Positions 1 through 64,000 of a stretch of 64,000 bases of DNA are shown here, in pieces. Position 1 is the stretch's first letter; every line of letters begins with the position of its first letter. Made by a program: the position numbers and the translations under genes. Source of the stretch: Strongyloides papillosus (lineage: Eukaryota > Nematoda > Chromadorea > Rhabditida > Strongyloididae); NCBI GenBank assembly GCA_005656395.1, contig SRSI01000037.1:124001-188000 (forward strand). The letters run 5' to 3'. The notes under the pieces are model-generated. The model saw only the letters and a list, made by a program, of their open reading frames with translations. It searched no databases and was not told the DNA's origin.

Positions 1-3000
1 TCCGGGCAAGCCTGGTTCTCCTTTTTCGCCTGGGAATCCTGGTTGGCCTGGCGAGCCAACTGGTCCAGGTGGTCCATCTAAGCCTGGTGCGCCTGGGAAT
101 CCTGCATTTCCTTTGAGTCCGGGAAGTCCAGGTTGGCCAGGTAGACCTGGTAAGCCACTATCTCCTTTGAGTCCTGGGAAACCTGGTTGGCCAGGTGGTC
201 CAACAACTGTTTGGCCAGGTGGTCCTGGTTCTCCAGGCATGCCTGGAAGGCCAGGAAATCCAGATTCTCCCTTCAATCCGGGTAGGCCAGGTAGACCTGG
301 TGCTCCATCTAATCCTCTTTCACCTTTCAAACCTGGGAATCCATCTTTTCCGGGGATCCCTGGGATTCCCATATCTCCTTTCATACCTAAAAAGAATAAA
401 TTGAGTAAATGCTATATGCTAATTATCATTTTATTTATATTAGACGCTTTTTTACCCCCTGATTATAGTAGCGTCTTTCTCACTTATTTGTTGTCATCAA
501 AAATGGAAACTTCTAAAGATCTGTTGGAAAAAGAAGAAAAGTGAAGATTCAGCTAGCATCTAAATTTCTAAATCATAAAACTGCTAATAATCTAATATTT
601 GCTACTTTTAATTGCAGGTCTTTTCCAAAAGATGGAGAACAAGAACTCATTACCAAATGAATAGCCAAAAAATAGATTTGATTACATTAACAGAAAATGT
701 TTTTTTAATATCTCAATCAGATGGAAATAAATATGAAGAGGTAGAACTTGCTGTAAACAATATATTAAGAAGGTCAATAATTCAATTTTACAACAAGAGA
801 ATTGGATGCTAAGAAATGAAAATTGGTGACTATGAGAATATTCCAACAATGGAGACGAAAAAAAGCTAATAGAGCTATTAATTAAGAATGTTAGATTCAA
901 ACATCATCTCCAGCAGAAAATGATCATGGGAGATTTTAATATATGCATTACTGATGGTAAAATAAGCAAAATAAAAGATGAAAAAACTTTGAAATATCAA
1001 AATGAACTTAAACAGTGAATACCTACTTAAAGTAGGAATTGATACAGAAATGGCTATTACCAATACACATTTTCAGAAAAAACTACATAAATGGTAGACA
1101 CATGAGTTAACTGAGCCTGTTAACAAACGTGAGTACAAAGAAGAAAGATGGAAAAATAGAAGAACTCTCGATTATATCAAAGAAAAACCTGATCCTTTTA
1201 CTTTAGATCATAGAACAGTATATTGCAAAATTGCAACAAACAAAAAACTATTTAATGCTATGAAATATGCAAGATACCTAGAGAAAAACAAAAAAATTAA
1301 TAATCTTGATGAGATATTATCTAGAAAAGGAAACGAGATTCAGAAGAATCAGAAAATAAGTTAAAGAAAATTTCAAGTAGATAGAAATATTAACAAAAAT
1401 TATGAAGCAACACGTAGAAAAACTGAAAGAGATTACAAGGAAAAATCCAAGAGATTATTATGAAGGATCAACAAAAATTAAGTTGAGCGATAGAATAAAT
1501 CTACTAAACAAATTAAAATCATCATCAAAAATAGAAAAAAGAAGAAAAATACAGCAAGAGTTATTAATAATAAGTAAGTACATTCGGAAGAAAGTGTAAG
1601 ACGACAAAGAGTCAAAAGAAATAAGGTATCAAAAAGCAAAACAATTGATTACAAATAAAACAAAAATATTGTTATGCCCAAAAGTAACTAGAAAATACTA
1701 CGAAGATCTCTTCAAACTAAAGGAAGAAGAATATGAATATGTGAAAATATTCAAAAACGCAACAAATAATATCGGAAAAATAGAAGAAAAAATTTATCCA
1801 AAAATAAAGCAATGAGTGTAGGTAATCTGTCATCTAATGATATAAAATAAATTTTTAAAAATAATCCCTTAATTCTATAAAAATTAGTTAGTTAAATATT
1901 TGAAAAAGTAGAAACTTCACAAACATTTAAAATATCTAAAGTATTTCTACTTTTCACAAAAGGATCAAAATAAGATATTAACAACTAAATCTGTATGTCA
2001 AAAACAGCACATCTACACAAATTAGTAACAATTCTAGTATTGAACAAACTTGGAAAATATACAAAAAGCGAGAATGGGATAGGAAAATGTCAAGGATGAT
2101 TTCAACCAAATAACTATTGTCCATACTGCATAACAACAGTAGAAAAAATAATTGAAAAAGATTTAATTATGAAAAAAAATATAGGTATAATGTGCTTAGA
2201 CTTCTCAAATATTTGGTAAAATGTACAGAGAAGGAATAGAGTATAGACCAAGAATGTTACAATTACCAGAAAATTTTACCCAATTTATATAAGAGTTAGC
2301 ATTTAATAACATCCTATCATTTGAAGTAAATAATAAGAGCTTTCTAATTGAAACTTATATACAATAGATCTGGAAATGGCATTAAGAGAAGCTTGTAAAA
2401 TTCTAGATGAAAATGAAAGACGTAATAGAAAAATATGAAGTCAGATGTAATAGAAATAGGAAATGAAGAAGAAAAACTGATACCTATATGGATGTGTTAT
2501 GCTGACAGTTCCAAATAGAAGACCAGCGCAATTAGTATGTAAAATGGTAGAAGAATGCTGCAAAAAATACGGCCTCTCGCCTAGTGCTAGTAAAACACAG
2601 ATGATAGCAACTAGTACCTTTCTAAATGGAGTAAAGTTGATAGAGTAAATTGAAATCTCAAAAAAATTAAGATACTTAGAAAAAATAATTTCAATAATGT
2701 TAAAAGAAATAAACTATGGGAGAAATTGGAGCATATTCTTCCAATGCAGCCATAATATCTACAGCCATATAGGGAATATCATGTGTTTCAATTTAAAATG
2801 ATTAGTGATTAAGATGAACAAAAAATATGGAAAAGAAGGGAAGAACTTAAAAGCGTTTTCAAGAATAATGTTAGATGTGAGCAAAATTGATATAACTTTC
2901 GAATTATCGTTGTAAATAAATATGGACAAAAGATGTAAAATAATAGCTTCACTTGACAAAGTAAGAGAATTAACTGATTCAAAAGATAACTGGACCCTTA

Positions 3001-6000
3001 AAAGTTAGTAGATAGGATGAGAAAATTGAAGATTTGTTCCACAAAGTGGAAAAATTATAGAGAAAGTGAGAATAAATTGAACAAATGATAATTATTATCA
3101 ATCGTTATGTCATTTATACTGTACCCCAGCACAAAATGTTGTCTTTATCAAGATTTTAACTTACCTGGTAGACCTGGTAGTCCATCAAGACCTGGTTTTC
3201 CGTGAACTATTTGATTTTCAGCTGGTGGTGGTCCTGGAGGTCCCGGTGGTCCTTGTAAACCTGGTACTCCGTCCAAACCCATTTCTCCTTTCAAGCCAGG
3301 TAAACCTGGAGCGCCTGGTAGTCCATAGCCTGGTTGTCCTTTGGGTCCTGGAAGTCCGGGTAAGCCATCATTTCCGGGTCTGCCTGGTAATCCTCCCATG
3401 CCTGGTTCTCCTTTTGGACCTGGTAAGCCAGGTAGGCCTGGTGAACCTGGGAATCCATCTTTGCCGGGTAAACCTGGAGCGCCCGGTGCGCCACTGAACC
3501 CTGGTTCTCCTTTCAATCCGGGGTAGCCTGGGGGTCCTGGTCTAAGTGTTAGCTGTGTGGGTTCTCCCTTTTGACCTGGGTAACCTGGTAGTCCATCTTT
3601 GCCTGGGGGTCCTGGAGGTCCAGGTCTGCCGGGCGCGCCTGGGAACCCATCATCTCCTTGATCTCCGGGTGCGCCTGGTAGTCCAGGTAAACCTCTTTCT
3701 CCTTGTGGTCCAGGCATACCTGGGAATCCAGCCATACCTTTTTCTCCTTTGGTTCCTGGTGCACAAGCGCTACATGTGCCACCGCGATCTCCCTTATCAC
3801 CCGGTAAGCCTATAATCAAATAACAATTTTTAATCATTTAAAGTAAAACATAATTATCACTATGTAAAATTTGAATGTAATTCTAACGTTTATACGTAGC
3901 AAGATGCAGTAAAAATCTACTAAAATTTCAAAGTGCCTCTATTATCTTATCAATTTGTCGTATATAGAATCAATAAAACTGATTCTAATCATAAAATAAT
4001 ATTCCTTAGAAGTCAAGTGCAAGTACCTCTTAAATGAGAGTAAACAAAATTTCATGTTAGGTCCAAAAGTTCATTCGTCTACTCTTGATATATCTTTATA
4101 AATGTAGATACAAACGAATGTATAAGCATAAATTTCTAATTAAAAGTAGACTTACTAATTTCTTATTTTAAAAAAAATTCTAATAAAATACTTTAAATCA
4201 AAATTTTGGTCAAAAATAATTCAAATTTCCCTAAAAATTGTCAAATTTGGCCCTCGACAGAAAGTAATATTCATCGAAGCCTCCATACCACTTATAAAAT
4301 TGGCTAGTGACTCATTTTAAAGCCAAGACTTCAATCTTAAATCTGGTCAAGCAGATTTTTGATATCGTATCTTAAAATTGAGTTATTAAACTTTAAAAAT
4401 TACTTTAAATCGTCGGCATAGTCGGTTGTCAACAAAAATAGTGTTTATTGAAACCCCTAAATCACTTATTAATACGGATAATGGTTCATTTTGTAGCCAA
4501 AGTGAGATATTTTGGTGAAATATTTTATTGCTTCTAGCTTTGTACTTTATCTTTTCTTTTTTTTCCATGATTTTAGCGGAAATATGCTACATGGGTAATA
4601 GTTACAATTCTATACTAGTTAAAAATTTCGTATGTAAGAAATGCTTTTTCTCAATTTTTTCATTTTCACATTTTGTTAATTTTCACCACTTAGTTACTCT
4701 ATTTCATAATATTAATTGTGTAATAATTTTAGAGTTACATATCGTTATTAAGTTTGTACTAAGTATTGTAAAAGCAAAAGCAGTAAATAGCTATAAATAT
4801 AAGTTATATTCTCTCCCAGAATTTATTGTTAATTTGTGGCCTCATTTTTAAATTTTGTAATGTTGTCTTATTGTGTTAGATAAAAGTAAAAGTTAAATGG
4901 TCGTGTTATTATTAATTGACTCTCTAAAGGTCTGGATATGCTTGTCAGTACAGACTGTTATAAAATTTAACTCCAAGACTAAAATCCTAAATTTGATCCA
5001 CCTGACTTCCGATATATGTCTTTTTAAGGAAAATATTAACTGATTTATTATGTGCCAAGACATTTTCCTCAATATTTTTAAAAATTTTTTACATCATTCG
5101 ATTACAATTTTTATGCTGACTATGAATATAATATCTGTTCATTAAAAAGTTATGCATATGTACAGTTGAAGCACACTTTTCAACAAAATTTTTTTAATGG
5201 AATAATGATATTTAAAGAACGTTCTCATTGCCCAGTGAAAACATATAATCTTCACATCGAATGTTTCCTTTGTACCTCAGGCTATACTATCACGCATAGA
5301 ATTATCTAGAGCCATGGGAAAACATAGTCCCAAATCTCACTTCTCTCTATATTGTTTCAAGAAGATTCTTTTTGTTATATAAATATAACAACAGATCTGA
5401 CATCTCATTTATTTTAACCTTGTGTTATGTAGCATATTTATCATCTTAGTATATTATTGTACTACCTAATTACTACAATTTTAGGTTCAAGCTATCTGTC
5501 GTAAACTTGATAATATAATTAGTGAACGTTATCACAGGTCTGATATTACCTAAGGTCTTAATTGAACTTGGCACAATTCCCAAGCTAATTTAACTGTTTT
5601 TTTTTAAATCTCAAGGATTTTACTGCACCTTGCTATTTATGCGTGTTAAGTTATGTGAGTAAAACCATTTATTAGAATTTTATTACTTACCTGGCAAGCC
5701 TGGTACTCCATCTCTTCCATCATATCCTTTTGGACCTGGTAATCCTCTTTCTCCGGGTAAACCTGGTAGGCCATTCAAAGAATCACCTGGTGGTCCTCTA
5801 AGTCCTGGTAATCCTGGTTCTCCTTTTCTTCCGGGTAAGCCATCAAGTCCTGGTCTTCCATCTTTACCTGGGATTCCTGGGATGCTTTTACCGTCAGTTC
5901 CTCTTGGACCAGGTTCTCCTTTGGGTCCTGGAAGGCCAGGTAAGCCAACAGCACCTGGTTCGCCGGGTGCACCTGGGTACCCTGAATCTCCTTTTTCTCC

Positions 6001-9000
6001 TTTTGGACCAGGCATTCCTTCCATACCTGGTAAACCTGGTAATCCAGGCCCGCCTGGTGGTCCAATAGGTCCTTGAGGTCCTGGAAGGCCTGGTTTTCCA
6101 TCATTTCCAACAGGTCCTGGTTGTCCTGGTCTGCCTGGGGGTCCTGGTGGGCCTGGTGGTCCATCACCATCAATACCACCACCTGGTGGTCCTGGAGGTC
6201 CTCTATTTCCTTTTGGTCCATCACGACCTGGGTATCCTTGATCTCCTTTTTGTCCAAGTAAGCCGGGTAAACCTGGTTGGCCATCTAAACCTCTATCTCC
6301 TTTGAAACCTGGTGGTCCAGGTAGTCCTGGACTTCCATCTTTACCGCGTGGTCCAACTGGTCCTGGTAAACCTTTTTCTCCTTTCATACCCGGTAATCCA
6401 CTAATACCTGGTGCACCAGGTTGGCCGGGGTAACCTCTAGCTCCAAATTCACCTGGTTCTCCCTACAAGAACATTGTTTATTATTAGGAACAGTAAATAA
6501 TAACATGCAAAAGCGAGAAGCAAAAGTTAGAGCAAAGAGCGAAGCAAAAGTTGTAAGAGCCAACTCTTCAAACCTTTTCTCCTTTAGCTCCTTGTAGGCC
6601 TTGTGGTCCAGCAATGGCACCCTTTGGCGCTACAATTTCTCCGAATTTTTTAGATGGGCCTGGTAAACCAGGTGGTCCTCGATCTCCCTGTAATAAAGAA
6701 AATATTAATATATCAGTACCTTAGCTCCTTTATCTCCTGTCATTCCACGCGGTCCAATTATGGACCCACTACCAGTAAATTCTCTTGGTCCCGGTGGACC
6801 TGGTGGTCCAGGTGGGCCTAAATCTCCCTTAAAAAGCAAAAAAGTTGTTAAAAAGCAGGGTTATGTGATGCAAGGTGCAATGAACATTGATGAAAGTTTC
6901 AAAATGCTTCAATCATTTTAAGAATTTATATACATATGAAATCTGACACACTGACTTCACTTATGAAATTATATTTATAAAAGATTAAGTGCAAGTACCC
7001 AGAGTAAACAAATGTCTATGAACTAATCATAATTTTTTTTATTAATAATAGGTTTTGTAAAGCGGTTATAAAAAAAGATATCTCGAAAAAACTAATTAAA
7101 ACAAATTTACTTAAAAATTGCTAGATCTGATGGCCAACAGAAAATAATGTTCAACTTATTTTGTAGCCAAGACATTAAGCTTTAATTACATGCAAGTGGT
7201 TGTTAATATCTGTCTTTGCCAAAGAAATATTTATTTCTAAACTTTTAAGATCAAGTAATTTTGGGTAAGGCGAATCCTAGATTATGAACAAAAAGTAATT
7301 TTTATCTCAGTCCGTAAGCAACGTACAGAAATGATTTTTATCTCATTTTGTAGCCACTACTTTAGTCTATAAATGCATGCAAGCGATTTATGATCTTTAC
7401 CATTTTAAGAAAATTGTGAGTTAGTAAATTAAGTGACGAAAAATATCTTTAAGAATCTAACTTTTTTGATATCGTTCGATTGGGAATTCTATGCTGATCA
7501 TACATGTAATATTTGTTTACTAAAAAGTTATTTTCAAATAAAAAGGAAGTACATTTGTCAACATATTTTTGCTTTGAACAATGTTTTTAAAAAGATGATT
7601 CAATTGCACCTTACTGGTTATGTGTTAGTGTTAACATAAAGAGTGGAAATAATGGTTTTTTATCATTTCCTTCAAATGATAGTATTGTCCAATGAATTAT
7701 AGTAGTGTAAAACAAAAATTTAATCATGCTAAAACTTACAGATTCTCCTTTTGGTCCAATACTTCCAATACCTGGGTTTCCGGGCAAACCAACTTCTCCG
7801 GGTGGTCCGCGTGGGCCAGGTAAACCTTGTTCACCGCGATCTCCTTTTTCTCCTGGGAATCCATCACGCCCAGGTGCTCCAGGAAGGCCTGGAAGTCCGG
7901 GCATACCTGCATCTCCTTTTTCTCCTGGTGCTCCATCATATCCAATAGCTGGTTCTCCTTTTGCTCCAGGTATACCTGGGGGTCCTGGGAAACCAGGTAG
8001 ACCTACTGGACCAGGTAAACCTGGGATTCCGGGAGCTCCATCAGTTCCATTACATCCGTCCCACCCTGGTTGGCCTGGGGGTCCAGGTTCTCCGGGTCTT
8101 CCGGGGGTTCCATCATTACCTGGGAAGCCAGGTACGCCCATGGGTCCTTTATCTCCCTTCATTCCATGAGGTCCAGGTGGTCCTTGTGCTCCTTTCTGTC
8201 CTTTTGGACCTGGCATACCTTCTGGGCCAGGGAATCCACGAATTCCTGGTGTTCCTGGAGGTCCTTGTGGTCCTGGTGTACCCTTTAAAAATGATTAGTA
8301 CGATGTTTAATACTTTTGGACTATCTTTAGAATAGTGGACCCATTGATTTTTAATTTTAAATAGAGATAATTTACCTACTATACGTATTTATAAGTGTAT
8401 AGTGCCAGCTAATAATTTTTCCAACCATTTAGCATATTTTAAAAAATTGGATTTTTTTAGAGTTGGTGACACCTTCTTGTTTTAATCTTTAAACTCTTAA
8501 ATGTTGTAAAAATAAACTATTTTTAAACAATCTAAAACTACCAGAAAATCAACGGATGCATTTTTTTAAATTAAAAAAATAACCTAAAAATTGACTTTTT
8601 TGGCTCACTTGCCAGATAATCTTTAGGCAATTTATTAAACTTAAGAACTTGTGTTAATGAATTAAGTTCACAGAATTTTTGTATCTAATTACTATATGGT
8701 GTGTTTGACAACGGCAGTGCTGGACAAGTGGTGCAGTGCACTGGCTTTTACCAAAAAGTGAATGTAACTATTGCACTTTCACTGAAAAATCATAAAGGAA
8801 AGGCTATAATTATAAGGTGTCTCCAACCCTAAATTTCAGCCGATGTTTAATATTTTTTTTGTTAATCTACTATCATATTCTTTTTTTGATTTACGCTATC
8901 ATTAATAAAAGAACTATTTTAAAAAGTCAATGTCTGAGGTTACTAAGAAAAGATATATTAAGTTTTCTTTAACAGATGCATATAATGTTAAAAAGTGTAA

Positions 9001-9443
9001 TAAAAATAATTTGCTGACTAATATATGTCTATTCTAAATATCAACTACTTGGCACAGAAACATATATTCAATCACTAGGACAAAGTCTTTTTTAAACTAT
9101 CTAAGCACTAACACTTTTTCATTCATATCTCATATTTATTTAAATAATTTGTTGTAATAATGGGTGATGAGTAATACTTATTAAACTTACCATGCTACCT
9201 TTTTCTCCAACACAGAAGCAACCACGATTCGTACAATCACGGCATGTTTGTTGCTAAAATATAATTTTTGATTATTTTAAATAATTCCATTGTGCACTTA
9301 CGGTATTGACTTGAGAAAATTGAATAAAAGCAAAAATTACAATAAATAGGGGCCTAGAAAGTAGTTATTAATAACAAATAACCGATATCCCATTAAAAAT
9401 AAACTTACCACAACGGCACGCTATACCGTGAGGCACCCCACAT
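1..9443 (-). CDS. let-2: Collagen alpha-2(IV) chain, 5' part, runs off left edge
   Basis: Basement-membrane type IV collagen alpha-2 chain. GT-AG exons on the minus strand: 9409-9443, 9302-9353, 9191-9253, 7740-8282, 6720-6827, 6574-6687, 5691-6462, 3165-3809 and 1-386 (continues). All phases join. Exons 1-2 give a signal peptide ([12 protein letters not shown], then a hydrophobic run ending FSQVNT). Exon 3 carries the 7S-type cysteine cluster [16 protein letters not shown]. Then come Gly-X-Y repeats with interruptions I recognise from C. elegans LET-2: [58 protein letters not shown] and [10 protein letters not shown]. The C-terminal NC1 domain lies beyond the left edge. The cross-linking cysteine pair (CSAC) and 7S cysteines fit chain assembly in the ER and network formation outside the cell. 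Introns are up to 2.8 kb, far longer than elsewhere in the window, and hold repeats. Assignment to alpha-2 rather than alpha-1 rests on remembered interruptions and is strong. Confidence 0.95.
520..3095 (+). mobile_element. Decayed non-LTR (LINE-type) retrotransposon inside a let-2 intron
   Basis: This stretch fills the 387-3164 intron of the collagen gene and runs in the opposite direction. Conceptual translation in shifting plus frames gives, in order: an APE-type endonuclease start (about 570-710, FATFNCRS then KIDLITLTE), an IMGDFN-like block near 920, AITNTHFQ near 1050, RRTLDYI and DHRTVY near 1160-1220, and a reverse transcriptase from about 2080 to 2700. The RT part includes the catalytic loop as YADS instead of YADD (about 2500), followed by a conserved segment ending [16 protein letters not shown]-like block follows near 2680. 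There are many stop codons and frame changes, so it is dead. The family (RTE/CR1-like) is inferred only from EN-RT order and motif style. No target-site duplication was established. Confidence 0.8.
3990..5230. repeat. Diverged repeat block in let-2 intron, copy 1
   Basis: The intron 3810-5690 holds non-coding AT-rich DNA sharing several blocks, in the same orientation and roughly the same order, with the intron at 6828-7739. Shared exact pieces include AAGTGCAAGTACC followed by AGAGTAAACAAA (near 4015 and 6983), and ATTTTGTAGCCA (near 4493, with diverged forms near 4313, 7153 and 7352). A longer diverged block has TTCGATT, ATGCTGA and AAAAAGTTAT (near 5097 and 7474). Within this intron, units near 4255-4370 and 4425-4510 look like diverged tandem copies of about 170 bp. 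No coding capacity is evident. Confidence 0.65.
6950..7640. repeat. Diverged repeat block in let-2 intron, copy 2
   Basis: Second occurrence of the repeat family described for the intron at 3810-5690. It has the AAGTGCAAGTACC/AGAGTAAACAAA block near 6983, two tandem-like units ending in TTTTGTAGCCA near 7153 and 7352, a TTCGATT...AAAAAGTTAT block near 7474, and a terminal block around TGCACCTTACTGG near 7603. The last corresponds to TGCACCTTGCTAT near 5622. It is shorter than copy 1, apparently through loss of the segment between the last two blocks. Confidence 0.6.
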
Positions 9444-11354
9444 TTTTAATTACTTTCTTTTCTGAAGTTTTTGGAATGTAGAGAAACCCGGATTTCTCAG
9501 TACTACAAGGCTTTTGAAATCGCCTAAAAATAGAAAATTATAGTCCCAATAAAAATAAAATAAATATAATCTTTTAAAATAGTTAGAATAATAAAGATCA
9601 AAAAGTAAGAATGTTAATATTGTCAATCTATAAGTTGCAAACGAATTGTCCATCAATGATAATAAGAAAGAATGGCATTTTAATATATATCTACACACAA
9701 ATAATTACGAGGGGGCTTGAAGATCACTAAAATTGCTGATAACTAGACGTTAGTAAAATTTTACAAATCTTTCTAAATAGATGATATAGAGGATACTAAA
9801 ATGATTTGTAATAAAGAGTGATATTATATCCTTCTTAAAAGATGATTTTGTAAAAAGGCGGAGAAATATGGAAGGGCAAATGGACGACACTATTAGAAAG
9901 AAAAGATTAATAATATTTTCTTCTGGTGAAAGGAAAGGGTTTTCAATTTGGTATAAGTTGACAGAAATGACACAAATGTTTGAAAATATGGCAGAATATA
10001 TATTTATATAAATATTTAAATTTGTTAATATATTTTATATAAATAATCTTCAAAGTATCTAATATTTTTTATTTAATAAAATATTTAGATTTTTTAAAAA
10101 AAATATAGTGTAATGATGTTTGCCAATAAATTAAATATACTCTCATTATATATTTTCTATTCATTATATAATTAATCTTGATAAAAAGTAATATTAAAGA
10201 TATACTTGCAATTTATTTATTTTTAATAATATTAGAGGAAGATTAGTATTACGTGGGTATTGGTCTAGGTTATTTTTTTTAACTATAAATATAAAACTTT
10301 AAAAACATAATTTTTATAGTATGAAAATAAAAATAACTATACAATGATAACCATTAAAACTCTTCTGTTATAAATAGCAACAGATATGTAAGATTGCCAT
10401 TCAAATATGTCAACTTTTTTTCTCAAAAAAGGTGCCGCAATTCGAAATGAATGACCAGATACTATTTTAATCAGTGGTAGCCAGACGTTTATTTTTTTAT
10501 TAAAAGTATTGTTATTACTTTTGTTATGCAAATGATATTGTTATTGTTTTCCAACATACTATTAAATTATGTTATGAAAAATAAAGGTAAAATTAAAATA
10601 TGATTATCATTAAGAATATTCTAGGAAGAAACATGTGTTGAAAATCAATCATAGTCCATCTTCTCAATCATCCATTCAATAAAGGTTCTATTTTACGTTT
10701 ATCAATTATGTACCTAAACAAAAGTTATCTAAACACAAGTCATTATCTCAGTTGTAGAATAAAGAATCAAAAAGAATATTTGATTAATAACGTTTTATTT
10801 TTTTATGAAACATTACAGCTGTATATTTCTATTGAATAAGATATTGTTACAATATCTTTTAACATTGTTAAAAGACACCTTTTTTATTTAAATCAAAAAA
10901 TATAATCAAAGTCATGGTGTTTATCGTATCTTTTGATATATGTATTATAAAATGTTTATCTCAAAATATTTGATAGCTTTCGAATTACTACTACTTAATA
11001 GCAATCTAAGTAAACTATATTCATTGAAAGTCGACGATATCCAGTATAAACAAAAAACCATATTGCAACATTTTTATTTTAATATATTTCTATTGATGTG
11101 AAAAATGTAAGATTGATAGAAAGCAATTTGTTAAAAGCAATGGCACTAGAGATATTTTATAAAAAGCATTTAATTCCAGTAATAACAACTGACAATTAGA
11201 GGAATAGTAAAATATACAATTAAAAATAAGCCGACAATTATTAACAAAAAATACATTAACAATGAGAAAATATACTAATAAACTTTCCGTTAAAAACGAA
11301 TATTTTTTTTAAATTCTTCTTTCTCTTCTTCCAGAAACGTGTGTTATCGTAGTT
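9444..11354. other. Intergenic region between let-2 start and zinc-finger gene 3' end
   Basis: AT-rich DNA with no complete gene that I can support. The let-2 promoter should lie in its left part, upstream of the start at 9443. The only coding-like signal is the possible recombinase relic at 10337-10531, listed separately. Confidence 0.6.
10337..10531 (-). pseudogene. Possible tyrosine-recombinase relic (DIRS/PAT-type element)
   Basis: A 64-residue open frame contains SGHSFRIAA, which matches the HxxR box of tyrosine recombinases (typical form GHSFRIGAA). It continues with EWQSYISVAIY, which resembles the [GR]W-x-S...Y block that carries the nucleophilic tyrosine. The usual spacing of about 20 residues between the two blocks is shortened, and the rest of a recombinase domain is missing upstream, so this would be a fragment. 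DIRS/PAT elements with such recombinases are known from nematodes. The match is short and chance is possible. Confidence 0.4.
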
Positions 11355-13533
11355 TTACTTCGAAGCCTTTCTAAATCTCCTCGGTGGAGGTGGGGCGATA
11401 AAGCTATTTTGATCATCCTTCATCAACATATCTTTTTCCACTTGAACTTCAATATCGTTATCTTTAGGTACAACAAAAGTTTCATCTCTTTCTTCCAATT
11501 TTTTTTTATTTTCCCTCATATCAATTACCTTACTTTTTGAAAATTTATTTACACTTCTTGGAGGTGGGCCAGAGAGAAAATTAACCTCCTTTGTTTCAAT
11601 ATCATCACTTCTAGCTACTATATCTTTATTACTTTTCACCTCCTCTATTAAATGATCACTTTCCTGATAACCTTTATGTGCCTGAGCTATATGCATTTCA
11701 AGAACTTTCTCACCTGCGAATTTTATCATACATACAGGGCAAGCTTTTGAATTTTCAAGATCTTTGTTTTGCATTATTAATGGTGGTGGAACATTTGATT
11801 CATTCGGTAGTGGAAAACGCATCATCTCACGATGAATCTTAGACTCGTCCTCGACAATATCCTTTATCTCGATTTGTGAAACTTTCGATGTATCATTAAC
11901 CATTTTCGCTGCAACCTCCCGAACCAGTTTCTTTAATTCAGCAGCAGATGACTGTTCACGTACAGCCTGATCAATGTGAGCATTTGAAAAGGGACACGTC
12001 TTACGATAATGAAATAATAACGAATAATCATACTTAAATCGATGTCCACACAAAACACAATGATGTGTACCCTCTCCTCTATGGTATCCTTGTAAATGTC
12101 GATCTAATCGTTGTTGAGAGGCAAATGATCTAAAACATTCAGGACATTGTACAGATACGTTACCATTAGCAAAATAAATTTTTCCACTCGTTGAATCTAT
12201 ATATCTATGAGTAGGAGATTCATCATCATCCATTCTACCATTTTGTCTACCCTCAAATAAATGGTCTTGAAAATAGACATCCTGATGATAGGGATCGTTT
12301 AAATTTTGAATACTTCTTGCTGTTGCATAGTCTGCCTCCATTTCACGCAACATCTGGCTATTTACAACTCTTTTTAGTAAACTTTGAACCATCTTCTTTA
12401 AGTTATCGTTATCCATTGTAAAATGATCAATATAACCATGTTCGAATCCTTGTTGGATTGTCGGACAGTTGGTCCTCCAATGTTTAATTAGATTATGGTG
12501 AAATTTAAAAATAACCCCACAGAGATCACAAAAAAAACCACCACACTGGTGATCTGACATCAACAAGACCATCGCCTTTATGAAGTGATAAATGTCTCCC
12601 AAAATGATTTGGAGGAACTAGGACACCACACGACCTGCAGTCAATCTTCCCTTTAATCGAGAATCTCCAGACTCTCTGTGATTTAACTGACTTGAACTCG
12701 CATACAATACCGTCCTCGGAAGCACATTATCTTGTGGAGTACTTTTATGTTTCTCATTTGCTAACATATCCACGACTCTCCTTAGTTGATTAACATCACA
12801 AGACTTCCTTTCTTCTAGGGACATAATTTCATGAATATCACGACACGTCTTCCTCCAATGGTAAAACAAATTATACTCGTATTTATAACCCTTCTGACAA
12901 AGAGGACATTGAAAAGAACCAAATACCTGATGAACAGAAAGATGTCTTTCTAATCTAGCTGTATTGATAAATGTTTGGCCACACTCAGGACACATGCAAC
13001 TACCCTCAACACGATTACGACGGTGTTTCCCTGTTGTGGATGATAATTCATCCTCCCCAACACTTGATCCAGGATGAGATGACGGCATACCATATGGGAA
13101 ACTATCGTCAATATAAACAACCTCCAAGGATCCATCCTCTCTTGTCATAACTGTCCTATTCCTTGTCTGCCCCGGTATAAAATCACCCTCAAAACAATTC
13201 TCCTGCAATTGAAAGAAGGGTCCCTCACCAGCATACAACGTTCCATCATCTATTATCACAATGTGTTCCACTGTTTGTTGTTCATTGGTCACCAACTGAA
13301 TTGAACTAACACAGTGCATATCAATTTCTGGTGCATCCTCATGAGTTATTATGTACGTTTCTCCATCTTCTCCAACAACAACCTCAGCAAATGCTTCCTG
13401 TTTTGGAATATTCTCATCATCATCCAATATCTCCTAAAAAAATATATGTATAATGTATATGGATGATAAAAAAAACCTCTTGATTTACTAGATCATTGTG
13501 ATCTTCATCAACAACAGCAAACGACAAACTCAT
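11355..13533 (-). CDS. Multi-C2H2/C2HC zinc-finger protein, reading frame interrupted
   Basis: Likely nucleic-acid-binding nuclear protein. Exon 1 (13477-13533) encodes MSLSFAVVDEDHNDLVNQE; a 43-nt intron (13434-13476) leads to a long exon. Seven zinc fingers are readable: C2H2 fingers beginning CPECGQTF, CRSCGVLV, CPECFRSF and CPVCMIKF, and between the first three C2HC-like fingers ending WRKTC, WRTNC and YRKTC. Each C2H2+C2HC pair is followed by an acidic/helical linker with an LKKLV-like block, so the module is triplicated. The straight frame hits TAG at 12618-12620. Finger 3 is read in another frame, which a 35-nt GT-AG intron at 12676-12710 would supply. Returning to the first frame then needs a 1-nt change, for example at an eight-base homopolymer at 12530-12537. 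Either the assembly has an indel or the gene is damaged. Acidic N-terminus (DDDE) and a proline-rich C-terminus (APPPPRRFRK). No ortholog name is assigned. Confidence 0.8.
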
Positions 13534-13947
13534 CAGAAATTAGTTTCGCGATAAATTTTATGAGTGATACTTTTCCACTAACAACATCTTATAAAGATAA
13601 CAACCATATGTGTTGGAGTAGTGTTTTATTGTTAGTATTTTCAGTGACAACAAGTTGTTTAAAATAATAGCATATATTTAAAATTGGGGTGGTAGTATTA
13701 GATTATACGGTAGGTATGTGATAATTATTAATAATAGAATGTATTTACTTGTTTATTATTTCGGAGTAAAGATTGTTTATCATTAACAGTTTAATTGGAT
13801 TTATTAAATTTTAAGTAAGAGAGTTTATAATTGAAGGGATTTTTAAACAAAACTTTATTTTAAATTAGTTTTAAGTGAAACTAAAAGTGAGGATTGGCAA
13901 AATAAATTATAAGGGATTGAGAGAGTTAATGTAATAAAAGTTAATTA
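13534..13947. other. Intergenic spacer, zinc-finger promoter region
   Basis: About 410 bp between the zinc-finger start and the 3' end of the ZP gene on the same strand. No ORF or recognisable element was seen. It should contain the promoter of the zinc-finger gene. Confidence 0.5.
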
Positions 13948-15457
13948 TTAATATTTTTTGATGTAACTTATCCAGTTATCGGGAACATTTTTTAAATAAA
14001 TATCAGGATTATTTGGATGGAAACTTCCAATTGCTTTATTATGCATAATACTTCCGGTAGGCGATATTCCTTCAACACTGTAACTACTATAACATGAAAT
14101 ATCATTCAATTTGTTGGATCTTCTTAATTTTCTTGCCAGTATACATGTTGAAGCCGTTGTTATTGAACATAATATTGCCAAAACAACAATACAATATAAC
14201 ATTGTTTTAGGAATAGTTTCATGTTCTATTTGTTGTAATTCAATAGATCTTTCCTTATTTTGTTTAAGAATGCTATCATCTCTTACAATATCTATACCAC
14301 GAATGACAGTAACTTCGTTAACTGAATCATTGGGCTTTGAAGGTGAATTTGTCAATTGCCTTCTTTTACGAAAACCCAATCTAGCAGCCGTTAAATTAGA
14401 ATTCGATATCTTCTCATAACAACTATTTTCACATTCTTCAGGATCCAAACAAACTTGTACTGTACAATGTACAAAAATCGTTGTCTGATCCCTGAATTGA
14501 AATGTATCAAATTTTGTTACATATATTCTATTATTAATATTAGCCAATGGTTTAACGATACTTGAAAATCGATCTACAGGACAGTTTGATTGGACAAAAG
14601 TAAAGCGATGTGCACCTGGTGCCTCCATGTCCTCTTTATCTGAAAAGAAACATTCTTTTGGCAACATTGCACGGTATGCATCATCCGGTGTTAAAGAGAT
14701 GTATAATTGCAAGGTGTCACCAATTTTGGCTGCTTTTAGTGTTTGATTATCAACACCTGTAAATGTCATCTCTACTTTCGGTTTCGGCTTTGATCCTGTA
14801 CTTGCAACGAGTTCCTGTCCTTTTTTGACATTATTGTATCTTATTGTTTGGACGGATTTCGTATAGAAACAGTATACATGATTGAGGATAACTGGATGCT
14901 CCTCAGAATCGGAATTGACATCCTCTAATGCAACAACTGTTTCAGCGGTACTATAATGTGGTTCCTAGAAATATTACAAAAAAAATTAATTGTTTGGAAG
15001 AAAGGAAATGATTTTTATATATTGATGTTAACACCTGTTTTCACTTTCTATAATATCTTTGAATACTATATATTTATCTTAGAAAGTAAGAGTATATTTG
15101 TACTTACCAAATGAGTTAGAAACACATCACACATCTGACCATAAGGTATAGATAGATTATAGGTACCCTGGTCGATATCTCCTTTTAATGTTGTTGAACA
15201 CATTGGATTGGAACTTTTTCCATGAACGTAAAGAACTGGTTCTGAATTTGAGTTAGCCTCCCAACGTAAAAAATCAGGGTAGGAGCGATTAAAGACAACA
15301 ACCATGGCATCTGATAGGCATTTTACTTCAGAAACTTAAATACAAAAAATAGTAATTCTCAAAAAGCATAAAAATTTAATAAAAACATACCAAATCCATC
15401 ACTTTTAATCAACGGAAAAATTACTGTTATTAACAATATAATATGTAGAATCTCCAT
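13948..15457 (-). CDS. ZP-domain transmembrane protein (cuticlin-like)
   Basis: Three exons (15391-15457, 15108-15334, 13948-14964) join in frame to a 436-residue protein. It starts with a signal peptide (MEILHIILLITVIFPLIKSDG). A zona pellucida domain follows, from CLSDAMVVVF to the second-half segment TIFVHCTVQVC, with the regularly spaced cysteines of nematode cuticlins. A dibasic proprotein-convertase site (RKRR) follows the ZP domain, then a linker, one transmembrane helix (TMLYCIVVLAILCSITTAS) and a short cytosolic tail. This order (signal, ZP, RKRR, TM) is standard for proteins released and polymerised into cuticle or apical extracellular matrix. Size and layout also fit the sensory-dendrite ZP protein DYF-7, but I cannot confirm orthology. 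Confidence 0.9.
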
Positions 15458-17373
15458 AACTTCTAAATAAAGATGAGATAAAAAACAAAGATAAAGAATG
15501 AGAGTGTTCTTAAAAATATTAAAGACAAAAGATAATAGAAATAAAGAATATGGTTATTATTGGTATCCCACCTTAACGTTGTCCACCTGTTCTTGTGGAC
15601 TATTTATCTACTAATCCCGGTTCTAAGCAACCAATTATAGTAATAAGGATCCAATAAATTGGAGCTTTATTATATCTGTTAAGGAAGCGGTAAAATTATA
15701 TAGTGACAAAGGGTCTCCTAAACCTGATATATCGAGAACCATTAATTATATATAGAAAGATAATTGACAGTATATTTTTTGAAACAGGTGAATTTCTGGT
15801 ATATAAGATGGTAAGGATTTATGTGAAATATAAAATGTTTAAAATTTAATCATAAAGAGTGATTATTTATATAAGTATATTCTGGAGATTATTGTAATAT
15901 GGGTGGAGATTAATGTTATAGGATAATTGATCACTACATTATTTTAAGGATTGATTATGATAATAAAAATAATAGTATTCTCCTTTAATGTTCCTTCATT
16001 ATTTTATTTTATGAAGTACCATAAGAGTATTAATAACTTTTAATGAAACTTTTTAATATTAGTAATTGTAGGTGGAATTCATTTAGCTTAACATGTATAT
16101 ATCTATGAGTGTAATTTATTCATAATTTGTACTATAAGCTCTTTATCTCCATTATATTTGTAATTGTAAACTACTATTTTCTTAGTGATAGTAAATAAAA
16201 AATTACACAAATGATTTTATAAAAAGTATTTTTATTTAAAACAAAAGGTGTACTCAATTATTAATTCTCAAAAAAATAAGGTTTTGTAGTAATAATATAC
16301 TCTTCAATATTATATATAGATGATAATCTTGGATGCTTAGTTTTTATTTAAAATTGACCAGTGCATATTGTTATTTTACAACATACAACAAAATTACTAT
16401 TATGTCCATCACTTTCCTCAAATCTTTTCATTATTTATTGAATCTTTTTATCTTATATTGTAAAGATATTATTAAAAACATTTAAAAATATACAATGGAT
16501 ATTGGTTATTGAACAAAAAATGTTTTTAAAAGATAATATATTACACACAGATTATATGATAAATCTCTACTACTTTAAAACAATAGGTATATATTACATA
16601 TACTAACAGATAATAAAGTAAGGTTTAATACATAAAATTTTAATTGCCTAAATTTATTCAATTGTTTCAGTACTTTGATACCCCTTATATATTAATTCTC
16701 CCTCTGTATCAATCATAACAACATCCCTGTTCATATAACTTCAAAAATTTTCTTTGAAATAATTTAAAATGTAATTACTCATCAAAAATTTAGAAGCTTG
16801 AACAGGATTATAAAGTTTACCAAATTACCTTGAATATCACTTAAAAATAAATGAATCCAAAATATTATTAATCATATTTATAATCATAATTTTTTTTACC
16901 TATTTCCGTCCATAAATCATTGGAGAAATAAATTTTTATTGCATTAAATGTTATTTTTTAAAAGTCAAATTATTTGTAAAAGTATCATGAAATAGATTTC
17001 AACACACAAAATAAAGATATATTACTTTTTAATTTAATAACACAAGATAAAAAGTATCCTTACTAGTTTTACTGAAAGGACAAATAAAAACTTTTTCTTA
17101 ATAAATTAAAAATACACAAAAACTAGTAAATAAAAAGTTTATTTCCTTATTCATAAAATAATCTATTGTACAATGTAATAATGGATATTAAATGATACTA
17201 ATTAATATATTAAGTGCTTAACTAGAAGTAAATTAGAGTATCTATAAAAAAATAATTAACAATACGATATATATATATAATTTCCTTGAGATGTACCCGA
17301 TAAAAAGAAGCAGTTAGAAAAAGATAATTAAGAGGATAGGTAATTGATTTGATATTGATTTATAAATATTAAA
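15458..17373. other. Intergenic region, about 1.9 kb
   Basis: AT-rich DNA with no supportable ORF, between the start of the ZP gene and the 3' end of the next minus-strand gene. It should include the ZP gene promoter. Long A/T runs and short TATA stretches only. Confidence 0.5.
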
Positions 17374-18717
17374 TTACCCTAGAAATTGTAAGCAGTTTTG
17401 TTTTAAAGTACTACTATTATTAGTTGCTCCATCTTCCGGTACTTTTTTATAGTCGTCCACTTGGCTGTCGTCATAAAAAATAGCATCCACTTTGTGGTTC
17501 TCTGAATTATTAAAACTATTATCTTTTTTTGATGTTGATGATAATTCATCATAGTAATCAGAAGATCTTTTAACTCTCCCCTGTTTCATTTCATTATTTA
17601 AATTGATTACAAAATTGTTGATTAGTGTATCTCTATCAATAGACTTTGGAACTCGTCTTTGATTCCTGTTATTATTATTCTTATTTCTCACTTGAGCTGC
17701 ATTTCGTTTATTTGGTTGAACCCTTATTGGTACAATTTTTACATTTCTTCTTTTTGGAGCAACTTTCGTTGGGGTTTGTTTTTTAACGGGTGGTTTTTTT
17801 GCAACCTGTCTCCTAGCAACACGTGGTTGATTCATTGGAACAATTGGAACCATACCAGGTTTGGCACTTGGTAGCTGTGCTCTAGGAACACTTAATTTTC
17901 CAGGTACCTGTTCACCAAATGATATAGATTTTATCTTTAAATGTGTTGTAGATATTGGTTTTATAGGTGATGTCGTTGGACGAGGAAGTGGAACGATTTT
18001 TTGCTTCGAAGACCAATTCCTAGATCCTGTTCGAGGAAGTGAACTTTGGTAATTAACATAATCATCACCAATGTTTTGGCTATCATCAAGATCCATATCA
18101 TATTCCTCCTTATCCTGAACTGGACGTGAAGGGACATCAAATAAACGTGGATGGGATGTAATTAAATTTTCATTTTTATTACTTGTACTATGTTTTGTAA
18201 CATTATTGAATGTTTCCTCATTTCCTTCTAAATTAGTTATGAAATTATCCATCAATGAGAATCCTCTGGCAAATAATTTGCATTCAGTTTCGGATAAACC
18301 TTGTTCTTGACAAACCTCTGTAACAGTCTCCGGATTGCTACTTAGTGCTTTCCTCATTTTCTTATCACCCATAAGTTGTGCAACCAAATTAAGGTTAGCA
18401 AAATTCGAATCATACTTAAAATTGTGTGCTGAGCATGAAATAAATTGACAAATCCTTGAATTACCCTTACAAATAGGGACATTTTTATTCGCTAATGGAT
18501 GAATACCAAGAATATTCTCATCCCTTAATGGATTTTCAGCATTATCTTTTTGTGCACTCCTTCCAATATCCTCAACAATTGGTTTGGCTGTCTCAATAAT
18601 AGGTTTGACTAATTTTAAAGCACCTTCTATCAAGTCATCAAACATCGATTGTGATAAAATAACATCCATAGCAAGAAATAACAAAAAAATATGTATAAAT
18701 TTGACTGATAATTTCAT
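17374..18717 (-). CDS. Secreted basic protein of unknown function
   Basis: Single-exon 447-residue protein that I do not recognise. A signal peptide occupies about residues 1-22 (MKLSVKFIHIFLLFLAMDVILS). Residues about 80-160 form a cysteine-containing, probably helical segment (CKGNSRICQFISC, then CQEQGLSETEC) that may be the folded core. Residues about 240-365 are rich in Pro, Lys and Arg with several dibasic sites (RVARRQ, PKRRNVK, NQRRVPK), and RVKRSS near residue 385 fits a furin-type cleavage. The tail is acidic and Ser/Asn-rich. A secreted proprotein or matrix component would fit, but function is unknown. Its 3' neighbour on the same strand is the ZP protein, about 1.9 kb away. Confidence 0.75.
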   Translation of the reverse strand: MKLSVKFIHIFLLFLAMDVILSQSMFDDLIEGALKLVKPIIETAKPIVEDIGRSAQKDNAENPLRDENILGIHPLANKNVPICKGNSRICQFISCSAHNFKYDSNFANLNLVAQLMGDKKMRKALSSNPETVTEVCQEQGLSETECKLFARGFSLMDNFITNLEGNEETFNNVTKHSTSNKNENLITSHPRLFDVPSRPVQDKEEYDMDLDDSQNIGDDYVNYQSSLPRTGSRNWSSKQKIVPLPRPTTSPIKPISTTHLKIKSISFGEQVPGKLSVPRAQLPSAKPGMVPIVPMNQPRVARRQVAKKPPVKKQTPTKVAPKRRNVKIVPIRVQPNKRNAAQVRNKNNNNRNQRRVPKSIDRDTLINNFVINLNNEMKQGRVKRSSDYYDELSSTSKKDNSFNNSENHKVDAIFYDDSQVDDYKKVPEDGATNNSSTLKQNCLQFLG

Positions 18718-19361
18718 ATTAGATAATATATAATCATATAAAAATCTGAAAAATAGTAGTTACTTTTCATATATCTATGGTGAAATATAATGTAGAACAA
18801 TACGCATCACTGAATATTATAGGAAAATGGATAATTGTTGTGTACATGCATATTTATACATATATGGTGGATATTGTATATAAATTTTATAATATTAGTA
18901 ATATTTGTCCAGATAAATATAATTTTAATAATATAAAAATTATTATAATACATGAAAACTTTTTATACATAAATGTGCATGTATTATTAAGAATTGAAGG
19001 TTCATAATATACAAAACCCATGATATAAGATAAGAAAGAAAATTTATTAATATATATATTTATACAAAATGATGACCATCTTAAATCCATAAACTATTTA
19101 TTTTGATCAAACATTACATGTTTTGTCTTGATATAACAAGTTTGTCAAATTTGATTGTACACTATAATCCAGATCAAGGTAACTGTTACTTTCATTTTAA
19201 AATTTTAACAAGTTTCTCTCAATTAGCACATTTTATTAGCAATCTTTTTTTGATATCCATTAATCAAACGGATAAATTCACTAAGTTACTTTTTAGTTAA
19301 CAAATGTTTTATTAAATTACAAAAAAAAACATATTTAAATAAAGAAATAATAAAATAGTTT
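18718..19361. other. Intergenic region between secreted protein and CLPTM1
   Basis: About 640 bp of AT-rich DNA. Short open frames on both strands (near 18777-19007 and 19103-19300) have no signal, domain or splice context and are treated as chance. Confidence 0.5.
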
Positions 19362-21289
19362 TCACCTATCCTTTTTAGATTCCTCCTCAACATTCTCAAC
19401 TGCCTTTACCTCTTCATCTTTATTCTCCATACTTGCTAATTGCTCCCCAGAAACACCATATTCATTAACTCGTTTAGGATCAACACGATATATCCAACGC
19501 TGATATAGATAGATCTAAAAAAAGAGAATAGGGATAAAAAAATTAGATTGATTAACTTACTAAAAATATAATATCGTCACGGAAACAACCAATCCTATAT
19601 AAAATAGGTAACTTTATCACAAATGCAAAGAGATCATCAATAAAAGTATTAATAAATTTGTACGTTAACATTCTCCAAGGTAAATGTGAGACAGATTTCA
19701 ATTTGTAATTAATAAACAATTGCGGTGTCATCATGATAAAGCCAAATGTCAATAAATATCCGTACAACATATTTAATACCCAACTATACCATCCTTTTTG
19801 TTCTTGGTAAATTAAACTGTAAACGGCATAACCCCCTAATAATGGAAAACACACCCATGAAAGATACTTGAAAGCTAAAGCATCATACTCTGCAGTTGAG
19901 GACTCAACATAAGTACCTTTATCCTCTAGTTTAATCTTTGGGATAACTCCAAATAATTTATTTTCATAATCAATAGATACATTCATACATTTTGGTATCT
20001 TCCAAAGTTCAATACCAAGACCAACAAAACCAGATATTCTAATCATAAAATTTGTGTCATTATCAATAATGTAAAGGAGCATAATAAATTGTTGGACGGT
20101 ATTCATTAACACAGTCCTTACACTAAGACCTTCAACACTTTTCTTATCCTTCCAAAATTGGATATCGTTCTTGAAGGCTAGCATCTCAAATATTGTATGG
20201 AGGATCGAGACGACAACTGTAATCCCAAGAAGATACACATTAGTCTCTAGGAGTGCTGTTTTAATGGAATCCTGACCATCATCATCACCATCACCCATAA
20301 CATCACCACCAAGAAGTGATTGCCATTGAGATTTCTCACTTTGTGAGGCATACATTTGAAATTTAAAAAACGACAATGGTTGGAATGTAAGAGATAACGT
20401 TACTTCTTTTACAGTCTCGTTGATAGGTGAGTACTCCGAATTAAGATTCCAATAACTATTAAAATACAATACTGGTTTGTATGTCCTAGTTTTTTCATCA
20501 AATTTTATGTACCTATCAAATGGAGCCGGTAAGGCATTTGGTGTTAGTTGGGTGAAATCGTAAACTAAATTAACTGTAAGATTTGGATGCCAAAAATTTA
20601 GGATTTCGTATTTCATCTTATCTGCCTTCAACAACTCATCCTCTGGGATGTCAGATTTTCCTGTCAGTAGATTTGCAGTCCTTTTGTAGTGTTTCTTTTT
20701 GTATTTGTTTATTTTATGTACACCATAAATTGTTTCATGCCTTTGGTAGAGTCTACTTTTTGGATTTGGTGATCCCGCTGATTTTGTTACGAAGACATGT
20801 AAAAATATTGAACCATTCTTTTGAAGGTACTCTGGAGTTTCGAAGGTTTTTGAATGTGTTATGTAGCCATCAGGGTTGAATTCCTCCCAATCACCATATC
20901 TAAAACCCTTGTGTTTCCAAAATAATGCATCTTCATTGTCAAAATCTCTGAAAACAGAGTCACTATTACTAAGATACATGTAAAAATCTAATGGTTGATT
21001 AAGTTGAAAAACATTCATTCCAACAATGTTTGATACTGCCCCTGGTTTTCCAGGTGTTGAGGTACTCTGATTGCCACCAAAGAAACTTTTCATTATATTT
21101 GAGATAAAATAAAAAAATATCATTCTTTTGATCATCGATTTGATAATACCCCAAGTACCCTGAAAATATATATTTTTTAAATTTTATAATTAAAAGTTGC
21201 TCAATTTCAAAACTTACAGCACCTTCTTCTGGAGCACCTCCATCCTGAGTTCCTCCTACACCCACTGTATTAACAGTTCCATCAGCCAT
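19362..21289 (-). CDS. CLPTM1 family multi-pass ER/membrane protein
   Basis: Three exons (21218-21289, 19561-21159, 19362-19514) join in frame to 607 residues. The match to human CLPTM1 from memory is extensive: NGSIFLHVFVTKSG-like luminal domain, YYPINE-like segment (here YSPINETVKEV), QDSIKTALLETN, FEMLAFKNDIQFW, EGLSVRTV, ESSTAEYDALAFKYLSW, QKGWYSWVLNMLYGYLLTFG, MTPQLFINYKLKSVSHLPWR and a C-terminus with IYLYQRWIYRVDPKRVNEYG. The N-terminal TM (MIFFYFISNIM) is followed by a large luminal domain and several C-terminal TMs. CLPTM1 proteins act in the ER; in vertebrates CLPTM1 retains GABA-A receptor subunits there. The length and the YQRW tail favour CLPTM1 over the shorter CLPTM1L. The last exon is separated by a 46-nt intron. 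Confidence 0.95.
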
Positions 21290-22621
21290 TACCCTTCTAT
21301 AAATTAAGAAAATAAATATTTTTAAAAAATTGAAATAGTAAAATAACTTTTTTCGGATTCCAACTCATGGAGTATCAGTAAAACACAAGTTAAATCATGA
21401 ATTTCCACATAAGTGACGTTATACCAATCGTACTTAGTATTACAAGCAATTTCCGTCCATTTTTCGTGAAAGAGATTTATTGATATTTGCATAATTGGTC
21501 GGAAGTGTTCATACTACCAATTATTAAAGTTCAAGTAGTTTAGAGATTGGATATGTAAATGATATTCATGATACTTTTGATGATGAATAAGACTATTAAA
21601 ACTTCAAAACAACAACTTTTAATCAACCATAATCGTTGGGTGATTTTTTTTGTCAGACAAAGTTCTTTAGATTATCACAGTATTATTCTTTGGTATTTTG
21701 ATTATTTTTTTTAAAGTATAAAGCTTAACAATATTTTTAATCTTTATTAAAGTAAAAATAGCATTAACAAAGATACTTATATAGAAATATTTATGTAAAA
21801 AATAAATTTAAACAAATGATAAAAAAAGTGAAAAACAAAATGAATATGACAATCAGTTGATTTGAAGAAAAAAAAACTAAGATTGCAAAAATATGTGATT
21901 AATAATGTTGTTTAATATTTAGTCAAGGGTACATATATACAATATTACTTTAATTATAAATTAATTACATGTAATATAAATTAAATTTATCACTTGTCTT
22001 TTTAATTATACCTTTAGTTCATGAGAAGATGATAACGAAAGTATTCGATGTGAATTATCATATAAAATTTACTTAAATTTTATAACGTATTATGAGGGTA
22101 AAAATTTTATACCGTATTTAAATATAAAGTTATTATATTGAAAAATTTTTAATCACTTTCAGAATACATGTACAGATTGATGGAGAAAGGTATCATCATT
22201 AAAGAGGTGTTAATTTTTCTTATCATAAAATATTTCCACTGATCTGTATATTATAAAAATATAGATTATCATTTTATTCATACACACTATAAAAAGGTGG
22301 AAGGTAAAAAAATAGATAATAAATCTATATAAAACTTCTACATAATTTTCATATCTTTTTAGGTTATTAAAAGTTTATTTAATTTTTCATATAATCACTC
22401 CGTAATATTAAAATTGACAATTGAAAATTGTCAAATTATTGTTATTAAAAAATATACTATCATTAAGTATATTTCTATTATTATATATTTTTGAAGTGTT
22501 ATAATAACTCTATAGTTACACCATATCTATGAAGAAATCTATAAATAAAAATTACTTTGTCTTATAAATATATTTTATAAAAATTATATTTTAATACCAT
22601 TTTTATGTTAAAATTTTTACA
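21290..22621. other. Divergent intergenic region (CLPTM1 / transporter)
   Basis: About 1.3 kb between two divergently transcribed genes; both promoters should lie here. Very AT-rich, no supportable ORF, no recognisable element. Confidence 0.5.
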
Positions 22622-24406
22622 ATGGCTACAGAAACAACAACCTTTTCTATACCTGTTGCTAGGAGTACAGTCGGAAGAGCCTCTAGGACTGTTTCAAATG
22701 CCTTTACAACAGATGTCAAAGCAGATAACCTAGATCCCGATAAATTGTTAAGTAAATTCGGAAAATATGGATTCTTTCAGATGCGTACATATATCCTTAT
22801 CAATTTAGCTTCCATTTTTTATGCAACCGAAACGATGGTCATGTCTTTTATTGGTGAAGATGCTGATTTTGAGTGTATTTTGAATAATAATCAAGATAAT
22901 TATTCGATATCAAATGATAAGTGTTATATAACAAACTTATCAACAAATCAAACTTCCTATTGCGGTTCGAACAGTCTGTCTCATTTCTTTTTCAATGAAA
23001 CTGTCCCTAAAACTGTAACTTCTCAGGTATTATTATTTTAATAGGTTGATAATAATTTTTTTTCGTAAATTCTTTTTTAGTTTAATCTTGTATGTAAAGA
23101 TTCTGTATGGGTGCAGCATGGTACCTCAATTTTTATGATAGGTTCAGCCATAGCAACACCGATATTAACACAATTAGGTGATGTATATGGAAGGAGATTG
23201 ACATTTTTAATACCTTTATGGTTAGCTGCCCTCGCTAATATTGGTGTGTCAGCATCTCAAAATTATTATTTATTTTTAATTTTCCGTTTTATATCTGGTT
23301 TCGGGACTGGAGCTTATATACAAATAGCACAAGTATTGATAATTGAATCTGTAGCAACTGAATTTAGAGATGTATCACCGATTCTGGCCAATTTTACCTG
23401 GTTCTTTGGGTACTCTATGGTTGGTGTTCTAAGATATTTTATTGACTCTTGGCAGTGGTTATACTTCTTCTTAACAGCTCCAGGAATACTAACATTTTCA
23501 TACTATTGGCTTATCCCAGAAAGCATCCACTGGCTTGTACAAAATAATAAAACAAAGAAAGTTGATAAATATATAAGAAGATCATCAAAATTAAATAAAA
23601 AGTCTGTACTATTAGAGGAATGTCAAAAAGAATCAACGACAAATTTGTCATGTGATCAATCTGATACAGACTCCTCTTCAACCAACGAAATTTCTAGAGG
23701 TTTTATAGAAATGTTAATGACTGGAAAAATTTTATTTCAATTAAGTATACAGTGTTACATTTTTATCCTCCTTAACCTTACATATTGGGCAATATCATTA
23801 TACTCAACAGAGTTAAGTGAAGATCCATATAAAGGATATTTTCTTTCTGGTTTAGTTGAATTACCTGGTGGTATTTTGGCATATTTTCTTCTTAAAAAAT
23901 ATCCACGTAAACCAATAACAATTGCTGGTTTGAGTGGACAGGCTATCTTTATGACAGCTGCTATATTTTTTGCTGATAAATCAGTTGGTAGTATTGCATG
24001 TATTTTGATAGTAAAATCATTCAATAGTGTTGTATGGAATTCAGTACCATTAATGGCATCTGAAATGGCTCCAACAACAACAAGAAATCGTTTTTATGGT
24101 ATATGTAGTTTCATTGGAGAGTTTGGTTCAATTATAGCACCATATATTGAAGAGGTAAAACAAATCCATCAACATGGTCCTGCTATTATTATATCATTAA
24201 TGACATGGGTTGCTATCGGTGCTATAATGTGTGCACCGGAAACTAAAAATAAACCTCTACCAAAAGACTTTGATGACTTCGATGAAGGTCCATTACTAAG
24301 ATTTTTAAAAAGAAAAAGACAACCAACGTTACCAGTAAAATTGGAGGATAAAGAAAGTAATCTAGAAAATGATTCGATGATTAAAATGAATGAAAAAACT
24401 CCTTAA
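22622..24406 (+). CDS. MFS transporter, SLC22-like (organic ion type)
   Basis: Two exons (22622-23026 and 23081-24406, 54-nt intron) give 576 residues. After a cytosolic N-terminus and TM1 comes a large extracellular loop with four or more cysteines and several N-glycosylation sequons (NYS, NLS, NQT), typical of SLC22 carriers. The MFS motif after TM2 is LGDVYGRRLT. The motif PESIHWL after TM6 corresponds to the SLC22 PESPRWL signature. A hydrophilic central loop (Ser/Thr/Asp-rich) separates two six-helix halves, and APTTTRNRFYGI in the second half matches the usual E-x-xPTxxR pattern. Expected role: plasma-membrane uptake or efflux of organic cations or anions, substrate unknown. Confidence 0.9.
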
Positions 24407-24643
24407 CTTTATAATATATCGGGTGAATAATTGTTTAGCGATTTTTCACATGCAATATTAATTATTGTTAAATTTTAATGTGACAATCGCAATTAACATT
24501 TTTATAAATCAAAAATAATCATTAAGATGATTTGTTTTTATTATTTTTATAAACATTAAATGCTATTACATATAAAAAATTATTTTTCACTTTTTTCTAT
24601 CTAGATAACTCTTTGTTCATTTGGTGCTTCACCATTAAGTATT

Positions 24644-25024
24644 TTATAAGTCCCACATAAAGAGAATAATTTGTATGATCATGAGGACTGTTGTAATGAT
24701 TGTCCAGAATCTTATTTGATATTGAAGGAAGTACCATATCATTAAGGCGACAGCAATAGCAAAAAGTACAGCACAGACGATTGAGTAAACTTTTTCTAAT
24801 TTGAAATTTGTTATACTAAGGAAATTGAGAATCAACAAAATTATATTTATGATGACACAAACAGAATTGAGGAATGATGCAAATCCAACACGACTCTCCC
24901 CAAAACACAATCCTGATCCACTACAGAGGAATGATGAGACAACTAATCCAGCAATGATTTCGCATATCTTTATGACACCACGAGATGAGGTGAAATAATT
25001 TGTGTTCAATTCAATATTAACCAT
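24644..25024 (-). CDS. MARVEL-like four-TM protein, C-terminus uncertain
   Basis: Single open frame of 126 residues with four predicted hydrophobic helices (GVIKICEIIAGLVVSSFLC, SFLNSVCVIINIILLILNFL, VYSIVCAVLFAIAVALMIW, FWTIITTVLMIIQIILF). It begins NTNYFTSSRGVIKICE, the kind of start seen in nematode MARVEL/CKLF-like proteins. The frame stops at TAA right after MWDL. In another frame, directly beyond this point, the sequence reads LCGTYKILNGEAPNEQRVI then stop (to about 24603). That looks like a natural cytosolic tail, so the true end may differ by a frameshift or an unseen splice. Role: vesicle or membrane-apposition protein, by family only. Confidence 0.75.
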   Translation of the reverse strand: MVNIELNTNYFTSSRGVIKICEIIAGLVVSSFLCSGSGLCFGESRVGFASFLNSVCVIINIILLILNFLSITNFKLEKVYSIVCAVLFAIAVALMIWYFLQYQIRFWTIITTVLMIIQIILFMWDL

Positions 25025-26792
25025 ATTTTTTCTGAATCTAAATACAAAAAATGTTTAAAAAAAGTTTATCCAAATCAAAAATATTAAAGCAAATAAGAAT
25101 TATCAATTTTGTTAGGATACTAAATAAACAAAAAACATTCTATGTTTAAAGATAAATGCTATGCTATTATGTATTATTCATATAGGATTATACTAAAATC
25201 ACTGGTATTAGATTAGAAAATATCTAACGTTATATTTTTTTTCTTATAATTATTTATTTTATTAACTTTGTATGTTATTGAAAACGATATTAATCATACT
25301 ATAAAAATATTTTTATATGTTTTGAGGGAGTGAATTTTAATGAAAAAATAGGAGAGAGAAAATAATACACATTGTAATAATATACTTTAGTTTTCTAATT
25401 TTTTCATAAATAACGGTTTAAATATCAGGAATCCTCAATATATATTTTATCGCCTTCGAAATATGTATAAATATTATGATACAAAAAAATTCTAATACAA
25501 TGAATGATGTTAAAATAATGTAAGCAGGTTATAAAGGTCGGAATGTAATAATTTTTAAAATAAAGTATAAAACTAATTTGTTTATCATTAAAAATTGCAT
25601 ATACTCATTTAAAAACAAGTAATTTAGTATCAATACTATCCATGTGATCTTTTTTATTTGATATTATTCAGTAAAAATAGAAATCTTAACTTTTTAGTTA
25701 AATGACTTTAGTACTTAGTGTTTTATATCAGTAAACATCTGATGTTGTGGAGTAGTTAAATTATATAGGAAAAATAAGTGATCATTTGTGTATATGTATT
25801 GATAAAAACAATGGGAGTATTGAAAAATTACTATGAAAATAGTATAACAAATAGCTTCTTGGATGTCAAAACTCGTAAAATTTTATCCTTAATCATAAAT
25901 CTTTACTCGATTAGTAGGAAAATAATAATTAAAACACAAAATTTATTAATCTCATTATCCACAGAGTAATTTTTAATTTTATTTTAAGATGAAAATAAAC
26001 ATACAAATATATGATCAAATTAAAATTGATATACGCAATTATATAAAGGTTATGACTTTTAAATAACAACACTTACTCATGTAATATATATTAAAATATT
26101 TTATAAATATATGATGATTAAATGTTTATATTGAAAATTATTTATCGAAGTAAACAGGACAAATAAGTTACTTACTACTTCTTTAACTTTAAAATAAGTA
26201 TGTATTTCAAATAAAAAAGATGGAAATTAAAACATTCCTTTTGTTAAACTTGACAATTATAGAAATATTAAAATCTTTACCTATAAGTCAAAAGTGTCCT
26301 TCACCTTCATCACTAAGGGAACAAACGTTTACTCTACGTATTTCCTTATTTTTAAAATGAACAAAGATATTTTTAAGAGAATAAAATAAATGGTTTTTGT
26401 TAAAATTCACCTTTTTGTTATAGGAGATGACAATGATGTTATTTTTCAATTGATCAAAAATATTTTTTTTGTTATTTTTTGTAAATAGTACGAAATTTAA
26501 ATAGACGTATTTTTTTTAAAATGATTCAAAAATAATGGAACAACTTTGTTTTTTTTACGTGCGAGTTGACACAAAAATTACATACAATATTGATGAGATC
26601 AAAATTTTAAAAAAAACTGCAAATGATGTTATTAATATCGATTTATTTGTAAATGAGTAAACAAAGTTTTAGATTTATAAAATATCGTTAAGTTGAGAGT
26701 TATTTAAAACTTAAAAATGATGGATAGTTTTTCCATTTTTTAGTCATTTTTGTACAGGAATTATGTGTTTTCCAATAACATTACCTTCTTGA
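25025..26792. other. Intergenic region, about 1.8 kb
   Basis: AT-rich DNA. A 63-codon plus-strand open frame near 25778-25969 shows no signal peptide, domain or splice partner and is not annotated. Nothing else was recognised. Confidence 0.5.
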
Positions 26793-27041
26793 TTACTGTC
26801 TATATTTACAAGTCATACCATGGGCCTCAGGTTTCTTTTCTTCAGCTGGTAAAGATAAAGATATTGGTGGGTTATCAACATTTCTTTTTACCTTCCATCC
26901 ACCACCACCACCTATATTCGAGGTCTCCTTAACATAATTACCAGAAGTAGCAGTTACTTTTAGTGGAATCATAAAACCAAGAAAAGATATCATTAATACA
27001 AGTATGTAAAAAACTTCCATTACAAACAAAATATAATACAT
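26793..27041 (-). CDS. Small secreted peptide precursor candidate
   Basis: Open frame of 82 residues (or 74 if the second Met at 27017 is used). From that Met it has a good signal peptide (MEVFYILVLMISFLGFMIP), then TSNIGGGGGWKVKR followed by NVDNPPISLSLPAEEKK. KVKR and KK are possible processing sites, so a neuropeptide-like or small secreted product is plausible. No homolog is recognised, there is only one cysteine near the end, and a short 3' exon cannot be excluded. It lies upstream of nothing on its strand for about 1.8 kb and downstream of the metallothionein-like gene on the same strand. Confidence 0.45.
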   Translation of the reverse strand: MYYILFVMEVFYILVLMISFLGFMIPLKVTATSGNYVKETSNIGGGGGWKVKRNVDNPPISLSLPAEEKKPEAHGMTCKYRQ

Positions 27042-27685
27042 CCTTATAAGTTTCCCTTTTTATATTTGTATTTTTTTTTCTCGTAAACATGTGAGAATTA
27101 AAGGATTTATAAATTATAATGCATTTTTCTACTCTAAAAGTGCGTTAAGGTTGGGAAACATAGATGCTAATTCATTTTTAATTAAAATATTTTTTGTTTT
27201 CAAGAATACCTTTTATTAATACAAAAATAATATGTGTGATATAATCTAAGTTAATTGGTGGTGAAAGCTTTTGATAAATAATAACAAAAAAGATTAATAT
27301 GTATATTTATTAATTAAAATGTATGATGCAATACAGTAAATGAGTGAAATTTTTTTATAAAAAAGTAAATCAGTAGACTTTGACCAGTTAGTTTACTTCC
27401 AAAAAATTTCATTTGTTCTTCAATTTCCATTATAACAAAGTAGAATTTTTTAAGTAAATGTTTTATATTTTTTTACTTAAACATAAAGCGTAAAAATTTT
27501 TTCAATGTATGTTATATTGAATGTGATGTTTAAAATGTTTGCATGAAAAAGAACTATAAAAATATTAAAGCATATGTGTTGGAGTATTAAAAAAATGAGT
27601 CAATAAATGGTGTCTACTAAAAAAAAAGTTAACTAAAGTCATAGAAGTATTAATAATATGATTATTTTACTTACTATTCTAGTAA
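27042..27685. other. Intergenic region between small peptide gene and metallothionein-like gene
   Basis: About 640 bp, AT-rich, with no supportable ORF. It should hold the promoter of the small secreted gene and the 3' end of the metallothionein-like gene. Confidence 0.5.
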
Positions 27686-27927
27686 TTAATTTGTTGGTTT
27701 TGATTGATCATTTGAGGAGGAACATCCACATGAAGTACATTTACATTCTCCTTTGCATTTATATCCATTACATTTATCACATTTACATATCTTGCCACAT
27801 CTGCAACATCTACATGGATTACTCTTACATATACAACATCCTAAATATTAAATAATAATTTTTATCATTCTAAAAAGAAATTTAACTTACCATTTTGTTT
27901 TTTTGACTCTGAATCATTTGGATTCAT
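27686..27927 (-). CDS. Metallothionein-like cysteine-rich protein
   Basis: Two small exons (27891-27927 and 27686-27840, 50-nt intron with GTAAGT donor and TTTAG acceptor) join in frame to 63 residues. The protein begins MNPNDSESKKQN and then has 15 cysteines in about 40 residues, almost all as CC, C-x-C or C-x-x-C, with only one aromatic residue. The segment KGECKCTSCGC is close to the KGDCKCANCHC-type block of C. elegans MTL-1/MTL-2. Expected role: cytosolic binding of Zn, Cu or Cd and stress response. Because the gene is short and split, no single frame longer than about 50 codons shows it. A GATA-type site (AGATAAG) sits about 30 bp upstream of the start. Alternative: an unrelated cysteine-rich small protein. 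Confidence 0.8.
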
Positions 27928-29279
27928 TATTTTTAGAATATTATAGTTCCTTCAACAGATAAGCTATGGTATTCCAAAGATGTTTTTATCTAAAAAAATT
28001 ATTATTATCAATATATTTTTTACTTTAATATGTCTGTAAGAGAAAAGTTGTTAAGTGGATGACAAACTTATATTTAAAAAAATTGTATGGACGTACCAGT
28101 TATTTCTCTATAATTAAAAAAGAAACTTTTAATCAATTATAAAAATTTGTCCTCAAAAAATAAGTAATATAACGTGACACTTAATTTAAAACATAAAATT
28201 ATTCTCTTTAAAAGAAATTACAACATAAATTAATTTAAGATATAAAAATGGCATAAACACAACATATGACAAAGATTAATATCAGATAATTACATTTCAA
28301 AAACAAATAAGAAGTTTTAATTCTCTTAATTGTTTTTTGTAATCGAGTTTATTAAAAAATATGTATTTAAAAAGGAGATATGCACTTTCAATAAATACTC
28401 AATTGTATTTAGTTTGAAATTTTAATAACCTTCAAGTATTTATAAACTTGTTTTATAGGAAAACAACTGTGAAATATTTCTTTCACAATATATCATGAAA
28501 GTTCATGTGTACTTTAAGATTTATTTTATATCATATGGCACTTTTTTAACGAGAGAAAATAGTTAATAACTATGTTGTGAAGAATTCTAATTGATTTACA
28601 TTGCAAGAATTCATCTAAAATTTCTATAAACTATTTTGTGTGGATATAAATAAATTTTGCATTGTAAAATGAAGAAAAGTTTCTTTTTTGGGAAAGAAAA
28701 TTAAAATAGAATATATGGGGAAAATAAAATCGAAAAAATAATTGGTTAAAATTCAATCATCCAGAAAAGTATAAAGAATTAATCATCAAAAATTAATGTA
28801 ATTTTTATTTAAATTTATTTTTTAATGATTAAATATGATCATTCATCTTAGTATTTTCTTTATTTGAATCATTCTCCATAATTGTAAAGCTGGATTTTCT
28901 TTTTGTCAAATTCACTATAAAAATCTGATGATGTCTTCAAAATTTACTCAGATTGTCCACTCAAAAGTTTTGTTTTTAAAATATACTATAATTTGACTGG
29001 TAATTATAACACTACATTATTTATAATTTAAAACATTTCCTAATATTATTATATTTAACAAAATATTAATTTAAAATTGATAAGATATAGTAAAAAAATT
29101 ATGTATAATTTTTTTTCTCTAAAAAAGGTTAAAAATATTTGTTTGAGTAAATATTAGTTTTTACATAACATATATAACCTATTTTACTTTTAATTTTTTT
29201 GATTAAACTTCATTAAATTATATATTTGATTATTTATACCACACATAAAACTTTGGACAATCACTATCATTATTAAATT
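27928..29279. other. Divergent intergenic region (metallothionein-like / first astacin)
   Basis: About 1.35 kb of AT-rich DNA separating divergent genes. No ORF supported. It should hold both promoters. Confidence 0.5.
27957..27963 (+). promoter_or_regulatory. GATA-type site upstream of metallothionein-like gene
   Basis: AGATAAG lies 30 bp upstream of the start codon at 27927. C. elegans metallothionein genes are driven in the intestine by GATA factors, so the position is suggestive. A single 7-bp site in AT-rich DNA is weak evidence. Confidence 0.25.
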
Positions 29280-30616
29280 ATGCTACGAACTATTAATGTG
29301 AAATATATACTGATAAATTTAACATTCATCATATCGATAATTGTAAGTTGTTTCTTGTAATTTTTAATGGCAAATTTTAAAGTTTTGTGACATGATGAGA
29401 GATATTGACAGTGAGGAAGAATTTCTCAGAGATAGAAGAGCTATCCTTAAGAAGCAAGACTTCTTTTGGAAATTCCCAATAAATTATTTCATAAGTCCAG
29501 GTGTTAATAAAGAAAGTGTTGCAAAAGCAATAAATTTCATACAAAGTGAAACATGTATAACATTTAAACAAGTGTACGACCTCCAAACTGCCATAGGTCT
29601 CAATTTTGTCTCAGATCAAGGATGTTTTGCCTTTACTGGTAGAGTTGAAAATACAACAACACAAGAGGTTGGTGTAGCGAAAGAATGCTCCACACCCGGG
29701 TGGGTTCAACATTTTATTGGACATTCACTTGGATTATTTCACCAAGAAGTTCGTCATGACAGAGGTAAATATGTTAGAATTTTAAGAAAAAATATCAGGC
29801 CAAAAAAATGGAGGGATTTCAAGTTAAATAGAAAAGCAGAAGTAATAACATATAATTTTAAATATGATTTTGGAGGTCTTATGCAAAGTAATAAAACAGC
29901 AAAAACAAGAAACGGAAGGTGGACAATTCAACCTTATAATAGAAATTATATCCAAACAATAGGACAAACAACTAGATTAAGTTTTAATGAAATAAAAACA
30001 TTAAATTATTATTATTGCAGTAGAAGATGTCCCAAAAAATTGAAGTGTGACAATCGTGGGTAGGTAAATAAATTTTATTAAGTGGTGTCACCCACATAAT
30101 TTAACACGTATAAATATTAAAGTTAAATTCAAATTTCACAATAATAACATTATATTTTATTTAAATAATCAAATATTATAATTTGATTACAGGTATACTA
30201 ACCCTAAAAATTGTAACGTTTGTAAGTGTCCCAGAATTTATGCTGGTAATAGGTGCCAATTAATAGCACCATCATCACCTGGTTGTCCAAGAGTTTACAT
30301 AAGATCAACGGAACGCCCAAAAATAATATTAATAAGAGGTATAAAAAATTGTTACCATCAAATTAAGACTACAAGAGGTTTCAAAATAAGAATGGTATTG
30401 TTAGAAGCCAGTTTACCTAAAACAAAACTTTGTACACCTGACCAAGGATTAGAGATAAAATTTTTTAGGGATAAAACAGTTACAGGAAATCTCTTTTGTG
30501 GTATAAGAAGGAATGTTGTTATAAGATCGAAAGGATATCATGTTAGTTTTCACTACCGTGGGACACAGCCATTTCATTATATCAGATTATTGCACCAAAG
30601 AGTTAGAGGCCCATAA
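29280..30616 (+). CDS. Astacin-family protein 1, catalytic Glu replaced by Phe
   Basis: Three exons (29280-29342, 29383-30059, 30193-30616) join in frame to about 387 residues. Exon 1 is a signal peptide (MLRTINVKYILINLTFIISII). Then come a short prosegment ending RDRRAI (furin-like), an astacin domain, an EGF-like domain (GYTNPKNCNVCKCP) and a CUB-like domain. The zinc motif at 29710-29742 reads HFIGHSLGLFH: all three histidine ligands of HExxHxxGxxH are present but the catalytic Glu is Phe. The Met-turn is GGLMQSN, keeping Met but lacking the usual Tyr. So zinc may bind but hydrolysis is unlikely. It is the first of five tandem paralogs and the only one with an intron between the catalytic and EGF parts. 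The cysteines of all domains are kept, which argues for a folded secreted product. Confidence 0.92.
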
Positions 30617-31227
30617 AATTTTTTGCTTTTTATAAACACTATAGTTCACTTGTAAATTTATATTTTATATATAAATTTTTATAAAATATTATTAAATAAA
30701 GACATAATTTTAATTTATTAATATTAAGTTATAACTTTACTACACAAAATTTGATTAAACATGTTTCCCTAATGTAAGTTAATAAAGATTTTTGTGTCAA
30801 AATACTATTCTTTTTTAGAATATAAAAACATTTATTGTTTATATGATTGCTATGATTTATCTTTCGCGTTAATTGAAGTACACGGAATTGAAGAAACGCT
30901 TTAAAATCTTTTCCTTATTCATTAATAACAATCACAATGTCATTAAAACTTTTTTAACCAAAATGTGCCCCAATTGATTTCAAAATCGAATTTCCTTTTA
31001 ACACTAAAATTAAAGTCAATCAAACAAATATCAAAAAAATTATAAACTTCAACACATAAAAACTTACCACCCTAATAATAATTATAGAATTGTTTTGGTG
31101 GAACCAAATGTAAATATTTTTAAATTACTATAAAAATTAACATCCTAATATTTTATCAGGTGTCCAAAGATGAAAATATTTTATATATTATTTAATTTTT
31201 AAAGTAAAACAATATTTTTTTTCTATA
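30617..31227. other. Spacer between astacin 1 and astacin 2
   Basis: About 610 bp, AT-rich, no ORF. AATAAA near 30695 may serve as polyadenylation signal of astacin 1. Confidence 0.45.
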
Positions 31228-32466
31228 ATGCATCTTTTTTTTATTAATTATTTAAAATTATCATTTATACTAAACGTGTTACTCTTGGTATGTCAAGATT
31301 TTTGCCTTTTTTAACTAATTTAACTTTATTAGAGTTTAACAAACAAATACATTTATGGTAGGAGGGTATTAGAAAATGAGAAGAAAAAATTTCCTTTTCC
31401 TAATTATCAATTGGAGAGGAGGAAAAGAGGAGTTTACAAAAAAATGCCTTTTAAATGGGTGTTTCCTATTCCATACACAGTTGAAGATCCTGTAAATAGG
31501 ACAATAATTGATGAAGCAATAAATTTTATTCAAAATGAAACTTGTATAAGATTTAAATATGTTGATAAACTCAATGAAACCGGAATAAAATACATTAACG
31601 GAAAGGGATGCTTTTCTATTGTTGGAAAACTTTCACAAACCGAGCCTCAAAATATTACAATTGGAAGGGACTGTGAAAGAGTTGGGATTGTTCAACATGA
31701 AACAAGTCATGCTCTTGGTTTACTTCATGAACACACCAGAGATGATAGAGATAATTATATTAATATTGAGTATAATAATATTAATAAAGAGTATTGGCTA
31801 GATTTTCAAAAATTTAATGATTCTTGGTCTGATACCTATAACTTAAGATATGATTATGGTTCAGCCTTACATTATGAAACATATGCTGGTACTAAAAATT
31901 TACAACAATCAATTAAACTAAAAGATTATGTTTATTCAAAAACTGTGGGCCAAAGGTCACAATTAAGTTTTAATGATATTAAACTTTTAAACCTTTATTA
32001 TTGTTCTTCAATCTGTAAGAATGATTTAGAATGTTATGATAAGGGATATTCAAACCCAAACGATTGTACCAGATGTAAGTGCCCTCGACTTTTAGATGGT
32101 AAAAAGTGCCAAAAATTAAAAAAATCTGATAAGTTTTGTGGAAAACAACTACTAGAAGCTAAATTTTATAGGAAAAAGCTCCAAGTGTATGGAAGAAAAA
32201 GTTGCTATTTCAAAATATTTACAGATCCTGGTTACAAAGTAAGAATAAAAATTAAGAAATTACGCGTGAGAAGTTCAGATATATGTGAGCCAAATAGTAG
32301 CATTGAAATTAATTACCTGCAAAATAAGGCTGTTTCAGGAGCAATGTTTTGTGGACGCTCAAAGAATATTATTTTAAAAAGTGAAGGGACAGATGCAATC
32401 ATACATTATATTGGTTTAAGACCAATAGATTTTATGGAATTACAATATAGAAAAATAAAAATTTAA
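31228..32466 (+). CDS. Astacin metallopeptidase 2, catalytic motif intact
   Basis: Exons 31228-31287 (signal peptide MHLFFINYLKLSFILNVLLL) and 31333-32466, 45-nt intron, 397 residues. The short propeptide ends ERRKRGVY, a convertase-type site. The zinc site at 31696-31728 is HETSHALGLLH followed by EHTRDDRD, the full astacin signature HExxHxxGxxHExxRxDR. The Met-turn reads YGSALHYE, with Leu in place of the conserved Met and the Tyr kept. An EGF-like segment (GYSNPNDCTRCKCP) and a CUB-like domain follow. It is the only member of the five-gene array expected to be a working zinc endopeptidase. Strongyloides astacins are secreted by skin-penetrating larvae and parasitic females, and a role in host tissue or gut is inferred only from the family. 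Confidence 0.95.
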
Positions 32467-32966
32467 AATAAAGTGATTACACAATTCAAAATAAATAGGT
32501 AATATTAGTATAGTAATTAAATGTTATAAAAAATAAAGTGCATAATTTTGTCCTATTAATAAAAGTTTGATAAGCTAATAATCTCTCATATTGGGCATAT
32601 TATTCGATTTTAACATCATATTTTGTTATAAAATAATACAATAAATACTAAATCATAATATCACTATATTTACTAATATACTGTAATTTACCAGTAAAAC
32701 AAAAGTTAAAGCAGAAAAAAAATTTTTTAACATACAGACATAAAAAATTTGTTTTCAAATATTAGAGTAAACATTTTGCAAAGTTCAATTTATGATTTAA
32801 TTAGCAGAAAGAAAACTTTATTAAATTTAATAACATGAAATTTCAAAAAATATTTGATATTTTTTAAAGTACGTTCAAAGTTATTTAATCAGGTGAGAAT
32901 ATCTTAACAAATAATAATAAATATATCAAATAATTCTAAAGTTTTTCTTGTATTGCCCATTGAAAA
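32467..32966. other. Spacer between astacin 2 and astacin 3
   Basis: About 500 bp of AT-rich DNA without ORF or recognised element; promoter of astacin 3 expected. Confidence 0.45.
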
Positions 32967-34205
32967 ATGATTGTAACACTATATTTTTATCAATTTCTTT
33001 TTGTATTTGGGTTTTTCAAGGTATGAAATAAAAAATTAAGAGTTTACTATATTTTTTAATTTTAGTTAACTCATTCAAACACTACCAAAATAAATTATTT
33101 TAGTTACGAAAATTCAGAATCTAGTATACTTAGAAGGAAAAGAGCCATCCTTAGAAAACAAGATTTCCAATGGACATTTCCAATAAGTTACTATGTATCA
33201 AAAGGCGTTAATGCCGACTACGTAAACCTGGCAATCAAAGGTATTGAAAAAGAAACATGTATAAGATTCAAAAAAATAGACAGCTTAGTTAATGCAACTG
33301 GCCTAAATTTTGTCTCAAATCAAGGTTGCTCATCATTCGCCGGAAGGGTCGAAAATACCACATATCAGGAGGTTGGAATTGTTAGTGGATGCAATACCAC
33401 CGCCTGGATTCAACATATGATTCTCCATTCATTAGGTCTTTTACATGAAGAGGATCGTCCCGATAGAAACCGTTATGTTATAATCAAAAAAGGAAATATT
33501 ATTAAGAAAAAGATAAGTTCATTTAATAAAAACACTCCAAATGAAGTTAAAACTTATAATCTTATGTATGATTATGGCTCGTTAATGCAAAGCAATGGAA
33601 CAGCTTTTTCAAAGAACGGCCAACCAACTGTTGTCCCAATAAACAGACATTTCAATAGAAGGATTGGTTTTGCAAGAGGACTAAGTTTTAATGATGCAAA
33701 ACTTTTAAATCTTCATTATTGTTATTCAAAATGTCCCATAAAACAGATATGCGATAATCTCGGATATTCAAATCCAAACGATTGTACCAGGTGTAAGTGC
33801 CCAGGCAATTATATGGGAAGAAATTGCGAATTAATAGGACCAAATTCACCTGGGTGCGGTAGAGTTTACCTCAGAGGGACATTAAATGCAAAATACCTAC
33901 GTGTTGGTGGAGTTAAAAATTGTCATTACCAAATAAAAACATTTCCAAGATCAAGAATAAGAATGCTAATTGAGTCAGCAAACCTTCCGACACCAAAACA
34001 CTGCGTAATCAACACGGGATTGGAGATTAAATATTTTAGAGATAAAACAGTGATGGGAGCAACATATTGTGGCATTTTTTATTATCACGAGTTGACATCA
34101 ACAGGATATCATGTATCAATACACTATAATGGCTTCGAACCAAAAAATTATTTTAAATTAAAATATTGGAGAAGGAGACCAAGAATATATTATGGAGGTG
34201 TGTAG
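32967..34205 (+). CDS. Astacin-family protein 3, catalytic Glu replaced by Met
   Basis: Exons 32967-33020 (signal peptide MIVTLYFYQFLFVFGFFK) and 33066-34205, 45-nt intron, 397 residues. The start was found upstream of the first in-frame Met of the main exon, by the matching phase-0 intron and hydrophobic leader shared with its paralogs. Prosegment ends RRKRAIL. The zinc motif at 33414-33446 reads HMILHSLGLLHEEDRPDR: three histidines kept, catalytic Glu is Met. Met-turn YGSLMQSNGTAFS. EGF-like (GYSNPNDCTRCKCP) and CUB-like domains intact. It shares with astacin 1 the KQDF..FPI start and the MQSN turn, so these two are likely closest relatives. Probably zinc-binding but inactive. Confidence 0.93.
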
Positions 34206-34467
34206 TTTATTCAACCTTTTATTTAATTAAAAACAATTTTTTTTATTATTTTATATTTAATTTTGTTTCAATTGTTTTCCCTAAGTTAAAAGGAATATTT
34301 TAACTTTTTTGTTATTCACTATTAGTACATTATAATTAATTTATAATATATGAATAAAAACTTCCGACTAATACTATTATTAACATTTAATCTGCTGATT
34401 TTTGGTATCATAATATTTTTATTATTATAAAAGGATTTTTTTTACACACTATAACGTTATTTTTCAA

Positions 34468-35664
34468 ATGGGAAAAATATTAACATGTATTTTTTTAATG
34501 CTTTCATCTACCTTTTTTGACGTAAGTTCCTCTTTTAATGATTATATATAATTAAAATAGACAAAAAATTATGCGGAAAATGTTGATGATACCATAAGCT
34601 TTGACAGTAATATAAGTATGTCCAATATCCGACTCAAAAGAGCCATATTTAAAAATGTCCAACCAAAATGGACATTTCCAATAAAATATTCAGTTGGGAG
34701 TAGTGTCAATCCACAATTAATTGAAGACGTTTTGAATGATATTAGACAACAAACCTGTTTAACATTTCAAAAAGTCTCAAGTTTCCAAGGCATAGGAATC
34801 AAATATGTTAAAGGAGCCTCATGTGGAATTTTTAGCAAAGACTACACACCCGTTATCATTGGTATTGCATCATTCTGTGGTAAAAAAGGAAAAATTCTGA
34901 AGAAAACACTAAATATTCTAGGTTTATTGGATGAAGAAGACAGACCCAACAGAAATAATTATGTTACAATTAATTTTCAAAATGTTGTTGATAGCGTACG
35001 TTTTGAATTAAATTCTAAAGACCCATCGGTTGTTAATTCATACAACTTACGATACGACTATGGTTCCATTATGCATAACGGAAAATATTACGTTAGTAAG
35101 AATGGGAAAATGACAATTGTCCCAAAAAATAAATTGTACTTCGATACAATAGGACAGATTGCACAATTAGGTTTTAACGATGTGAAAACTTTAAACATGT
35201 ATTATTGTTCTTCAAAATGCTCAACTAAACTGAGTTGTTTAAATGGATCTTACTTAAACCCCAAGAATTGTAGTCAATGCAAGTGCCCCAGATTTTTCAC
35301 TGGGACACTTTGTGGACAAATTTTTTCATCAGTAAGTAGTTGTGGTAATACTAAACTAACTGCAACTTCAACAGTACAAACATTTCAAGTTTCAGGGAAT
35401 AAGGATTGTATATTTCAAATATCTGCACCAACTGGTTCGAAAGTTAAGTTAGTTATATTGAATACAAATCTACCAGCTAGAAATCCCTGTCCACCAATTG
35501 TTGGATTAGAAATTAAATTTCTAGATGACAAATCAGTTTCTGGTGCAACATTTTGTGGCAACAAAAAAAATATTGTAATTACATCTGTAAATAATATTAT
35601 TTTACTAAAATATAAGGGATTGCTTCAAAGTAATAGTGCAAGGTTTTCGTATGTTAAAGTTTAA
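34468..35664 (+). CDS. Astacin-family pseudoprotease 4, all zinc ligands lost
   Basis: Exons 34468-34521 (signal peptide MGKILTCIFLMLSSTFFD) and 34561-35664, 39-nt intron, 385 residues. Prosegment ends IRLKRAIF. At 34900-34932 the site aligned with HExxHxxGxxH reads KKTLNILGLLD: the three His ligands are Lys, Asn and Asp and the Glu is Lys, while the flanking GLL and DEEDRPNR parts are still recognisable. Met-turn YGSIMHNG. EGF-like (SYLNPKNCSQCKCP) and CUB-like domains are intact with no stop or frameshift. It cannot bind zinc in the usual way. The intact frame and cysteines suggest a binding or decoy role rather than decay. Function unknown. Confidence 0.92.
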
Positions 35665-36238
35665 ACAATTTCTATGAATAAGAATATATATTAATTGTAA
35701 TCTTTGATTTTATACTAATCTTCTTATGTCATTGTTTTTTTATTATATAAGTCTTATACCTTGTAATATTATTTCATTGCTTAACGAATAGTTTACATTG
35801 TATAAGTAAGTTTTAATATATCTATGTTTCCATTGTAATTGTAAAATTTAAGGTGGCCACTTATAGCTATTATAGTTAGTAATAAACGCCAATCAAATAT
35901 TATATTTACTCTTTAATATTTTACTTATGTCTTTATTTTTTTGCCAAAAATAAATAAATCTTATATTTTTTATATAAACCTGTCGGAGACTATGCATCCA
36001 CACAGCTTTGTTTACCTTTCTACGAATTTTACTTTGAATTTAAAAAAAAATTAGAACCACTCTTCATTCCGTAACTTGGCTAGTTATTAATTTATTTTAG
36101 AATAAACATTTTGGATTTATCGATAGTATGTGTTAATAATATTTAATATGCTTTAAAAAAATTAAATAAAATAAACTTTTTTCAGAAAAATATTTTCCAA
36201 TTTAATATTTATTATATAAAATTTAGTCTCAATTTTGA
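35665..36238. other. 3' intergenic region, astacin 4 and DUF273 gene converge
   Basis: About 570 bp between convergent 3' ends. It contains one copy (36067-36100) of a roughly 34-bp direct repeat whose other copy lies beyond the DUF273 gene. Otherwise AT-rich and featureless. Confidence 0.45.
36067..36100 (+). repeat. Direct repeat, left copy, flanking DUF273 gene
   Basis: TTCCGTAACTTGGCTAGTTA and following bases match 37557-37590 at roughly 29-30 of 34 positions, in the same orientation. The two copies flank the opposite-strand glycosyltransferase gene. Confidence 0.55.
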
Positions 36239-37375
36239 CTAAATAATATATTTCTTAAAGTACCCACTATCCTTTAGATCCCTCATAAATTCATTTCTTA
36301 CTTGAGTTACACGTTTTCCAATAAGTTCATCTCTATATGAACATTCAACAAAACTATTATTTTTAAAACTCCATAAATTTGCTAGCGATCGATTACTACA
36401 TTCTTCATGATTGAATACAAATTCATCAATTCCTACGTATGGCATTGCTGATTGTAGGTCTTTATATCCGTGAAGAAGAAAATCTTTTTTGCAAAATAAA
36501 TGATTTGTTATATGTCCATCTCTAATCCACCTTCTTTCTGATTCTTTTCCAACAACAACTACCTTCCCATTATCAAATGTCATCAACTTTGTTGATATAG
36601 GTGTTTCTGATGCTTTTTCTAATAAATACATCATGCATGATTCAAAATCCCATATGTCATCCCAATTTTGTGATTTATTCCACACTTCATAACAAATCTT
36701 TCTTTCATCTAAAAATCTAGTTTTTTCAAATTTTTCTAAAAATAATGCCTGAATAGCAGCATTATCACGACCGTACATGCTTTTAGGAACTCTATAATAA
36801 AAATTTGCGAAATCTCTCAAAAAGTTTCTACTATAATTTGAGTTTTTAAAAAAAAAACTACCACATGCAATTTCATAGTTAAAAATTCTTGAATATAACA
36901 GAAATTCTTCATTACCTCTTGGAGCAAATTCAACTAGTGAATGATACGGATTGATAACAGCTGTATCCGCATCAACAAATAGTACATAATCAATTTCCTT
37001 GTGTAATTCTAAATATTCTGCTAAAAAACAATGTCTAACAAACATAATATCAGATTGTTTACATATTTTCCCTATTTCTGGCTCATTCTTCATTTCTACA
37101 GTTATGTACGTATAATTAAAAGCATGAGTATAACAATGAACAGTGTCTGTTGCAAATTTATATTTTCCTGAAGGAATGCTATCAACAACAGCTATGATAG
37201 CATATCTTTTACCATAATCTTCATGATTTACTTTGAAGTGCTCAATTTGTTTAGTACAATTATCTGTATTGTAAAATTTTGAAAAAATCATAGTTCTTGA
37301 TTTTATATTTAGAAAAAATATTATTGATATAATATATAAAATTAATAAAATAATAAATGCTATTTTGTGCCTCAT
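36239..37375 (-). CDS. DUF273-type glycosyltransferase, type II membrane protein
   Basis: Single-exon 378-residue protein on the strand opposite to the surrounding astacins. A short cytosolic N-terminus (MRHK) precedes one transmembrane anchor (about residues 5-23), as in Golgi enzymes. The lumenal domain begins with YAIIAVVDSIPSGKY, then HCYTHAFNYTYI, RHCFLAEYL, and the acceptor/metal site YVLFVDADTAVINP with the DxD motif at about residues 135-137. GRDNAAIQALFLEKF and LLHGYKD follow. This series is that of the nematode DUF273 family, related to GMA12/MNN10 galactosyl- or mannosyltransferases. Expected role: sugar-nucleotide-dependent glycosylation in the Golgi; donor and acceptor unknown. 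Several N-glycosylation sequons. Flanked by short direct repeats. Confidence 0.9.
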   Translation of the reverse strand: MRHKIAFIILLILYIISIIFFLNIKSRTMIFSKFYNTDNCTKQIEHFKVNHEDYGKRYAIIAVVDSIPSGKYKFATDTVHCYTHAFNYTYITVEMKNEPEIGKICKQSDIMFVRHCFLAEYLELHKEIDYVLFVDADTAVINPYHSLVEFAPRGNEEFLLYSRIFNYEIACGSFFFKNSNYSRNFLRDFANFYYRVPKSMYGRDNAAIQALFLEKFEKTRFLDERKICYEVWNKSQNWDDIWDFESCMMYLLEKASETPISTKLMTFDNGKVVVVGKESERRWIRDGHITNHLFCKKDFLLHGYKDLQSAMPYVGIDEFVFNHEECSNRSLANLWSFKNNSFVECSYRDELIGKRVTQVRNEFMRDLKDSGYFKKYII

Positions 37376-38145
37376 GCTTTAAAAAATAATTTTTCCATAT
37401 AACACCAAAATATTTTATATTTAAGCATTTCTAATATTAATCATAACTACAAAACATTTTTATTTAACCAGACGAAGGCTAAGTTTCCATTTCACTCTGT
37501 TTGACATTTCATTTATTGTATTTAGAGTTTTTTAATAAAAACTGTACCATTTTATGTTCCATAACTTGACTAGTTATCAATTTATTTTGATAACATTAAG
37601 TTTTTTTTATTTTGGTGTTGACTTTTTAAATGTTTTATAAATCATTTCATTTTAATAATTTAAGAGAAAATTATCCTTTGTACAAAACTATATTAAAAAC
37701 GTTTTTTTGAGAATAACTTAGCCGATTTTAGCTAAAAATATCTGAAAGCTATCTACCTCTCTAGTTAAAAAAATATATCTGTTGACTATTTATTCATAAA
37801 AATCCGTTAAGTTTGAAAACATCCAAAATAAAGAAAAAACTTATTTATTTATTTTACTATAAAAATAAAAATTTATACAAAAAATATCAAACTAAGGTAA
37901 ACAGAAAGTTTATAGATTGTGAACTTTAGAATTAAAAATTGTTAAATTTCACGAGTTAATTGTGCAAAATATTTGATTATGGGAAATATTTAACTTTATA
38001 TAGAAAAAAAATTATAAAAATCAAACAATGAAAAGTACGATAAAACAAAAAGTTAATTTTATAAAAATGATAAAATTTGCAATATCCATCACATTTTTTC
38101 TGCTATAATATCACCTTTTTTTATGTATTATACATAATAAAAAAT
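37376..38145. other. Divergent intergenic region (DUF273 / astacin 5)
   Basis: About 770 bp, AT-rich. It holds the right copy of the direct repeat (37557-37590) and should hold promoters for both neighbours. No ORF. Confidence 0.45.
37557..37590 (+). repeat. Direct repeat, right copy, flanking DUF273 gene
   Basis: TTCCATAACTTGACTAGTTA and following bases; partner of 36067-36100. Confidence 0.55.
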
Positions 38146-39350
38146 ATGATAGCTAGAATTCTTTGCAATCTTTCAATTATTTATTTTACCACTATAAATG
38201 TAAGTAGGAATGAATAATGTATTTAAAAAATTTTTTTGTTAAGATTAAATGTTATGTTGAAGCCAACGAGATTAATATGCTATCAGAAAGTGATACTGTT
38301 GAGAATCGTAAAAGAGATAAGAGAGCTATCTTTAATCCTGTTGAACCTGAATGGATACCTCCAATACCTTACCTTATTGATGATCTAGAACTTGAAGATT
38401 TTGTTGAGCAAGTACTTTTTGATATTGAAAATAACACATGTCTTACTTTTGAAAGGATCACAGATCGCCAAGATTATATGATAGAATATGTCAAGGGAAC
38501 CAGCGATTGTAAAATTACTAAAGAAGATTTTGACATAAAAACAGTCAATGTAGCTCCACATTGCAGAACACTTGGAGCAGTATATCAAATGACATTAAAA
38601 GTTTTGGGATTAATTAATGAAGAAAGAAGGCCTGATAGAAATAATTATGTAAGTATTAGAAGAAATAACATTTATCAAAATAAGAGAAGAAAGTTTAATA
38701 TTATACCAAGAAGTGATTTGGATTTAACAGGCTTAAGATATGATTTCGGATCCATATTACACAACGGAAGGCGTTATGAAAGTCGAAATGGACTGATGAC
38801 AATAATCCCAAAGAATTCTTATTACCTCAAAACGATTGGTCAAACTAAGGAAATGAGTTTTAATGATGTTAAATCATTAAACATGTACTACTGTTCTGAT
38901 GTCTGCTTAGATGACCTTGATTGTCTTAATGGAGCTTATCCAGATCCCAAAGATTGTACCAAGTGCAGGTGCCCAAGATTTTATACCGGAAAACGTTGTG
39001 GTCTAATAGCTAACACTACAGATGACTGTGGAACAACTAAATTAACAGCAAACAGTACGATTCAAATTTTAGAAATAAGTGGAGTAAAAAGTTGCATCTA
39101 TCAAATTGTTGCACCAGAATTGTATAATGTTGAACTTGCTATTGAAGAATATGATTTCCCAGCTAGAAGTGTCTGCCCACCAGACTTTGGTTTAGAAATA
39201 AAATTTCTATTTGATAAATCTGTTGCTGGTCCCAGATTTTGTGGCTATCAAAAAAATGTTTTCTTACAATCAGTAGGTCGAGGTTTGACAATGAAATATG
39301 TTGGAACCCGTGACACAGATTATGTGAAAATGTTTTATTATCAGAAATAA
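38146..39350 (+). CDS. Astacin-family pseudoprotease 5, all zinc ligands lost
   Basis: Exons 38146-38199 (signal peptide MIARILCNLSIIYFTTIN) and 38244-39350, 44-nt intron, 386 residues. Prosegment ends RDKRAIF. The site aligned with HExxHxxGxxH (38586-38618) reads QMTLKVLGLIN, so all zinc ligands and the catalytic Glu are replaced, yet EERRPDRNNY just after is conserved. Met-turn FGSILHNG. EGF-like (AYPDPKDCTKCRCP) and CUB-like domains intact. Shared words with astacin 4 (TIGQ, FNDVK, LNMYYC, TKLTA, PARS/PARN-CPP) make these two sister genes, separated by the DUF273 gene. Predicted secreted, non-proteolytic. Confidence 0.92.
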
Positions 39351-41539
39351 TAAGTGTTTTCATCTTTACTATCTAGTAGTAAATGGAATATATTTACCTT
39401 TTTTTATTAAAATTTTCAATAAAAGTTAATAAATGAAGTTAATTTAGTTAATAAATGTTTAATATTGCTATCATTGAATTGAGTTATTTTATTTTTACTC
39501 ACAATTACTGTAAAAACAATAAAGGAATTTGTAAACATAAAAGGCTATACATCATTAAGAAGGCATAAAAAAACCAATCTGTTAAATGTCAAAGAAATGA
39601 TTAAGTGTCTGTGAACCCAGAAGAATGAAATATTTAAAAACATATTTCATAACATTAGATATCTATACTATCATTACACATTCTTTTAAATCATTTCATA
39701 TTCATTAAATAAACGCATAAACTAAAAATCCACTATATCGCTCAAGAATCAAGGAGACTCTTGTTGGGGGCTCTAAGAAATACAAACTTAGGAACTAGTC
39801 TTCGATTTGAAAATTAAGTATATATTAAAAGTGTTCTCCATATTGCCATTAATTAATGTTTTATAATTTCATAAAAAGTACCCTGAAGAGTTTTGTTAAT
39901 GTCGTACATAAAAAACATTTAGATTACACATTTTCTACAAAATCCAATTGAATTTACACAAAAATTATTATAGATTGTAAGTCTTTAGAATCGAACGCTC
40001 TATAATGAAATTGATTGTTTATTCTATGCCAAAATGCGGTATTGATTCTTTTAGTAGTTCTATCTACTATGTGTTCCAGTCGAAACTCACACAAAAAAGG
40101 TATAAAATTATTTTCGGGATAGTTTCTTTTTAGGTTAATATTAACATTTAAATAAAAAATAATCAAAGGAAACTTATTTATAAAATGAACTCGAACAGTT
40201 CTAAGGTTAGCATAAAGAATATATTGATAGAAGACAATGATTTACATGTATCATAAATGTTAATTAACGGATTTATTTTATATTTGTATTAGTGTATAAA
40301 TGTTTAGAATATTCTATAGACTTATTCGTTTATAGAATTCGTTAGATTTCAAAATGTTAAATGGCCAAAAAAATGATGGACCCAACACCTTTATAAAAAA
40401 TTTTAACTTTTCTTTTTGTGTGTAGGCGTATTTTGGAAAGTTGAGTCATGACGTCATATGTTTTTTATTTTATGCAATAGTTACCAATTAATATGTAAGT
40501 GAATATTTAAAAAAATATTTATATAAAAAAGATTTCAATTTGTTGTTTGCTTAAAGTTACAGATTTATCATTATATTCGAATAAAATTTCACCCCATCAA
40601 AAGAAGAGCTGAAAAATTAAAAATTTTTTTACATCCAAGGATGTAAATGAAATTCTATAATCTTTTTGAAAAAATTAAAATATTTCTCGAGGTAATTAAG
40701 CTTTACTCAATTTCGTTAACTATATAGAACTTTTTTGTGTGATTTCGTAGATTGGTACTTAATAATGAATCTACTCTGGAAACTTAATACAATTTTGCAA
40801 AAGTTACATAGTCGGAATGAAAATAAAATAAGGTAATTTCTAAAAGGTATCTAAATTCTTGTACGACTTTCCTTAGTTTAAATTAGTTTTAATATTGTAC
40901 TTTTACACTAAAGTTGAACGGAGTCACTAATTTAAATTTATGGAACGTATCCATGGGTATCATATTTGAATCATGAAGTTAACATGTACCAATTACTAGA
41001 AACTCATTCGTTATACTTTTTGCTTATATCTCAATAATTCATTAGAAGGAACAAATAAACTTGATCGAACATTTTTGCTTGTGAAGTACTTTATACAACA
41101 TGTTCATGAATCCTAGTATATAAAACGGCATAAATAAATATGTTCATTGAAGATAAAAAATAGGATAACTATGATAAATGTGTTATTGAAATATTCACAA
41201 ATCGAAAAAACTGTTATTGAAACCAATTTGAACCCAAATAACTTTAAACATATTCAAAAACATCCACTCTAAAAAATTTTTCGATTTAAATGAATAATAT
41301 TTAACTTAATTTGAAAATAACGTGGTAAAAAATTTCTGTATGTAAATAAAAGGGATTTAGTAGGATTTCAAAATCTATTTTTTCTATATTTTCAATAATA
41401 ATTAGAATATTTTTATATCGATATTAAATGTTTGGTATAAATTATTATGATATACACATGAAAGTTCAGTTAAACAAAAAATAATATAAAAGTAAAGCTT
41501 TTATTTCACAATTAAATGATTTTACAAAGATACTTAAAA
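39351..41539. other. Intergenic region, about 2.2 kb
   Basis: AT-rich DNA between astacin 5 and the carboxylesterase. A 70-codon minus-strand frame at 39954-40166 has somewhat protein-like composition but no recognised domain and no splice partner. A perfect CRE-type palindrome TGACGTCA lies at 40449-40456. The promoter of the carboxylesterase gene is expected in the right part. Confidence 0.5.
40449..40456. promoter_or_regulatory. CRE-type palindrome TGACGTCA
   Basis: Perfect 8-bp ATF/CREB-type site inside the 10-bp palindrome ATGACGTCAT, in DNA where CG-containing palindromes are rare. It lies about 1.1 kb from the nearest start codon, so function is doubtful. Confidence 0.2.
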
Positions 41540-43318
41540 ATGTTTAAAATTCCATACTTTAGACTATCATTTTTATTACTGATATTCTTCACTTTCGAGA
41601 CTTACTTAAGTGCCAAAGTAGTAGAAACACCAGTTGGATCTATTCGAGGAAGAGATCTTGTAAGTTATAATAACAAAAAATTAATACATTTTTAGGAATT
41701 TTCCGATGGAAAAGTCTCAGAATACTTAGGAGTTCCATTTGCCTATCCACCAATAGGTGAATATAGATTTAAAGCTCCTGTAGAATTGTTGAAACCAGCT
41801 TGGAATGGCACTAGAGATGCATCTATACCAGCAACATCTTGTATGCAATATATTAAGAATATTAATTTTTCTGGATACGATGATCTTAATCCAAAAAATT
41901 TGATAAGCGAAGATTGTTTGGAATTAAATATGTGGGTTCCTGAAAAACATTCTGGTAACGTGATTGTTTTCATTTTTGGTGGTAGTTACAATTTTGGATC
42001 ACCCTCACTAGATATTTATAATGGATCTATACTTGCTTTGAAATCAGAATCAATTATTGTTAATCTCAACTATAGATTAGGAATATTTGGATTTGGCTAT
42101 TTAGGTGAAGATAGTCAAGTAAAAGGAAATATGGGATTTCTAGACCAACAAGTAGGGTTAAAATGGGTCCATGACAACATTGCTGCTTTTGGTGGTGACC
42201 CATCTAAAGTAACTCTATTTGGTGAAAGCGCCGGTGCAGCATCGGTTACAGCACATTTACTTTCTGAAGGTAGTCATCCATACTTCAGCAAAGTTATCGT
42301 TAGTTCTGGAGTAATCTCGAATTTATGGGCAACAGTAACAGAAGAAATTGCTAAAGAAAATACAATTAGCGTTTCAAAACTTCTAGGATGTAAGGGAAAT
42401 GATTCAGAAGTATTACAATGTCTTCAAAAAGTAGATGCAACTACTTTGTTATTAACATCACTTAGTGTAAGTCATCCAAAGCAATTACCACTACACATTA
42501 CATTTTTCCCAATTGATAAAGATAAAGTATTTTTCAAAGGATCCGTTGAAGAAAAATTAAAAAAATGGGATATAAAAAGTGATGCTGATATGTTAATTGG
42601 CAGAACAGCTGATGAAGCAACTTATTTTATGCCTTTGCTACTAGAAAAATATGGCTGCAAATTTGATCCATCACAAAAAGTTAATTCTATCGTGAATCAA
42701 TGTTTATTGGATGATAGAATATTTGCAGGTGTAATTCAAATGATTTCTAACATGACGGGCTTTAACGAAAGCGAAATGATGTATTTATACAGTGCATATT
42801 ATAATGTAAAAATAAAAAAAACAAGAGGTAAAGTTGCCAGATTACTTGCTGATTTCTTATTTGATTGCACTGTCGCTACATTTGCTCAAAACTATCATGA
42901 TAAAACAAAGAGAAAAGTTTATTTCTATGAATATAAAAAGCGTTCGCCAATCAACCCTTGGCCGAAGTGGATGGGGGCCATGCATGGGTGGGAATTAGAG
43001 CACATATTTGGATATCCGTTCAGATATCCTGGAAAATACCAAGAAAAAGAATTAGAAGCTGAAAAAGAATTTTCAGGAAAATTAATAGAGTATATTAGAA
43101 ATTTTGTAGCTTCTGGAAACCCAGGCGCAACGTGGAAACAATTTGGAGGAGAAATTAGCAAAGCATTGGTTATAAGCCAAAGTATTACAGATCCAGAATA
43201 CGATAAACATGTTAATGCACGTCCAAAAACATGTAAAGGTCTTGATATGGTGTTTTCAGAATTTGCAGGACGAAAAATAAGAGAGTATATGGAAAGTCTT
43301 ATGCCAAAAACTGATTAA
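41540..43318 (+). CDS. Acetylcholinesterase-like type B carboxylesterase, secreted
   Basis: Exons 41540-41659 and 41696-43318 (36-nt intron), 580 residues; an in-frame Met at 41516 could add eight residues. Signal peptide, then the alpha/beta-hydrolase fold. Catalytic triad complete: Ser218 in FGESAGAAS, Glu347 in RTADEATYF, His470 in GAMHGWELEHIFGYP. SEDCLELNMW is the family cysteine motif, and MHGWELEHIFG plus FVASGNPG resembles acetylcholinesterase. The loop before it reads FSGYDDLNPK, where the electric-ray enzyme has FSGSEMWNPN: the choline-binding Trp84 is Leu104 here (codon 41885-41887). So an ester hydrolase is expected, but efficient acetylcholine binding is doubtful. No C-terminal GPI or tetramerisation tail. 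AChE-like genes are expanded in Strongyloides. Confidence 0.93.
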
Positions 43319-43749
43319 TTAACATACATTTTTAACCTAGAAAGTTTAAGTATTAACCAATTTGTTTATTAATTTCAAATGATAAAATTTTTTTAATAAA
43401 TTTATTTTTATTCATAAATGGTGACTAGTTTATTTTCTATGAAAGATCAAGTAGTTGCTTTTAGGTTACATAAACAATTTTGAAATTTATTTGCTTTTAT
43501 TATAAATATTTTATATCCACTTAAATGAATACAGAGTGCCCAGAAAGTATTTATAGAAACTTAAATTGATACAATTTTTTTTGCTACTAATACTTAATTT
43601 TGACCCTTTACTTATCATAAATCCTAACTTATTTTCTACATTATATTTAAAAACGAATAAAAAATGATTAATTTTAACCATAGTCATAAACGTTTATATG
43701 ATAATTTAATCTTTTTTATAATTTCCAAATATTTTATAATTTTTAAATT
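43319..43749. other. Spacer after the carboxylesterase
   Basis: About 430 bp, AT-rich. AATAAA near 43396 could be the polyadenylation signal. No ORF. Confidence 0.4.
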
Positions 43750-44920
43750 GATGTAACTATAGTTAATGTTATTGAAGAAGCAAAGTGTATAAAAAATTTA
43801 AAAAGTGATATAAGTGCCACTATTTTATTTACAATTGGATCAGTGGATTCATTACAAAGATATCAAAAGAAAAATTTACTTTATCGTCTAATTATGTCGG
43901 ACGATTTTGAAAAAAAATATTCATCTAAATGTTTATCAAAAGTTGAATGGATAAACAAAGCTTATATGGAGGAATTTTATCCAAGAAATGCTGAATTACT
44001 ATAAAAAATTAGAGAAACTGAATGTCATCTACACTTTATCTAAAAATGAAATAATTTTTGATCAGAAGAAGATTAATAATTATGGTTCCTGAAGATGTAA
44101 AGAATCAAAAACAACAAAATTATTTGATAAGAATTCTATTACTATGGACAAGGTATATTATTTACTTGATGATGGTTCTGAATTACCATTAGAGGATTTA
44201 AAAAACAACAACAAACAATATATTTGTTGTATAAAACAATATGAATCTCTTGGTGAAATTAAAAAAACAAGAATCGAATACGGTGAGGATTTTAAGACAC
44301 CTATAAATATTGAAATTTCTCCAAAGCAACAGATGAAGTAGATATTGAGGAGAATCTAGTTACTTATAAAGCGCCTAAGAATGTTCCTGGAGTAATAGTC
44401 ACATGCACATACAAAATGCCGGCGAGACAACCTTTTATACAAAAAGACAGATTAGTTTTGATATCAGATAAGGTACTAAAACCAAGAACATTTCAATACT
44501 TACTATAAAAAAGACAAGATTATAAGTCGGCACGTATATAATTCAACATCTTGAATAGCAGTAATCGTAGTTACTGTCGTCTTATCTTGCATAATAATGA
44601 TTATAGTGTACATATAATTGTTTGAAGGACTAAAAAAAAAGAAGAGTAGGAAATAGTTCGTCATCATCACTATCTTATTCTGGATCGTCTTCACTCTCTA
44701 AAAGTGATAATAAAGGATCAAGTGTGATGAGTGGTATTAAAAAGACAACTGCAAGCCAACGTAATGATGCTTTTAATTTAATTGTTTTAAAACATGGAAA
44801 AGATTCAAAAACACCAAATTCTTCAAGCAATGTTACTGGAAATTCAACCTCTACAAATCTCAGTAAAAACCATTTCAAGAATGTTAAGTTCACAGCTAAC
44901 TAGTGGTAAAAAATATATTT
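43750..44920 (+). pseudogene. Broken protein-coding relic of unknown family
   Basis: Successive plus-strand open pieces in changing frames read like one decayed hydrophilic protein: a segment with VDSLQRYQKKNLLYRLIM and KVEWINKAYMEEFYPRNAELL then stop (about 43760-44003), YYLLDDGSELPLEDLKN and KKTRIEYGEDFKTPINIEI (about 44145-44325), PARQPFIQKDRLVLISDKVL (about 44417-44476), and a Ser/Asn-rich tail with LIVLKHGKDSKTPN ending at a TAG near 44901. Stops and frame changes separate the pieces. I do not recognise the family. A real multi-exon gene is possible but clear splice sites were not seen. Confidence 0.5.
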
Positions 44921-46366
44921 TGTAGTAAATTCTTTTGTAATAATTCAAACTTTAATCTGCCTTTTATGATCAAATTAATTGTAATTTATTTTTTTAAATG
45001 TAAACTGTTACTAAAAGAATAAATTAATAAAAGTTTAATTAAAAATTGTGTTTTTAACTTATAATAATATTTTTTATTTTTGAACATGATATACCAGATA
45101 TTTTTTAACACTCTATGGAATTATGCGTCTCTTTAAATTCATACTAGTAAAACTACTCTCAAAATAAATCGAAAATATCATTGTTAAATATTTAGTATCT
45201 TGATTAATTAAAGTTTCACCATATTTGAAAAAATTTTCAGTACATTTAGGCTTCAATAAAACAACAGTTTATTGATAGGCATTCTTCTATCTTTTGAAGT
45301 TGTATATGATTATTATTGAGCCATTACCTTAAATGCAAAATTTATTCTATAGCAAAAAAAATAAGAGTAATAATATTGTTTTTATTATAATTCATTTTAA
45401 CTCTCGCCAATTCTTAAGATTAGATAGTCAAGAAATGTACCTTCTCCTAATTTAGGGAAAAATTATTTTACGAGATTTTTTGCCAAGTCATTCTTAAAGA
45501 TATTTTTTTATATTTTTAGCATAATTTTATATAGAGAATAGCTTTTTATAATTATAAAAATAACATATGGCCTACTTGCAAGATTTAATTCTAGGATAAG
45601 AGGAAGCATAATACAAGAGGTATCTATGATAAACTAGCAAAATTATAGACTAAAAAAGTGATGATCATTCCTTTAAAAAAATTAATTACTTTAATAATAT
45701 TACTTAATCGAAGCCTGATAAAAACAAATAAAATTTCTTCATAGATATCAGTCCCACTTATGGATGAAGCTGTGGCAAAATTTACCACATAAAAAAAGTT
45801 ATATATCTTCAAGAGTCAAATCTTGCGCCTTAGCAGCAACAAAAAAGTGTATTTTCTGAATATCTGTTGTCTATTTACTAAGCAAATAAAAATTTTTTAA
45901 TAAAAAAAGCTATAGTTAATGATAATAAAGATAACCAACTGCTTGATCTACTATTGTAATTACATTTTTAAGAGAAAAATTTCTTTAATAAAAATGATAC
46001 TTTACCATGTTCATTTACATTCTTCACACAAAAAATGAGACACATAACAGTGTAAAATCTAGCAATTTTACCCCATATAATAAAACTAAAATTTTTTAGA
46101 CTTCAGACTAATTTATCAAAATTATGTCGCATATGAAAGTTAAAACAATAGTTAAGAAACTATTAAGAATATTACTTTTTTTAAACTTCCATAAAGATAA
46201 ATTGATTTATTATTTTTTAGTCTGACTAATTAAATACTAATAATAAAAAACTTATTGTTTTTTTTTAATTTTTTGATTCAGGAAAAGTAAACCGTATGTA
46301 GTTATTAGTATTATTATTAAAAAAATTATATAAATTATAAAAATCAATTTGTATTTTTGCAATTAC
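44921..46366. other. Intergenic region, about 1.4 kb
   Basis: AT-rich with long poly-A/T runs. Short open frames (e.g. near 45624-45812, minus) show no supporting feature. Nothing recognised. Confidence 0.45.
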
Positions 46367-47303
46367 TTATATGTTTGGTATTTGAAAATCAAATTCTTTA
46401 AAGTCGCCATAGTATATTTCAATTAATTTTTTTATAACATCTTTTTCTTTATAGAATTTTTTAATAAATTCTATTGTTTTTGATTTTCCAGTTGTTGAAT
46501 GTTTTATTTTATAAGTTCTTATTTCTTTATCTATAAATTCAACTTTTTCACGTGGAACTTTTTGTTGAATTAAAATTTCTTCTAATGATCTGTAAAATGA
46601 TTCTAAATTTTTTGGATCAAATTTTAATACAACAAATTTATTTTTATTTTTTAAATAATTACATTGCCTAGAATGTTATTTATTGAGATGTTTTTTAAAC
46701 ATACATATTTTGAGGATAAAAATGAGCTTTCGTTTGAAAATAAGCATGAATTGTTGATTTATATCCAGATGTTAAAATACTATGCAATTTATTTACAAAA
46801 CATTTAAAATCTTTGCCACATCCTAAACAAAATTCTTTATAATTTCGTACTTTATTTGTATAACATAAATGGACAAAACCACTAATAAATCTTTCTATAG
46901 GATTTCTAACGACCATAATAACTTTCCATGTTTTAAGAAAATTAACTTTATCACCTTTACTATGAATTTGAATTAATTCACTAAACGAATTTAAATGACT
47001 ATTCTTCTTAGTTACACAAGTTTTATGGTTAAAATTAAAACCAGCTAAATGATTATATCTTTTAAAAAAAACTTTTTCCATATTTAGGTAACATAATATA
47101 CTCGTTAGCATAGCACTGAAGCTTTTATGTACAGCACATGTTGCTAATTTGTATCTAGGAGCTACAAAATAACTTTCTTTAACAACTTTCTTATTATAGA
47201 TAACTCCTTTGTATTTATCTGTTGAAGTAGAGTTACTTATTATATGTAATTCAATAACTGGTAGTAAAGCGAAAGTTAAAAATAATAATATTAAATATTT
47301 CAT
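46367..47303 (-). CDS. Sulfotransferase-like (Sulfotransfer_2 type) membrane protein, paralog A
   Basis: Exons 46705-47303 and 46367-46667 (37-nt intron with GTATGT donor) give about 299 residues. I start at the Met that opens a signal-anchor (MKYLILLFLTFALLPVIELH); an in-frame Met lies 75 nt further upstream at 47378. The lumenal part has the 5'-phosphosulfate-binding-like segment TCAVHKSFSAMLTSILCYL and the 3'-phosphate-binding motif VVRNPIERFISGFVHLC of PAPS-dependent Golgi carbohydrate sulfotransferases. The pair CLGCGKDFKCFVNKL and the HFYPQN block follow. The same architecture and intron position occur in the gene at 55299-56288. Substrate unknown. Confidence 0.85.
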
Positions 47304-47837
47304 TTGTTGGAGTATAAAAATATTTTGGTAGCATTTGATTTTTAAAGTATAAAATTTTTCAATTATATATTCCTTCATTTATATTCAAAATATATTAAGT
47401 AAAGTTTAAATGTTGTTGTGGCATATACGGCAAAAATGTTTTCTTAACAATTCATATTTTTTTAGTTTATGATAACCAGTAATTAATTAATATTAATGTT
47501 TGTGCGTCGTAAAGGGTCAAAATATCTAGAAATAATTTTTTTTTAAAAACTATTGTTTTAAAATAAATAAATTTTCATATTCTGTAAAGAAAAATAACCT
47601 ATTTTTACTTATTGATATGTCTTTAGAGGTTTTTCTATAACATTATAAGCACTCTACATGGAGATGGGCAAACAGACATATTATTACTATTATAATCGTA
47701 GTATTTACATATCCAATATCTTTCAGTATCATCCGAATCATAATTTCTCCAATGTAATTGAATATCATTCTAAAACTTCTGTATAGTTCTATTTTCACCT
47801 ACATCTTTAGTACGTTCTACTAATGAGAGCTGTGAAA
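47304..47837. other. Spacer between sulfotransferase A and the GUF1 relic
   Basis: About 530 bp. Minus-strand translation near 47680-47770 gives a short aromatic- and cysteine-containing piece (WRNYDSDDTERYWICKYYD) with nearby stops, of unknown origin. No gene supported. Confidence 0.4.
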
Positions 47838-48590
47838 TAGGCTATTTATATTGAGCCATCAGAAGAACATCTGTACATACTAGAATTTTAACTAATATTA
47901 ATATAATGGCTCTTTTAAATTGTCTACAAAATGAATCAAAAATTAAACCTTGAAATGGGGCTTCTCCATCTCCAGGAAATGTTATTAGCTTATCAATAAC
48001 AGCATTCAGTACCTTTTGAAACATTTAAACTAGATTTTGCTGATACATTGATCATTTCATTTTCATCCATGCAAATAGGGATTTCATCTCATTTTGTACC
48101 TAAAAAAGAAAAATTTAATTTTTAAATGTAGATTAATCTAAACTTTTTTGATATTAGCAATTTTTAAATCAACTTTATTTAGAACAGGAATCATTTGAAA
48201 ATATCTTTCAAATGCCAACTAAAAATTAGAAATTGTCTGTGCTTGAACACCTTGATTGGGACCAACAAGTGAAACAATAATATTACATGCTGGTAAACAT
48301 TTTAGTAACTTCGAAACTAAAATCTACATGCCTTGGAGTATAAATAAAATTTATAACATGATCATTATATAACATTGAACATATTTATGCTTTCACTATA
48401 ATTTCTCGCTCCTTCTCAACCTGTAGTTTTTCAAGAACTTGTACTTTTCTGTATTAGAATTACCAACATTCGTTAACTGTAATATTCCATCAGTTCATGT
48501 ATTTTTTCCATGGTCTACATGAGCAACTATGCTAAAATTCCGAAAATTTTATGGAGTAAACCCTTCTGATGAAGTAGTTTTTCAGGATCA
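47838..48590 (-). pseudogene. Broken copy of mitochondrial translation GTPase GUF1 (EF4/LepA)
   Basis: Minus-strand translation in shifting frames gives RNFSIVAHVDHGKNT (G1 loop, near 48500-48540; normal form AHVDHGKST), VLEKLQVEKER with switch-region remnants, CSMLYNDHVINFIYTPRHVDFSFEVTK (near 48310-48390; normal form NLIDTPGHVDFSFEV, so the G of DTPGH is lost), and then ISAKSSLNVSK and GDGEAPFQGLIFDSF (near 47920-48045). These are, in order, G1, G3 and the region after the G domain of EF4/GUF1. Frame breaks and stop codons throughout show a dead copy. The C-terminal domains are absent. No introns were evident, but a processed copy cannot be told from a degraded duplicate. Confidence 0.8.
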
Positions 48591-49195
48591 TTAGATTTAA
48601 CTATTCTCATCCTAAAAGACTTCAATTGTTGTATGTTCAAAATGTAATTAAAAGTAGAAAAATAATGATAATATCAGCATATACATTTTACCAGAAACAT
48701 TGACGATATTTATATACACAAGAAGTAGAAAACATGCTTTAGAAAGTGACAAACACCTAAAATAATTTGATTTTTTCTGTCTTTCTTAACCATTATGAAT
48801 AAGAATAAAACTTTTCTTAATTATAAATAACTGGGAGATGAGTATGTCTGTTAGATTCTTCTACTCATTTTGACATCGGGTTTAAGCGAAGGTACTTCTT
48901 CTTCGATAGAACATCAATAGAATTAGTATCTTGACAAAACAACAATTCAGCATCAACTCAATCCCTATAAAAATACTACTAAAAAGTTCTACATAGAATA
49001 AATGAATAGTAAAAAAAAAGTTATATATTTAAGACTGAAGACGGTATGGAAAATTTATTTCATGAGACTTTCTAAACCTAAAATATTTAAAATACATCAT
49101 TACATGATAAAACAACATAATTAAAATGAGATTTTATTAGTAAATAAAGAAATAATATTTACAGTATGAAGTATAGAAATTTATTTTCATTTACA
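48591..49195. other. Intergenic spacer
   Basis: About 600 bp, no supportable ORF, AT-rich, no recognised element. Confidence 0.4.
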
Positions 49196-49310
49196 CGTTA
49201 TATATACACATTATATATACACATTATATACACACATTATATATACACATTATATATACAAATTAAATTTATACATTATATTTACACATTCTATTTACAC
49301 ATTACAATTC
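49196..49310. repeat. Tandem repeat of a 13-bp TA/CA-rich unit
   Basis: Repeats of ATTATATATACAC and close variants (CATTATATACACA, CATTATATTTACA) run for about 110 bp directly beside the 3' end of the next gene. Low-complexity minisatellite; alternating TATA/CACA units. Confidence 0.8.
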
Positions 49311-49361
49311 TTCCATCAACAATCCTTGGTTTCTTTTGTCCCGATATCTTCTTCTTTTAAA

Positions 49362-50351
49362 CTAAGAACAGATATTTCCAGCAGTAAGTTTGTCTGATCC
49401 AGTTCGTCCAGAAAGAACGTTTAATTCACATGCGTATCTCCCGAAATCATGAGCATGTGATCTTGAGTACAACAACTCAAGAATAGGTAACTCTATCTCC
49501 TTATTCAACTTAACTCCTTTTTTCGGTCTACCACCTTGCTGGACTTCATTGTGACCTTTCTGAGATGAGGTCGTACTTGATCCACCACCAATAATTGAGT
49601 CCAGAACAGCGATGCATTCTTGAAAAACGTCGGACCCTACGTCACCAGAAGAAGTACTGCTATCCCTTGGGTCCGACGCGAAGTAAAGGCTTCTCTCCGG
49701 TGCTTGTGAGACGCTTCTACTCATGCTTGTAATATTCCACTGACGTGCATGAGTTAATTCTCTATCCATTATGGATAGAGTTTCTGAAGGAAGTTGTTTA
49801 AAAGAACGACCTTCCATTTCATTTTTAACATACTAAAAAAAACATTGGATATGTAGAAAGCTATAGAAAAAGCTTACCTGAATGATTGGATCTGGAACCT
49901 GACTGTTGTTGTTGCCCAGTCTAGAAATCATATATTTGATGAGCTTTTCATATACAACGTCTATAGTTGTCGTATTGGGATTGCAATCATAAAACAAATT
50001 TCTATAATAAGCAGAAGAAATAATTTTTAAAAAATTTCTGAAAACTTACAAAGGGACAAGTATTTTTATTGTTAATATATCCTCAAACAGAACAGCGACA
50101 GAACCAATTGGGGCGTTCGTGTCGTGGAAGAATGTTCTGAATGGGTAGAATTCCAAATTCGAATGGCAGGCAAGTACTAAAAAAAATATAAATTTATAAT
50201 ACGACAAAATACCTTGGAAGTCATCATTTACATGTTCTGAGTTGTACCCTTCCATAACACTTTTGCACAAATCCATGACCAAAGTCCTAGGATTAAGTGT
50301 TACGATTTTCTCAATTTCCAACTCAGACGAATGTGCGTCTCTCGCATCCAT
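49362..50351 (-). CDS. Four-exon gene of unknown function with AT-hook-like motif
   Basis: Exons 50213-50351, 50050-50176, 49878-50001 and 49362-49832 join in phase through GT-AG introns of 36, 48 and 45 nt to 286 residues, so the model is well supported although I do not recognise the family. The N-terminal 150 residues look globular (ARDAHSSELEIEKIV, FYPFRTFFHDTNAPIGSV, VVYEKLIKYMISRL). The C-terminal half is Ser/Gly-rich with GGRPKKGVKLNKE, an AT-hook-like basic stretch. The start is uncertain: the frame stays open about 60 nt upstream of the Met used (to near 50410). Base composition is visibly richer in G and C than its neighbours, which could reflect strong expression, transfer or mobile-element origin. 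No domain supports a particular choice. Confidence 0.65.
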
Positions 50352-51191
50352 CAAACCGAGAATCGGTTTAAAATTACTTTTATGGCTACTCCACCTGCCA
50401 TAGTTGAATTACTTGATGACTACCCCTAAAATAGATATACAATGAAGAAAAAATGATTACAAACATGTATTCTGTTAACTAAACAACTAATGATAAAGAT
50501 AACTTAATTTTAATTGTATTTATAAGCAATAAAGTGTGGAGCTCTGTCAACTATAAGAAAGTTCGAGAAGGCTTTAGAAAATGTGTAATAAAAACTTTGT
50601 AATCAAATTTAATTGTCACGAAATTGTTCATGAACTTTGATATTATGTTGATATATTTTTAAAGAGGTGTCCTTTGAAATTTCAGATGGTATAGTTTTCA
50701 CATCATTTGCGCTTAAATTTTAAAATGAATACATTCAAAAAAACTTTTCAGATAATCATAAAAAAATTACACTACAATATTTTAACAATTTTTATTAAAT
50801 AAAAATATACCTTTTAATTAGCATAAAAAGACCTCTACGACGCTGGAGATCGAAATAATCAACTAATAAAATTAAACAACATAATGTATTTAAATTTATC
50901 TAGTTTATTATTATCAATCAAAAATTCTTTTAAATGATGGAGAATTTGTGACTGACTCATGTGTAATAGCTAAATTATGAGAAATTTATGGTGTGGAGTT
51001 TGAGAAGGTCCACCTGGTAACAGATATTAATCTCGAAAAAAGTAACATTCTGATCAATGACAAACTATATGCACCAAATTAATTTATATATATGGTAAAC
51101 ATTAATTAAAGGTAAATTGATAAAAATTTTATGAAATTATTATATCAAAAACTTTTTGCAAATAATATTTATAAATTAAACGTTCTATAGT
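50352..51191. other. Intergenic region
   Basis: About 840 bp; the first 60 bp could belong to the preceding gene's 5' end. No other coding signal. Confidence 0.4.
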
Positions 51192-52365
51192 TTAATAATT
51201 ATTTCTATTATTTAAATAATCCATTGTACCACCAGGTTGTTGAATATTAATATACGGTTGAAACATTGGAACCATAGAATTAGGATTACCCATATTTTGT
51301 TGATGAAACATATTTTGACTTTGTTGATAGTTCATATAAATATTTTGATAGTTTTTCATCTGCTGACCGTTATTTGAATTCATCATATTAAAATTATTAT
51401 GTTGATTAATATTATATTGTCCTTGAATCATTCCCTCTGTTGGTAATTTATGCTCATTTTTTCCATGAATATTATTTGCCACACTATACTTATCTTTATC
51501 ATTATCAAAACATTGATTTTTCATGAAATTCGAATTATGATTCATTTGATTTGGATTGTTATTCATTGACATTGGTGGTAAATTTAATAATGGAACACCA
51601 TTAAAAGAATTTTGATTCTGATAAACCTGTTGTTTTAAATTTAACATTGCTTTGTAATTATGTTCAGTATACTTTTGAAAGTCAAAATATGAATTAGGAG
51701 CTTGATAATTTTGTTGTTCACTTATCATATTGTTCATACTTATTCTAAATTCATTGTTTTTAGATTCCACCTGCCTATGATACTGGTTCTGTATATGGTA
51801 GTGTCCATTAAAATTTTTGTTCTCATATGAAGATGAAATTGTCCTTTCCTGTATACAATTTGATGCTTTTTCCTCCTCCTTCTTTTTCATTTTTTCCTCA
51901 ATAATTCTAAAGATAAGAAATACTAAGTAGTATTAATTAAAAACAGATAACTTACGCTTTTGTAACATTTTCTATATTTGCTCTACTCATGGTAACATCA
52001 AAATACAACGAGTTCTTATATTTTTGCTTACTAGCCTCATTTCTTGCCTTCCATCTCTCGATATTTCGCGCTAATTTTGATTTTTTACTATGTTCCGGTG
52101 TAGGATAACGATTTTGATCATTTGTGTTTTGATTTAAACTTCCACCAGGTGAAGAGTATCCATTATTCCTCGGTGAAAACGTAGGTCGCTGAGGATAATC
52201 ATAATTATTTAACGGTGACGATGTCCTTATATCATGACTATTAATAACATTAGGTGGAGAATTCCCATGAATTAAGTGATTAATAGAATCTGGTGATTTA
52301 GAATTACCCATAGATAAATTATATGACGAAATTGGAGAATAAGCATTACTCATTGTTTCGATCAT
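51192..52365 (-). CDS. Asn/Gln-rich low-complexity protein
   Basis: Exons 51956-52365 and 51192-51906 (49-nt intron) join in frame to 374 residues. The N-terminal part is Ser/Pro/Asn-rich with repeated S-P dipeptides (NSKSPD, NSPPN, TSSPL, FSPRN), possible proline-directed phosphorylation sites. A predicted helical basic segment follows (SKKSKLARNIERWKARNEAS to IIEEKMKKKEEEK), then a long prion-like Asn/Gln/Met tail. No known domain is recognised; a transcriptional or RNA-associated regulator is a guess from composition. The helical middle is the part most likely to be conserved. Divergent from the DUF1647 gene. Confidence 0.7.
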
Positions 52366-53091
52366 ATTTTATTAATTCAACAGAACAAAGTATTACTTTT
52401 TTATATGACTTATATATATATAAAGTACACAAGCCGCATCTAATAACAATTCATTATTTTGTTTTAATAACTTCCAGGTCTAACATATGTCCTTTTCACA
52501 CCTACATTCGTATATTTTATTAAAAGCTAATATAATTAACTTATTAGGACATGCTATTTATTTACTTTTCTATTCAATTATAGTATACAAGCTCATAACT
52601 TTATTAACGATATCCTAAAAGGATATCGAAATGTATCCTATTGTATTGTATTCTATTTGTTTTAGATATTCAAACAAATTATTCTCCTTGGGTTGATATA
52701 ATAAAATTAATATTAACAAAATAAATGTTGAATTATATTAATTTTTATAAAATTTTTTTGTTATAGATATTAAATTTAATTTAATAAAAATTCTATTTAT
52801 TATTATTACTAATTTAACATTACTAATCAAAGTTCAATCGCGGAATAAAATATTGTTTTGCATTTTAATAATAGCACATTAATTATATTAATTAACTTTA
52901 AACGTCATAAATAAGCTTTAATAAGATTTCATAATATTATGAAAATGTAATTTTTTATTTTTATCAATAACAAACAAATATCATACACATTATTTAGTCA
53001 ACATACAAAAAGTGGTTTTTTATCCCCCGAGGAGATGGTTGATTAGCCTTATTTTAATGTTTTTATTTCATTTCATAAAAAAATAACATAA
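52366..53091. other. Divergent intergenic region (N/Q-rich gene / DUF1647 gene)
   Basis: About 730 bp containing both promoters. It holds a perfect 9-bp inverted repeat at 52608-52628; otherwise AT-rich. Confidence 0.5.
52608..52628. repeat. Perfect inverted repeat CGATATCCT-AAA-AGGATATCG
   Basis: Two perfect 9-bp arms separated by AAA, in the promoter-containing region between divergent genes. It could be an operator-like dimer site or chance. Confidence 0.5.
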
Positions 53092-54412
53092 ATGATAAGG
53101 TTTAAAATATTAGCCATACTCTATTTCACCTTCGTACTACTTTATACTCAAAAATTAATTCAATCTAAAAAGGTATTGGTTAAATTCTAATAAAATAACA
53201 GTACAATTTTAGATATTATCAAAAATTAAAAGGTTTAATAATGGAACATGTTTTTATAAAAATCAATACATCCCAATACAATATGAATTGCCATCAAATG
53301 TTAATATCAAAGGGACATCATTTAATTGTGATCTGGTAAGATATCTGGATTATTTCAAGCTTCTCGATGAAAATGATTTCGTTGATCTGTCAAAAGAAAA
53401 AATGCCAAGACCACAGGTTGTGACTGCTTTCTCTGAAAATCACCGTGATGAGGCTGCTTTACTATTAAAATCTTTTAGAAAACATTTTCCTGGACAAAAA
53501 ATTATTGTTTATAGTTTAGGTGTATCAAAAAGTACAGAAGAAATGTTACGCTCATTATGTTATGTGGAGTATAAAGTCTTTAAACTGTCTAAATATCCAA
53601 AACACGTCTCAAATATTATGAATTATGCCTTTAAAATTCTTATTGCTGCAGTAAGTATAATTTTTAATATATATTTTTATTTGTTTATACTTATTATTTA
53701 GGAGACATTAAAGAAGCATGGAGCTATGATTTGGGCTGATGCAAGTGTTAGATTTAAAAAAACGAACATGAATTATGTATACAATTTATTTAACTGTAAA
53801 TATGGTAAAGATTTCGATCACAAAGAAAAAGAACAAGCTGCTTTAGGTAATGAACCAAGACACAAACCATTTTTAAATGTATACAGGAAACTTAAATGCA
53901 GAAAATGCTTCTGGAAATATCGATATACTGGTTTTGATAAAAATGTTTACAACTTTAACGTGAATCATTGTCATAAATCATCATTCATGTTTACTGTCCC
54001 CACATTCCATGGGATACTACCTACGATTCACTCAAAAACACTAAAATATTTCCCAACAGAAAAAAAAAGGTATGCTAACAAAACAATCAGTCGTCAGTAT
54101 GATGCCGCATTCTCTATAATTGTAAAAACAAAGGATACCGTTGACAATGTTTTAAAGTGGGCCGTTCTATGTGCATTAGAAAAAAATTGTATTGAAGCTG
54201 AGAAGTGGCATGGATGTTATGGTTTTACAAGAAAAAATATATTTTCTTCACATAATGTATGCTATAGATTTGATCAATCTATACTAACTTTATTACTCCA
54301 TAATTCAAATAATTATGATAATCGTAATTATGTGACGGAGATTCATAATTTTATCGACATTGACCGAAACACTGTTACGGATTTAGATACATTAGAAAAA
54401 TCGTGCTTGTAA
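53092..54412 (+). CDS. DUF1647-family nematode protein, glycosyltransferase-like
   Basis: Three exons (53092-53172, 53213-53650, 53702-54412) join in phase to 409 residues. It begins with a signal-anchor (MIRFKILAILYFTFVLLYTQ). The sequence PQVVTAFSENHRDEAALLLKSFRKHFPGQKIIVYSLGVSK is the typical DUF1647 start, and GAMIWADASVRF follows with a D-x-S-like site in place of a classic DxD. Later CFWKYRYTGFDKNV and HGCYGFTRKNIF are cysteine/aromatic blocks of the same family. Probably a Golgi type II membrane protein acting on glycans, by resemblance to glycosyltransferases; activity is not proven for the family as far as I know. Introns of 40 and 51 nt. Confidence 0.85.
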
Positions 54413-55298
54413 TTAAAAATTTATTATAGATATATATGATAAATGTTATTTAATCATCCTTTTGTAAACATTTCCACTTAATTGATCATTTATTAAACAT
54501 TAAATAACTTCATTCATATAATTAATTGTGAAAAAATTTGATATTTCTAGTGAAACATAATTTTTTTACATTTAAAAGTATTTTATGAGAGTCTAATATA
54601 TTTTTTTAACAATTTTCAATAAATAATAATAAATCAAATATTGACTTTAAAAAAAATATTATTTTTTAATCTGTTAAAAATAAATCATTCTCGTTTACTG
54701 ATAATGTTAAACATTGACTTGAAACACTTCAATAAATACAAACAATTGTATAGTTTCTTTTCAATAATCTTTTCTAGAATTTATGATAATTGTCATTTAA
54801 GTATCAATGTGTTGAGTATAATGATAAATACCTTTATAAAATTATTGTAACTAAATGTATTAGACTGCTATGAAGTGAAAAATCAAAAGTCCATTGTATT
54901 TGACTTAGATTTTATTAAAGAATAAGTGAAACTTTATATTCATATATTTGCTTCATTACTTTATAATAAATAAATGCTAAATATAATAGGTATATAAATT
55001 AACAATCTTCTGTAAATTCCATTTAACTTTATATGCTTCGTATAGTAAAACAATAAAAATATAAGTGTTATAAAAAATAGTAGTTAAATGGATTAAAAAA
55101 ATCTTCAATGCAGTCTTACAAAATATGTAAATATTTTTATGATAAAAAAACTAGTTATTTTTAGTATCTCATCTTATGCCATATGTCTACAGTTCTCTGT
55201 TATATGTAAAATAAATATGACTGTATCAGAAGTTTTATTAACCTTTTTCATTTAATATCAATATTAAACACAATAAAATTTACATAATATTGGACTCA
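54413..55298. other. Convergent intergenic region
   Basis: About 890 bp between the 3' ends of the DUF1647 and sulfotransferase B genes. Several AATAAA-like signals; no supportable ORF. Confidence 0.45.
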
Positions 55299-56288
55299 TT
55301 AAAATGTAGGTTCCGGTAAATCAGGTATTGGATAGTCAAACTCAATGAAATCATAGTAAAAAATCCTTATTAACTTTTCTAAAATTTGTGGACTATTTTT
55401 TATAACATTCGTTATTCTTGAGGTAATTTTTTTATTGGACGTTGAGTGTGGTGTATGTTTATTTATCGTACCATTTTTAATAAAATTTATCTGTTTTTGG
55501 GGAATTTTTTTTGATTTAAGCAATTCAAAAAATTCTTTATAAAATATCTTACTAGATTCAGTTGTTGTCCCATACTTGATTATTGTATAATATTGACGGT
55601 ATATATTTAACTGACAATGCCTAAAATTTTAATTATGTATTTTAATTTTAACATACCATGTCTGTGGATAGAAATGAGTATCATCGAATGTATCAGTATG
55701 TTTTCTTTTTGGAAATAATATTTGTTCTTTTATACGTTTATAAAATTTGTTAACAAAACACTTCAAATTTGTTTTACATCCATAACAATAAGTTGGATCA
55801 ATTTTGATAAAATCTTTTGCAATTAAACACTTGTCTACAAATCCAGAAATAAATCTTTCAATTGGTTCACGGACAAAAACAATATTTGTATAGGATTTCA
55901 TTAATTTATTAACACTTCCATCAGTATAGTTTTTTGCAATATCAACTGTCTTTTCCTCAAAATTATAGTCATCACAATATTTATATGTCCATTTGGTATT
56001 GCTAATAGGTGTTTGATACTTTTTAGCATATCCAGGGTGATCAAGAAAACACAAAATACCCCTTATCATTGTTGAGAAATTTTTCGTAATTGTGCAAAAA
56101 TTCATCTTATACTTTTTATTAACTCTAAATCTAGACAATACATTTCTATATGGAGGTATACATGGTTTACTTTTAGCATCTCGTTCGCAATTTATTATTT
56201 CTCTAGTATAATTGGACAAACTTGTAACCAAAATTCCAATAGACAAAATATATAACAATAGTAAATATAAATAGTTCTTGATTATCAT
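55299..56288 (-). CDS. Sulfotransferase-like (Sulfotransfer_2 type) membrane protein, paralog B
   Basis: Exons 55657-56288 and 55299-55620 (36-nt intron) join in frame to 317 residues. N-terminal signal-anchor (YLYLLLLYILSIGILVTSL), then NFCTITKNFSTMIRGILCFLD (phosphosulfate-binding-like) and FVREPIERFISGFVDKC (3'-phosphate-binding motif with R-x-P-x-x-R-x-x-S). YCYGCKTNLKCFVNKFY and HFYPQTWHCQL follow. The intron falls right after the HFYPQ block, as in the gene at 46367-47303, so they are paralogs although unrelated genes lie between them. Expected Golgi PAPS-dependent sulfotransferase; substrate unknown. Confidence 0.87.
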
Positions 56289-57121
56289 ATGCGCAACAAA
56301 AAAAATATTTTTAAATGAAATTGTATTACATTATTATTAATACATAAATAGAAAAACAGGTTTCAAAATAAAAAAAAAAGTATTATCTTACATAATACTA
56401 CAGATGCCATTATCTTATTTAGACACTTCTTAATTTCAAGTGGTTAAAAAGTTAAACAATCTAAAGAATGTTGTCATTAATATATCTCTTATAATTTTTT
56501 TCATCAAATTATGTCGTACGATATCCCTCTTTTTCTGTTTAAAATATGAGTATTAAGCATTTTATTTTAACTGATCTATCTATAAAAATATAGTATGTAT
56601 ATCATTAGTCATATATGAAAGGCATCCAAAAAAATTTTATATACATTACTCTTTTCAATTTCGTGATTGAGGAGTTATCGAATAATGATAATTCTATATT
56701 AGTAAATACTATTTTTTAGCTTTTCATATTATTCAATAGCTGTTTAATTACATAAAACTTGAATGATAATTTTTTGATTATTTAATTAAAGTCTTTTTTT
56801 CATACTAAGGAATCTTTAAATATTAAGTGCTAGTATAAGATTGAATTTTAATAACAAGTTTTTTTTACAGTCTAATATTATTTATTCAAGTATTTTTCTT
56901 ATTGTTTTTTATATCATATAAAAAATAATAATGTCCGATTTGATATAGAAAAATGATATTGATAATACATGTTTTTTTAATCAAAATAAATTTATTTGAA
57001 AATAGAGATTGAAAGAGAATAATATAAATTTAATTATATATTAGAATAAATATAATAAAATATAATAATAAATATTATCAATTATGATATCCTTCAAAAA
57101 TGAATCATTTGAATATCTCTA
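56289..57121. other. Intergenic region
   Basis: About 830 bp, AT-rich, without supportable ORF; should contain the promoter of sulfotransferase B. Confidence 0.45.
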
Positions 57122-57511
57122 TTAGGATCGTTGACAATAACCGCAAGTACGTTTACAATGTTCCTTTAAGAAATCCAAGTATGCAGAGTCACGACAATAA
57201 TGTTCATACTTAGAACAATCTTTTTCTTTATCGGCACATTGAAGCAATTTCCATTCACGATGACTTGGTCTTTTTATTACTTGTTTAATACACATTTGAT
57301 TGGTACATACATATCCTATAGGACAATCTGCATTTGACAAGCAATTTCCAGAAACATGTACAGTAGGTTGAGGTAAATTATTATTTCTACTATTATTTTT
57401 TATTGATTTCAAATAATTAGAATAATTAGAAACATTATTCCTTCTACATTCAATGGTAAATGATAAGGTAATAATTAATAATAGAAGAGTAAAAAATTTA
57501 GTACAGTTCAT
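57122..57511 (-). CDS. Small secreted ShKT-domain protein
   Basis: Single-exon 129-residue protein. Signal peptide about residues 1-22 (MNCTKFFTLLLLIITLSFTIEC). An Asn-rich linker is followed by a small cysteine motif (CLSNADCPIGYVCTNQMC, four cysteines, like EB/invertebrate WAP-like repeats). The C-terminus is a ShKT domain with six cysteines: CADKEKDC, HYC, EHCKRTCGYC. ShKT modules are common in secreted nematode proteins, often joined to astacins or tyrosinases. Here the domain stands alone with a second motif. Expected to be extracellular; target unknown. The same-strand U1A-type gene lies about 295 bp upstream. Confidence 0.88.
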   Translation of the reverse strand: MNCTKFFTLLLLIITLSFTIECRRNNVSNYSNYLKSIKNNSRNNNLPQPTVHVSGNCLSNADCPIGYVCTNQMCIKQVIKRPSHREWKLLQCADKEKDCSKYEHYCRDSAYLDFLKEHCKRTCGYCQRS

Positions 57512-57806
57512 AGCGTCTACAATATTTAATATGATAGCAACAACCTCAAAGTACTCTTCTTTTATATAATAATACTATATACATATTCCTCTCCCCAACA
57601 AGTTATGATTTAGAGGGACAGGCCAAAACCCTAAAAACACCTAACTATGCAAATTCTTCTCCTCTAAGAAGCTTATTAGATTTTTACCAAAGTGTACATT
57701 AAATTGAGAGACAATAAAATATTTACTTTAAAATTATTAAGAATTCAAGAATAGAGAAACAAGAAGAGAATTAAAATATTTAAACAAGTTTAAAACCACT
57801 CAATTA

Positions 57807-58491
57807 CTACTTATTGGCGTATTCAACCTTCATTGCATGTGTAGCTGTAATTTTGAAGTTATGTAATGCTTTCTTCGCTGTAGTTGCTTCTTCTTCACTA
57901 TTATACTCAACAAATGCAATATCCGTACGATTTGGAACCATACGAACTTCTTTCAGTCCAGAAAATTGACTAAATACAGATGCAAGGAGATCACTTGTTG
58001 TTTCTTCAGGAAGGTTAGTACAAAACAATATCTTATGTGGGACATTTGAGTTATTTACTGATCCACCATCAGATGTCATTCCAGGTATATTTTGAGGTTT
58101 ACGTTTCTTAGGTAATGGAATATATGGTTTCTTCTCCCTCTTAACATATGTACCTTTTGCTTTTGCTATTACATCAGAATCACATCTTGCGTACTGGATA
58201 CGCATCGGTTTATCGAAAAATGGAAATCCTTGCATAGCTCTAAGGGCTCTTGTTGCTGAAGAGACATCCTTGAAAATGATATGTGCTTGTCCCTTCATAC
58301 GGATATTCCTGAAGGCTAATATATCAATGATGTCCCCAAACTGCGTAAAGATCGCAAATAATGCTTCTTTAAGTTCTACAAAAATTTATTATTACTCAAT
58401 AAATCCCCTGAATATGGAACTTACTCTCTTTCTTTAGTTTTTCATTCAAATTGTTAATATAGAGTGTGTGATTTGGTGCAATATCCGCCAT
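57807..58491 (-). CDS. U1A/U2B''-type spliceosomal protein (two RRMs)
   Basis: Exons 58425-58491 and 57807-58375 (49-nt intron) give 211 residues, the size of Drosophila SNF and nematode RNP-2/RNP-3. RRM1 opens NHTLYINNLNEKLKK (RNP2) and continues RNIRMKGQAHIIFKDVSSA (RNP1) and MQGFPFFDKPMRIQYA, diagnostic for U1A/U2B''. A basic linker (KKPYIPLPKKRKP) leads to RRM2 with ILFCTNLPEET (RNP2) and TDIAFVEYNSEEEA (RNP1). It binds a stem-loop of U1 or U2 snRNA in the nucleus. Whether it is the U1A or U2B'' ortholog, or a single dual protein, cannot be decided here. The start lies 194 bp downstream of the IFT46 stop on the same strand, so cotranscription is possible. Confidence 0.95.
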
Positions 58492-58685
58492 CTCCAATAG
58501 TATAAATAAAACTTTTCTGATTACTTTTACAAGAATTCAAACAACTTGAAATAAACACTTTTCCAATCCAAATAAATCCATGTAAGAGTTTATTGAAAGC
58601 AACTTTTTATTAAAGGTACAAAAGTTCATTAATGATAAATGTATAAAAAAATAAGCATTTTTATTGGTAAAAAATAATTTTTAAA

Positions 58686-60374
58686 CTACAATTCAAGTCT
58701 ATCAGTGGTGTGCATTTTCGTATCTCCATATTGAGATAATCCATCAGAAAGTGACATATTCTTGAAATGTTGTGATTTCTTAAACTCCGCGTACAATGAA
58801 AAAAATATATGAAGACTCCTAATTCTGCTATCAATAACTGGTATATCAACTATAGCAAGACATATGTCAACAAATTCCTTTAAATCAACATTTAAGTTAG
58901 CTGTTGGAAGTCTGATTTTCTTGATAACCTTCTCAACACTTTCAGGCCACTCTTGCATCAACTTCTCAATGTCGGGTAAATTTTTCGTATGGGGTACTGT
59001 TGTAGCCTGTTTTGTACTTTGAATTTCTTTGACATTTGATATCCATTGGTTAAGAATAAGTGATTTATTAGCATGACTTGGAATGTTCCTTACCGGCCCA
59101 TCATTATCATCGACATTCTTGATATCTTTGAAATTTTTTGACATCATCAACCTGATAGCAGTTGGATCACTTTGCTCTATTGCTGGTTCATCAAGAATTG
59201 TCAAACCCAAATTATCTTCAACCTCATCTGGTCTGGGAATTTTTATAAATGGGTCAACATCACCAACAGCGGGTGCATAATCTGGTATAAATGGTAGTAA
59301 ACGATAAGGTATGTCAATGTTAGGTGGAGTATAATCTTCAATCATTTCAAATAATTTACTCAATTCACTTGTCATTTTCAACACTTTCCCTTGACTTTCT
59401 TCTTCTTTTTTATTATATTTATTCTCTTCTGGAGGACTTTCAAGTACCCCGTCGTCGTCATCATCATCCTCATCTTCTTGATAAAGTTGTTCCTCCTTTA
59501 GTGGTTCAGTTTTAGGACCAGAAAAGGCCTTTGCTAAATTTGTTATACCACTAAATGCTGATGCAATACCTTGTACACCACTTGATTGATTATTACTATC
59601 AGTACTTTGTCTTCTACTTAGTACCCCGTAGTTACTCTCAGATGCATCTGAATCTTCCTCTTTACTAAAATTGTAATATGATGGTTTTGGTTGGTTTTTT
59701 AATAATTTTGATGAGGTGATTACGTCATCCTCCATATAAGCTGGTGGTGGTTCTGAGGGATAATCTGGACTGTAACTGTGTTGGACGATCTCCTCAATCT
59801 CATCATTATCTACTTGATTATCTCTCTCAAATATAGTACCTTCGTTTGGTGCTCTTTGAATTGATTCATTTTTCCTCCTTGTATCCATATCATCATCTTC
59901 TATATTTAACGAGCCACTTCTGGAGGTCCTTTTGTCATCCATTAATAATTCTTTATTGTAATCAGATAAATCTTGAGAATCTTCCTCTTGGACTATTGTT
60001 AATTCCTTTTTTAGTTCATTTAATTGATTTTTTCCTAAGGACTCTTCTAAGATTATTTCACTTTTTATCTGCCTCTCCTTTTCCTCGAACTCCGAAAGTG
60101 ATTCTTGATAGTCAATTCCAAAGCTTTTAGAAGTATCTGGAGGTGGTGATAATATATCTAAATAAGATTAATATATAAAATAATTACGCAGTATTACCTT
60201 TATTATCCTCAATATTGGTTTCTTTTTCAATACTACCTATTGATAAATTCTATAAAAATAAAACAAATATTAGATGAAGTATTTTCGTGATAGAGTGCCA
60301 AAAATAGATTATGTGCAAATTAAAGATAGTATTAAACTTACATCCCCATCTGCCTCTTTATGATTATTGTCCAT
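58686..60374 (-). CDS. dyf-6: Intraflagellar transport protein IFT46
   Basis: Three exons (60342-60374, 60198-60249, 58686-60157) join in phase to 518 residues. The N-terminal 270 residues are acidic and disordered with Asp runs. The IFT46 core is clear: PYRLLPFIPDYAPAVGDVDPFIKIPRPDEV, DNLGLTILDEPAIEQSDPT, then an Asn-Trp-containing helix (LILNQWISNV) and DIEKLMQEWPESVEKVIKKI. IFT46 is an IFT-B complex subunit needed to build cilia; in C. elegans (DYF-6) it acts in sensory neurons. The tail (IVDIPVIDSRIRSLHIFFSLYAEFKKSQHF) also matches the family. An X-box-like site 79-92 bp upstream of the start supports control by an RFX factor (DAF-19). Confidence 0.95.
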
Positions 60375-60452
60375 TTTAAAAAGTTAAAACTATTCAGCGG
60401 AAACAGCAATACTTTTTATATGTCATTCACAATTTTAAGTTTAATAGTTCTC

Positions 60453-60466
60453 GTTTCCATGGAGAC
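60453..60466 (-). promoter_or_regulatory. X-box-like RFX/DAF-19 site of the IFT46 gene
   Basis: GTTTCCATGGAGAC is a 14-bp imperfect palindrome close to the X-box consensus GTTNCCATRGNAAC (6-bp half sites around AT). It lies 79-92 bp upstream of the IFT46 start, the position in which functional X-boxes are found in C. elegans cilia genes. Confidence 0.7.
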
Positions 60467-61220
60467 ATATTCAATGAATTTTTTGTCTGCATCCTATCAC
60501 TTCTCAATGACTTTTTTTGAGTGAGAAAATAAATTAAAAAAGGAAAAAAAATCTATTATAATACGATTAATTCTCACTCTAACTTGAAGTATAGTATAAA
60601 TTTAAAATTAAAAAAAAATTTCATGAAAAAAAAGTAAAATTATGATATTTAACTAACACTTTTCAACATATCATCATTAGTTATACAAGAATTAACAAAC
60701 TTAAAAGATATAAATTTACATTATAAATTTGTCAAAATGTGATTTGGTTGTGTTATGTACTTCAAATTTTCCGTAAAATATCTTAAAGAAAAGATAAAAC
60801 ATAAAATATACAAGAAACGTTAGGAGAAAATTAAAAGAACCTCTTGAAAATTATTACACTGTTCATTACTTTTATATATCTTGTCCAGATCAAGAGCAAT
60901 CATTAAATTGAGTAGGAAATTTTTAGACCAAACAATCCTCCATACCAAAAGATTACGGAAAATGAATTCATTTTGTGTCAGGTTGTCCGCAAAATTTGTT
61001 GCCATCGAGATTCCCTTTTTTTTAATTATAATTAGAAGTTATTAATAAGGTAAAATATTTACCCTTCAATTATAATTGACTATTCATATTACGAAGATAT
61101 ATTCACCTAGATACCCTGAGATTATTTTTTTTACAATCTCACAAAATCATCTTTTTACATTCCTGTTAGTGAGATTTTTCAATTTTAATTATATTATTAT
61201 AAATACTCACTTGCTTCAAT
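60467..61220. other. Intergenic region, IFT46 to calmodulin-like gene
   Basis: About 750 bp between divergent genes. It contains the doubtful small frame at 60820-61005. Otherwise AT-rich; promoter of the distal first exon of the calmodulin-like gene expected near its right end. Confidence 0.4.
60820..61005 (-). CDS. Doubtful small open frame
   Basis: Sixty-one codons beginning MATNFADNLTQNEFIFRNLL, with more balanced codon use than nearby noncoding DNA and an in-frame GTATGG donor-like site after FRNLL. No domain, signal peptide or partner exon was recognised. It could be a first exon of something lost or chance. Confidence 0.2.
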   Translation of the reverse strand: MATNFADNLTQNEFIFRNLLVWRIVWSKNFLLNLMIALDLDKIYKSNEQCNNFQEVLLIFS

Positions 61221-64000
61221 ATGGGAATATTTAAAATAAAAAGAAGGATAAGCAAATATATAACAAAACCCATAACGAATATTATTAAATATAAACTTAA
61301 TTTTCGAAATATTTATTATGGTGAACGGGATCTAAGTACAATTGGAGTAAGAGACCTTAAATTTGTTAGATTTATGAAACGAGTAAGTTTAAAAATTTTT
61401 CCCTTCCATTTTTCACATTTTTTTCTACATAATAGTAAAATTCCTATCCATGATACTTGAAAATTGTATTAAAAAAGTAAATTTTCATTCTTATTTCATA
61501 ATGTAAGTGCTAATATTGTAGTCTATATATAGTTTAATATCATTATTTTAATATTTTTAAAATTTTTTATCCACTCTCCCTAATATAAGTAATTTTCTTT
61601 AATCATTTTTATAATAAAATTTGGATTGTTAATTATATTATATTGTGTCCTAACAAATCTTCAAATAATATTGTTTAAGTTTATAGTAAATTTAAAAATA
61701 GATGGTAAAAATTACTATCTAACCCATGTTTCTAGAGGATAGTTTTGTTATGTTTTTATTGTAAAGATAATTTTCATATTATTTGAACTTTTATGCGTTT
61801 GTTTTTGTCAACAGAATTTCATTTAATTATCCTATATTCATTATAATCCTATTAAAATGGGAATGACATCACAATTTTAATAAACTTTTAAAAACATCCT
61901 ATTATTTTTAACCCTAATTCTTTAATCTTTTTTTTCTATGTGGTAAAATTTTTTGTATGCTATGCTATTAATAGATATAATGATAAAAACATACATTTTT
62001 TCATTTTTAATGTACTTTTTCTATGGAAACAATTTTATTTCATTTAAAAAATGAGAGGATTATTAAATAAATTATAAAAGTCTAAAAATAATTTCTATCA
62101 TTCTGTCGTTTATATACATTTTAGAATTATGACGTGCATATATATTTTTATGTGATCTTGGCATTAATAATTATATTCTATTTCATATATTTATTTAAAA
62201 ATATAACTTTAACATGATAATTATAATAAAAAAATATTTTTGATAAAACTTTACATCTATTCGCAAATTTATTAGATGATTATAATTTTGTTAATTAAAC
62301 GATGACTTCCTATTAAAGTAATCATAACTTTTAGGCATGCTCACGTAATTAAAATGCTTTTATATATGGCACATTATAAATTAAAAATTATTACTTTAGT
62401 TTGAATAAATATAATTACAGTTTATGTAGACATTTAACATCGGATAATCTATATATCTATTTTTAGCAAAAAAAATTACACCGTTTTCGTTGCTCTATTG
62501 ACGTTTATCAAATTAATGAAAAAATGGAAATGTTCCTATAAATATTTATAAACATAAATCTTAATATCACTTCCTTCTTTTTAGTTTAGATAAATTCTTC
62601 AAATTATACCGTAACGTACATTTTATTGGGGATACCTTTCATTAAATAACTTATATTATTTAATAACTTTTATAATTGTCTTATGAAACTAATTTTGTTT
62701 TTAATCTCATTCTGATAATGAAGGTGTAATAAAATTCATCAAACTACACTATTACTTTTTAATTAATTAATCTCTGATTAGACTAATTCTTGGTAATCAT
62801 TTAAAAGAATTTTATACTTTTATTTTCTCCTCATTCACTCACATAATAGTTACCTCAAAATTTGACATATTTTTGGCAGATTTGTCATACTCGTGATTAT
62901 AAGAACTACTAAATTTACTTTCTTAATATCGGTTAATTTTGATTAATTATAATAATTAAAAGAATGACGATTGACATATTTTGTTAGGTATAAATATAAA
63001 ATAGTAAAGTATAATATTGTTTACTCATTCCTAGCAAAATAAAGTTTTAAAATTTTAATTAATTAAGCTACTAAAAATTATTATCTTAACTTTTCATTCC
63101 TCATAAATTTTATAAATTGAAATACATATAATAAAGTTTAACTTTTATAATTTTTAATTAAAAAATGCGTTATTATCGTGGTGCCAGATTTAACCAGCGA
63201 AGGAAGGTTTGTTTGTTTTGGGGTCCCAACTTTTGGTAATAACCTTGATTAATAGTTTTATAAAAAAAACACTTCTAATAGTTGTCTATAACATTTGGAA
63301 AAAAATGTCGTGGGAGTAATTTTAAATACTAATGTTTATTCCATAATATGTTTTCTAAATATCTTTAACAAGTTATTAATATAAAAATACTATCTATGAA
63401 TTAATTATTAGCTAGAATCTCCTAAGAAAATTATTTTTTTATTAATATACATCAAAAATCTTTCTATTTTTGTATTATGTAAACCATAATTTTTTTTAAT
63501 TATTAGTTTTTTTATTAATAAGAATCTTTTGAAAATAACCACTTCCTAGAATGTTTTTTTACTCACCATAGTATACATACTTTCCTTTTCCTATGATATC
63601 TACCATTTAAAAATTTTAATACTTTTCCTCTTTTTTTACCATTTTCCTTGATTAATGTAAATATTATATTATTTATTTTATTACTTTTTAGTTGTATGAA
63701 AACGCAATGGCTCTTGGGGCTCGATGTGCACAAAATGTTAATGTAATGCAATACAGTGAAGAAGTCATTAAACAAGTAAGTAATTTAAAAAATAATAATA
63801 ATACTTTTATTTTTATAGCTTACACCTGAGGAAATTGAAGAATTTCATGAGGCATTCATAATGTTCGACAAGGATCGGAACGGTACAATAAGTACAAAAG
63901 AATTGGGTGTTGCTATGCGGAGTCTGGGACAAAATCCAACAGAACAAGAAATTCTTGAAATGATTAATGAAGTAGATATTGATGGGAATGGGCAAATAGA
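61221..64000 (+). CDS. Calmodulin-like EF-hand protein with two possible first exons, runs off right edge
   Basis: Common exons 63692-63775 and 63819-64000 (partial) encode [19 protein letters not shown]...EEVIKQ, then [30 protein letters not shown] (EF-hand 1, DxDxNGTIxxxE complete) and [29 protein letters not shown] (start of EF-hand 2). This is calmodulin-like with an N-terminal extension, resembling C. elegans CAL-1. Two upstream exons both end in phase 0 at good donors: 61221-61382 ([13 protein letters not shown]..., 54 residues, basic, GTAAGT) and 63165-63206 ([14 protein letters not shown], 14 residues, GTTTGT). Either can join 63692, so alternative promoters are likely. The first has a Gly at position 2 (possible N-myristoylation) and many Lys/Arg, suggesting membrane attachment. 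EF-hands 2-4 continue past the edge. Confidence 0.88.
61383..63164. other. Long first intron of calmodulin-like gene
   Basis: About 1.8 kb between the two candidate first exons, AT-rich, no supportable ORF. The promoter for the second first exon should lie at its right end. Confidence 0.5.

What the first reader, a model, noticed from the sequence alone, without database searches (positions are those of the whole stretch)
29280..39350. Five-gene astacin array with graded loss of catalytic residues but intact frames
Reading the zinc site in order: HFIGHSLGLFH, HETSHALGLLH, HMILHSLGLLH, KKTLNILGLLD, QMTLKVLGLIN. One gene is complete, two lose only the catalytic Glu, two lose Glu and all three zinc His. 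All five keep signal peptide, convertase site, EGF, CUB, cysteines and the R-P-x-R segment after the site, with no stop. Retained structure beside abolished chemistry suggests selection for non-proteolytic secreted functions (binding, inhibition, decoy, partner of the active gene) rather than simple decay. This is the best candidate in the window for an undescribed system: a secreted pseudoprotease set encoded beside one active paralog.
Basis: partly seen in the sequence, partly recalled or inferred. Interest (0 to 1): 0.85.

Follow-up and report, generated by a model that had tools for sequence, protein, structure and literature searches.

The report
Ancient dead-site astacins in threadworms
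Four of five neighbouring astacin protease genes in this threadworm have lost the residues needed to cut proteins, yet related threadworms carry the same disabled genes well preserved, so the proteins probably do another job such as binding.

Summary
Five intact astacin genes (29280-39350) have a signal exon, an R-x-K/R-R site, and astacin, EGF-like and CUB-like regions. Gene 2 keeps HExxHxxGxxH. Genes 1 and 3 lack the catalytic Glu but keep all three zinc His; genes 4 and 5 lack Glu and all three His. All four also lack the distant Met-turn Tyr. Two details are wrong: R-P-x-R is in 3 of 5 genes, and genes 1 and 3 lose more than Glu.

New here: ten orthologs of the inactive genes (S. papillosus, S. 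ratti, S. stercoralis, Parastrongyloides trichosuri), all ten inactive at the same site. Gene 4's site is letter-identical in S. stercoralis and P. trichosuri; its dead domain is 89% identical to S. stercoralis, against 68% for active gene 2 versus S. ratti. The losses predate the genus split, and the proteins are constrained: pseudoproteases, not decay.

The array is not unique (24 further non-canonical astacin places were read elsewhere in the genome), and nothing found ties the set to gene 2. Most likely function (inferred): secreted binding proteins, genes 1/3 as zinc-bearing non-cleaving traps, genes 4/5 with a rebuilt cleft. Expression and dN/dS of the array were not testable.

The parts
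29280..30616 (+). Gene 1, inactive astacin: exons 29280-29342, 29383-30059, 30193-30616; 387 aa
   Evidence: Exon join checked; Pfam Astacin 142 bits; orthologs P0006 S. papillosus, P0008 S. ratti
29710..29745 (+). Gene 1 ex-active site HFIGHSLGLFHQ: Glu lost, three His kept; Met-turn GLMQS lacks Tyr
31228..32466 (+). Gene 2, astacin with complete zinc motif: exons 31228-31287, 31333-32466; 397 aa
   Evidence: orthologs P0010, P0013
31696..31731 (+). Gene 2 zinc site HETSHALGLLHE; Met-turn SALHY (Leu for Met, Tyr kept)
32967..34205 (+). Gene 3, inactive astacin: exons 32967-33020, 33066-34205; 397 aa
   Evidence: orthologs P0005, P0007, P0009; mean pLDDT 88, astacin and CUB structures among its fold matches
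33414..33449 (+). Gene 3 ex-active site HMILHSLGLLHE: Glu replaced by Met, three His kept; Met-turn SLMQS
34468..35664 (+). Gene 4, inactive astacin, with the highest ortholog identity found outside S. papillosus: exons 34468-34521, 34561-35664; 385 aa
34900..34935 (+). Gene 4 ex-active site KKTLNILGLLDE: Glu and all zinc His replaced; letter-identical in S. stercoralis and P. trichosuri; Met-turn SIMHN
36239..37378 (-). DUF273 gene between genes 4 and 5 (interrupts the array, not part of it)
38146..39350 (+). Gene 5, inactive astacin, least conserved of the five: exons 38146-38199, 38244-39350; 386 aa
   Evidence: orthologs P0001, P0002, P0003
38586..38621 (+). Gene 5 ex-active site QMTLKVLGLINE: Glu and all zinc His replaced; Met-turn SILHN

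Best explanation
Genes 1, 3, 4 and 5 encode secreted, folded astacin-EGF-CUB proteins that cannot work as astacin peptidases and have been kept by selection since before Strongyloides and Parastrongyloides split. Shown: the losses, the intact frames here, the shared losses in orthologs, and the protein conservation. Inferred: they act by binding. Genes 1/3 keep the three zinc His in all seven sequences of their clade, with Phe, Met or Leu in place of Glu, so they probably still hold zinc and a ligand in the cleft without cutting it (a trap for substrates, or for active-site-directed astacin inhibitors such as host fetuin-B). Genes 4/5 have replaced the whole metal site and probably use a rebuilt cleft and the CUB domain as a protein-binding surface. 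My split: selected non-proteolytic function about 0.93; binding or competition at the worm-host interface as the specific role about 0.4.
For: Ten orthologs all lack Glu and/or zinc His at the same site; 9 of 10 lack Glu, and the exception, P. trichosuri P0003 (REVLKALGLINE), lacks all three His. Catalytic-domain identity: gene 4 vs S. stercoralis 168/189, vs P. trichosuri 142/187; gene 3 vs S. ratti 148/193; active gene 2 vs S. ratti 130/192; gene 1 vs S. ratti 122/193; gene 5 vs S. ratti 96/188. The gene 4 ex-site segment is 25/26 identical in both species; against the rest of the domain this is significant for P. trichosuri (117/161, p=0.006), not for S. stercoralis (p=0.32). Unconstrained sequence of this composition would hold about 32 stops per 385 codons. 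Zinc-free tree: both inactive pairs are 100/100 clades containing P. trichosuri. Fold retained in the two genes modelled. Fetuin-B blocks the astacin cleft and zinc (PMC6400186, abstract and passages). Astacins dominate the genes upregulated in Strongyloides parasitic females, though some are upregulated in free-living females (PMC5979966, passages).
Against: No expression, secretion, zinc-content or binding data for these particular genes. dN/dS of the array not obtained. The orthologs are predicted protein records, which would not show a broken frame as such. Conservation of the ex-active helix may be structural. Gene 5 is less conserved than active gene 2, and so is gene 1 in the catalytic domain (63% vs 68%; over the whole protein 64.6% vs 62.5%). 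Three capped searches returned no S. venezuelensis ortholog of any inactive gene and only the gene 4 ortholog from S. stercoralis. In other inactive families of this genome the median pairwise dN/dS is 0.57, against 0.44 in active controls: constrained, but somewhat looser. Nothing ties any of the four to a host ligand rather than a worm one.
Confidence: 0.7

Rival explanations
1. They are regulatory or structural partners of an active astacin, in the array (gene 2) or elsewhere, assembling into mixed oligomers or blocking its substrates.
For: Genes 1-4 are adjacent and in one orientation here; S. papillosus record numbers C131, C132, C133, C136 follow the same order. Grouping of gene 2 with genes 4/5 is not rejected (p=0.24). 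Pseudopeptidases that regulate active relatives are known in other families (PMC11266112, abstract and passages).
Against: Gene 2 is sister to neither inactive pair in the tree, grouping with genes 1/3 is rejected at p=0.036, and it is less conserved than genes 3 and 4. The P. trichosuri records A0A0N5A147, A148 and A149 are the gene 3, 4 and 5 orthologs in a row; no gene 2 ortholog from that species was in the lists.
Confidence: 0.25
2. They serve the worm's own body (cuticle, gut lining, pharynx, moulting) as matrix or signalling proteins rather than acting on the host.
For: C. elegans astacins act in the pharynx and on cuticle components (PMC2824743, passages). Gene 4's high conservation is unlike a host-driven arms race; high genetic diversity, though no consistent diversifying selection, is reported for S. 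ratti expansion clusters (PMC10575991, passages).
Against: The family as a whole is most upregulated in parasitic stages (PMC5979966), though these genes were not singled out.
Confidence: 0.28
3. Ordinary pseudogenes or decaying duplicates caught before their first stop.
For: Catalytic residues are gone; large tandem families often leave dead copies, and astacin places with stops exist elsewhere in this genome.
Against: Same kind of loss in ten orthologs, with up to 89% identity in the dead domain outside S. papillosus; a neutral copy at saturation would hold about 32 stops.
Confidence: 0.03
4. A changed but working enzyme: another metal or residue set takes over catalysis.
For: Genes 1/3 keep all three zinc His in 7 of 7 sequences of their clade.
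Against: The Met-turn Tyr is lost in 35 of 35 non-canonical sequences of the 71-row set, along with the general base in nearly all; genes 4/5 keep none of the usual ligands.
Confidence: 0.04

Closest known systems
Astacin family M12A (Pfam PF01400; crayfish astacin 1ast, meprins, BMP1)
   Different: Four of five lack the general base, genes 4/5 also all zinc His, and all four the Met-turn Tyr; FxGD pro-segment motif absent in all five
Scabies mite inactivated protease paralogues (SMIPP-S and SMIPP-C)
   Same: Multi-copy secreted inactive paralogs of active parasite proteases; shown to inhibit complement (PMC4031079, title and start of abstract) or alter clotting (PMC7815109, abstract and passages)
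   Different: Serine or cysteine protease folds, not metzincins; their function has been measured, here it has not
Pseudopeptidase ADAMs (ADAM2, 7, 11, 18, 22, 23; C. elegans UNC-71)
   Same: Metzincin domains with HExxH replaced (for example QTLGQNLGMMWN in ADAM11), some of which act by assembling complexes (PMC11266112, abstract and passages)
   Different: Single-pass membrane ADAMs, not secreted astacins; they typically keep the Met-turn
Strongyloides astacin expansion (184 genes in S. ratti, 237 in S. stercoralis; PMC10676818, passages)
   Same: This array is part of that expansion
   Different: In the passages I saw the expansion is discussed as proteases; 31 of 105 sites read here are non-canonical (not a random sample)

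Membership tests
Astacin family (Pfam PF01400) by homology | Astacin domain above curated cut-off | tested here: met
   All five, 107-182 bits vs 22.5
Astacin family (Pfam PF01400) by homology | Astacin fold | tested here: met
Active astacin peptidase M12A | HExxHxxGxxH zinc motif with general base Glu | tested here: not met
   Met in gene 2 only; genes 1, 3, 4 and 5 fail
Active astacin peptidase M12A | Met-turn with Tyr ligand (Y149) | tested here: not met
   Tyr kept in gene 2 only; Ser, Ser, Asn, Asn in genes 1, 3, 4, 5
Active astacin peptidase M12A | FxGD aspartate-switch pro-segment (motif recalled) | tested here: not met
   No FxGD in the first 200 residues of any of the five, active gene 2 included; found in 5 of 35 fetched records
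Pseudoprotease (selected, inactive homolog) | Catalytic residues lost while fold and frame are kept | tested here: met
Pseudoprotease (selected, inactive homolog) | Loss shared by orthologs and protein conserved | tested here: met
   Ten of ten orthologs found
Pseudoprotease (selected, inactive homolog) | dN/dS below 1 on its own branch | not testable with these tools
   No orthologous DNA held; array paralogs saturated. Other inactive families of this genome: 36 unsaturated pairs, 0.12-1.02, median 0.57
SMIPP-like immune-evasion pseudoproteases | Multi-copy set of inactive paralogs with secretion signals | tested here: inconclusive
   28 of 86 readable places non-canonical; first exons of the four array genes look like signal peptides by eye, no predictor run, secretion not measured
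SMIPP-like immune-evasion pseudoproteases | Blocks host complement or coagulation | not testable with these tools
   Needs purified protein

The most novel reading that the evidence does not exclude
The astacin expansion taken as the protease arsenal of Strongyloididae hides an old pseudoprotease repertoire that arose by more than one loss, tens of genes in this genome, secreted as non-cutting binders. In the gene 4 lineage the metal site H-E-H-H-Y has been replaced by K-K-N-D-N, fixed across two genera, making a new ligand-binding cleft.
Probability: 0.45. Interest if true: 0.8.

Novelty: new variant of a known kind. Interest (0 to 1): 0.62.

Why it matters
Astacin expansion is a leading genomic mark of parasitism in Strongyloides, and counts such as 184 and 237 genes are discussed as tissue-digesting proteases. 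If a sizeable part is dead and old, the expansion also encodes binding proteins, vaccine and inhibitor work on the family must tell the two apart, and gene 4 becomes a well-defined protein, conserved also in human-infective S. stercoralis, whose ligand can be looked for directly.

Tried and rejected
dN/dS on the array: paralogs saturated (valid pairs pS 0.62-0.73); the gene 1 rows are invalid because I joined its third exon one base off (13 stops), put right. One search used first-exon coordinates that were off, corrected. Families elsewhere: 36 unsaturated inactive pairs 0.12-1.02 (median 0.57; 4 more saturated), 25 active pairs 0.24-1.51 (median 0.44); pairs are not independent.

One loss for all: an AU test rejects all 34 inactive rows as one clade (p=0.011). 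One loss for the two array pairs: the tree places them apart, but the AU test does not reject one clade (p=0.259). So two losses in the array are preferred, one is not excluded.

Literature: ten searches gave no paper that I saw describing inactive Strongyloides astacins. Hunt 2016 (PMC4948059) and PMC5381570 (cited in PMC10676818, on gene families of S. papillosus) are not held; Martin-Galiano and Sotillo 2022 was seen only as a citation. So absence from print is not shown. Passages on astacins were seen in PMC9848320 (plus section 11), PMC10676818, PMC5979966, PMC10575991, PMC10676819 and PMC6327390; PMC11266112 mentions astacins once.

Free-living relatives: at E up to 1e-40 the and 23 lists held only Strongyloides and Parastrongyloides; candidate lists are limited, so absence elsewhere is not shown. 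Not found in the three searches: P. trichosuri gene 1 and 2, S. ratti gene 4, S. papillosus gene 4, S. stercoralis genes 1, 2, 3 and 5, and any S. venezuelensis ortholog of the inactive genes; not evidence of loss. Consecutive record numbers as synteny is inference. The FastTree run put genes 1/3 beside the large inactive group (0.965); the mixture-model tree does not.
Full report
Where it lies. The window is part of a 58.2-Mb, 79-contig genome (G000:C37:124001-188000). The named records closest to the array proteins are Strongyloides papillosus at 96.6-99.5% identity (genes 1, 2, 3 and 5), so the worm is S. papillosus or a near relative. No relatives' DNA is held for it.

The sites. Gene 1 HFIGHSLGLFHQ, gene 2 HETSHALGLLHE, gene 3 HMILHSLGLLHE, gene 4 KKTLNILGLLDE, gene 5 QMTLKVLGLINE. 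In crayfish astacin the ligands and base are H92, E93, H96, H102 and Y149, with M147 in the Met-turn (PMC6400186, passages). The Tyr, some 50 residues on, is an independent check: in 71 aligned sequences it is present in 36 of 36 canonical and 0 of 35 non-canonical ones. By genomic place, 56 of 58 canonical places have it (the other two show a gap there and lie at a locus end), and 1 of 28 non-canonical places has it, L085, which was not in the 71. Gene 2 keeps the Tyr but has Leu for the Met.

Orthologs. Protein searches returned orthologs with these sites: gene 1, S. papillosus HFIGHSLGLFHQ and S. ratti HMIGHSLGLLHE; gene 3, S. papillosus HMILHSLGLLHE, S. ratti HMILHSLGVLHE, P. trichosuri HLVLHSLGVLHE; gene 4, S. 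stercoralis and P. trichosuri both KKTLNILGLLDE; gene 5, S. papillosus QMTLKVLGLINE, S. ratti QLTLNALGLIYE, P. trichosuri REVLKALGLINE. That is ten, seven of them from species other than S. papillosus. Gene 2 orthologs (S. papillosus, S. ratti) are canonical. No S. venezuelensis ortholog of an inactive gene, and from S. stercoralis only that of gene 4, was in the capped lists. P. trichosuri records A0A0N5A147, A148 and A149 are the gene 3, 4 and 5 orthologs in a row, and S. papillosus C131, C132, C133 and C136 follow genes 1, 2, 3 and 5; this suggests, but does not show, conserved order.

Conservation. Catalytic-domain identities are 89% (gene 4, S. stercoralis), 77% (gene 3, S. ratti), 68% (active gene 2, S. 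ratti), 63% (gene 1, S. ratti) and 51% (gene 5, S. ratti); against P. trichosuri 76% for gene 4, 62% for gene 3 and 42% for gene 5. S. ratti and S. stercoralis were treated as equally distant from the window species (recalled, not tested). Genes 3 and 4 are thus better kept than the active neighbour; gene 5 is not, and gene 1 is about level with it (whole protein 64.6% vs 62.5%). Random codons at this composition include 8.3% stops, about 32 per 385 codons; the five genes here have none. The orthologs are predicted protein records, so their lack of stops is not by itself evidence, but their conservation is.

History. A mixture-model tree with the zinc and Met-turn columns removed (70 rows) gives 100/100 clades for genes 1+3 and for 4+5, each holding P. 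trichosuri sequences, so each loss and the duplication within each pair appear to predate the split of the genera. They lie apart among active genes, and a third, larger inactive group lies elsewhere; at least three changes are forced by starred branches. An AU test rejects all inactive rows as one clade (p=0.011) but does not reject one clade for the two array pairs (p=0.259). Gene 2 is sister to neither pair in the tree; holding it with genes 1/3 is rejected (p=0.036), holding it with genes 4/5 is not (p=0.24).

Rest of the genome. Four searches gave 193 merged astacin places (a lower bound from capped lists). Of 87 places held in full, 86 have a readable site: 58 canonical and 28 not, 24 of the latter outside the array, including a KK.L..LGLIPT group and an HM....FGL group. 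These were chosen partly for likeness to an inactive protein. A random 20 of 103 (of 106 unread places, 3 being too short) gave 16 canonical, 3 non-canonical and 1 unreadable. Recent inactive paralogs have dN/dS 0.12-1.02 (median 0.57) in 36 unsaturated pairs, active ones 0.24-1.51 (median 0.44) in 25: most inactive pairs are constrained, somewhat less than the active ones.

Reading. Old, shared, constrained loss in folded secreted proteins is the signature of pseudoproteases. Genes 1/3 keep a zinc triad without a base, the make-up of a non-cleaving trap; genes 4/5 have rebuilt the site. What they bind is unknown. Host fetuin-B, which plugs astacin clefts, is one testable ligand for genes 1/3; scabies mite inactive proteases are the closest functional precedent. 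A worm-internal role is about as likely for slow-evolving gene 4. Ten literature searches showed me no earlier description, but main genome papers are not held, so priority is not claimed.

Noticed in passing
L110 = G000:C37:474687-474916 (same contig, outside the window): A further inactive astacin with a gene 5-like site, QLTLKMLGIYDV
   Followed up: partly
L075-L080, L083, L085 (contigs C27, C15, C40, C30, C14): Eight related open astacin-like places share KK(V/I)(L/M)M(Y/F)LGLIPT in place of the zinc site; L085 alone has a Tyr at the Met-turn position
   Followed up: partly
window 30060-30192: Gene 1 alone has a second intron here; donor GTAGGT lies 4 nt before a GTAAAT whose use would leave an in-frame TAG. 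The protein of the S. papillosus record P0006 fits the same junction.
   Followed up: partly
P0006 (S. papillosus A0A0N5C131): The deposited gene 1 protein starts at an internal Met and omits the signal exon seen here at 29280-29342
   Followed up: no
window 31228-32466: Gene 2, the only canonical gene, has Leu for the Met-turn Met; S. ratti also has Leu there
   Followed up: partly
window 29280-39350: None of the five genes, active gene 2 included, has the FxGD aspartate-switch motif in its short pro-segment
   Followed up: partly
P0030 (P. trichosuri A0A0N4ZZF1): Another inactive astacin with Gln for the catalytic Glu and all His kept (HQIGHALGLLHQ)
   Followed up: no
window 36239-37378, minus strand: DUF273 gene between genes 4 and 5
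   Followed up: no
window 41696-43318, plus strand: Carboxylesterase-family gene just downstream of the array; acetylcholinesterases are another expanded Strongyloides family, membership not tested here
   Followed up: no
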